Source of the DNA: Xiphias gladius
Taxonomy: Eukaryota > Chordata > Actinopteri > Istiophoriformes > Xiphiidae
Direction of reading: 5' to 3'
Assembly (NCBI RefSeq): GCF_016859285.1
Contig: NC_053407.1
Coordinates: forward strand, 17,324,632-17,388,631
Length of the DNA: 64,000 bases
Part shown: positions 1 to 64,000 of the stretch, piece after piece
Layout: every line of letters starts with the position of its first letter
Position numbering within the stretch: position 1 is the first letter of the stretch
Made by a program: the position numbers and the translations under genes
Notes under the pieces: generated by a model
Seen by the model: the letters and a program-made list of their open reading frames with translations, nothing else
Told to the model about the DNA's origin: nothing
The model's database searches: none

Positions 1-179
1 TCTATACTGTGTTTTGTTTACTGTATAATTTAACAATTAGTTATTCATGTAAGACAATATTTAGCACAAACTGCCTCGTGTTTTTAACAGATATACATAA
101 ATAGTACTTTGTGGCATGAGGAATGTAATGTTTATTACCAAGAGGCAATGAGTTCCTTATACTCTATCCATGTCTATAG

Positions 180-3100
180 GTTACCCAGCTCCAGAACTGA
201 AATGGTATAAAGATGATATGGAAATGGACCGGTACTGTGGACTCCCAAAATATGAAATTCATCGGAATGGAAAAACCCACACCCTCCAAATTTACAAGTA
301 TGTAAGACAACCTTGCAAGAATAACCCATCTATTACACTTGTTCAAATTAGTAGAAATGCACCTATATAAGATTAATACTACATAAGATTAATGAGCGTT
401 TCTGTTTTCAGCTGCACATTGGATGATGCAGCCATCTATCAGGCCTCAGCCAGCAATAGTAAAGGCATTGTCTCCTGCTCGGGAGTTCTGGAGGTTGGCA
501 CCATGAACGAGTACAAGATCCACCAGCGGTTCTTTGCTAAGCTGAAGCAAAAAGCAGAGAAGAAGAGGAAAGACTTAGAGGAGCAGAACAAGAGGGAGGA
601 TAAAGAAAACATTAAGAAAGACAAACCGCAGAATAGCCCAGAACGCCCTCCAAGGAAGCGGCCCGTCCCACCACCGAATGAGAGGCCAGCGATCAAGGAG
701 CCTGAGGCCGGGGAACAACTGGGAGCAGCTGCAGTACCTAATGGAGTTAGCATACAAGTTATGGAAACGGCCCCTGTCACATCCATAGACAGTGCCCTGG
801 AGAAGGACACACCTCCATCTGTGGAAACCTTGGCTAAAAAGAAAATAAAGATCTCAAATGGTCTAGATGCTGGGGTTAACAACAGCACTAGCAGCAGCAG
901 TAGCAGAAGCCAGGTGATCGGGAATGTAGCTGAAAACTGTTATGATGGAGGAATCAGTTGGGCACAGTTTCTGGCAGACACTCTCCAGTCTCAGGCTGCC
1001 GAGGAGAAACAGAACTCCTCTCAAGTGGAGATACCTGAAGAGATGAACATACCTATTGTAAATGACAGTAAAGAGAAAGAGCAGGTGCAAAAAGAGAGGG
1101 AAGAACACGAAAAAGCACTAGAGGAAGTGCATGAGAGAGAGAAAAGGAGAGAAGAGGAGTTGGCCATAGAAAGAGAGAAAGAAAGAGAAAGGCCATTGGA
1201 GATGTTGCATACAACAGCCCACGGTAAACATGGTTCAGAAGTCAAACATCAGAGCAAGGCTCATAAAGATCACGACCACCACAACATCCAGGCTTCCATC
1301 TCCTCTATGCTCCACACGGTCAAAGACTTCTTCTTTGGCAAGAGTAAGAAGGATTCTCAGGATCACCTTGAGAACAAGCAGAGAGAGTTTGACCATGACT
1401 CAATTCAGCCCCCTCAACCGGAAATGCCACCGTCATTTCAGCTGCAACTGGAATGTAATCCAGATGTGAACAAGCCTGGCACAGAGGTCCTTGTGCCTAT
1501 GGAAAAGAATAAACCAAAGCAGTCTTCAGAAAGTTTGGATATAGAACAACAGTCAGTGTCATTGGAGACGCATGAATATAAGCAGGAAGACAGTTTTCCA
1601 CCCACAGACCTGCCGCCAGCTCATAAATTGCCACCTCAGAGAAGAGAGGAGTCCACAGGCCAAAGTGTCAAGGAGGCTGATGATGCTGTGGAAGCAATGG
1701 AGGTGTCGGTGGGAGCAGGGAGCAGCAGTCCGGCCGAAGAAATGTCATTGTCTGGGCTTCAAGTTCTCACTGAGGTACGTACAGCGGTCTTGCAGGTCAG
1801 CTGGCTGCCACTTGGGAGTTATATATAGACTGCATTTGTGTGACAAGATGAGCTACTGCAGTGCCTAAGCCTCAACTACAGTATGTCAACTATGACACAG
1901 ATTAGGCTTTTAGCCACTGCTGGTTGTAAATGTGGTAGATAAAAAGCAGGTGACCATTCACAAGCTAGATGTTACATTCCTGGGACTGTGTGGGGAAGTC
2001 AGACAATACAGCCATTTTAAAACATACAGTATAATAATGATCAGCAACTGGTGGAGTGAGTCAGCCAGGCTGCGTTAGACTGTGGTTTTACTGCGTCACT
2101 ATCACTCAAGAGCAACAAGCCAAACAAGATAGTGTGGGAATGATAGGGAAACATAAGGGAGCCATAAGAACGGGGCAACTAACACTAAATGTATGTGGGG
2201 GTGGGGGGTGTTGTGTATCTACACTGCCCACCGTAAGATAGGATGGGGAATATCTCAGATGCTGGCTGCGCTGAGTGTGACACCAGTGCGTCAGAGATCA
2301 TGATGAAACCTGAATGTCAGAACTGGTTCTCATGTTACAAACAGGGCTTTGCACGACAGTGGGCTGTGTGGTCTGCATGAGAGGTAGCAGAGCGAGTTCT
2401 GCGGCAGGTCTCGGCATGAAAGGAGGGCCTCGTCAACTTGGGCACATTCCTCACTGTCCCCCATATCTTAAAATAAACCTCTTCCTCATTTAGAGAAGAG
2501 GGAGGAAGGCAGCAATTCTTTCATCTCGGTGTCCAGCTCGTCGAATTCTTTCATGTCTGTCACGTGTGCAGGTTTAGGATTATCATGCTATGATAAATGT
2601 GGTGTACAGTATACCCCATACAGTAAGAGAGCTACTTAGTGACTTATAATTTTTGCTATATTTTTGGCTGTACTGATTTAATCTAATCTCATGTAACTCT
2701 TGGCTTTTTAATATGGATTTGTTTTATGACTCTCTTTGAAGTGATAAAGCTGATTTTTTTTGTTTATATTGCAAACATACACCCCTGTATCTTCATCTAA
2801 AGCAGTGCCTACACCTTTCCCTTAAATTTTAAACAAGAGGCAAACAAAAAGATACAACATTTACAAAGAAAACCATAAAATTCTCAGATTTCATGTGGAA
2901 CTCATTTGACTCTGCTGTTTCCAGAGTGACACTCATTAAATATTGCACTAAAAGCGGTGGAATTTATGGCCGTATTGGATTGAAACTCACTGGCATAATG
3001 ACCAAATCTTATAAGCATGGGCTAATATTCAGAAACCATTCTAAGCTTGAAGTGATGGACAGATGGTTTTAGTTGCCGAAACAAAACAAAAAAACCCACT

Positions 3101-6100
3101 TAAAAGTTATTCAAAATTTATTTCTGTTTCTGCATTTTTTGTCTTCAATTTTACAATCAGGTGATAATTATGTGATGGTATGTAATCATTTCTGAAAGTT
3201 TATGCGATTATTATAATCCAGGTCAAAACTGCACTGACATATTGATATGTGTTATTGCTGAGAATCAATAAGATCCTATAATTTCTTAAAATCCTAATGT
3301 TTTCTGAGTTTGTGAATCATCCAGTTATATGGTGCCGAGTGACATGTGGAAAAGGGAAGTGAAGTCACTTCCTCTTTCACTTCCCTGTGTTTAAGTATTG
3401 TCCACCTGCAGAGAAACGTCCTTAATGCGAGACTACAACTGTACCTTGGCTATGTTGCTGGCACAACGTGAGACCATATGGATGACTAACTGGAGGAAGT
3501 CAGCCCTTTTATCTGAACAATATTTTCTCACGAGTGCGACATCTATTTACACACGATCGTGTTGTGATTACCAGAGCTTCATTTTTAGACTGAAAGTGAC
3601 ACCCGCTCCCTTCCATTGAAAGCAGCAACTTCTTTTTTTCTCAGTAGTCACTGCCAGCCAAACATGTTGTCACGAGACGGCGCGTGGCTTCATTACTCTT
3701 CTGCATAAATTGTAATGGTGTGAACAGCAAAAAACAGGGGCAGTAAGGGGGAAAACCCTACAACACTTCTATATATACCTCAAAGCTTTGTTTATAAAAC
3801 TGTATTTATACATTTTCTCTTCGGTACAAGGCATACTCAAATTTGAATTATTTTTTTTCAAGAATATCAAAATTGAGAGTTTTGCAATTTCACATCAAAG
3901 TCAGACTACGTTCTGCTTTGTCAATTACAGTTTAGTGTCGTCAGCTTGATGCTTTATGCAGATGTGAAAAACAGATTTATTTGAAACTACCATACATGTT
4001 ATGACTGGTCTCTTGCCAAGAGACTGCCCAGCACATTTTTTGTGTAAACAGCACATCCGTGTCAAATGTGGGAATTCCCCCGACCATGTTTTGACATAAG
4101 ACACAGAGTACAGGAGTACAAAGCAAACACAGTAGTAGTTTGTTTTTTGACATAGCAATTACTATAAAATGGGTGTCCAGTTAGGACTTAATTGAGAAAT
4201 TCAACAAAAAAATTAAACTAAAAAAGAGAAAACCCTGTTTGTTCAAAAATCTTTATTGGACCCTTGCATGTGTACACACTTGGTTTCAGCCACCTTGCAT
4301 GTGACATGAGGTAAAGAAGTCCCTGAAATAAGATGACAGGTCATAAAACACAAGAATATATTAACTTACTGTGGATGTTCTGAATATTTTTTGAACTATT
4401 TAGTGTTTACCTATCAACTAATAATTGATTAACTTTGATTAACTAATTAACTTTGTTTAAAGACTGACTATAGTCCTCTTCTTGTCTCTCAGGGATATAA
4501 CACTGCATTGTAATACCCAGTATTTTACAGAAACTGTCACTGTTTATGCTTCTGTTGATTTATGGTCGAAAAACTTGTCGCAGTCTAAAATTGTCGCAGT
4601 GTCACACTGTCAAAGGTCACTGCAGTAAGTTCACTACAACAAGCTTCTTAAAAATAATAATTTAACTCCTCAACATGATGCTGAATGTTTTTTTTTCTAT
4701 TAAGTTGTATAGTCTCTTTGAGGGTAACAAATCCAACTAGTAAAAAATATTTTTCATGCATAAGGAGTAAAACCAACAACTGTTTTTTGTGGAGTTGATT
4801 GTGAAAGACAAACACTGCCATAGCTGCCACTGAAAGTTTTGAAGTACTAATCCTTTTTCTGTTTACTTTCCCTCAGATGGAAGACAAATATTCTCAGGTA
4901 GTCCCGGTTGTCAAAGAGCCAGATTGCCTGGTAGTTTCACAACAGTCTAATCACCAGGCTGCAAGAGATGAGTCTTCACCCAGGGAAGATATATGTGTCT
5001 CACCAAAGACTAAAGCTCCTTATGAAGAAGAATATCCCCCCATATCCACTCTCACAAGTTTGGAAGATAGCTGGACTCCCCCTGACAGTGTTATCTCAGT
5101 GTCAGACAGCCACAGCCTTAGACAAGCACCCACTGAAACGTTACGAGAAGAGCAGCTGAGTATTGATAAGATGGGCAAAGACGGTAAACCTGACACAGAG
5201 GAAGGCTGTTTTTCCAATGAGTTATGTGAGGAAGAGAAAGCTGAAGTGAAATCAAGCAAACAGCCGTGCTCAGATATAAAAAGATCTGAAATTACTGAAT
5301 TAACAACATCTTCACCGGGAGAGAGAATAGAGCCATGTGAATCTAAAACACCAGATCAGGTGCTTTCACCTCTGTCTGCTGTGGCAGCATACACTGCAGA
5401 GACACATTATGTAAAAGAAGAGACTGAATGTACTTCACTGATTCAGGAAATGAATGTAGGATTTCCGCCTGCTGCAGCTCCACAGAGTTTAGAGAAGGTT
5501 GACCTAAAAGTACAGCATGCATGCACTCCTTCTGTAGTAGAGGAAAGTGCAGAGGTCCACAATCTCAGTGAAATACAGAGTTCAAGCTCAGATTTTAGAG
5601 GCAGTGAAGAGAGAAGTGGCTTGAAAGAGGTATTGAATTCTGCTTTAGAGAAAGATTTAGAAGGTGACTTGTGTAACAATCTAAGCACACAGGATCACGC
5701 AGTTTTAGAAAGTGAAAACACTGGAGCAAGGAATGAGCATTTACAGTTTGAAGTAGAGACAGAGAAGAGAGTAGAGGAGTTGGACGAATCAAAAATATTT
5801 TTAGTAACACAAAACGAGGGAAGTAATGCTAATGTTTTGGAAGAACTCAGTAAAATTGCACATCAAGATGGTGGTGAGAGACAGCTGAGTTCGCCCTCAG
5901 AGAATATTCCACAAATCCAAATATCTACTATTGAAGACACCCCAGATATTAAACCAACTGTGCCAGATGTACAGCCAAATGAACATTTTGTAATCCCAAA
6001 AATTGAAATAATGGAGCCTGAGCTCAAAGAGTGCACTCTGCCGCTAACTGTTTTGGCACCAGATAAACCAGAGTCAGAGCCTGCTAGTTTGCAAAAACAT

Positions 6101-9100
6101 GATGTAACTCATGTGTCAGAGATAATAATCCTTGACCAGAGTATGACTGATAGTCCAGGCTTATTGCCCACACAGAAAAGTATGCAGAATGATTATATCC
6201 TCACGCCTCCAGAGAAAGTAAAGGAAGTTGCACAATTGCATCACGAGACAAAAATGTCTCAGCAGGAGCAGCCACGCGTGAAAAGCAGTGAACAGCTCCC
6301 TCACATGGACTGTGCATCAATTCCTGTTATAAATGTTTCGTATAATGATGACAAGGAGAATGATGCATTTGTAAATGCCCGTGTTTCACATACACTGCAG
6401 CCTTTTGAAACTCCAACAGTGCCTTTGTTTGTGGTGCCACCAATCTCTGTCACTTGTCGTAAAAGTGATCCTGGACTCAGACTGTCAGCTCGCAGTGAGT
6501 TGACTGAAACTGAAACTTCAGCTAACACGCAAAAGGGAACAAAGCATGATGTTGATAATAAAATGACAGCAAAGCCTGAAAAAACCCAAAGTAGAAAACA
6601 GAAACTTGAACAAGTGGTGGAAAAGAGCATAAGAGAGAACACTCCCTCTTCGCCATATGAAGCTCTAATACCAAAGGTTGGTGACAATGTGCCATCTTTC
6701 AATAAAACAACAGAAGACAACATTGTCCCTGAAATCTTGAGGATAAAACCCCTTAAAGAGGCCAAGAGAGAGAATTCTGTGTCCGTTGAGGACCTCCAAA
6801 GAAACAGATCTTCTATTGAGAGACTCAGCTCTAAACCCCCAGCACACCCATCCCTGAGTCCAGCCAGTCTTCGCAAATTCATGCCCAAAGCTGCTCCAGA
6901 CTCAGACAATGAGGCTGTGACGGCTGTCCCTGTAATCACTGTGGGTGATCGTCAGAGTGACAAGGCAGATGAAGATCTCAGCGGAGGCTCAACACCAACA
7001 TCATCCCTGTCCCGTGAAAGCAGTCCCCGGCTGAAACGCAGAGACAGTCTGTCGCTCATACGCTCCGCCACGCCCGAGGAGTTGGCCTCCGGAGCTCGCC
7101 GTAAAATCTTCATCCCAAGAACTAAAGAAGACGGAGAGGCAGCAGTGGTTGGCGTGCTAGACAATCAGGGCAAGAAGGAAACCCCCTACATGTCACCCAG
7201 CCAGGCTCGCAGAGCAGCATTACTACAAGCTCCTACAGGACAAAACACTCCACCAATGGAGAGGCGCTCTCCGCTACTGAGCCGCAGAAAGGCCACCTTG
7301 GAGGTGCCAAAAGTTGTGGAGGAGACTCCCAAAGAAGAGCCAGTCACCAAGAAAGAGGAAAAACCAGCTCAAAAGAAGCTAGACCCTTTGAAAGGTAAAA
7401 ATAAGGTCATTCAGGCCCAAAAGATGGATTTTTTTTTTATCTTGTGGAGATATTACGTTGAGTGAACAAGTGGGAGGTGGAAGTTCTGCAGGTTTTCCAA
7501 TAAGAGCCGTATCAACTTGTTTGCACAACGCATCAACTTGTTTATAAGTACACAAGTAGCATAAGTAAATAAGTTATGAGCAATATCTTATTTCAGTAAT
7601 TATTATAAACCAAAAATATAAATGCAATATGGATAAATACTCGGGCTCCGTGGAATCACAAGTGATTAGCTGTTAAATGACATTCTACAGTGTAACATAT
7701 CTGACTTGTTTGATTTAGCTTTTTTCACTTAGTTTCCACAAGATATATCACAATACAAATGATTCTAAGATATTCTTTGCATATTTTTCGAAGTTTGTCA
7801 GCATGATCATCTGATCAGTTCACTGGCACTTGAGAAAGTGGAAACATTAGAAAGTCTCCACTCTCACAGTATATGTTTGCCTTGGGCCCCTTGTTGGATA
7901 CCCCCTCTCTCTCATGCACCACCAGCTCCACAGGTCATCCGTAAGATCAGGGGAGAGCCGTTCCCGGACGCCTCTGGACACCTAAAGCTGTGGTGCCAGT
8001 TCTTCAACGTGCTCAGTGACTCCACCATTAAGTGGTACAGAGATGAGGAGGAAATACTAGAGGTGAAGAGAAGGTAAATCCCCTCCTTGTCCTACTCTAA
8101 CCACCTGGAAAACTAATCAACAGCAATATCCCATGGTGTTCAATTTGTTATAGGTATTAACCTAATAATGTCACCTTTTTCGCTGCTATTATTCTGAGGA
8201 TTTCCCGCCAACATGACTGGTAAAACTGGGCAGGTTCCAAATATGAAACAATAATGCTACAAGGATGAACAGGATTTATTTGGGCCTCAGAGTGCATCCC
8301 ATGGCCTTCTGTCATTCTCATATTCTCACTGCAGAGACGTCCAACTCATGTGACTGTGAACCCCACAGCTGTGACACAGAGAGGTGAATCTCGGGCTAGG
8401 CAAAGAAACTGTAACCTGACACAATATTTTTCTCATCTCCAGGGAGCATCAAAAGTCTATATATACGTGCAATTGGCTGCTGTGTCAGCAGACTGCTGCC
8501 ACAGCAGCATGGCCATTTGTGTCACAGTGACACCTTGTGGGCTGTTGTTGGATCTTTGAAGTTAGGTACAAATCTGAGGAGCCAGTCAGCTTGCCATGTT
8601 CATGACTAAGTGTTTTTCCCTTTTTCGTCCTCAAGTGGAGGTGATGAGAGCCAAGTAGCACTGGCTATTGTGCTTGCCACCAGCCAAGACTGTGGGGTAT
8701 ATGGCTGTACGATCAATAATGATTACGGGACTGACACCACTGACTTCCTGCTCAGCGTAGACAGTAAGATACAGTACGCCTGAAGAAATCCAGTCTGAAG
8801 TCTAAATCTAACAATATCAGTTATGCTTTTATGAGTCTTTGTGTGTTTTCTGTTTGACAGTTCTCTCTGAGATACTACTAAAAGATGATTTTGAAGGTAA
8901 ACTTTTTGGAAATTCAAAATAGGAATACATTTTTTTTACATTAAAAAAAATAAAAAATAAATTATTGCTCATTGTGAATGTCTATTTCTGGTTTTCTTTA
9001 GTTGGAGAGGAGATCGAGATGACCCCGCTGCTGTTCGCCAAAGGCCTAGCCAACTGTGGAAGCTGGGGTGAAAAGTACTTTGGCCGCATCATGACCGAGA

Positions 9101-10400
9101 CAGTGCACATCGGGGAGGGCTGCGCTCACAAAGCCAGCAGAGTGAAGGTTATTTATGGCCTGGACCCTGTCTTTGATTCTGGAAGCAACTGCATTATCAA
9201 AGTTCAAAACCCCATCGCCTACGGGACCAAACAAGAGAGCATCCTTGCAGAGAGAAATCTAGAGATTACTAAGCAAGTAAGTAGTGGCTTTATTTCCTGC
9301 TGTTTAATCTAAATTGCCCCCCGTAAATCCCCAGTGAATACAAACATGGTACATGCATCTGAATTAATACATTCTTTGCGTTGGCAGGAATGCAAAGTCC
9401 AAAACATGATTCGAGAGTACTGTAAAATCTTTGCGGCTGAAGCAAGAGTTATTGAGAACTTTGGCTTTTCACTAGAGTAAGTACCACACTAATTATACAG
9501 TAACTGTGATCATTTATGCCTATTAAAATGTACAATACTGCTCATGATCACCCCACTATGTTTTTGGTGTTGCATGCAGAGTGATTCCTCAATATCTGAT
9601 GTACCGGCCTGCGAACTCTGTGCCATATGCCACAGTGGAGGCTGATCTTCACGGTGTCTTCCTCAAGTATTGTATGATGGATCCTAAAGGCAGGCTGATT
9701 ACACAAACCATTTCTGAGGTGGAGCAGAAATGCAGCACCTTCCAGCACTGGATCCATCAATGGACGCATGGAAATTTACTCGTCACTCGGCTGGAGGGTA
9801 AGCCACACGTACAAGTTGATAACGAAGTTAATCATTTATCAATTAGCGGTAATAGATACATTAATATTAATAATCCTCTATGATTTGTATTTGCAGGCGT
9901 TGAAACAAAGCTCACTAATGTTAGAGTTGTGACCAAGTCAAAAGGGTTTGTATTTGATATATATCCAAATCATTTCAATCCTTGATATATTCAATACATG
10001 GAAATGTTTTTTGCTGTTGCTATTGGAATAGCTAAAATAAAATTGTCGTCTGTGTTTCAGATACCAAGGATTAACTGCGTATGGCTCTCCTGAAGTATTT
10101 GAACAGTTCCTGACACAGCATCAGTGCAACTACTACTGTGGACTTCTTGGCCTGCGCCCCCTGAAGTCTATGGATAGCCTGCAGCAACCCAGCAAGATGA
10201 AGAGCTCCAGGAGCCCCCTTCTCAACCGCAAGTTGGGCTCTGGCAGCCCACAGCTGCAGCGGAAAGGACACAGCCCTCAGATGTCTAGAAAGGTAAATTC
10301 TAGCCCAAAGGTGACGAGAAAAGTTCAGGAGACAGAGGACAATAAATCAGACGCCAAAGCCGGGCCTGAAGAAACTGTTGGTGCTCTTGAAATGCGGTAG
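180..10400 (+). CDS. alpk3: Alpha-protein kinase 3 (5' end outside the window)
   Basis: Muscle alpha-kinase family protein, needed in vertebrate heart for sarcomere organisation and thought to be largely a pseudokinase. Exons read: 180-297, 412-1774, 4877-7394, 7926-8073, 8636-8763, 8861-8896, 9002-9276, 9388-9476, 9580-9797, 9897-9945, 10061-10400. These join in frame to 1759 residues plus stop. Order: part of an I-set Ig domain (LKWYKDD; DDAAIYQASASN, residues 1-60), about 1270 residues of acidic, low-complexity linker in two giant exons, a second Ig domain (WCQFF and VYGCT cysteines, about 1333-1430), then the alpha-kinase domain (from GEEIEMTPLLFAKGL, about 1437-1680) with the zinc-binding HQCNYYC motif. 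The tail is basic and Ser/Pro rich. The C-terminal half aligns closely with remembered human ALPK3 (VIRKIR, YRPAN, YCKIFAAEAR). The stop matches the human ending (..MR). The 3' UTR probably ends near AATAAA at 12256. Confidence 0.93.
1775..4876 (+). other. Large alpk3 intron, no gene seen
   Basis: This 3.1 kb intron separates the two giant linker exons, with donor GTACGT at 1775 and acceptor CCTCAG at 4876. It is AT rich with poly-T runs. Open frames are short and show no family similarity. I see no transposon with recognisable ends and no RNA gene. Confidence 0.7.
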
Positions 10401-12666
10401 GAAGAAGAGCTTGCTGTGCTTTTAATGGTTAAGTAGAACCTGTTTCTTTCCAGTTACCAAAGCCAGCAAGGACACGCTGACCTGTCTCATAACTCTTAGA
10501 GGAGTAAGAGTTATGAGAAAAAGGCCTGACTTATCAAGAAAAAAAATTACTGTGAATTCCTCAGTCGCCATCACAACTATTAAACACCCACCTCCCAGCT
10601 AGTCAGTTAACTTCTTAATATAGTTAGAGGTTTAGGAGAATGTTTAGAGGGATGGGCACAATGTTTATGACCTTATAGCTCAGAGGTGCCAAACAGAAAA
10701 GTCTGTATTTTTTACTGTTAGAGAATGAAAAACACATTGGAGTTGGGGTTGTTGGAGACGGCCATATTGGAGTTAACATAACACTATAACATCACTTCAA
10801 ACACCTGTCTTAGAGTCTTATCAGCTCCATGAATGGACAAGCAACTCTCCAACTTGAAATATGTCATACTATATGCAGTCGCTCTTTTCTTTTATTGCAG
10901 GGATTTCAACATTTTAGTGTTTTGATCTAGAGGACTGTGGAGTATAAAATGTACATGACCACAGCCAGAGAACCGATTGAGGTAATGTATCCATATTCAA
11001 TGCTGCATGTTCATCTAGGATGTACAATATGTGTGCAGGGTGTAAGTTTATTTTGGAGATGTTATTTATCATTAGCATTAGAACTGCCTGTGCAGCATTT
11101 CTTTACACAGCAAAGTTGAGCTCATTCTGGGGAATAGCGGCAACATTTTTAGGTCAAAGATGTTTGTGTGCGCTTTGTTTTAGGCATTACTTTTTATTAG
11201 TTTTTGGGTACTTTGTAATTGTTTATTATAGCGGGCGTCTGTGTCTTTAATCAGTCCTCTTAGAAAATATGCCGGCGGAATGCCTCTGTCAAAGCAATAA
11301 GCAGTAAAGGGGATTACCAGTGAACTCCTGAAGTATGGCACGCGTATGCTCACAGACGCGCAAATGCACGAGTGAGTTCCCAGCAGCAAGGAAGGCCGCT
11401 GAACGAGGTTCACACAGTTGTTTTGACCTGTATTATGGACTGAGGGATAAAAGCACACTGAACAAAATAACCAAAGAGTGAACTCAGGACTTTTAGATGC
11501 CTATTGATCACTTAGTAAAGCTCCCTGCATGAAATCTGTAAAGTTTTACGGCAACTAACAATCACCTGTTGCTGAACAATAGAGCTGTGGGTTTTGTTAG
11601 GGTACAGTTGGTCACCAGTAACCAGACCAATCTTTAGCACTGCCTATTTCTTTTTTACAAGTTGCAATGCAAGCGTGGACTGCGGGATTAGAATAAGAAT
11701 GAAAACTATTCCGTTTTCTCATGAGTTTGCACAGGTATTCATTGTTAAATTCCAACAGACACCAGTTCCCTTTTACAAGAAGAGACATTACCTATTCCCT
11801 TTGACAACAAATCTGTAGGAATTTTTATAATGGATTTTTGGTTAATGATCAATGAAAGTCTTCAAATGAGTCCAAATGGCCACTCTTAAACTTCAGCTGT
11901 TGTTACTTAATTTCATGAAGCCTTATTAATGGGAAAAAAAAACCAAAAAACACAGCACTAAGAGAAATTTTTGAAAAGGAGTTGAAATATTTGAAATAGA
12001 AAAATAAGTCAGTGTATATTGACCAGCTGATGATCATAAAAACACTGTAATGTTAAGTTGTGATGTCAGGCAAACAAACTGTTTATGTGTACATAAAGTC
12101 AAAGGACTAAATATCTGAAGCAGTGCGAAGAAAACCAGTGAATGTGTGTGAGAGTGTGTGAATGAGTGAGTGAGTGAATAAATGTGTGTTTACAATGTGT
12201 GCTGTCTTTGGTATGGTACACTTTGTCAGCTTATGTTTTTTGTTTTTTTTTTAAAAATAAATGTGTAAAACATTTGTGTCCAAGAATGATTCACATTTTC
12301 ATTTACCGAGCTTTTTATTTTTACAAAAAGTATGCCTGTATGTATAATTATCAATAACATTGTAAAATAACTGAGTCACTCAACTTTATTTGAAATATTT
12401 ACATTCATCAAACAGTTGATCCCTGAACATTTCCTGAGGTACATTTCTTAAGGTATGTCCTTTTAATCCTTGGCTGTAAATAAATTAATTTACTGAATGA
12501 ATTAATTTACAAAATAAAACATGGAGGATACATTCAGTTTGAAAAGATATGCATAGAGGCTTTACGTTTTTACATTAACAGTGACACAAATATACAAACA
12601 TGGAGGACATGTCAATTAACTACAGTACAATAAAAGACAACAGACACTGCTATGTGTTTTTCTCCT
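10401..12666. other. Convergent 3' ends of alpk3 and slc28a1
   Basis: This stretch holds the presumed alpk3 3' UTR with a poly(A) signal AATAAA at 12256-12261. On the minus strand slc28a1 signals read as TTTATT at 12314-12319 and 12385-12390. The two genes therefore appear to end within about 60-130 bp of each other. A 13-bp stem hairpin lies at 10486-10517. A degenerate GTGA/GTGTGA tract lies near 12140-12190. No coding potential was recognised. Confidence 0.55.
10486..10517. repeat. Perfect 13-bp hairpin in the alpk3 3' UTR
   Basis: CTCATAACTCTTA at 10486-10498 is exactly reverse-complementary to 10505-10517, with a 6-base loop (GAGGAG). It lies about 86 bases after the alpk3 stop codon, so it would form a stem-loop in the 3' UTR. 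Confidence 0.8.
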
Positions 12667-15600
12667 CTACTTACAAACTGCCACATCAGGAAGACCACAA
12701 CACTGACAACATTTAGAGAAAAACATAGTGACATTTACTACTTTGCTCCAAGAGCCTTCGAATGAGATGGTCCCGTTGTTTACAGTGCTGCAAAAGAATT
12801 AATTTAAGATGTAAGCACAAATTACCTCATGTCACATTGAGATTTTCAACTGCCTGAGTACACATTTAAAAATCCATTAATCCAGTGTGTCACTCGTTTT
12901 ACCCAGTTGATCCATTTTTGTATTGACAGTGTAAATGCGTACCTTTGAAAGAGGTCTTGACAGCAAGTTTGAACGTTTCCATCTGTGGCACTAAAAGCAG
13001 ACCCTTTGAAGAGCTCCACACAGTCCAATGGAGGAACAAAGAGGATCCCTGAGAACAGAAAGTTAGAGCTACTCAGTCAAACTGCCCTGCAAGAAACTCC
13101 TCAGGTGCACTTAAAAAAAAATACTTGAGACTTAAAAATTCAAAAGCTCTTACCTGCAATGCAGGCATTGACAAGAGATACACAAGTTCCAGTGATCATA
13201 GCCCTCAGCACTATAGACGAGACATCACGTCTTCTTGATGGGCATATAGAGGCTATGGTAAAAGAAAATACTATGTGTGAAAAAGCATTACCGACAGAGT
13301 GACCTGGGGCAGGACAAAAATGTGACGGGATGATAAAATACTTACATAGGCCACCGATAACAATACCCAGTGAGCTAAAGTTTGCGAATCCACAAAGAGC
13401 ATAAGTGGTGATTATTTCTGATCGGACCTGTAACAAGAAAAACCAAATGATTTACCTCAGCATTTTTTGTGTAGTGCTCATAAAATTACGCTATTCAGAC
13501 TCCAACTGGGGGCATTTACTCACAGATATCCATTGTCTTTCACCTCCAACAACCTCATCAAGTCCTTGGAGCCTGTTGTCCTTCAGTTCCGATAATTTCT
13601 CATAAGCCACAAACTCATTGAGGAAGAGCTTTGTGCCAATTAGTTTAGCCACAATGAAACTCTCATCATATGGTATCCCCATCATGAAGGCCAAAGGCAT
13701 AAACATGTAAGAGCAAATTAACTATAAACACAAAATTACATAAGGTTATTTGGATAGTGTTTGATGCATTTGTTAAATTTAGAGTAAACCCAGCCAGAAT
13801 CCTTGAAATGTCAGCATAAATATTTAAGAATAATTAATTAAATTGTGAAGTTATTAGAAGATAAATCAGTCTTTTGCTAAAACGTACCTGAAATGTGAGT
13901 GCAGGATATCCCACCATACCTCCGAGCCAACTCAAAGCTTGATTTACGAACGCGAGGATGGCAAGAAAGGCTATCAAGTTTGCTGCAATGTTAGCAACAA
14001 GACCTACTGAAGCAGCTGCTCCATTGCTAGCAGCCTCCAGAATGTTCTGTTCATCTCTAGGGAGATTTAAAAAAAAAAAAATTCAATTAACTCAAAAGTG
14101 CAGAAAAAAAAAATCATGAAAGGATTAAGAAGAAATGAGGGGACAAATATTCGCACCCAGAAGCCACTTTAATATTCTTCCCTGAGTTGAAGGGACTCTC
14201 CTCCGTCTCTGGATAAGACAGCTTGGAGATGGCCAAAGCACAAGGAGCAGCCATCACAGAGGCTGATATCAAGGAGGATGCATCAATCTGCAAAATACAA
14301 TGAAACGTCATTTAATTCAGGGCGCTGCTGTGGACTTTATGCAGTGACTAGCAATAGACACGGTATTTGATATTTGCATGATTTACTGTCGCTGAAATAA
14401 CAAAACTTGCCAATCAACTAAAGAAAAAACATCAAATTTGAGAGTCCAAATTACAATTTTTATTGCGTTTTTTGTTTTAGCTTCAAAACGCTAAAGCAGG
14501 TTAGGACTACTTTAAGCGGGGAGTTCTGTTTAGAAAGAATATCTCCTTTTGTGTGCCCCAAGGTTCAGTCCTGGGTGTTTTTTGTGTTAACATGCTACCC
14601 ATGATTTCGTCAGTTAAGCACGGACAAAACAGAGATTTTGGCCAAAAGAGTAAACGTCACTTCACATCTTAGTGCACATTCTCTAAACAGTACATCTCTG
14701 GGAGTAACCCCTGGTAGCAGTTGAAATTTTGAAGCACACCAAAGATTACTGTGTTGATTACTGTATTTCACTGTTCACTCTCAGACTAAAATCTCTCCAG
14801 TGACTGTGACCACAGAATTAATTTCAAGGTGCTTCAGACAGTTCACCTCCTTGCTCCAGACTACATCACTGGCCTCACAGTTAAGAAATCCCTGAGCTGT
14901 GCTGTCACTTTCATATTAACTGTTCCTCGCTCCAGGACTGAAGGTGACAGTGACGCTGCATTCAGTTTATAATAGAGGGAGCCCCAGTGTACCTTAGATG
15001 CATACAGGAAGCCCCTCTAATATTATACAGATTTGAGAAAGTGCACCTTTCTTATAGCTTTTATAAGAAAACGTAAACCTCCATTTACTTAGAAACTTTG
15101 TTTTACACCTAAAATATAAATATCAATTATTTGAAAAAAAATCTTAAATTTTATGTTCCTGTTCTCTCTCTTTCATTTGTTTTTCGTCTTCTGTAAAACA
15201 CTTTCTATTCCATCTTTTTGTATGAAATGTCTTTTTATTATTATTACCATATATATATATATGTGTGTGTATTATGTGCTGGGTATGGAAACAGCTTCAT
15301 CTTACCCCAAATGAGATGAATGCCCCCATGACACTGCCTGCAATTGTGGCAAATCCGCCAGTCATAACCGCATGGATCTCAGATTTGGTCATGTCCTCCA
15401 AATAGGGGCGGATCAGCAGCGGTGCTTCAGTCTAATACACAAAAAACATGATGTAAAAGTATACAAGCAGAGTAATTGCAGGTATTTTAAAATTTTCTTT
15501 TTTACTCCAGTTATCAATGGTTATATAATCATAAAACTAAGAGAGAGATTCAAACTCATGAAATTGCAAAGCAAAACGCAGTCAGACAAGTGTCAAAGAT

Positions 15601-18600
15601 AGTGTTGGAAAGACATCAGGCTTTGCCCCGATTACCTGCCCAACAAATATATTGCCTGCCACACTCAAGGTCTCTGTGGGAGAGGTTCCCATCGTTATCT
15701 GCATTACCCATGAGATCTGCGTGGACAAAAACACATGGCTCTTGGTCACGGTATATCACTGCAGGTGTAAGCAATATTCACCTAGACCTACAGGAACGTG
15801 TCTGATGCTGTGAGGTACAAGTTTAAACTTTGCTTCACCTTCAATATGAGCCACTGCATTATCCCCAAGAAGTACAGGATCGACATCACGCTGCTGAAGA
15901 ACACAACGATGGGCAAAGCCTGAGGATGAAATCACAAAACTAAAGTTAAAGACATTCCATTTGAATAATTTGTAATTTTGGTAAAGTGAAGACTAAATTG
16001 TCGTTCACTTCCTCTTACTTGAAAGGCAAAGATGTCTGCGATCAGATCCCCAAAAACAAACTGTGACCCAGCTTTGGTATAGTCGAGGAAGATCTGTAAT
16101 GATAAAGCAAAGAAGAAACATTATAACAGTTATATTCTTTCAAATGATTATTTATTTCCTCACTCCGTTCATTTCTAATATTTATGATGCAATTACTTAT
16201 CCATTTATGTTTAACAAGAGGAACTAGAGCAGGCTTAACCACACGATAAACAGTGATTAACAAACCTGCTGATTCAACCCCTGGATGACCCAAGAATAAC
16301 GCTGAACAGCCTAATAAAGGAGCTCTAAAGATAAGCATGTATGGTTGACTCATTTGGGGAAAATAATTAGTTAGTCAATAAGGTGTTGTACGAGCAAAGT
16401 GTGTCTCATGATCACGTAGGCTGTGAATGGAAATGAGTGCTGGATAACCCATTCCACAGTAATACTACTCTTTTTGTTTGGTTATATTTTGGTGTGTTAT
16501 ACTTCTGACTCACTAATGGTGATATATGTTGAATAAAAAAAATGTACATTTATGAATGTTATTAATATTATATAAATGGATGGTATTCGCAGTCGGGGGT
16601 CCTGATAAAATAATTGAATTTTATAAGGTACAAATACCTGCTATTGCTATGTTTGGTAATGTGAGTTGTATGATTATTTTGAACAAAAACCTCTAGTAGA
16701 AAAAACTTTTTATACACCTCCTTATAAACAGAGTGTTAATTATTTACTTTATAAAGAGAAAGCATTAATACCTGCACTTGTTTTCCAAGCCATTCGAAAG
16801 CTATGAGTCCAGGCTGTGTTCTTATGACAAAAAGGCCAATACAGAACTGCAATCCGAGACCCCAAAACACAGGCCTCCATGATACCTAAAAATATATTTT
16901 TTTTAAAAAAAACAAAGTTGTTTGACAATCAGTGTATCAGTCGGCTTGTGCTATTGCAAGGAAGCACATCTGCTAAACCTTAAGAGGATAAAGGGACAAG
17001 GCCAATGTCTTGACAAAACAGACAGAGATAACTTGAGGGATAACGCCCAAGCATGTTTCTAAACAGTAATTATTCATCCTCGAGTAATGTCGCTGGTTGA
17101 CTCAATGTAAAACTCACCGCTGTCCTGTGTGCTGAGAAGAGGAATTCAAGCACGACGAACATGCACACACCTCCAAATGATATAAGCTGCTCAGGTCGCT
17201 TGCTTGTGTCCAAGACAAGCCACGCCACAAGCAGGGCCACAACTGCTAAGATGAAAACCCTGTAAAGTGCAACGAAAAAAAAAAAAAAACGCACCTTCAC
17301 TCATTAACAGACTCCTCTGCGAGTAGCTTTTTATCACACTGAGGAAAATGCAACTGAAAACATGACATCCACTCACCATTTTATCCATTTCAGGTTTGAT
17401 TTAAAGCATCTGACTGCGGGTCTTAAACACTGACTGATGCTTTTTCCCTTATACTGCTTCAAAAGTTCACATGATTTAACAACAACAGCCAGACTGGTTA
17501 AGACTACAAGAGCGATGGCCCTCTCGAAATTCAATACACAGGCTGCGATGAAGTATGCCACGTAACCTAAAGAACAAAAAAAGAGTGTTTTTGACCAAAA
17601 ATCTTTATCTCTACTCACATGAGTCATCTAAAAAAAATATCATAAAACCTCAAAGTGTGCAGGACAACACCAGTGCATAAACTGCCAGAGAATGTAAAAT
17701 TTTAACCCAAATGATTATATTTTAACATTACCTGCTCCAAGTACCCCCAGCGCAATGCATTTGAAGGTTTTTGAGTGAGACTTGATGTAATCCTCTGTGA
17801 CATCAATTGGCTTGGACACTACGCTGAAGTGCAGAACAAATTAAGTTCATTCCAAGGTCCGATTCTGAGCAAAATATCCTCTTTCCAATATCCTTCTCTT
17901 GAGTGAGCAAAAAAATGTCTTTCTTATAATTCTATAGTAATGCATATTTTCCCCAAGATTGTTATTTTTTGTTTGAAGTATGATCAAATTTCAACACACA
18001 AGGAGAGAAATTTCAAAGATTACAGTAGCTCAAAAAAGGGTTTCGCAGATTTTGTGTTGTTCATATATGTTAATTATGCACATACACCACTTTTTGCAAA
18101 GTGCATAAACAAGATCAGCATTGCAGAGGCACAATGCTTTACACCAGCTGTACTACTCAGAAGTATTGAACCACAAATAAAACAATAGCTACTTTTGTTT
18201 TACAAAATGCAACGACTTATACTTGAACCAACACACCTTAGATATGATCCCAGTCCCTTTTTAGTCTTTTTAGGCTGCCTTGTGAAGCTGTCAGTATCAG
18301 TAATGTTGCCCTCCTAGGAAAATAAAGGCATTTTATTTTACGAAATGATCATGTTGTGCCATTCTCTTTAAAAATGAAAGGTGCCACATACCTCTCTTTC
18401 AAAAGCCTGGTTGTCCACGCCATTTCCTTTGGCGTCGGTCACAATTTGCATCTGGACACTGTTGCTTTCGTCTGAAAAAAGAACAATTCTTCAGATCTTT
18501 GCGGCAGATTTTAGGAAAGCAGCTTCAGCTTGAACAACCCGCAAGGCCAAACAAGTAACAAGCTGTGCCTCTATGTACTTTGTGAGATAAAAGAACCTTC

Positions 18601-18721
18601 AATTAAATCCACAGAGTCCTTGAGGATTATCTTGTGAGGAATGGTGCACAAAAATATCAGTTCACAACTGCAAAAACAAACAGTTTCATTCAAGGAAAGG
18701 CAGAGCTGCTGTCTTACTCAT
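12667..18721 (-). CDS. slc28a1: Concentrative nucleoside transporter, SLC28A1 type
   Basis: Na+-coupled nucleoside importer of the plasma membrane. Exons in transcript order: 18721-18718 (ATG A), 18471-18392, 18313-18237, 17823-17732, 17566-17377, 17259-17118, 16885-16772, 16093-16019, 15919-15839, 15716-15636, 15431-15306, 14287-14157, 14056-13888, 13721-13524, 13427-13346, 13252-13154, 13048-12943, 12787-12667. They join in frame to 655 residues, the usual CNT size. Many CNT segments are visible: [64 protein letters not shown]. The cysteine-rich C-terminus has NGT and NVT glycosylation sites, as in extracellular CNT tails. Details such as GFANFSS and CVSLVNAC favour CNT1 over CNT3, and alpk3 adjacency supports slc28a1. 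The nucleobase motif is GQTE, unlike SQTE of human CNT1. Paralogue identity is less certain than the family. Confidence 0.93.
14490..15250 (+). mobile_element. Decayed L2-type LINE 3' fragment
   Basis: This lies in the largest slc28a1 intron (14288-15305), antisense to the gene. A reverse-transcriptase block, VPQGSVLG followed by NMLP, is readable near 14557-14610. Then come KTEILA and, further on, text like the fish L2 3' region (CTCCAGACTACATCACTGGC; CCTCGCTCCAGGACTGAAGG). The end resembles an L2 tail with TTTTTGTATGAAATG and an ATT-rich repeat. Only the end of the RT and the 3' region remain, with many differences, so it is an old, 5'-truncated copy. The family call is from memory of fish L2 elements. 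Confidence 0.65.
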
Positions 18722-21152
18722 TTTGAGCTTCCTCAATCCGGCTGTCAAATGCGGTGCTGTAAAATACACTGCAGGTAAATATACTCTGACCTCTATGAAA
18801 GTTCCGATCATTAATTAACAGACACGTTACGTGCTGCTCTGATCTGTCGCAGGAAGTCCATGACAGTTACAGATAATGCAACAGAAATTATTTCATGGGC
18901 CTTATGAAGCAACATGGGATTACACATGATGTTGACCAAGTTCATTGTTTGCCAAATCCCTGGAGCAACAGATGAAGTGTGAATTCTTGTTCAGATATAT
19001 AAATTGATTGGAACTGACTCTGAGCCAGAAAAGCTCATATGTAGTTGATAATACAAGGGATGAAGTAATGCAGTGGTTAGGTCATGAATGTGCTTATCTT
19101 TAGGAGCTTGTGCTTCACAGTTGCTTCAGTCAAGTCAAAAAAAAGTCTATTTCTAAAGATGACTTCCTAAAAATTAATTTGTCATAAGCATGTGAATAAA
19201 CTACAGGCTGTGATACACACAGAGGTCTTTTTGTTGGTCAAAGTCAACAATGTCAATTTAACTTCTATGACAAAATCCCATCTCTTCAAATGATTGTTTT
19301 GAAGAATAAGTACTTCAGGTTGCCTTGAGATCAGTTAAGGCCGTTATCTGGTCCATTAAATATATAGCTGTGCAATTACTTTCAGGGCAATAATTTACAA
19401 TTGGATCTAAAAGCAGCTATTTGTTCTACTCACTGCAGTTCAAATTTGGTCTCCCAATTAGTCAACGGTTCATAACCCTCAGTGTGGGCTCAGTCTGTCT
19501 AGATGAAGGTGATAAACATTCATTCTTGTTTAAAACCCCAGGACAGGCTATTTGTGTTCACTAAGTTGTCAGAAAGCCTTGCAGACCCTGAAATTCATTA
19601 GCAGAGGTTAATGACCTACTAACGGATTTTGTAGCATAACACTGAAGGCCTTGGCTCACTGAGTCAAGACATTCTTTTTATGTACACCGTCAACTCATTT
19701 TGCCAACAGAACAGACTCATCTGACAATTTAGACGTGGCAGTCATTGCGTGAGGAATATAACTGCTGGGGGATGACTGTACTGCATACAATACAAAAAGA
19801 AGACCTAATTTATGCAAAATTAAACTGAATTCAGGTAATATCTCACCATTCAGTGTGTTCATTGTTCCCTTTAATCTTATACAAGTATGCATGATTTTTT
19901 ATTCTCAAATTAAAACACATATTTAAAATAAATAGTTTACCAAAAGCAAGCTGTTTCATCTTTCAAATAACATTGCCTTGCTGTAATCACTGGCTCTCTG
20001 TAGGCCACATGCAGTATCTGGATGTGCCACATAACTGTCAAATAATGTTACATCATTGTTTCTGTTAAGTTTATACTGCCTAAAAACTTTTTCTTTGTTT
20101 CTTTTTTTTGTATCTGATTCCAAAGTGCTTCGGGCCTGTGTGTCTATAAACTTAAGGGGGATTTGGTGTCACTACTGTACTGCCTGGCTGGCGGGGAAGG
20201 GAGAAAAAAGAGACTTGTCTCCCTCAATTCTGTCTTACAGGAAATCAAAACCCAGCCCCCTCAGTGATGCATACTGTCTGTTCTGTCCCAACTCAGAGGG
20301 CTACCGAGACAATGGATCTTTCAGATGACCTAGAGCTGAACCTGCCCTTCCACTCCGAATAAGACTGCTGCCTTTGGGCAGTCCTCCCAAAATCAATTCC
20401 ACTTTACTCTAGCTCACCGGGAAAATCCACCCAGTATCAACTGCATACCAGGTAGTCCTAGGTACATGAAAAAAACAAACAGTAAAAGTATATCTTGTCT
20501 TTCTCTGTAATGCCCTGTGACTCACAACATATGCAGGTTGCTAACAGAACCAAACAGTGGAGCCGATGCCTGGTTTCCTTTATTTACATAGTGATTATAA
20601 ACTGACAAAACACTCTATTGAAGCACTGACTGCCACAGTGGAATTAAGGACACTGAGCGCAACAAAAAAAAATACATGGGTTATTTTGCTGTAAAGTTCA
20701 ACACCCAACTGGTAATTATGACTATGATTTGGGTATTTTTGTGATTGCTTCACCTTTATATTAGGCAGAACACGACACCGTGAGCCCAAAGAACATCAGC
20801 CAAATCTCACTGTTCAGGGTAACAAAATCTTAATTCAAGGGTAATTTGATCATGCACACCATTTTACTCTATATGACTGCATTTCACTACATGTGCAGTG
20901 TCACCACCTTGAGTTGTGGAATGATTGACAAACACTTACAGATTGTTTGGATATTCCCCATTTTATTACATTTTGACTTTGGGCTTTTACCAGCCAGGGA
21001 GAATCGGGAGTTCGACATCAAATGCATTTTTATAACCCTTGATTACGTACACCATTATATTCTGAAGCAAGCACATTCTCTTAGCTTTCCTCCCTAAGCT
21101 CCTCTCAGTTGGCATTCGTGATTCCCACATTCTGTTTTTAATGGTAAAGTGT

Positions 21153-21219
<67 letters not shown>
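21153..21219. repeat. (A)n(AT)n microsatellite
   Basis: About 15 A residues run into about 26 uninterrupted AT units. A near-palindrome, GGGAAATATATAAATATATTTCCC-like, follows at about 21226-21249. A short open frame across it is an artefact of the repeat. Confidence 0.95.
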
Positions 21220-21222
<3 letters not shown>

Positions 21223-21589
21223 GGGGGAAATATATAAATATATTTCCCACAAAGCTACAGGGTAGCATTAGGGGGGTTTTGGAGCTTGAGCCATACCAGG
21301 GGCTAAGTCAGGGTTGTGGCAGCCTCTGCTGCTTCAGCTTTGACCATTCTGATAATATGAGCAAGGTTACATGCACAAGGCATGAGCAGAGAGTGTTGAA
21401 GGGTGGCCATGGCAGGGTGTGTGATTAGTTAGGGGCCACTTTCGTCCCAGGGGCCCCTGGCATGCGTGTGTTTTATCTTTTTTTTTTCTGGTCTAAGTAT
21501 GGTATTAACATGATGCATTACCCCCCTGCTTTTGACTGCTTATCAGATACAGACAATGCCAAGGTTTGTGTACTGCAGCAGCTGAGCCA

Positions 21590-21853
21590 CATTGTATACG
21601 GTCTTTCCCGTCTTCTTCGGGGGGCACGTGCGGTACCGTTTCAAGCGGTCGGTGGCACCGCCTCTCTTCTGTGAGACAGCGCCGAGGGTTTGAGTGACTA
21701 ATGGACAGGAAAGGGAAAACGAAGTTAACGCTAGTAGCTTGTAGCCTAGCTATGAAACCCTGCAACAGCCAAACCTAGCTGGTGAACAATCAGCGCCTAC
21801 ACTTAACTACATAGCTAATTTACTGGAGCTGTTAAACATAACCGGATCAAATG
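21590..21853 (+). promoter_or_regulatory. Probable znf592 promoter and non-coding leader exon
   Basis: A GC-rich patch holds an E-box CACGTG at 21625-21630. A strong splice donor (ATG|GTAAGC) at 21853/21854 follows about 170-220 bases later. The next good acceptor (TTTCTGTAG at 22303) lies 20 bases before the znf592 start codon. This fits a non-coding first exon. The transcription start itself cannot be placed from sequence. Confidence 0.4.
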
Positions 21854-22323
21854 GTAAGCGAACTTACCATTTGCACCGATATAAGTGACGAGCTTAGGTT
21901 ACTAGCTTGGGTAAATTATTTGCGCGCTAACATGTTGCTAAGCTAGGTTGCTAACTTGCTGGCTTGGCTCCGTTATGTAGCCACTGGGGCTAACTGACTG
22001 TAACGTGTATGTTAGCTACGCTAACATCCAAACAACTTTCATGTACTTCAGTCTGCAACTTGGTAACTCTGTGAGCATAGTAGTCTGTGTTAAATGTTAA
22101 TTCCCTTATGATGTGCTTGTTAATGCATGTTTTGCTACACAATAGCAGCTGCATGGACGAAGAACAGCAGGTCTTTGCAGCGTATAGCTTCGTAGCTAAC
22201 GCTAACGTCAGTATAGAGGACGTTACCCAGCTGTGGTTTCTTAAACTCTGTCTGCAGTGCCCACTGTGTGCATTAAAAGCCACATTTGCATGTGTTTCTG
22301 TAGGTTGATGAGACTGTGCAGCC

Positions 22324-25300
22324 ATGGGTGACATGAAAACCCCAGATTTTGATGATCTTCTGGCTGCCTTTGACATCCCAGATGCCACGGGGTTGGATGC
22401 CAAAGAGCCCATCCAAGGGAGTCATGAGGAGACAGACAGTCAGCTGAAACACACAGGGATATGTCTGGATGACAGTTTATTGGGTAACCAAGCTGTCACA
22501 GCATCGGATATTCCTGCTGTAAGTGTTATTGTGAAAAACACAAGTCGCCAGGAATCATTGGAAGGTTTTGGTGATAGGCTTCACTCAGGAACAGCATTGC
22601 AGAATGGATTCAGAGGACAAGAGACCTCCATTGACTCCGTTGAGACAAGTAACACTGGCTTCTCCAAATCATTTGTCTCTGCTTTGAATGGGGAGAGTTC
22701 AAGAGAGCTTCTTGGAAAGGCACCTATTCAGCTCAAACCTGATGGAACACCAATATTTTCCCAGTCACTTTCTCATTTTAGTCCCATCTCCAGCCCTGAG
22801 TCTGAAGACACTCAGTGTAGCAGAGATGAAATGCATCCAAAACAAGAGAGACCCTGTTTCCCAGAAGCTTCAGTTTTGGTGGAACCTTCAGTCCCAGACA
22901 ATCCAAATAAATTGGACCTCAGCGTGTTTGATGACTGCCCAACAAACTCTGGTATTCCCAAGAACACTCAAAGGAGCAGAGCAGAAAGTAGTAGAAATGA
23001 GGAGCCCTCTGAGACCTGTGTCAGTAACGAAATGGATACAACACCTAGAGTACACAGTGCACTTTCCCCACCAAAAAGTAACCAGAACTTTATTGAGACC
23101 AACTGCAATTCAGGAACCACAATGGATCTTCCCACCACTTATTCACATGTCAAATCTCAGACATCTAAATTATCCTCTTGTCTTGAGGCTTTGGTGGCTC
23201 TGAATGCTAGAAAAGATCCCAGTGAGCAGACTAATCCCAGAGAGACATCCTTAGTTCAGAATGACTGCATGAAAGCTAGCCCCAAGGTGCCCATATCCCC
23301 ACGAAGCCCTAGAAGTCCACTTGAAGCTGTGAAACGGTTAATGAAACCCTCTGATAGCCCTGTGAGTATCTGCAGTGATAGTAGCAGCAAAGGATCCCCT
23401 GCATTGGCATCTGGGTCACCCCCTGCTATACCCAGGGTCAGAATTAAGACCATCAAAACCACGTCCGGGCAGATCAAGCGCACAGTAACCAGTGTGCTGC
23501 CTGATTCAGAAACAGATGAAGTTCATTCTACCTATGAATCCTCTCCATCGCAGAGCATGATTAGTGAAGACTCTTACTGCAACATGTCTCCTCATCAGTC
23601 TCAAATTGCGGTAGTTGATAGCATTGCTGGAATACAGAGTAAAAGCACCCCAGCTAGTGCATCGTCACCGAAAGGTTTACGCAACAAATCAGAGGCAGAC
23701 TCCAGGAGGTCAGGCACAACGCAGTCCGCAACAATATTTCATAATACTAGTGCTCCCGTCAAAAGGTCTGTTGCTCATCTGGGGCAGAAACCAAAGAGAG
23801 TTTCAGCCACAACGGGCCATACAACTAGCACAAACTTCCTTCCCAAAGCAATGCACTTAGCTAGTTTGAACCTGGTCCCTCACAGCGTTGCTGCTTCAGT
23901 AGCTGCACGGTCCATCTCTAATCAACAAAGCCAACACACACTCTCCTCTCCGGTGTACAGTACTGTCCCATTGGTGCATCAGGTCAAAACAGCCAACCCT
24001 TATCCTCGCACGTCCAATCCCAACACAGCAGCAGGAACCTTGAACAGACTCTTGAATAATGCCAACCCTGTGCCAACATATGTGCCCAACCTGAACCCCC
24101 CTCCAGAGAGCAACATCAACCTTCCACCACGGGGTTACTGCTGCCTTGAGTGTGGGGACTCCTTTGGGGTGGAGAGGAGTCTTGCGTTTCATTACAGCAG
24201 GAGGAGCGTTCACATTGAAGTAGGATGTACACATTGTGCAAAGACCATGGTGTTCTTCAACAAGTGTGCCTTGTTGGCACATGCCCGGGAGCACAAGAGC
24301 AATGGCATGGTGATGCAGTGCACACAGCTCCATATGAAACCCATTGCAGAGGAACAAATGTTTGTGCCCCCGAGCGCTGAACCTTTGAATTGGGACTCTT
24401 ACACCTCGCCATCACCCTCTCCTAAAAGCCAACCTGTCCTGCCCTTATATCCAGACAATGTCATTCGCCACCGACTCCGATGCCTGGAGTGTAACAAGCA
24501 GTTATCTGACTACAAAGCACTTGCAGGCCATTACCAGAGGCCATCAGAAGATGTGGAAGGACTAGTGAGTAGAAGTTTCATTGAAATATTAATGACTTAT
24601 AAAGACTGTGACAAGTATTTATATGTTTTCCAAGCTTGGCACTTATGTCTTGTTTTCTTTTATTACACAGATGTGTAAGGTGTGCTCAATGTTGCTACCC
24701 AACAAGTGCAGCTTCAGAGCTCACCAACGCATTCATGCACACAAGTCCCCCTACTGCTGTCCTGAGTGTGGTGCCCTGAGTCGCTCTGCAGACATACAGA
24801 AGCATGTCAAGGAAAACTGTCTGCACTATGCACGCAAGGCTTGGTACAAGTAAGTGACCGAGCAAGAAATGCAGGCCTTTTATTAAAAAATCTCACTCAC
24901 ATACAGTATAGTGTTAGAGAAAAATGGCATTATGTGCCCTTTTTTTCCACAGATGTCTTCACTGTGATATGGTTTTCAAGACCCTTCAAGGACAAAAGAC
25001 TCATATTGAAGAGAAACACTGTGAGGTCTTTTACAAGTGCTCCATCTGTCCAGTTGCCTTTAAGACCTCTGACAGCTGTGAAGTTCATTTGAAAAATAAA
25101 CACAGTGCTGGCAAAATATCCCCTCAGTAAGTTAACATCTTATGACCTGACTGTTAAGTTAAACCTTTTTTTTTTTTTACAGTTCGTTTTAACAGATGTC
25201 TCTTTGTTTTAAAGGTTGATCTTTAAGTGTTCATGTGAGGCCATTTTCAAGAAAAAGCAGTTACTGTTCCAGCATTTCCATCAGAATGCCAACAAGCGTG

Positions 25301-28300
25301 TTACCTGTGTATTCAAGTGTCCAGAATGCAACTCAGTCTTTCCACAAAAGCAGCTGTTAATGCAGCACTTCAAGGTTAGTTTGATTGAATTTTATATAAA
25401 GAGATCTTTTTAATGTTTGTTAGTTTAAAATAAACACCCTGCAAGTAATTCTGTTAGCATGTATTTGTAGGTTGAATTTAATTGTAAAGTAGGAGTTTTA
25501 AGATATATCTATGTACTTGGTTGCCTATTTCATACTTGAAACTTGAATAATGAAAATATATAGGAGGGCTTGGCCACACTATTGAATTTGCCAAACAATG
25601 CTCAGCTACTGCTTTGTCACAGAATTTAATCCGCAATACCTTGCACATGATACAGAGAAATCAACATGGTAAATCATGAAATCACCCAGTCCAACAACAC
25701 TGAAGTGTCAGTCTCATATATTGTTACCTCTTGGGATTTTTGCCATGTTATTTCTGTTTTTCAGGGTGTGCATGTGGGAAACACGACAGCAGAGACGGAG
25801 AAGAATGGTAGACAATCTGACAAGACTGACCGGCACCAGCATATTCATTCCGTCCAACAACAGAAGAGTCACAGTGCCGTTAAACACACAGACGGTCCCA
25901 GAAAAAAAGCTGAGCAGGATGGCAGAACTCGTGTGAAGCCTACCGGCTGGACGTGTGGGGAGTGTCTCCAGTGGTTCCCTGAAAGAGAATCCTATGTTTC
26001 CCATGTGAAGACCAAACATGGAAAGGTATTATAATAATAATAACAATAATAACAATAATAATCATAATAACAATAATAATAATATACTAATATATAAAAA
26101 TAATCAAATATACTGGCAGTGTGTACTTAAACTAGTATCAAACAAAAAAAATCACTCTCCGACACTCTGTCAGGATTCCAGTATTGAAACTACAGTATTA
26201 TAATGTGTTGAATACACTTTGCTTTCAATTTGAATACAGCACAGTGTTGATATTGTTATTTGGGTCCTGATATCAAGTTATCAGTTTGATAATCAAGTTA
26301 TCAAAATTTCTGATTATCAGAACCCTAGTGTGTTCACAGATGAAATTTTATTGGCTATTTGTATCCTACCAATCGAGGTGTATGCGCTCCCAGTGAGCAT
26401 GCCTAAAGGGAAATCCAGACTCAGAGTTTTTTGAAGTTGTCCATCTCACAGAACTGATACATTTCTACATCTCCAAATGGCTCTAATTTAAATTAAATGT
26501 ACCATATTTTTTGCATACATTGCTTTCTTGCTTTGTGGCAGTGTATGGTAGCTCTGGAAATTTATACCAATGTATTGGTCCACAAAGACTTAGAGGCGTG
26601 TGTGTGACATCCATCAATACATTACCCCCTCCCTTTTTTGACACTGCTACTGAATATTTTTTCTTTGGGATATTTATTCAAGAGTAATCCACATAAACAG
26701 CTATTCAAATCACACAGGCTGCGTAGTGAAAGCGGCACATGAGCAGAGCAGCAGCTTTAGTCCTGTATCTATACAGGATGCATTCAGGCACGGTATTGAA
26801 CCATAACGTATGCACAGTACTGTGTATTTTTACGCTTTAAGTCCACTTTCTTGCATACGTTATACTGTAGTTACGCATGCAAAATGGAAAGAAAGTGGAC
26901 TTAAAGCGTAAAAATACACAGTACTGTGCATACGTTATGGTGCAAGTTAAACGCAAGCCGTTTCGTGGCCTGCATAGACAACTGTATTGATCATTATAAT
27001 AGAGGCCTATCTGTTCTGTCAGCGGCATGAGATGGATGACTGAACACGGGATGAAATTCCGCCCATGCAAACAAGCCTTACATGCTGTGAACCTATATCT
27101 GCAACAATTGATCAAGGCCTCCAGTTTCACAATGAACATTTCAGCTTCATTGTGAGCATATTATGTGATGTTGGTTGGGCAAACTGAAATACATGAAGCA
27201 ATAAATTAATAACAGAACCATCGTTTTCCTCCTGCATACTCATCATGTAGTCTACCTGAAAACTATGCTAACATGAAGCGGACTAATAGTTTGGGTGGTA
27301 TGTCTGGTTGGTCGTCCTGATTTAAGACATTTTGGCCAGCCACTGTCCTTCCAGCAGCGCAACTTGTACAGTGCTGAAAGGACAGATGACAATTGGTTCT
27401 GAGGACAGTGACTCCTACAGCCGAGGTCAGAGTTGGTGTTGATTGAATGGATGGATGCAACCATGGCATGAGACAAGCGGCTGGTGTCTTGATTCTGGGG
27501 TGAATTTCAAATTATACCCAAAAGGGTTTTGCCAAAGTGTTGCATGTTCACGCTTACCTCATAACTCAAGTTCAGTACAACATAAGTCGGAAGAAACCTT
27601 TAATACAGTTCGTCAAGCTTGTATTGTCTCACCTTTTTATTTTTATTTTTTAATGTCATCAGTCAATGAAGAAGTATCCATGTCGACATTGTGAGCAGTC
27701 TTTCAACTCTACAACCAGTCTGAGAAGACATATTCGCAATGACCATGACGGGAAAAAGAAAATTTACACTTGCTGGTAAGATTTGTTATGTTTGAAAATG
27801 AAGTAATCAGTGTTGTCACAGTGTTGTGTCAAATTAACCATCGAATCATCAATTTCCATTTCCATTGTTTGTTTGTTTCTTTTTTTCTTTCTTTCTTTCT
27901 TTCTTTTTTAAACCCTTGAGGTATTGCACGGACACAAAGACTTTATTTACGACAAGTGTGATGTTGAAAAACCACATCAGTCTGATGCATGGAATCAAAA
28001 ATCCTGATCTTGGCCAAATGCCGAAAACCGCCATCCAGGACTCAAAAAAGGCTTTGGGCAAGGTATTTATTTATTATTTTACTAACGCAAACAAAAAATA
28101 ACTGCATGCATAAAGAAACATTTTATAGATCTTACGTGTCATCATTTTAATGTGTGTGACTTCTGTGATTTGCAGGGAGTTGTATCAGAGACACCTGCTG
28201 TGGGCACACAGAAGGAGGGGCCAGATCGCGCTGGGAGTCTGGAGGCTCCATCGGCGAAGCGTCTGAAAACTCAGTTCCGCTGTTCAAAGTGTGGTTTCAT

Positions 28301-28697
28301 TACAGACGACAGTACACAGTTCCAGCAGCATTTACCTCAGCATAAAACTGATGAAAACACTCCTCAGTGCCTTCACTGTGGCCTGTGTTTCACATCTGTG
28401 CTGTCTCTCAACAGACATCTTTTTATTGTACACAAAGTCAAAGACCCTGAGGAAGAGGAGACAGAAGAGGAGGACGAGGAGGAGGAGGAGGGGGCGGCAG
28501 AGGGTAGGGAGAAGGAGCAGGATAATCAGCCAGTTGAATCAGCAGAGACTGATGAGGTACATCATTTGTTAACAGAGCTAAACAAAACGGAGTCCTCACA
28601 GGCGGAAGAGCCAGCAGGTCTGCACTGTGACAAGACCACAGACTGTATTTTAAAACTGAGCGCTCACTCTCAGTCACAAACAGTGTCTCTCCGGTAG
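22324..28697 (+). CDS. znf592: Zinc finger protein 592
   Basis: Nuclear multi-C2H2 zinc-finger protein of the ZNF592/ZNF687/ZMYND8 chromatin complex. Exons: 22324-24564, 24671-24849, 24953-25126, 25215-25374, 25765-26025, 27663-27775, 27921-28062, 28176-28697. These join to 1263 residues; human ZNF592 is about the same length. The start codon follows the leader-exon acceptor and gives the family N-terminus [19 protein letters not shown]. The long first coding exon is Ser/Pro rich. Zinc fingers follow: [100 protein letters not shown]. An acidic E/D-rich tract and a short tail end the protein. The order and wording match remembered human ZNF592 through [11 protein letters not shown] poly(A) signal lies at 28883-28888, with longer 3' UTR possible. 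Confidence 0.95.
26026..27662 (+). other. znf592 intron with microsatellite and long hairpin
   Basis: The intron starts GTATTATAAT and runs directly into an AAT/AAC microsatellite (26026-26083). A perfect 52-bp inverted repeat lies at 26801-26940. The rest contains no recognised gene. Short open frames near 27250-27690 show no family similarity. Confidence 0.7.
26801..26940. repeat. Perfect 52-bp inverted repeat with 36-base loop
   Basis: Arms 26801-26852 and 26889-26940 are exact reverse complements, base by base. The loop is 26853-26888. Each arm contains the self-complementary core ACAGTACTGT. The 11-mer GCATACGTTAT occurs at the loop start and again at the end of the right arm, so part of the loop echoes the arm. 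No target-site duplication or known element end was recognised. Confidence 0.95.
27866..27912 (+). repeat. TTTC/TTTG tract used as a polypyrimidine tract
   Basis: A run of TTTG, T and TTTC units fills the last about 50 bases of the znf592 intron before the acceptor at 27920 (CCCTTGAG). The microsatellite itself therefore supplies most of the pyrimidine tract of that splice site. Confidence 0.85.
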
Positions 28698-30786
28698 TGA
28701 CAGCCGCCTCAGCTCCTCTTTAAAGTTGCTGTAATATCTTCAGTTTTCAGGTGAAAGTAACAAGGGATGCTTGACGTTATGCATGGAGGTGGTACAGGTG
28801 GAGTGTTTGGGCCTTTAATTTTGAAATTTCTTTAAAGTTATTCAGAGGCCATGCAGTATATTCAAGCATATCCTTAACATTTAATAAAGAACAGTATTTT
28901 CATAAAAGACAGGACAAATAAATATTCATATTTCAGTTATTTTTATGTAACTTTGCATGTTGGTAATATATTCATCTTGACTTCCAGGCATAACTGCACT
29001 CATATTATTGCTGAAGCTTTGTCTTTCTATTTTTTTTTTTTTTTTTGCCCCCCCCCCTCATCCACCCTGACAGGAGACTCAGGTATGATGGATATAACAG
29101 TGATGGGGTGGATTTTTGCCTTTGTAACCAACAGTAGATTTAAATTGCTGATTTAATGCTACACACTATTACCTGAATGGGATTCAGGTTTCAGTTTTTA
29201 TGTTGACTGTGTTGCAATTCTTTTGCAGTATGAAACTAAAATTTTAGTTGCCATTTATTACAAAATATAGGTCAGTATTCATTTAAAAGCAGTACTTATG
29301 TATTCATGGTAAACAGTTATTTTTTAAAAAGTATCTTGTAAAATCAATTACAGGTGCTGAGTTGTCTTTCTGAGCAAAGCCTACTGAAATTAGGCTATAG
29401 ATAAGAGCAAGAGGTTTTTTTTTGACTATTTAAGCATTCTGAGATTCTTTTGTCTTTATGTTTATAGAACGTGGTTGATTTGTGGGTGCATGTGTTGTCC
29501 CAGATCTGGCCTTTTTTTATTTTTTATTTTTTCTTATTTTCTTTTTTTTTTTTTTCTTTGAATGAGCATTCAGGAGAAACACGGAGAGGTATTGGATATG
29601 TGGTGCAGCAGTATTGAAAATACCTCAAATTGCCAGAAGTGTATTTTTCAGGCAAGTGAATGGTCTATGTTATGTCAAATCAGGGTACATTGTTTTGGAT
29701 AATCTAGGTGTGAAAGTGAACTTTGATGGCATATTGGAGGTAATGTTTTACAAATCAAGACCTGTTAACATGAGGGCGCTCATATTAAAAAAAATACTAG
29801 TAAGAGCAGAGGAATTTCTTAAATTGTGATGACTTCAGAGGAAAGAAGTATCTCAGACTAACACTCATAATGGCGGTTCCTTCTCACTCTCAGGTCCTGA
29901 TTTGTAAAGCATCACCTCTTGTTTTGTAATGAATACATGACAGTTCCTACCTCCATGGTAAACAGCAGTGATTGTTAAACGTTGAAAGGCTTTGAAGAGT
30001 TGCAGGCAATCTCAGTGCAATGTAAAAATTAGTTTATAAAATGTGTATTGTCCCACATTATTAAATTTTATAAATTATTTTGGGAATGATAGTAAGGCTC
30101 TATGGTCATATTGACTTAACTGGCAAGTGAACTTTTCTATGTAAGTGCTATATGAGCTCTTTATTTCTCTGTAATCTTTAAATCACAACACTGCAGCTGT
30201 CCTTCTGCAGAGGCTGAAAAGAACAACTTGTTCACGACTTGTTCTTTTGTAATGCTTGTTGAAAGAGATTTGTACTTTTGATACTGTGTACAGTGAGGAC
30301 TTGTATAGGAAAGTAACCTGTGTACATACAGTAGCCAATGAACCCTGGATTCACAGCATTTCTTAAGCCATTACATCTATTCAGCATGCAGTGGCCCATG
30401 TGCCTTGCTGTTATGTTTACGTAAAGTACTTAAAAATAAATCGGTGCATTTAATTATATATCTGCTTAGTCTTTTGTCTTGTGTTACAGACTGGTTTCTC
30501 AATTGGACTACAGGTTGCTGGGGTGGAAAGTATTTAATGGTATTTGGATTGATGATTAGTGGTTTTGCATTGAGGTCACGTACTTTACAATCGTCATAGC
30601 AAGTCAACATGGCTCAAGGCTGTCTAATGTGCCTCTTGCATCCAATAAGAAACCAACCACAGATGGATGACTTCATCCCATTAGAATATTAAGCCCTTCC
30701 TATCTCAGTATAACTGCCTCTCCAGAAGAAAGGAGCAAAGAAATTTTAATTAACTGGCACCAAATTGCATAGAAGAAGTTTGAGGA
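28698..30786 (+). other. znf592 3' UTR and intergenic DNA before nmb
   Basis: AATAAA at 28883-28888 is the first likely znf592 poly(A) signal. AAAAATAAA near 30430 could serve a long isoform. Poly-T tracts occur near 29030 and 29515-29560. No coding region was recognised. The nmb promoter should lie near 30600-30780 but shows no clear TATA box. Confidence 0.5.
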
Positions 30787-31355
30787 ATGAAAGGCGCTTG
30801 GACAAAAATCTGCAGAGCAGGACTCCTGTTTTCTTTCATCCTCATCTCATACATTGCCATGACATCCTCAATGACTCTTGATTTGACTGAGCTAAGAAAC
30901 AAAGTTTCAAAGATCAAGGTGAATCCAAGGGGGAATCTATGGGCAACAGGTAAGAAAAATTACACTTTAAAAAAAAACACATTTATTTCATGTTTTTGTT
31001 AGTCTTAAAATGTACTTTTAACAGTTTACATTGAGATTGTATGTTTTGATCAATAAGGGCATTTCATGGGCAAGAAAAGCGTGGATAGTTCCTTTATGGA
31101 GTCTGCCTTTGAAGATGTAAATGCTCCCACTGAAGTCCGAGCTGTTAGTCCTCTGCACAGAGTGGAAATTCTGCAGGCACTGCTCGTTCAGATGTTGAAA
31201 ACTGCCCAACAGAAACATGCACTGGACATGTTAGTTCATTAATACTGTTGTTACCATTACTATCATTATTACTATTATTATTATTATTAAGCCATCATCT
31301 GCACAACTGATTATATTTTTTCCATTCATTCAGAGGAGGAGGGGATCCTGCTTGA
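30787..31355 (+). CDS. nmb: Neuromedin B precursor
   Basis: Secreted bombesin-family neuropeptide precursor acting on the NMB receptor. Exons: 30787-30949, 31058-31229, 31334-31355, giving 118 residues. The N-terminus is a signal peptide (hydrophobic AGLLFSFILISYIAM). The mature peptide is GNLWATGHFM, preceded by a single Arg and followed by Gly-Lys-Lys, the amidation and cleavage signal. The first intron splits the Gly codon of ATG|HFM. As I recall, the related GRP gene has an intron at the same place. The C-terminal flank (VEILQALLVQMLK) resembles that of human NMB. The short third exon is less sure: without the intron at 31230-31333 the frame would end at TAA 31240-31242. A poly(A) signal lies at 31569-31574. 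Confidence 0.88.
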
Positions 31356-31916
31356 GGAACATTTCCACCAGCAATTGTTACACCGTCTGTAACTATTTGA
31401 AATCCTACTCATGAAGATTTTTAAATCTTCTTTTGAAAAATAAGCTCTAATATGTTTCGGTTTTCTAATGTGATATGTTATTTTGAAAAATGACAGTGTG
31501 ATGCCAGTCTGCACTGCTTTTATTCTTGCATCCATTTATTTGAACCTAATATTCATGTGCCATCTGTTAATAAACTAGTACTGAAAGCCAGATCAGTTGT
31601 CAGCCCTTTTTGCTGATTTTCCCTTTTTTTTTTTTTTTTGCCTTTTGAAATATTCTGTTTATTATTTTATTAAAATAGCAAAGAATATAATGAAAGTATA
31701 TGTTTCAAGTATTTTCACATACTTCACATACATACACTTAAAATATTATCTAACTCATAATGGAGAAAACAAATCAGTATTGTCTGTTAAATCAGCTTAT
31801 TGGCGCCCCCTGCTGGTCGTCTTAAAAATGGCTTCAGCAATCGTATCCGGGTGAAAGTGGCGAAACAGCGCCTTCATCACACCTTGGGCTAGTTTATTTG
31901 AAAACACAGAGCAGCC
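31356..31916 (+). other. nmb 3' UTR and kti12 promoter region
   Basis: The nmb poly(A) signal (31569) is followed by a poly-T tract. About 110 bases before the kti12 start codon lies a strong CTCF-like motif at 31803-31816. The compact spacing suggests that nmb ends and kti12 begins within about 350 bases. Confidence 0.5.
31803..31816 (-). promoter_or_regulatory. CTCF-like motif upstream of kti12
   Basis: GCGCCCCCTGCTGG matches the reverse form of the known CTCF core (CCASYAGRKGGC type) at every core position. It lies between nmb and kti12. This is a motif match only; occupancy is not shown. Confidence 0.5.
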
Positions 31917-34900
31917 ATGCCTCTGATGGTGATGTGCGGTTACCCCTGTAGTGGTAAAACCCGACGGGTAGAAGAAATGAAGATGTATTTCGAAGAGAAC
32001 ACAAAACGAAAAGTTCACATCGTGGGAGAAGGAGCCCTGGGCGTTGAGAAAAACAGTGTTTACGCAGGCAAGTTAAGCTAACCGTGGCTAACCTCGTTTA
32101 GTCACCACATGTACGTAGCTATGGAGTTTTTGTAAATAAAGTCCTTTTAGAAGCCACTTTCATGCGCTAGCTGTCCACCAAAACCGATCGTATTTTTCAA
32201 CTCAACCGCAGTATCTCACGCTGCTGGTTGGCCACCATCGCCGGGAACGGAAGCTCACTGACCTGGGGAAGAAATGGGATTATTAACAGGGGGGAACGAG
32301 TTCGTTAAAAAGATGACCTGTAATTGGAATAGACCCGTTTCTGTAGCGTTATTAGGTGTGCCTAAACGACTGAAAAAATATTATGTGCTGGAAAAATAAT
32401 GAGAGTTTTTCTCAATTCGCGTTCAGCGGGGAATTGGTCAGCATTAAATTAGTGGTATTTTGAATTGAGTTTGGCGTGCAAGTCGCTGCGTCATTGACAT
32501 TTGACATAGCAGTAACTGTATCTTAGATTGTGTGTGTAGCATGAAATTATTTTAACAGCTGTTGGAGATATTGTCATCTTTTAAAAAAATATTGATGTAA
32601 CATTTGGTTCACGTGATCGTTATCTCGCCACTTGCTTGCCTGATATCAGCGGTTTTAAACTTCTCACTTCTAATTAAAGTAAAGCGTGTCATCCACCCCT
32701 TACAGGGTGGTTCACACTGCCCCAATATAGTATAATGGACTGAATAAAAGAGGCTGATTGTTTGATGACCAAGCAACAGCACAGCCCTGTTTGATGCATT
32801 TGCTAAACAGTCGATAACACTGAGGAGGCTGTTTTTGCAAGAAAGATTACTAGAAAGTGGACTTGGACTTGGAATTGGCAGACTTCTGCTGTAACGTAAC
32901 CCTTGTTGGATATGTTGCAGATTCCCAAAAGGAAAAAAATGTCAGAGCAGCTCTGAAAGCTGAAGTAGAGAGGTGGGTTTCATCAGTTTCAGAATTTAGA
33001 TCCATCACTGACGTTCTGCTGTCACTGCCCTTGTAACATGTATTTGTTTGTTGTTTAGAAAAGTCAACAAGGATGACATTGTAATTTTGGACTCATTAAA
33101 TTACATAAAAGGTAAATCGCATTAATAATAGTGTGCTGTGCAGATTCTGTATTTAAACACTGTGATTTGTCTGTGCTTTTACCTTTTTAAAATTGAAATA
33201 CCTTACAGGTTACCGCTATGAACTGTTCTGTCTCATCAAACATGCACAGACACCACACTGCCTGGTAAGTCTACTAGATAAACTACTATCTGATTAGAGG
33301 TTACAATTTCATATGAGTAAAAATATATATGTGTGTATATATATATATTTGCATCAATCACACAAGTCAAAATCTTGATGCTTTCTTTTGATGAAGGTAT
33401 ACTGTTTGACGTCAGATGAACAGAGCTCATCGTGGAATAGCAGCAGAGATGCTGCTGAGCGGTACACCCAGGACATGTGAGTGAGCCTCCTCTGCACATA
33501 AAGCATGAAAAACTGTGATAAGCCTGACTTAGGGTTTAGAAATATCTTTATGCCTGCCACTGTCAAAAATTATCGTCATTTGTTTTTTTTAAAAATTTTA
33601 CTCGTATCTATTTTGTCTTGTGGAGCTTTGACGCATTAGTTCTGAGATTTGAAGCTCCAGACTCCAGAAACCGATGGGACAGTCCACTCTTCACCATCCT
33701 GAGAGACGACACGCTTCCGTTTGAAGCCATTTCTGACGCACTTTTCAAAAGAAAAGCACCCCCACCAAACCAGTCTACTCAGAGTGTAGGGGGAAACATG
33801 CTTTTATTTTTTACCACACATACAGTAGTCAGTACATGAAGATGTATCCTCTGCCATGCCACCTTTTTTGACTGGCTGATTGTAAGACATTCTTGTGTTT
33901 CTCTGCAGCAACCACTGTCGTCTTCAAGCTTCTTGTACGAGTTGGACAAGATCACACAAGATGTGTTAATGGTATGTTCCTATCAGTTGTTTTGGGTTAT
34001 TTCTTCATCTGTCAGTCACTCAGGGTTTTTTCTCCTGGTATATTGATGTTGCTGGTGCCAGTCTGTCTTTGGAGTGTTTTACTGTGCGTCATATTTTAAG
34101 ATCACCAGAGTGAGGCTCACACATAATGGACTGAAAAAAATACTTGGTTTGATAACAGTTTACAGAGAACCCTTACGAGTGCAAACATTTCACTCCTTGT
34201 AAACTTTTCAGTGCGTAAAAAGGCAACTCAGGTATTTTATAGCCCATTAACAGGTGTTAGTGAGTTGTCATAATCACCAGTTTCGGACTTGTTAACAGAG
34301 TTCGACTCAACATCCTAGTCTAACTATGACTGGGAAACTCTGACTTTTCTGAAAACTCTGGCATATTTGACTTGGCACTTTAATAATATGGAAATGCCTG
34401 AAAGCCAAATGAACATGGACATCTCATACCAGTCAGAGTCCATCGTTCAAGGTAATTAAACCCAATTTTAATGTATATAGTTTTATATTTACAATACACA
34501 GAATTTTTGACCCTGACACAACATATGCATCATTCAAAGTCTACAAACCTTGCAAGTTGTAGACATGGGAATCTTTCCAATGTCAACCATCCATCCCATA
34601 TGACATAAAATTTAAGAATGAATTAAAGAGGAAATCCTGTAATTTGTAGTTCGACCGAGAGAATGTTGAGTTGTAATATAAGAAAAAAAAAAAGATAATT
34701 GTTCCAAATTCACTCTCCTGCATCTGGGAAGAATCACATCAGTACCACAGAATGTTTAGATGTTCTTTCATGTTCATTTTGAGTCTTGTGTACTTATTTT
34801 AGCAATATATTGGACACCACACTTGTAGTATGAATGAAAGGAAGTCACATAATTGTAAGTACGAGTTCATTGATTCTTTTCCAATGTGGTACAGCTGTGA

Positions 34901-36580
34901 AAGCATTGACGTTTTTGTCATTAGAGCAATCTGCACAGTGGTGGAGTGGGAAGAAACCAGTAATGTCACCCAAACGTCAGTGATTGACATCAGAATCTCT
35001 GATGTGTCAGCACGTACCAGTGTTCAATAAATAATCAGCAGAAAAAATGTTCCAGAGTTTCATATCTGAACCAAGGGAAGAAGGTAGTTCTTTTGATGTC
35101 TGCTATACCTTTTGGTGCTAATGTTGCATTGCATGCACCAGTGTGTGTCCTCCCTCTGCACATGGGTGACCTCAATTTTACGTCACAAGTGGTATGTGGT
35201 TGTGTATCCTGTTTTGTAAATACCTTTTTGTCCCTGTAGTTATTTATCTTATCTATTGATTTGTCTGAGGTCCTGTGTCTGCTAATTGCTGTTAGACAGT
35301 AAGAAATTACCAACTCTGCTCTGTTGATTTGCTATTTGCTATTGCCACCTGTTAGTGGCCAGAAATCCTATGTTCTTTGTTGCATTTTCTTCCATACTGA
35401 ATCTACATGGACGGTGAGGTTTCCAATCTTGCACTATTGTTGCACAAATTCCCTGTAAAAGAATAACTACAAGGACAAGTAGCTTTCTAATTTTGATTCA
35501 TCAGTCCATTGCTCAGTGTGCAGATCCAACTTTGCTGCGATTGAACTCCCTACGGTGCAAAGCACCTGGGAAGTTGTTTATGTCAGTAAGAGCATTACCT
35601 TCTGTATGTAATGTGTTTAATAAAGATAATTTAAAATTTTCAGGCAATTTTTAACGCCCAGAAGACTAGTGTTCCGGGGGATCTAGTTTCAGTTCCAGGA
35701 GCTACAGAAAAGATATCCTTTTTAAACACAATTTGCATGTCCACGTTATTATTTAAAACTACATTTTCTTTTCACATTAAACGGATTTTGATCAATCTGT
35801 TTTCATCCAGGTAGCAGTGACCTGTCACAGCTAATGACTGTTTGAAATTCTTCCTCCTAACGGAAGTCATATTCCCTCACCAGTGGGAGGCAAAGTACTC
35901 AGTATCAAATGGCTTGTTAGAAGAGGAAGGTGGATGAATCCATGTCCATCAAAGGACTTAAATGAAAGGTACAGCAACCAATCACCATTAAAGGTCTTGT
36001 CTGTAATAACACGCTGTGGGATATTTATGGTCGAGAGAAACCAATTTACATAGATCAGTGGATTTGTATTGGCAGCTGCAGTGTGTCATGCTTTCTCAGC
36101 AAACACTTTGATTTTCCCCTTTTGAAGGTGTTGGTCCAAGCAGAAACTTAAAACTAAACTTAAAAGTACAGTAGATCCTGCACTGGTCAACTTTTAATGA
36201 CAGGTGTATTCTTTTAATTTAAAATAATGTCAGTAACATTCAGTACGTTGTGTCATGTCAATTTGTCGTCCTTTAAATGTGATACTGTGACCGTCGGATA
36301 CTCTGGTCAGTTACTTACTACTTCTTCAGTGTTCGGCTGTACTGTAGAAAACTTGAGGATAATTTTCTGTCTTCATGTGAGAACAGCTCACACACTGAAA
36401 GACTTGTACTCAAATGTCCTTAACCTGACGTCAAACATCGAGCTCACCAGGAGCATCAACATGGCAGAGCTGCGGAAACTACGGCGCCAGTTCATCAGCT
36501 ACACCAAGATGCACCCGACGGAGAACACAGGACAAATTTCCAACATGTTTGTGCAGTATTTAAATAAGAGCCTCCATTGA
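31917..36580 (+). CDS. kti12: KTI12-like P-loop protein (Elongator-associated)
   Basis: Orthologue of KTI12, a P-loop protein that works with Elongator in wobble-uridine modification of tRNA. Exons: 31917-32067, 32921-32972, 33059-33111, 33209-33264, 33397-33476, 33626-33785, 33909-33971, 35644-35712, 36437-36580. These join to 275 residues. The start codon opens MPLMVMCGYPCSGKTRRVEE with a Walker A motif (GYPCSGKT). VILDSLNYIKGYRYEL, LRFEAPDSRNRWDSPLFT and LRRQFISYTKMHP match human KTI12 closely. It is shorter than human KTI12 in the variable middle. Intron 1 has a GC donor (AG|GCAAGT). The last intron is of the U12 AT-AC type. A poly(A) signal lies at 36622-36627. Confidence 0.95.
32068..32920 (+). 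other. GC-AG intron of kti12
   Basis: The exon ends GCAG and the intron begins GCAAGTTA, the known strong GC-donor context (AG|GCAAGT). The acceptor is TTGCAG at 32915-32920. Joining here keeps the frame (VYA-D-SQKEKN) and aligns with human VYGDSAREKA. No nearby GT gives the same alignment. Confidence 0.85.
33972..35643 (+). other. Long kti12 intron, nothing recognised
   Basis: This 1.67 kb GT-AG intron lies between the exons ending DVLM and starting AIFNAQKT. It is AT rich with short unrelated open frames. No transposon ends or RNA gene were recognised. Confidence 0.7.
35713..36436 (+). other. U12-type AT-AC intron of kti12
   Basis: The intron begins ATATCCTTTT, the minor-spliceosome AT-type donor. 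It ends in AC at 36435-36436. A branch-site match, TCCTTAAC (36417-36424), lies 13-14 bases before the acceptor, the expected spacing. Joining here gives ATEK|IELTRSINMAEL, which aligns without a gap to human TTEHLRFTRPLTMAEL. Confidence 0.92.
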
Positions 36581-37790
36581 AATGTTATAGCATTGGCTTC
36601 TTTTTGTATTATTTTGTGACAAATAAATATATTTAAATGTTTATTGCCTGTTATTGGCCATTTTGGATTCATTTACAAACATCTATGATCTGAAATACCA
36701 AAAGCAATGCATTTTTTTTTAATGAGAAGAAATTGCAGTCATTACCAAGCAAAAAATGTGGAATCACCTGACAAAATAGTAATATCCAATACCTGTATAT
36801 TATATACAGATTAATGTCTAGACGCAACAGCTGTGAAGGCAATCTGTGAACCCAATTCATTAAAGCCAAAAGAAGACACCATAAACGAATTTAATAAAAA
36901 CATCTCGTCACAAGGGCCACTTACCATGTGTGTCCAAAGCTGTCAGCCACATCTTATGGATGAAGATGAATAAATGAACCTTGTGTTGAGAACTTGTTAA
37001 ACTGCTATTTCCAAGGTAAAAAAAAAACAAAAAAACCTTCAAGCTCAACAGAAGACAAAGTTTTGATAATAAACACCTTCAAGGTCCTCCACGAAATATT
37101 TTTGTCATGAATTCCACATTCAAGTCTGTCTGGAACACATTGTTCACTCAAAACTGAGCATTTTCCCAAGTAGGGGTTGGCCTTAATTCCTCTTGTGTTC
37201 TGTTCATCCACTTGGTGACAAGCCTGACAACGAGTACATAGTTTTCCTGATCAAAAGCTCCTTATTACTTTTTGGAACTTGTCATGAAACCATTGCTGAG
37301 TAAAGCTCTTTCAAAGATTTTGTATTATATAAGAAGATTGTGAGAAAAGCTGGAACAGGCAGTTATTTACAGGAATTTGTAATTGTTTTTTTTTAATGGT
37401 AAAGCTACTTGCTGTTGGTTACATACTGTAACTGTGATGACACATGACACATGTACAACTGACATGCATGGAGACTAAGGCATGGAACTTTTATGTAACT
37501 GATATTCTATATAACACAGAGAGAAACAATAGTGCCAGATTTTCCATAAACAGAATAATGTTATTGAATGAATTGCCATAAAAAAAAATTCACTTTTCAA
37601 CAAGTTTTATATTGTATCTCATGAGGTTTGTCCATTGAGAAAGCGGCCTCACATAGAAAACCAGGAGGAGCAGCAAGGAGGCAGCAAGTGCTACAAAATT
37701 ACAGGGACATTAGTTATTTAAGATAGAATTGTGACAATAACTCACAAAACACCAAACATGCAGTATTTACAGAATTGCCTTCAGTTGTTA
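36581..37790. other. Convergent intergenic region, kti12 and ch25h-like
   Basis: This holds the kti12 poly(A) signal (36622) and the presumed 3' UTR of the minus-strand ch25h-like gene. It is AT rich. The open frames are short and unlike known proteins. Confidence 0.5.
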
Positions 37791-38654
37791 TCATCTTCTC
37801 ATAGTTTTTTTTTTCAGAGGGACGGTGGTGCCAAAGATTATGTCCCAGTGTCTGAAGAAAGGAGCGTAGTTACTGTTCGGCTTCTGGTGGTGCATGTCAT
37901 GAGCTGGTGCACCACCCAGCAGACCAAAAGGCACCAGATGGTTGAGGGTCCACGGCAGGTTGTAGCCTATGTGGTCCTCCACAGACATCCAGATACTGAA
38001 AATTGTGACGCACCATGTGGTCAGCGGGTGACACTTCAAAAGAACAGGGTCCTGGTTGCTCCAGACGCCCACAGTCATCAGCTCCGGGATGCTGAGCTGC
38101 TCCGTTGACCACGAGAAAGGTGCCATGTATTCATGGTGGATTGCATGGATCCACCGGTAAAGCTGTGGGTGCTTGTGATGTATGAAATGCCAAATGTAGT
38201 ACTGAGTGTCAAAGAGTAGAAGTACAGCCAGTCCATCAATAAATACCTCATACAGCGAAGGAGCCTCCTGTGGCAGTGCTGGTGCTGGCAATATGAACAT
38301 GCCAATGAATACACTTGGGAGAACAAAGAAGATGTGGTTATACAGCGCTGTATTGAAGCTCTTAGCCATCATTCCCAGTGTTGGCTGCCTGTCTGGTTGG
38401 ATCTTGTACTGATACATTAAGGGCACCTTTTCTCCCAAGAGATCCAGTACAGCAAAAGGTATACTGAAGAAGAAATAGCTGGAAAAAGCAAGTAGGACTG
38501 GGAAAAAAGGAGATGAAATGAGAGGCCGGTGGTGAAAAAGCAAATAGTCCCAGAAAGGCTGCAGCAGACAGTCTGAGGCCCTGGAGCAGACTGTCTGCTC
38601 CAGGTGAGCTGCAGAGGCAGTGAGCGGCAGAGGCAGCCCACTGATGTTCAACAT
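37791..38654 (-). CDS. ch25hl: Cholesterol 25-hydroxylase-like protein, intact copy
   Basis: Di-iron membrane enzyme of the sterol desaturase/hydroxylase family, expected in the ER, adding a hydroxyl to a sterol side chain. It is a single exon, as usual for CH25H genes, of 287 residues; human CH25H has 272. The start is the ATG at 38654 giving MLNISGLPL; the codon five positions upstream is TTG, not ATG. It has several hydrophobic segments. The three histidine boxes are HFIHH (156-160), HAIHH (170-174) and HDMHH (252-256). The conserved end NYAPFFRHWDIIFGT is present. LQPFWD, YKIQPD, SVEDHIGYNLPW and VPFGLLGG align with human CH25H. The exact sterol substrate is not shown by sequence. Confidence 0.92.
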   Translation of the reverse strand: MLNISGLPLPLTASAAHLEQTVCSRASDCLLQPFWDYLLFHHRPLISSPFFPVLLAFSSYFFFSIPFAVLDLLGEKVPLMYQYKIQPDRQPTLGMMAKSFNTALYNHIFFVLPSVFIGMFILPAPALPQEAPSLYEVFIDGLAVLLLFDTQYYIWHFIHHKHPQLYRWIHAIHHEYMAPFSWSTEQLSIPELMTVGVWSNQDPVLLKCHPLTTWCVTIFSIWMSVEDHIGYNLPWTLNHLVPFGLLGGAPAHDMHHQKPNSNYAPFFRHWDIIFGTTVPLKKKTMRR

Positions 38655-39568
38655 TTCGCTGTGGCACAATGAAAGCTGCTGCTGCTGCGAGTCTCATGAG
38701 CAAAAAAATGTTCTGCCTTTATATAGTGGAGTTCAACAGAATGGTCTTTGCTCTCAATCGGAACACACCAGCAGTTTTTTTTTTTTTCCCCCCCCAGCAG
38801 CTGAATATTGGCAGACCTTGACCAGACGATTAACAAAAAAATACAAAGAACATGTACTAAACACAAGCTCGAGACTCACTTTATCAACCAGTACAAGGCC
38901 GACATTTTTTAACCTATGGAACGAAGGAAGGGACAAAAACGCTTTTGTATGAGTAAAATACCGCCCAACTTCCAACATTTCCAGCTTTCTAATCTGAGAA
39001 GCAGAACAGACTCTTATATTGTCCTACAGAAATTTCTCCTCATCTTAAAACTGAACCACACACAACCACTTAATTAAGCGTTGATGCAACTGTTCACATG
39101 GCATGTAAATGGTGACTTTGGATACCTCATGCTGATGTATTCTAAAATGGTCAGACACAAGTCTACATTTCGTATTTTTAGTCCATAGATAACTTAAAGC
39201 AGTGTGTACCTCTTTTTTGTACTGTCCATTCTCCTACTGTAAGCGGAATAACCGGGACAGTTAGATCAGAACGCAGGACTACATGAATTGACCAGCTTAT
39301 CTTTTAATACACTGGGCCATCTGATCAAATGACCTGCATGAATTCCTTTCTCAACAGGGTTCTGAAAAAATGACTTCAAGACTCCAACTCGATCCACAAT
39401 AATTCCTCAGACTTTAAATGTCAGATCGGAATATTAACACTTTCACACTCACACTGAATTATCATAACAACATGATTTATTGGGGAAATAGACAATTTCA
39501 TTGAAACCATGGTTCATGTGTCATAATATCTGTTCACAAACTAATGCAATAATGCTTTTCTTCACCAG
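38655..39568. other. Promoter side of ch25h-like gene and 3' UTR of CCCH/CHY gene
   Basis: This holds the upstream DNA of the minus-strand ch25h-like gene and, at its right, the short 3' UTR of the next minus-strand gene. That gene's poly(A) signal reads TTTATT at 39476-39481, about 90 bases past its stop. A T/C homopolymer tract lies at about 38775-38798. No coding region was recognised. Confidence 0.55.
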
Positions 39569-42500
39569 CTACTTCTTTTCACTGGCTGCCTTCCTTGAAA
39601 CCGTTTTGTTGGTGTTGGCATATTTTTGTCGATCGTTTCTGAAGGGAAAAGAAAAACAAATTCTTAACCTTTTAACAACTGAAAGAAATGTCTTCTTTGA
39701 TGAATAAAATGTTTCTTCTACTACCATTTTCGGTAATGTTAACAATACACTTTGAAAAATCTGGACCTTCTTGTCTTTATGTAGGTGTACCTGCACATTT
39801 TGACTCTGTTTCTGCATCCCAGTCCTCCCTCCCAGTGTCTTGTGCCTGTGCCTCTCGTCATCATGCTCCCACAGCTGAGGCAAGGCTTTCTATTGCCGTA
39901 GGGCTGCAACGACACACATGGTAGGGATTACATTCAAAAAATGTTCCCACTCAGAGTGAAAGCCTGATATCGGCCTTATGCATTCATGCTTCCAGCTGGA
40001 ACCAAATTGTGGATTTTTTAATGAATTAATTAAGTGAGCCAATCAAGACAGCTCTCTAACTCTTCCTCTCTGCTTTTTGCCTGATATCGTTTCTGCCTTC
40101 TTTAATAAACAGTTTAAGGTTTCCTGCCTACCTGCCATGTCATGTCTATAGCTCACCTGTTCTTTGGCACAGTAGCCACAGATCATCCTGGTGGCGAGTT
40201 CCATGGGGTGATCCTGGTCCTCATCGTGGCACACATCACAGGGGTAAGCCCGGCCACAGCAGGGAAACCTAACAACGTGGGTACAAAGCTTTCGCCAATT
40301 TTTTCCTCAAAGCCCACATATCAGACATGTGAAATGAGATAGGATGCACGGATGATACCTTAGCCAGCGATGGCTTTGTTTGTAATGTTTGCATGTTCCC
40401 TTTTCCGGCAGTGGCTTCCCCTTTTGGACAGCAGGGTCTCTAATCGTCTTATAATTAACGGCACTTGAAACTGCACAAACGGAGAGAAAAAAAATCAAAT
40501 TATATTAATCTTTGAGGTCTGTTTAAGTACAGTAAACATATTTAAGTCTGTATATGTATAACACTCATATTTAGAAGGTTTTCTTGCATTGCGTAGCTTT
40601 TTAACAATGTGAGGTAACAATGGACAAGGAGCCAGCCGTGCCACTTTGTTGCTGCATGATCTTAAACCTTTGCTGATCCCTGTGACAGAAAATGTAGGTG
40701 TGCTTTGACCTGTTTTGTGGGCGCGTGGCTGAATATACTGGAATCTTGTGCTCTCAGCCAGGATACTGAGTTTGCTGTGGCAGTGTTCACAATTAAACTC
40801 CTTTGTTTGTCCATAGGCAAGGTTCTGATGAAAAAAGAAAAAAAAAAAAAAAATTATTTCAGAGACAGTCAGAGCTCATAAAGACATATTTCACTTATTT
40901 TTGGTGTCGTTTCACAATGTTGATATTCACACAAAAAACTTGCAGCAATAAGGAGAACATGTCTAATTACCTGCACAAGGCACTCCTGGGAGCAGCTGAG
41001 GCAGCCCACAATAAGTTCACAGTCCTGAAGCACGAGGTCAGCAGGTGCAGCGTTGTGAAGGTCCAGGTATCCCAGGACATCACTGTAATGGTGCAGCATG
41101 CAGGGCCTGAATGCAGCATTGATGCTTGTATTGCACTTATCACACTGAGCTGTGCAGGCTGTCCTTCCAGTGAGTGTCAGGTCTGCAGTTACCTTACACC
41201 TGCAGACAGGGCACATACAGCAGAGTCAGGTTTACAACTGAGGATCAGATCGTACTCTTAAAAAAAAAAAAAAAAAATTAAGTTTTTGTTGTGGTTATCG
41301 AATTTTTGTTGTTTTTCTTTACCTATTACACTGAAGACAAACTGTAATCTGTTGGGCGACTACGGTGGCTGTGTTCTCTCCCAGCCTCAGTCCCAGCACC
41401 TTCACCTCAGTGCCTCTGCGGGGATCACTGATCTTAATGTTCTCCACCAGATGACAAGCGTCCTCTTGCTGCTGCTGCTCATCATCACAGCCTGGATGCA
41501 AAGGCGTTCTTCCCTCCACTGACCTCTCGCCTTCTGTCTTTTCCAGTTTTCCGTCATTGCTGGCATCCTCATCTGAATCTGCAGCAGCAGTGGAGTCAGA
41601 GGCACGGTGAGATGAGTGATCATTTTCTGATTTTTCACACACTGTTGTCTGCAGCTCGTGGTATGGTATAAACTGCAGTCCAGCCTTCTCTAAGTCAACG
41701 TCTTTTTTCAACTGCAAAACAAATCCAAATGAATGTGTTATAATTAGCACTAAGCAAAATAGGCAGGTTATAAAGGCAGTTATTTACAGGTCAGTAAATT
41801 CAAAGGGAGGACATATTCACAATCATCTGCTGTTCAAGCAGGTTGTAGTCTAACCTGCCTGGCTCCTTCAGTGAACAGTCTCTCCAAACTGCGATCTAGC
41901 CAGCGAAGAAAAGGCCGAAAGAGCAGCTCTGCCTTTCCCAGAAGCTGATTGGTTGCATGCTTGGCCTGAAGCCACTCCAAAGATGCCTGTTGTACATGTC
42001 TGCACTGGCAGAGACATTATAAAAATGACTGCAAAATATTAAATATTAAAATAAATTGAAAATGATTTTACCTTGCCATTACTGGTGGCAGATCCTGATC
42101 CAATGGTATATCCAAAGTGAATATCTAAGGAAAATGTATAAAGGTTGTGAGGAACTGTTTTGTTTATGTCTATTACTTAAATATATTGAAGAACACTTAG
42201 TGGTAGTTTTTACCTCCTGTGGGTAGTTGTCTGGGAAGCTCACCATGATGTCAGTTTCTTTCAGATCAAAAGGCTATGAGTTAGAATATAGGGGGTCAGT
42301 ATATTTCCATGTAAAACTGTATTCAATCAAAGGGCTTATGTTTTATCCTATATATTGAGGTCAGTGTCTTAGAATCACCAAGTGTGAATAGTGGAATACC
42401 AAATATAACTTTCCAATTCCTTGCTATCAAGTGCACCAACATTGCCAAGTTTTAATCACTGCTTTACCCCTGTTCCCTAATAAAAAATAAGCTTAATTCA

Positions 42501-43352
42501 ATCTCAGTGGTGCAGCTTGATACAAATCCTGCGTTTTCCTGTGCTAATTAACAATTACGCCATGGATGCTGTCTTAATATTGTAGGAATATTTGAATACT
42601 TTATTAATTTGTGGAGAGGGTTCCGTGTTTGTCTCTAAACAACAGCAATACATTTTCACTTTGTATTACAGAAGTAATACGTAGGTGGATTTTTCCCTAA
42701 ACTCGTGGGGGAGGAGTAGAGATAGAAAGTAGAAGAAAATGTTTACCCAGTCTGGATCAGTGGCCTCTACAGTCACCCTGTAATAAGTAACTTTGCCATC
42801 ACTGCGTTCCTGAACAATAAGCTGGTCTTTGGGAAAACGCTTCTTCAACTGTTTGATTTCGGTGTCTCGTAGCTGCTTGGCGACATCCTCTGTCAGATCA
42901 CACAGCCTGACGTCCTGGAGGATGCTGGGGCGGGATACTGGTGGCATTCTCTGAGCGGGTCTTGTCTGACTGCCAGAAACAGGCAGCTCATCCACCGGGG
43001 GGAGCTGAGGTGGATGCCAGAAGCGACACCTGTCCTCCATGGTGCAGTGGCCTGAGATAAAGTAGCGACATGGGCGGCGCCCAGCTGAAGGGCCAGCCCT
43101 AGAGTTATTAGCAGGAAGAGGCCCTTGCCCTACATTTCCTCCAGGATCCTCTGAGTTTGGACGTGTGGCATTTGACTGGCTGGGTGTCCTGACTGTTTTC
43201 ATCACTTGAGCACTGGTGTCATCTCTTACATGTAGAAATTTACATCTCTTCCCAAAACTGCAGTGTCTCCCTTGAGAGAAGAAGCGGCACAGTTGCTGTG
43301 TATGACGAACTGGCTCTGATTCACCTGTTCTCCCTTCCTCACCATTCTCCAT
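39569..43352 (-). CDS. CCCH-type, RWD-like and CHY-type zinc finger protein
   Basis: Coding exons in transcript order: 43352-42747, 42273-42214, 42124-42072, 41999-41855, 41711-41323, 41199-40971, 40824-40710, 40470-40359, 40268-40157, 39903-39791, 39638-39569. They join in frame to 667 residues. A non-coding first exon probably ends at 43873. Two CCCH fingers are visible: C22-C31-C37-H41 and C95-C103-C109-H113. They are followed by an RWD-like fold (about 185-300; DIMVSFPDNYPQEIFTLDIP has the YP signature). Next come an acidic linker, two Cys-rich exons, and a C-terminal CHY zinc finger (about 557-640: CKHY, RWLRFPCCG, CDVCHDEDQDH, CGYC, HWEGG). The CCCH pair suggests RNA binding. CHY fingers occur in Hot13 and RCHY1-type proteins. 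I do not recognise a named orthologue and assign no function. Confidence 0.88.
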
Positions 43353-44066
43353 TGTTTTTAAACACCTGAATGAATAAATACAGTTACACAGATTATTGAG
43401 ATGCACCTACGTCTTAAACACTAAGGAGCATTGTCATGTTGAAATAGGCAAGGACCTTCCCCAAAATGCTGCCACACAGTTGGAAGAACATTATTGTGTA
43501 AAAGAGTGGTTCTCCACAAATTTTGGCTTGGTTATTTTCCTTCTCTGATCGTTTAATATAAATAATCTGTAGAGGCCCGAGGAAGAGAAAGTATCCAGTA
43601 TTTCACAAGAAAAAAAAAAAAGCAAAATCTGAGACTGAGGTATGTATACAGCGGTGTCCACATATCTTTGGCTGTATAGTGTAGCTTTATGGCCAGGGCA
43701 AAGTATCAGCATCTACTACAATGTTAAACGGCCTAGTAGTATTATAACATAAGAAGGGACCCACGTTAGCTGTCCACTTAGCTAGCTAAACTTTACGTAC
43801 AGTTGTCGAGAACTTCCTACTGTTGTCCCTTAATTCAAATCAAAGGACTGACAGTTGAAAGATGTCTTTACCTGAAATATACGCAAGGGTCCGCGCAAAG
43901 TTTTATTCCGTGTGACCTGCGACCTGCCAAGTGACTCCACCGTTAGGTGTTACAACGTGTTGGTGCGCGTAACCAAACAGCTTAATAGTTTTGCGTCATT
44001 ACGTGCTACGAGAAGTTCCGAATCGGTAAGGGTGGCAAAAGGGTCCACACCAAACCAGAGTGTCAC
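43353..44066 (-). other. 5' UTR, first intron and promoter of the CCCH/CHY gene
   Basis: The acceptor CATTCAG lies just before the coding exon, and a donor (TTTCAG|GTAAAG) read on the minus strand at 43873 marks a non-coding first exon. Upstream DNA to 44066 is GC richer than its surroundings and contains TGCGTCAT- and ACGTG-like boxes near 43992-44006. These are promoter candidates only. Confidence 0.45.
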
Positions 44067-44610
44067 GTGTAGCGGTTATGGAGATTTTAGTTACAGGTTG
44101 TCGAAAGGCGAAAGGTCCTCGGTTGTACACTGGATAGAATTTTGTTTTGTCGCCCTCTATAGTCTGGGAGGTTCACAATTTATTCTTGACCCCAATGTCA
44201 GCATATCACAAGATCTTTATTAGTAGATGGAGTTTGCCCCGCTGTAACGGACTGGTAGATTGCCTTTTTTTTTTTTTTGCAAGCTTAAGAGACGTGTCAT
44301 CCATGTTGGCTGAAAAGATTCAAAGTTCATTCTTGGACTGAGAAAACAATTGTGCCACAAAGTCCGCTTAGTACACTGTAAATCCCGATATAATAATTTA
44401 ATCAACTAATCTTTTCTCATGAATTTAATGTATAATCTTTTAAGTGTTAAGAAAAACTGTGAATTTGAAGTCCACGACAACAGGGCAAACTCCAACTGCT
44501 GATGAAGGTCATGTGACCTGATTGAAAAAATTCAAGAGCAGCTGCTAAATGGACCTCCTGGTGAGATATTTGTCTCAACATTTCCTTCCTCTTTTTCAAA
44601 GTAAACATAC
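44067..44610. repeat. Mosaic segment R1, left copy
   Basis: About 544 bases nearly identical to 46001-46542, in the same orientation. By eye there are about eight substitutions and a poly-T length difference. It lies directly upstream of the CCCH/CHY gene promoter. No coding content was recognised. Confidence 0.92.
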
Positions 44611-44618
44611 TGCGTGTC

Positions 44619-45585
44619 TTGCATGTCTATGTCTCTATAGAGGATCACTGTGGCTATGATTTCCCCTGGTCCACATCACGTCTGATACCGTTTGGCATCT
44701 ATGGAGGGCCCAGCAAGCATGATGTGCACCATCAAAAAGCCCAACACCAACTTTGCACCACATTTTAGCCACCGGAACAAAATATTTGGGACACATGCTG
44801 ATTTGGGCTTCTCTACCCCTATAAAATAGAGGGCTGTTACACTTTTGGTAGAAGCTATAGATAGAGACCTGTATTTTTAATATTTCTGTGTTTGTTCTTC
44901 CAAATTATCTGCACATTATAATGTGAAGAGGGGGGCGTTGAAGAGAAATCTACATTTTCCCTCACAAACAAATGGAGGCATGCTACTGTATCGTATTTGA
45001 AAAACAACATAGTCAAAATAAGATGTGTGAGAGTTTCCTGCAGCTTTTACGATAATGAGCAAATCTGTTAATCAGATCTCAAAAAAAGTATCATTTGAAC
45101 TTTTCGCACAATCTAAATAATACCTAAATGCGTCCGTCTCCCAGTGTATCTGGTTTCTTTACTCTGAAAGCGATCCTGAGCTTTAGACTTGATTTACATC
45201 ACATTCTTCCTCATGTAAATAATCCATCCTTTGAGCCACCAGTGTGATGTTTCATGTAATCTAATTTCAATTTAATTTTAATTTTTATTTCACTGTTTTT
45301 TCAAGCACAGAGAAAAAAAATAATTTGATTACAGTGACCACTGACTCGGGAATTGTGGGTTTTAACTCTGTTAGTTTAACAATAAATGACCTTAAATCTG
45401 GATTTCTATTTTGACACCAGTGTGCCTCTTGTATTTTTGAGGTCATGTAACCTGATCATTAATCCCAGACTGGTACTGATACTCTAAATATAAAATGTTT
45501 TATGTATGAGGGAGAAGAAAGTAAAAGTCAAATTATATATCCCAGCTCTAGATGTCAGCAAAGCACTCCAATTTCCATTTCGACT
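44619..45585 (+). pseudogene. Duplicated 3' end of ch25h-like gene (R2 copy)
   Basis: A copy of 47853-48816: the last roughly 60 codons of the second ch25h-like gene plus about 760 bases of 3' flank, with about 15 differences by eye. The gene body and promoter are absent, so it is a fragment. It shares the extra base of its source in the poly-A stretch after the HDVHH box. In the conserved tail it has also drifted where the source still encodes HFSHWDNIFGT (here H-R-N-K instead of H-W-D-N). Confidence 0.9.
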
Positions 45586-45999
45586 ATTCTGCTTAAACCA
45601 CTACAATTACAGTTCAGTTTTGGTTAAAACATCTACTTTCACCAGCAGTATTCTGTCAAGAAATAGTAGACACCACGGCCCAAATGACACAGCAGGTTTT
45701 TGGGTGTAAACCATGAAACTTAAGTGGCTTTGGCTTAGCTGATCCTTCTTTTAAGAATCAAACCTTGTAATCCCCTTTAGTATGTGGGATATATTGAGTA
45801 GTTATAGTGGACACAAGATAGATTTTGTCCTATAGCTGTTTTGTTTGTCTTTTTCTCAACAGTCTACTGTAGGTATTTTTTAGAATTTGCTTTGCTGATT
45901 ATGTAGGAACATCAAAACTCAAGAATGTAAATAAAATGTGAGGTGGAAGTTTGAAATCAAATGAGTGTGTTTTCTGATTTATTGTTTCATATGAATTTA
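45583..45999 (+). repeat. Duplicated end of the tspan3 3' UTR (R3 copy)
   Basis: About 416 bases matching 53884-54300 in the same orientation with roughly 2 % differences, including the tspan3 poly(A) signal. It is joined to R2 by a shared ACT. It is not followed by a poly(A) tail, which argues against origin from a processed transcript. Confidence 0.9.
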
Positions 46000-46000
46000 T

Positions 46001-46542
46001 GTGTAGCGCTTATGGAGATTTTAGTTACAGGCTGTCGAAAGGCGAAAGGTCCTCGGTTGTACACTAGATGGAATTTTGTTTTGTCACCCTCTATAGTCTG
46101 GGAGGTTCACAATTTATTCTTGACCCCAATGTCAGCATATCACAAGATCTTTATTAGTAGATGGAGTTTGCCCCGCTGTAACGGACTGGTAGATTGCCTT
46201 TTTTTTTTTTGCAAGCTTAAGAGACGTGTCATCCATGTTGGCTGAAAAGATTCAAAGTTCATTCTTGGACTGAGAAAACAATTGTGCCACAAAGTCCGCT
46301 TAGTACACTGTAAATCCCGATATAATAATTTAATCAACTAATCTTTTCTCATGAATTTAATGTATAATCTTTTAAGTGTTAAGAAAAACTGTGAATTTGA
46401 AGTCCACGACAACAGGGCAAACTCCAACTGCTGATGAAGGTCATGTGACCTGATTGAAAAAATTCAAGAGCAGCTGCTAAATGGACCTCCTGGTGAGATA
46501 TTTGTCTCAACACTTCCTTCCTCTTTTTCACAGTAAACATAC
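46001..46542. repeat. Mosaic segment R1, right copy
   Basis: Second copy of R1 (44067-44610), directly following R3. It is joined through a shared TGTAGCG. After 46542 the sequence continues with DNA that has no match to the start of R2. Confidence 0.92.
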
Positions 46543-47171
46543 AGTAGGCCTGCTGCAGCAGCGGGCCTGTTGAGCTGTTCAAGTGGAAGTTTCAAACATC
46601 AGAATGATGAATAATCAAAGCTGTTGTACTTTCTCATAAATTCAAGATTCACTTTATACATGTAAAAACTGAGTATATCACTTGATTACTCCTGACATGT
46701 ATAGGGTATACGATGTATTATTATTTATATTATATTGGTATATAATATTTATATTATATTTATATTGCTATGTTATGTTTTTATTGAAAGTGTGACTTGT
46801 ATGCTGTTTGTGTCTCCCGTTTTAAAAATATTCCTGTCTTCCTTTTAGCACCTTGTTCTTTGTGGGTCTTTCTGTCTTTAAATGACAGAGTGAACTATAC
46901 AAAAATTTCAGTAGGCTTGTATCTGTGTAAAATGGCAAATAAAGTCACTTGATCAGAGATATAGCTCTAATAGAAAGGTTGAGCAAAATAGGATTTTCAA
47001 ATCATTTCTCATACTTGAGAAGTTATCGTGGAGAGCTATATGTTACCAGTTACCGAGGGTGTATGAATAATTTGTTTCACCCAGCTTTCACCTGATACCA
47101 CACAGTGAGCAAAGCACAAGCAGACACTCATGGGTGAAGTCTTTACCATAGTCACTGTTTCTGGCTAGAAC
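46543..47171 (+). other. Upstream region of the second ch25h-like gene
   Basis: AT-rich DNA with a TATA/TTATAT-rich stretch at 46715-46765. An AATAAA occurs near 46937. No gene was recognised. The promoter of the ch25h-like gene should lie here. Confidence 0.45.
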
Positions 47172-48035
47172 ATGTACAGTCCTCAGACATTAGGTGTTCG
47201 ATATTCACCTTGTGTTTTTTACTTCAGGCTGGATCTTACAGATACCAGTATAGATCTTTGGATAAGATGCCTAGGAAACAACTCTTTGCTGCAGCCTCTG
47301 TGGGACAGCCTGAGGCTCAGCTACAGAGACTACTTGAGATCTCCACTCTTCCCTGTTGTTCTGACTGTGTCTTCCTACTTTGTCTTGTGCCTTCCCTTCC
47401 TTGCTTGTGACATCATGGGGGGCAGGTGGGCATGGGTCCAGCATTTCAAGATCCAACCTAGCCGACGGCCTACAGCCTCTACACTGCTTAACTGTGCAGG
47501 TGTCACCTTGCACAACCATGTGTTCCTTGTGCTCCCAGCATCACTGGCCCAGTGGGCATGGAGGCCACCTGTGGACCTGCCGGACCAGGCTCCGTCTCTG
47601 CTGGAGCTGATAGCTGGAGTGATAGCCAACCTGCTGCTCTTTGACTTCCAGTACTTCATCTGGCACCTGCTCCATCCCAGGATCCGCTGGCTGTATGCCA
47701 CTTTCCATGCCATCCATCATAATTACTCATCTCCCTTTGCTCTTGCCACTCAGTGTCTCGGCGGCTGGGAGCTGGTCACAGTTGGCTTTTGGACCACCCT
47801 GAATCCTGTGATCCTGCGATGCCATCTTCTCACCACATGGGCCTTCATGGTGTTGCATGTCTATGTCTCTATAGAGGATCACTGTGGCTATGATTTCCCC
47901 TGGTCCACATCACGTTTGATACCGTTTGGCATCTATGGAGGGCCCAGCAAGCATGATGTGCACCATCAGAAAACCCAACACCAACTTTGCACCACACTTC
48001 AGCCACTGGGACAATATATTTGGGACACATGCTGA
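47172..48035 (+). CDS. ch25hl: Cholesterol 25-hydroxylase-like protein, altered copy
   Basis: A second sterol hydroxylase-family gene, single exon, 287 residues from the ATG at 47172. The family core is clear: LLQPLWDSL, SSYFVLCLPF, FKIQPSRRP, SIEDHCGYDFPWSTSRLIPFG. Two features are odd. Histidine box 1 reads HLLHP (166-170) instead of HLLHH, losing a conserved metal-ligand position; boxes 2 (HAIHH) and 3 (HDVHH) are kept. After HDVHHQK, an extra base in the A run at 47970-47973 shifts the frame, so the protein ends QLGQYIWDTC-like rather than in the conserved tail. The other frame still encodes the family ending PNTNFAPHFSHWDNIFGT and then 12 codons to a stop at 48051-48053. It may be decaying, recoded, or affected by a sequence error; the duplicated fragment at 44619 shares the shift. 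The N-terminus is longer than in relatives. Confidence 0.75.
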   Translation: MYSPQTLGVRYSPCVFYFRLDLTDTSIDLWIRCLGNNSLLQPLWDSLRLSYRDYLRSPLFPVVLTVSSYFVLCLPFLACDIMGGRWAWVQHFKIQPSRRPTASTLLNCAGVTLHNHVFLVLPASLAQWAWRPPVDLPDQAPSLLELIAGVIANLLLFDFQYFIWHLLHPRIRWLYATFHAIHHNYSSPFALATQCLGGWELVTVGFWTTLNPVILRCHLLTTWAFMVLHVYVSIEDHCGYDFPWSTSRLIPFGIYGGPSKHDVHHQKTQHQLCTTLQPLGQYIWDTC

Positions 48036-53443
<5,408 letters not shown>

Positions 53444-55585
53444 AGGAGAACACATTTCTTATCTTAACACAAACTTTCAATATTTACGTGTCATCGGTGA
53501 GAGCATGAAAATAACCTAATACCACATTAACCTTAACACACTAACCACACTAAAGTTATGGAGCTTACCCATTTTTTTTCTTTTCAAAAAAAAAGAAAAA
53601 AAGAAAAAAGCTTACGACCAAATTCTTTAATGGTCAGTGAGAATGAGATGTAGAAAACAATCTGTTGCTCTGAGGATGGCATGAGGGTGTTAGACCTCAT
53701 TCTTACCAAACTTAAACTCTGTTAGTCGTGTATGGAGTAAAATGTCGACAGGATCATTTCTTCATATGTTAGTTTGCACTATGTGTATGGCTTTGAAATA
53801 TTTTATATTTAAACTTGTCATGTACTTGAATGAAAGAGTGTATAATTTCACCCTGTACCTCTGCTGCTATTACTACTGCTACTACTATTCTGCTTAAACT
53901 ACTACAATTACAGTTCAGTTTTGGTTAAAACATCTACTTTCACCAGCAGTATTCTGTCAAGAAATAGTAGACACTACGGCCCAAATGACACAGCAGGTTT
54001 TTGGGTGTAAACCATGAAACTTAAGTGGCTTTGGCTTAGCTGATCCTTCTTTTAAGAATCAAACCTTGTAACCCTCTTTAGTATGTGGGATATATTGAGT
54101 AGTTATAGTGGACACAAGATAGATTTTGTCCTATAGCTGTTTTGTTCGTCTTTTTCTCAACAGTCTACTGTTTGTAGTTTTTAGAATTTGCTTTGCTGAT
54201 TATGTAGGAACATCAAAACTCAAGAATGTAAATAAAATGTGAGGTGGAAGTTTGAAATCAAATGAGTGTGTTTTCTGATTTATTGTTTCATAGGAATTTA
54301 AAAACTTTACAATAATTTTTAAAATTAAAAAAAAAAAATGGCAAAACCCGTATTTACTGGCTGGTGTCAGTGGAAGAACAAGTTGTCTTGGTCCTAAAAA
54401 ACAGGTAAAAATTCAGGTATTTTCCCCATGAGGGAGGGTTGTAACTGGTTCACATTCAGCCACATGGTTTGTCCTGTGTTTATCTAATCTTTTATGCTTT
54501 GTAGGTTACCATGGGATAAAAATGTATTTAACATGTATAAATATTACTATTACTGGAATCACTAGACCTCGGTGTAACTGCCCCTGGAACATATGTGACT
54601 ACTGGACCAACATAGTGGACTTCATATGCCCTTAAAATGGTGCTAAAAGGACTGCTTTGGTTACGTGATAGACACTGAGTCAGCAGTGCATCACCTGCTG
54701 CAAAGTAACTAGATACCTTTGAACCAAAGAGGAGACTGCTCAGACACATGACCCAAGAATAGTGCCAGGGTGCATTTTTAGCTTCTTTGTTTGGATTGTT
54801 CTGGTCTGGTCTTCTTATTATCCCCATTAAAAATAGTCTTCACTACAATAAATGGGCCATAAGAGAGAAAAATAAAGAGTGATTTCATCACATTCTAAAT
54901 GTTTTTCTTAATTAGTGGAGGGTAAAAACAATGTTGACTGTGCTTAAAAAAACCTGAGGATTTGTCCGTCATATTGAATAAATACAAATAAATGCTCATG
55001 CACACACAATTTTTCTTTTTCAGCATTCAGAATAGAAACAATAACTACACAGAAATTACATAGAAGCCAACAACAGAAATCAAACATTCTACCCAATGTT
55101 TAGGACTTCAAATATAAAAGAATATAATTGACAATATATGAATAAACTTAGTGCAGTGACCTTGTGCAACAGATCAGTATATTTCCCAGCTGTCAATAAA
55201 TAATTCACTATTCAACAGTGGCTCGTGCCACTCTAAAGACCCCTATGTGCAGGATTTTTATGTGATAACAGCGATTTTAAATTATGAAGATTGCATAGTT
55301 TTTTTGCTTGTTGCTGTCAACCTTTCATTCTCATGGTCTATTGGCATGCATTGTTCTCTGTTACAGTGTCTTTTAAAGACTTAGTTACCAATAGGTGGCG
55401 CCAAATTTGGACATTTTCTTACATATCTGACACATAGGAGTTTAAATGATGTACTGTATGTAACAGAAATATAAACAGTAGATACAATTGAACTACAAGG
55501 TAACTTGGAAGGAAAGGGCCTTTAGAAAATATTACATGAGGAAATGTAGTAGTCAATAAGTCCAACAAATGACTGTCAGGTGAAC
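53444..55585. other. Convergent 3' region between tspan3 and pstpip1
   Basis: The tspan3 3' UTR runs to about 54250. From 54300 to 55585 lie AT-rich intergenic DNA and the presumed pstpip1 3' UTR. A CTCF-like motif occurs at 55388-55400. No gene was recognised. Confidence 0.55.
55388..55400 (+). promoter_or_regulatory. Weak CTCF-like motif between tspan3 and pstpip1
   Basis: CCAATAGGTGGCG fits the CTCF core CCASYAGRKGGCR with one mismatch (A at the S position). Its orientation is opposite to the motif at 31803. Confidence 0.3.
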
Positions 55586-58500
55586 TCATTCTTTCGCAAG
55601 GTAAGAGCCAGGAACCAATCCTGTAAGGCCATTTCTTTGCACCATCCACCAACCGTCCTCACCTTGATCTATGACAACCACGACGTCCCCAGCAGACACA
55701 GAGAGCTCATCGTCGCCCTTAACGAGGACAGAAACAATCAGTCAACAGTTTACTCTTGAAGCGAACAAGAATTAGGCCACCTGATGTTGTCTCATGTGGA
55801 GAGTTAGGCATCAGAGCAAAGAAGCTGACCTGTGCCACATAGTCATACATGGCCTTAAACTCCTCGCTGCTCAGCTGGGACACCTGAAATCCAGGAATGG
55901 AAGCATAGACTCCTTCGGATGTTTCCGCTGTGGAGTTTTGACAGGATTGCAGACATAATCAGCGTCGGTTCAGTTATTGGGTGAAGCCTCTTGTAATTTG
56001 CAACTTTTTTTTTTACCAAACCAGTGACTAAGCTGACAGTACAACACTTTAATGGATTTTAATTGGGATGTTATTTAACACAATTAATTATACAAGATTG
56101 GATGTTGTTGCACTGTAAGACTTGGGACCCTGCAGTTATCAATGTGGTATTGGTAGGTTTGATCAAGTCAAGTTTGCATTTCATATCCTGAAAAGTCAGA
56201 GGCTTGACCTTTAAACCACTTAATCCGTTTTATTTTAGCTGTAATTTTCAACATCTCTGCTTGCTTGCTAACTAGTTTTCAGAGTTTTCCTTTTACGTCT
56301 TCATTTCAGGTTGGTGGGAGGCATGTCTGTTGACTATAAATATATTTCACCTCACACCAATTTGTAATCCTTTTTGTGTTTCTAACGTTCCTGCCAAAGA
56401 CAATAATGTGGATATATCTATATATGTATATGTATATATATATATTTTTTTCATATTAGTAGTCCATGTGCCCCTGCTTGGGAAATAATTGGTGTAAAAA
56501 CCCAGTGTTGCAAGTATGAAGTGGCTTTCATAGTCAAGCTTTCATCTGTCATCATCTTGCAAATTGCAGTGTTACTTGAATAACTTTGGTACTATACCGG
56601 TAGGTTTTGCAACTGGCTCATTGATGCTCGCTTTGGAGCCAGTGGGACCGTTTCCCTGCAGAAGATTTGAAAACCTACAAACAACATTTAGAGGATACAC
56701 AAATAAATACCGAGTAAATATTGAGAGTAGAAAAAAAAATCATGTAATACTCCGTCATCATCTTTCATCACCTTTTCATAACTCCTACAAATCCAGCACT
56801 GCCATTTCTGTCAGTTGCAGCATCCCTGTCGTAGTAATTTTGGTATACAAGTGCAGCTGTTAAAAAAAAACAAACCAATTGCTTCAAGGTGTTTCACACA
56901 ACGCATCACCTGTTTCCGAATGAGCCAAACATTCTGTTTCAGCAGCGGCTGAGAGATAATATTTAAATTTCCGACTTAGAACATATTCAAATCAAAATCC
57001 GGAAGGCCTGCCGGGCGGGTGCCTACCTGGGGGGGTTGAGCCAGTTCTTTTCATCTCCACAAAGCAGTTGTTGTCTGTGATGATGTCACACCTTTCCAGT
57101 GTTGTCCTCACGTCCTCGTAACACTGAAAGAGCAGTTTGAATGAAGTTCAGTTATACGGTACAGTATATTTGAAGGGTTCGCTGAGGGGCTGTCCAATAC
57201 AGATGTAACAGCAGCTGCACCCACCTCATCATCTTTCACACTCTGCATTGATAAATGGTTACAGTGCACCCACAAAGCATTCCTTAGTATGCTCAGGCGG
57301 TCTTCTTCCTGCTGTTGAAACATCTGTAGAACAACAGTGGGATTGGAAAAAATGCAAATCATCTAGAAAACACTTAAGCACAGTACATTCACTGTACAGC
57401 TGGAGCTACGCAACAGTGATGTATTCCCTCTTCTGAAATATAGTGATGCTACTGGCATACTTCTAGCACAACGGATATGTCTAGCATGGTCTTTTATTGT
57501 CAACTTAAAGTTTCATAGCAGTCATCTGCATGCTGTTTAATGCTTCATAGCTTTCAGATATATGTATTTATGAATCACTCAGTAAACCTCAACATGCAGC
57601 TTTCCGCTGTCTTCTGTGTTTTGTTTTTTGCTGCTTTATTGTGTGTGTGTGTGTGTGTGTGTATGCTGTCCCGTGTTGAAAGCTGAAACCTACAATTGAC
57701 CTTAAAGGGCTAATAAAGTTGTTGAATGGCTGCCTTGGGTTTGTTGATGTTCTCACATGTAGGAAGACTTAGTTGTCCGGAAAAAGTTTTTGTACATTAG
57801 TGACTCAGCTTATATTCTGCTTATAGGAAGTTTACACATTCGCACTGACAAAACAGGCCTTGGGTATTGCCACTCTTGGCTTAAGTCTGTAAATTTTCAG
57901 ATGTATTATGCTATACTGTGTATTTCCACTTGATAAATACAGTGAGAGGAGAAACACAGCTTCCAGTGCCATACTTTACCTCACATGTGCTGATGTGTGT
58001 TGCCTCCCATTCTTGACGGATCTTGTCAAGCTGTTCAATGTTTGCCATGTACTGTTTCTCTTAAGCCAAATGAAAACATTAATTTTAAAAAAGAGAAGGT
58101 AAATCAAGATCTTCTATGACAAGGATGTAACATATATGTCACATTCATAGTATATAGGTTTATATACTGTATCTAACCCTATTTCTGTCATCAATACAAG
58201 CGAAGTTAAAAAATGTTTTCGGTAAACATTGCAGCTTCCTACAGGAAACAAATGTCTTCGGTGCAATGGTACAGCTTCTCACTTGGTTTGTTATTTGTCC
58301 TTACCAGCCTCCTCTGCAGCTTCCCGGCACTGTTTAGATTTGTTGTTCATCTGAAACAGAAAAGAAATTACAAAATGACACATTGCCTTTATATCTGTAA
58401 ACCTGTAGTTTTCCCAATAAAAGGGAATATTAGTTTATTTGAAAGTTTTTTCTTTTTTTTTCTTTTTACATAATCTATGTAAATTCCATTTAAAATTAAG

Positions 58501-61500
58501 AAAGAAACTGTAAACACACAGCTTATATATGACTACATTCACGGCAAAGAGAATTGCATTTCCTAATCTGTGTTAGTGTTGTGGAGTAACTGGAATAACT
58601 GTCAGTGCTGTTTGAGAAACTATCCTTCTGGTTGCCAACAACAGCGGTTCATTTTAAATATACATTCTTCTTAATGGTAAAAAGTGTGTAAAATTTACCT
58701 GCATTTGATGTTAGCATTTGTTAATAGCATTTATTGATAATGAGTTGCCCAGTAGTCGTAGCTTTATTTCTCTTGTATTGAATATAAAAACAGTATAGTT
58801 AGTTAAATTATTAGTAGTTAAATCAGTATAGTTAAGCTGTTACAGTGGTTAAAATAAGAGACCTGCCCTTGTCTGAAAAATGCAAAGACTGAGACAGAAT
58901 CCGGCAGAGAATGCAGAACGGTGTATGTGCAGACTTTGACACTAGAAGGCTGTTTTTACATTCGCCTGCTGAAGAAAGAATGTTTCACTGCCCTTTAAAT
59001 CTGAAGACGCGTACATACAAGTAAGATGTGGAAATGTGAAACCGCTAAATCGCATACACTGACAATGGACTGTTGATTGAAGAAGGAGACATCTTTTGCC
59101 CAGTAGTCACACTTTTGAAGTGAACAATGTTTGCATATTCATAGATTCTGGACTTTTCAAAGATGGAGAAGGAGTAGATGTAGTTTCAAAAATGTTTAAT
59201 CAGAAAACTGTCTGGAATAACAACATCAGACGCAAAATTATTACTCAAAGCAGGGTAGTCTATATATCTGTTTATATGTCTTAAAAACGTATCTGGGGTT
59301 GGCCTTATTCTTTAAAAGAGAAAACAATAACCTGATGGCTGAGCACAGAGAAAACAACGCTGAAGCAATCCTTTAGTTAGAAAGTCAAGGAGGGGTTTTT
59401 TATTCTTGAATTGACATCACTGCACTAACCCTTTAATGAGTCATACCGCAGCCCAGATTTACCTTCTCAATCTGTTTGGGAGTGGCTGTGGGAGTGTTGC
59501 CCATCTTCTCAGCCGTTTGCTCTGCCTCGTCTGCCTCCCTGCAGCGCTGCTCATACGATTTTTTAGACTGGAAAGGAAACAGAATGGAAATCATATGAAA
59601 CTATAAACACCCATGCTTTGTTCGTCAGCACTTCATTCTACTATCCCTTGACAGGAAAGGGCTGTATGCGTGGAGGTGTGACATGACCTCAGGCCCCTTA
59701 ACGTGTCTATCACACATCATGTCTTGCAAAACCATCTTCCTCTTACACATACTAAATATATAGAGCACGGCTTTTCTACAATTTCTTTTCAGAGTGAAGC
59801 CAAGGTGCAATTCGTGTACGTTCATTGCACATACAACAGCAGAATGTGTCTCTACTAAATCTGTCTGACGTGATTCATGGTGTTTACCTCTGCCAGAGTT
59901 ATAAAAGAAGCTAATATCAATACACCGGCTGAGGATGAAATGACTCTTTTCAGAAAACTGTTAGCAAGGGCTTCCATAAACCCGAGATCGAATCGTACAG
60001 GTCATCAAATGTACACTCCCAACACAAACTTTCGTACAAAATATAAGCCACAAACTGAAACAATATAATTCACATTCCAGAGGAGAAAAGTCTTATATAT
60101 CATGATAATATGAATTGAACTTACTTCTGTCGTTTTCTTGTAGAGGGAGACTTTTGTTTTCTGGACCTTCTCCATGATAACTTCAAACTACAAAGTGAAA
60201 GACATTATCAGTAAACCCCACTGAGAGAGGTCTCTTTTTAGATTTCCTCTTTAAGCAAATGAGAAAAAAAACCAAAAAACTTCATGGTTACCTTTTTCCT
60301 CTGTTCTTTCTGTCGTTCTCTGAACTGCTCCATTCTCTTCACCTCCTCCTTTAGGAGCCCAGAAAGCTGAATATGCAAGTTTCCTATGTTCTCAATTTCT
60401 GAAAAAACAAAAACAAAAAACAAACAACTAAAAGCTCAGAAGCGAGAGGGACATGTATGGATGCTTAAAATATAATCATGCAAAATAATACAGGAAACAT
60501 ATCCTGTGCTTACGTGTTTTCATTTCATCAAAAGATGATCTCAAAGTGCTGTAAAAACAAAAGGAACACAGGATGTCCTTAGAAGAAGCTAAGGATTTAT
60601 AAATTGAAATGTTTTCTGTGTCCAATACCAGTATAAACGTATTGCTCGGTGAGGAAGAACTACTTTTGAGTATATTAATGTTCAAATGCACCTAACCACC
60701 CACCCACCCGCCGAACCACCCACCCACCCACCCACGCGCCTACCAGATCTCATGTAAACCCCCAGCCTTGCGGGCGATGGTAACCAGGTCCTTGCCATAT
60801 TTCTCCTCTGCTGATGCCCTACATGGAAGAAACCACAATACAGCTGAACCACATTTCTGTGAGGTCACTCTCTACATTCATGTGCAATTCACCAGCAAAT
60901 TTTGTGCCCCACCTCATTTTCAAGAGATCCTCCATGTCCTTGCATGTACGTCGGCCATCATTAAGTCTTTGAATAATCGTCTCATACCCGATATTGCTGA
61001 TGAAGTCCACTCCCTAAAACCACAAATGCCAAACAGTAACAGTCATACTCTCAGTAAATAATGTAAAAGTGTTCACAGGGAATCTTACACAATGTCAAAT
61101 TTTGGAATAAACGTCTACATAAATGCTGTTAATCCAAAAAGACTCAAATGATCACCTTTGGGCAATAGCTGATGATTTAAATGACACAGATGTTATGATG
61201 ATAAGGTTTACGAATGACTGCGTCTCTGAGACTGATTTTTTTTTTTTTCCACTTAGAAGTTTTGTGGTATCTCGTCTCGAATGGAAATTGGTACAAAGTG
61301 TTGCTGGGGTCTGAATCGAAAAGCTACCATGTGGGAAAATTAACAAAAGATCCAGCTCATGTAAAAGTATTACTTTGCTGAAATTTGACTAATGTGTAAA
61401 TAAAATGACTGGTGTGAAAATCTCTGATGTTTGTTTCATTTGTAAAATCAATAACTTACATTTTGCACAGGCTTACTAATGGCAGAATGAGAATGAAGAG

Positions 61501-61672
61501 GAAAAAGGAAGCACACAATTTAACATAATAAACTGAAGCTACAGTAGAGTTCAACTGATTGTTCTTTCTGACTAGTCAGTTCCTGATGCTTTGCCTATGG
61601 TTATGGTATGAAATTTGTACCGTGTTGGTTACTGGTTTTGTTGACATTTTGAGTTTTTGGTCTGTTTCACTG

Positions 61673-61722
<50 letters not shown>

Positions 61723-62263
61723 TAATACGTGCTGTGCAGATTGGAAAAGGCAGAATCCTCAGTAATGATAAAGATCACACTTTTACTACCATAACATAAC
61801 TGTATTAAAGTGTTTTCTTGGCCTTCATACACTATTAAGAAAAGTTGCACTGAGAAGGAACTCTTTAGTTTGTGTGACACACCTGGTTTTAGATAGAAAT
61901 TGGTGAACATGTGCACAACCCAGAGAAAAAAACAAGAAGAAGCAAAAGGAAAGAGAGCAAAGAAGACTAGAAGTCTAAAGACAGGGTGCAGTGTTTAGCT
62001 AAGTCACAGATAATTAAACTGGAATATGATACAGTAAATACCCCCCAGACAAAATCAAAAACAAATACAGAGAGTACAGTAGAAAGGGAAAGGTACACAA
62101 AACTTTATACATCAAAAATGCCAGTGAACGTACTGAATACAGAACTGACTTCACACCTCAGTAAAAACTCGTGGTCAACTTCAGTTCTAAACATAATGAA
62201 AATGTAGGGATTAGTAGCATCTAAATGACTCACCCAAAAGGCATCTTTAAATTGTAAAGACAT
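55586..62263 (-). CDS. pstpip1: PSTPIP1, F-BAR and SH3 adaptor
   Basis: Cytoskeletal adaptor of blood cells that links PTP-PEST phosphatases, WASP and pyrin to membranes and actin. Exons in transcript order: 62263-62234, 61013-60913, 60818-60744, 60548-60514, 60398-60292, 60187-60125, 59567-59463, 58350-58305, 58059-57980, 57323-57225, 57123-57027, 56856-56772, 56674-56598, 55927-55830, 55717-55586. They give 409 residues; human has 416. The start [10 protein letters not shown] matches human QLQFKDAFW. The F-BAR domain spans about 5-265 ([23 protein letters not shown]). [10 protein letters not shown] follows, then a C-terminal SH3 domain (MYDYVAQ ... GEDGWW ... GLVPGSYL). A230, W232 and E250 fall at the same residue numbers as in human. 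A G-run repeat follows the donor of exon 3. Confidence 0.97.
57641..57662. repeat. (GT)n microsatellite in a pstpip1 intron
   Basis: Eleven GT units in the intron 57324-57979. The rest of that intron, and the introns 58351-59462 and 59568-60124, show no recognised element or gene. Confidence 0.9.
60696..60734 (-). repeat. CCCA repeat, G-quadruplex-forming on the transcript strand
   Basis: On the minus (transcribed) strand 60733-60719 reads GGGTGGGTGGGTGGG, four G3 tracts with one-base loops. Three more G3 tracts lie at 60709-60699. The first G of the run is intron position +11 after the pstpip1 exon 3 donor (GT at 60743-60742). Confidence 0.85.
61014..62233 (-). other. First pstpip1 intron with (CA)n tract
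   Basis: This 1.2 kb intron separates the ten-codon first exon from exon 2. It contains about 22 CA units at 61674-61718. No gene or transposon was recognised. Confidence 0.75.
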
Positions 62264-63088
62264 CTTGGCAGCGATTTAAAAAATAGTCCTTGTTTGAGAA
62301 TCCACTAAACTTTAAGTCTCTGTACAGCACACCAGCAGTGTAATAGGCTGTTGCTCAATGCAAGTGAAACAGATCATGAAACATTCAGGAAACCAGTTTT
62401 CAAAGAGCAACACTTACTCACTAGCTCATTTGATTTAAATGAGGAAGAGCTGCAACATAACAGCAGTTACCACAACTAAACTGATACTCATGTCATTTCA
62501 CTCTTGGAACATGTGAAGGGGACAACTAATAATGACACACTGCTAATTCTTCAATTAGCCTATAGTTCTATCAATGTAATTAAAAAAAAATTCTTTGATA
62601 TATATTAACAGGACTGTTTGTTTGAAAACCCACACAATGTGTTTTAATTACTTTAGTTCAAATGTCCTTAAAAGAAGTGATTAAAATTGTATTCCCACAT
62701 CAAACCTCCCTGTTCTTCAGTAGTATGTGCATGCAGGGAGAAGACAAAATAACAGGAAGGCCTTATGACATTATGTATATAACATTCCTGCAAAACACAC
62801 TATTTTGGGAAGCTTCAGATGTTCATATTATGCTGACACTCTGTCAGTGAGCTCCTTCAATGCCACATTTCAGAAAGTGTGTTGGTGCATGTGATATAAT
62901 ATACGTTTCCTGTTGTTTTGTCCATATCATTTAGTATTGCAAATGGATCACAGATAGATAAAGTAATCTCTCCCCAGGGAGTGACGTGAATCCCGTGACT
63001 AATGTCAACGCACAACCCAGGAAATAAAATGACACCTACATGGAAACAAACGAGGAAACTTTGCAATAAACAAGAACATACTGTACAG
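62264..63088 (-). other. Intergenic region between rcn2 and pstpip1
   Basis: The two minus-strand genes are head to tail here. The region carries the rcn2 3' UTR and the pstpip1 promoter and 5' UTR. No TATA box or recognised element was seen. Confidence 0.5.
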
Positions 63089-63995
63089 TTATAATTCATC
63101 ATGTGATACATGCAGCTGTCTGCCGTAGTCTGTCACTTCACTGTTCATGAACGTTTCTTGATTTTTCAAAACTTCACCCTCTGAGATCTGCCCATCTCCA
63201 TCGCTGTCCATTTCCTTGATGAGGTGAAGAGCCTGTTGACGACAGCAGAGCAAAACAAGGACATCCGTAACTCAGAATATGGCTATAACATCATGGAGGG
63301 AAATATGATCCTATCAGGCCATAGCTAAAGGAGACCATCCAAATACATCATTTGTTTTAAAACTCAAGAATTTTATTGTAATTTAACCTGTTATCCAGAT
63401 CAAATTTGGGTTTACCTCTTCTCTTGCTGAACCGTAGCTATTGGGCGCAACCCAGCGAAGCTGCTCCTCCCGATTCAACTTGCCGTCCTTGTCTTGATCA
63501 TAGAGGTCTTTAAACCGCACTGTTTCTTCAATTTCCCACTGCGAAGGGGAATCATCTGATTAAAAAAAAAAAATAAAGTGTTAAAGGTGACAAAAATTGG
63601 GCACAGCAGAGTAAACTAACAACAAACATATCATTCTATTTTTTAAAGGGATCTCTGCGGTCTTACCATCACCACGGACATCTCCAATGAATTCCCTTAG
63701 ACTGATGAATCCATCTTTATCTGTGTCATATTCACTCAACACATCCTCAATGGCAAAATCCTATCAGCAAAAAAGTAAACATTTAAGCTGTATCATGAAA
63801 TCGACATGGCACTCTTATAATGGGCGGATGAACGCATAATGATATCAGGTCTTGCAGGAGTAGGAGCTAAACTTGTCTCACAGCCATGTGATCCACTTCA
63901 GATGGGTGGGTGAAGGCAAGAAACTCTGTTACGTTAAGGCCGGGGGTGCCGTCCACATCGGCAAAGTCAAAGCGCCTCCTCTCCGTCAGATAGAG
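63089..63995 (-). CDS. rcn2: Reticulocalbin-2, C-terminal part (5' end outside window)
   Basis: Calcium-binding EF-hand protein of the ER lumen, CREC family. Exons in transcript order: 63995-63882, 63760-63667, 63555-63416, 63232-63089; earlier exons lie beyond the right edge. The readable 163 residues join in frame. EF-hand loops seen: [48 protein letters not shown]. The last three are canonical. The first has Pro at loop position 6, where Gly is usual. The protein ends VSHDEL, so the C-terminal HDEL is an ER-retention signal, as in human RCN2 (FYHDEL). [10 protein letters not shown] and TDYGRQLH match human. Adjacency to pstpip1 agrees with human 15q24.3. Confidence 0.95.
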
Positions 63996-64000
63996 CTAAT

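Follow-up and report, generated by a model that had tools for sequence, protein, structure and literature searches.

A mosaic of three locally duplicated segments in Xiphias gladius, probably the scar of a single replicative accident

We describe a short duplicated structure in the genome of Xiphias gladius (assembly of 690.8 Mb in 1,298 contigs), in which a host segment, R1, is followed by copies of the ends of two downstream genes, R2′ and R3′, and then by R1 again, while every parent is still present downstream. It lies on contig NC_053407.1 within a 64-kb stretch (17,324,632–17,388,631), here called the window; positions are counted from the first base of the window and refer to its plus strand unless stated otherwise. 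We consider a single germline replication or break-repair event, with repeated template switches, to be the likely best explanation of this layout, and the mosaic is probably an old scar of a known kind, ordinary in nature and tidy as an example.

Comparison of the window with itself (blastn, E ≤ 1e-10) returned three long direct pairs, all at E = 0: R1 (44067–44610 = 46001–46542; 544 columns, 98.3%), R2 (44616–45585 = 47850–48816; 970 columns, 97.9%) and R3 (45583–45999 = 53884–54300; 417 columns, 97.8%, the shared ACT included). Read with global alignment, the mosaic runs from R1a, the left copy of the 544-bp host segment (44067–44610), through 8 unmatched bases (44611–44618) into R2′ (44619–45585, a copy of 47853–48816), whose last three bases, ACT (45583–45585), are both the end of R2 and the start of R3; it then continues through R3′ (45586–45999, a copy of 53887–54300) and a single extra T (46000) to R1b, the right copy of the host segment (46001–46542). 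These comparisons confirm the mosaic and its reported coordinates. An earlier sequence-only reading had described an R1–R2–R3–R1 mosaic in one orientation, with 8 unmatched bases between R1 and R2 and differences of about 1–2% in all three pairs; self-blastn and global alignment bear out each of these points, with direct orientation throughout and measured identities of 97.8–98.3%.

The layout is thus X–R1–R2′–R3′–R1, in which the pieces retain their genomic order and form a directly oriented DUP-NML-DUP-NML-DUP. The three copied pieces are joined end to end, every parental piece is still present within 8.3 kb, and the rearrangement added a net 1,934 bp; in the pre-event arrangement the gaps would be 1,310 bp from R1 to R2 and 5,067 bp from R2 to R3, in a span of 8,300 bp. 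When the search was extended to 264 kb (the window plus 200 kb upstream; megablast with low-complexity masking), no duplicate pair of 150 bp or longer turned up besides the three of the mosaic, and neither gap had a second copy of that length. Across the 690.8-Mb assembly, no other near-identical copy of the mosaic was present among the matches listed (40 of 64 candidates scored), and none was listed for the R1–R2 spacer (1,310 bp; 3 of 3 candidates scored). The remaining self-blastn rows were the match of the window to itself and four self-complementary rows at two places. One of these places, 26796–26945, is a palindrome of ~150 bp (84% with gaps) that could fold as a long hairpin, and the other is a run of TA dinucleotides of ~52 bp (21167–21222).

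Each of the three joins can be read base by base in the assembly. R1a ends in ...GTAAACATAC, followed by the 8 unmatched bases (5, if a weak GTG extension by blastn is counted) and then by TTGCATG..., the beginning of R2′. A search of both strands of the window for the 8 inserted bases met no second full-length occurrence, and a few matches of 6 and 7 bp that may be fortuitous. At the R2′/R3′ join, ACT is present in both parents, as had been noticed from the sequence, and it is the sole microhomology among the three joins. It is weak evidence, because at least 3 bp are common to 6.2% of 200,000 random joins drawn within 43.5–55 kb. The second homology that had been proposed, TGTAGCG at R3/R1, is absent: after ...GAATTTA the R3 parent continues AAAACTTT, whereas the copy reads ...GAATTTA-T-GTGTAGCG, with one extra base at 46000 ahead of R1, and TGTAGCG is merely the start of R1. 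A 3-bp match, an 8-bp insert and a 1-bp insert are not specific to one mechanism, and they fall within the range reported for such events in the parts of PMC5120786 and PMC6902434 drawn on here.

Substitutions were counted from the global alignment, in which the mismatch at 44618 falls among the unmatched bases and is dropped, so that R2 goes from 16, itself one fewer than blastn counts, to 15. R1 carries 7 substitutions in 544 bp and one 2-bp poly-T indel, R2 carries 15 in 967 bp and three 1-bp T indels, and R3 carries 9 in 414 bp; over the 1,925 retained bases the indels amount to four events of 1–2 T each. The pieces do not differ significantly in divergence (chi-square P = 0.55; pairwise Fisher P = 0.82, 0.32 and 0.50), although 31 changes would hardly suffice to reveal a modest difference in age. 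For all three together the divergence is 1.61% (95% interval 1.10–2.28%; K80 = 0.0163), with 19 transitions and 12 transversions, and the substitutions between copies look like real mutations. Events of this kind can draw on the homologous chromosome as template (PMC12616954); had that happened in this case, some of the divergence would have been present at birth and the implied age would be an upper bound.

We infer a single event, replicative in nature, that may have travelled and stalled as follows. The locus before the event would have read X–R1–1.3 kb–R2–5.1 kb–R3. Having copied R1, the nascent strand would have come off its template, with a short hairpin as the possible cause. Synthesis would have resumed on R2, ~1.3 kb further on; a second switch, over the 3-bp match, would have moved it ~5.1 kb ahead to copy R3, and a return of 8.3 kb to the start of R1 would have led to R1 being copied again before synthesis continued. 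The mirror image of this course, on the other strand, may equally be the one taken. The product would be a net insertion of 1,934 bp, X–R1–R2′–R3′–R1–..., that leaves the downstream parental genes in place. Human genetics would name it a DUP-NML-DUP-NML-DUP formed via FoSTeS/MMBIR, and cancer genomics a local cycle of templated insertions. A replicative accident is a known route and offers a one-step account, because PMC6902434, PMC7025897 and PMC10482687 describe such forms in the portions consulted. The serial template switching put forward in the sequence-only reading stays the best fit and matches the human DUP-NML-DUP pattern, but some of what was cited for it does not hold: equal divergence is no proof, one of the two microhomologies is absent, and the jumps of about 3 kb and then 8 kb had been measured on the derived chromosome; in pre-event coordinates, two forward moves of 1.3 and 5.1 kb precede a return of 8.3 kb. 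It also counts against switching that one join lacks microhomology, that the 8-bp insert has no known source and that end joining would do equally well.

A further point against a single switching event is that order and orientation are kept, which tandem duplication with deletion predicts and switching merely allows. An 8.3-kb tandem duplication of 46001–54300, followed by two deletions in the redundant first copy, one of 1.3 kb and one of 5.1 kb, would leave exactly the order and orientation of a tandem copy with two gaps; the parts lost would include redundant gene bodies, and the joins are compatible with end joining. Equal divergence had been taken as a sign of one event, and the divergences are indeed homogeneous, but it cannot exclude this two-stage origin, because duplication followed by deletions predicts the same order, orientation and divergence; the mosaic illustrates that, to tell template switching from duplication with later deletion, equal divergence is not enough. 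We nevertheless find the two-stage origin doubtful. It takes three events, two of them kilobase-sized, against four indels of 1–2 bp in the 1,925 retained bases. Two deletions of at least 1 kb would have a probability of 0.0009, 0.07 or 0.21 if such events made up 0.5, 5 or 10% of indels, a share that is assumed here and set against surviving pieces that are a biased sample. In addition, the spacer between R1 and R2 has no second near-identical copy among the assembly matches listed.

In another account, a staggered double-strand break in R1, with ends ~540 bp apart, would have been filled and closed with two patches copied or captured from nearby DNA, by patch-mediated repair or by theta-mediated joining with templated inserts. 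It differs from the template-switching account mainly in the initiating lesion. The 8-bp and 1-bp junction inserts would suit it, as would a class of rice duplications summarised in PMC7407515, in which DNA from the neighbourhood, in many cases from more than one site, has been inserted. The rice class as given there measures 10–1000 bp and takes its inserts from within 200 bp of the break, whereas here a patch of 967 bp comes from 1.3 kb, and one of 414 bp from 7.3 kb, beyond the end of R1. We regard this course as improbable.

A divergence of ~1.6% lies within the range possible between haplotypes of a highly variable fish. It would be compatible with an assembly artefact in which pieces of the other haplotype, or misjoined reads, were placed beside the main copy, and placeholder gaps do exist in the assembly, with one run of 5,000 N in the 200 kb upstream. 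The window itself, however, contains no N, its joins are base-exact and carry inserted bases, no other contig was near-identical to the mosaic or to the spacer among the candidates scored above, and double placement of a haplotype would presumably have duplicated the entire stretch rather than three chosen pieces. Judged from the sequence, an assembly error appears unlikely, and we give it very little credence. That circular DNA of R1–R2–R3 re-entered the chromosome by homologous recombination in R1 is scarcely credible: one crossover in R1 would yield R1–R2′–R3′–R1 with the parents intact, but the same three joins would be needed in the circle itself, an extra step with no added explanation.

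The differences between copies are unevenly placed within the pieces. In R1, five of the seven substitutions fall within the leftmost 86 bp and two near the right end, and the first group is followed by a run of 428 bp that is free of them (P = 1.5e-4 for a run of this length; one 2-bp indel lies inside it); R2′ has a cluster of seven substitutions in 47 bp (44735–44781; P = 4e-4), both P values being uncorrected for the six tests made; when all 31 changes are pooled, the clean run has P = 0.012 and the cluster P = 0.002. The other tests for clustering were null, in R1 for the densest 50 bp (P = 0.46), in R2 for the longest clean run (P = 0.16) and in R3 for both measures (P = 0.49 and 0.33). 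Differences lie on average 124 bp from the ends of the pieces, against 177 bp expected (P = 0.003; P = 0.012 after neighbours within 20 bp are merged). This overall end-clustering is driven by R1 (P = 0.0006), with R2 at P = 0.02 (0.08 with neighbours merged) and none in R3 (P = 0.68); fixed edge zones at eight distances from 20 to 150 bp gave marginal results (P = 0.03–0.35). Within R2, the coding end (8 of 211 bases changed) is more diverged than the 3′ region (7 of 756; P = 0.007).

End-clustering could come from error-prone synthesis near the joins, which PMC6902434, in the part drawn on here, reports as a feature of replicative rearrangements. Later gene conversion between the two R1 copies would alternatively explain the clean middle of R1. 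That the mosaic is an inherited, sub-kilobase cycle of templated insertions which, at ~1.6% divergence, still keeps mutation clusters from error-prone synthesis beside its joins is a tentative idea that we would not bet on. Were such clusters real, old events could be told from stepwise duplication and deletion by mutation pattern alone. One further source for the R2′ cluster, capture of another ch25h gene, is not supported: assembly-wide there are nine ch25h-like places, namely the gene itself, R2′ and seven others, and those seven reach only 35–51% protein identity.

The mosaic stands between a CCCH zinc-finger open reading frame (42666–43406, minus strand) and a ch25h-like frame (47172–48032), with a tetraspanin gene beyond. 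The ch25h-like frame has a PF04116 (FA_hydroxylase) match and an exon at 50786–50974 a Tetraspanin (PF00335) match; the domains support a fatty-acid hydroxylase and a tetraspanin, and the narrower names ch25h-like and tspan3, which follow the sequence-only reading, are putative. A PDB search with the ch25h-like frame gave no matches, and neither did Rfam in the window. The R2 parent (47853–48816) comprises the end of the reading frame and the 3′ region of the ch25h-like gene, both of which R2′ carries, and the R3 parent (53884–54300) is the end of the tetraspanin gene 3′ region, which R3′ follows to ~64 bp past an AATAAA motif. The earlier description of an extra copy of two genes' 3′ ends agrees with these matches to the end regions of both parents. 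RNA-based copying of the two 3′ ends is rejected: the joins carry no poly-A, the AATAAA motifs do not mark the limits of the pieces, and R2′ runs directly into R3′ over the 3 bp that both share.

None of the CCCH, ch25h-like and tetraspanin frames is interrupted by the mosaic; the original flank on the CCCH side still joins R1, and the original downstream flank joins the second R1. The mosaic had also been placed beside the CCCH promoter. Its position agrees with this, as it starts ~0.7 kb upstream of the minus-strand CCCH frame, but the promoter is putative and no effect on that gene is indicated. With R2′ and R3′ come plus-strand AATAAA motifs, any use of which is conjectural. Most likely the mosaic has made the intergenic region 1.9 kb longer in a neutral way, with no function indicated.

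The parental ch25h-like frame contains a +1 frameshift between HHQK and NFAPHFSHWD, where it has 10 bases against 9 in paralogues. Four paralogues were compared, three (C20, C11 and C9) by DNA alignment and the minus-strand gene at 37881–38579 by protein spacing; the C19 matches, which were unaligned, lie outside this comparison. All four are without the frameshift, and R2′ has the same extra base as the parent. Because R2′ shares this base, the frameshift is probably older than the duplication, as far as the sequences indicate; and because the parental frameshift is found in R2′ and is lacking in the four paralogues, capture of another ch25h gene is again unsupported. At two amino-acid sites the parent and all four paralogues read HWD and R2′ reads HRN, which makes R2′ the derived copy at those sites. 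The parental gene (47172–48060) looks decayed, with its +1 frameshift and with HLLHP against HLLHH in the C20 and C11 paralogues. The second ch25h-like frame in the window (37881–38579, minus strand; FA_hydroxylase), ~9 kb away, is 43–44% identical and without the frameshift.

A decayed dispersed repeat occupies approximately 44200–44595 of R1a, as judged from assembly matches and from inverted arms at 44206–44253 and 44469–44516 that are 77% complementary; this inverted-repeat element, with its equivalent in R1b, spans most of the 428-bp stretch without substitutions. Its relatives, among the matches listed, are short stretches of 70–90% identity on many contigs and in both orientations. Their similarity begins ~130 bp in from one end of R1 and breaks off 15–30 bp before the other, boundaries that derive from the matches listed, with 5 of 45 other places aligned. 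Transposition of R1 is rejected, as the repeat inside it is old (other copies short and 70–90% identical) and its matches miss the ends of R1, yet the R1 copies are 98.3% alike. Neither boundaries at element ends nor poly-A at a join was found, as a transposon or a retrocopy would leave.

Three bases beyond the right end of R1 begins a short G+C-rich hairpin (46546–46568, plus strand), a possible stall site for which the evidence from fold tests is weak. Of seven breakpoint positions tested, one reached P < 0.05 (0.019, uncorrected), and no significance is left once the seven positions are corrected for. The fold is not unusual (z = −1.56), since 15 of 200 shuffles fold equally well.

Our search of the literature, by titles and abstract openings, met no such structure fixed in a fish genome, though one may exist in print. 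The wider importance of the mosaic is small, as no frame is interrupted and no function is indicated. Patch-mediated break-repair insertions in rice were reportedly described by Vaughn and Bennetzen in 2014. As summarised in PMC7407515, those duplications resemble the mosaic in carrying inserted DNA, often from several nearby sites, and differ in being smaller and in drawing their inserts from much closer DNA.

The closest likeness is to the human PLP1 locus, where directly oriented DUP-NML-DUP and DUP-NML-DUP-NML-DUP arrays are attributed to FoSTeS/MMBIR (PMC6902434). In the part of that study drawn on here, 3 of the 50 individuals show the triple array pattern, an inversion being part of at least one of these cases, and some gaps measure ~2–6 kb. 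Shared with the mosaic are duplicated segments split by copy-neutral gaps, small insertions at the joins and, in the two-segment form, a join that links the distal end of one segment to the proximal end of the following one, with a second join leading from the final distal end back to the initial proximal end (PMC6902434). The PLP1 arrays are recent patient events and large (~987 kb in one duplication; PMC6902434), whereas the pieces here measure 0.4–1.0 kb, are ~1.6% diverged and interrupt no reading frame. In cancer genomes, the PCAWG analysis applies the term cycle of templated insertions to a chain of copied templates that leads back to the host segment and replicates it once more (PMC7025897), and PMC10482687 describes reciprocal duplications with one insert between two copies of the host segment. 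In both, as far as these accounts are used here, copied templates lie between two copies of a re-replicated host segment, as in the mosaic; both are somatic and typically take their templates from different chromosomes, whereas the mosaic is inherited and all of its templates lie within 8.3 kb. If it did arise in one event, the mosaic would be a base-resolved, old germline example, at small scale, of a rearrangement described from human disease and cancer.
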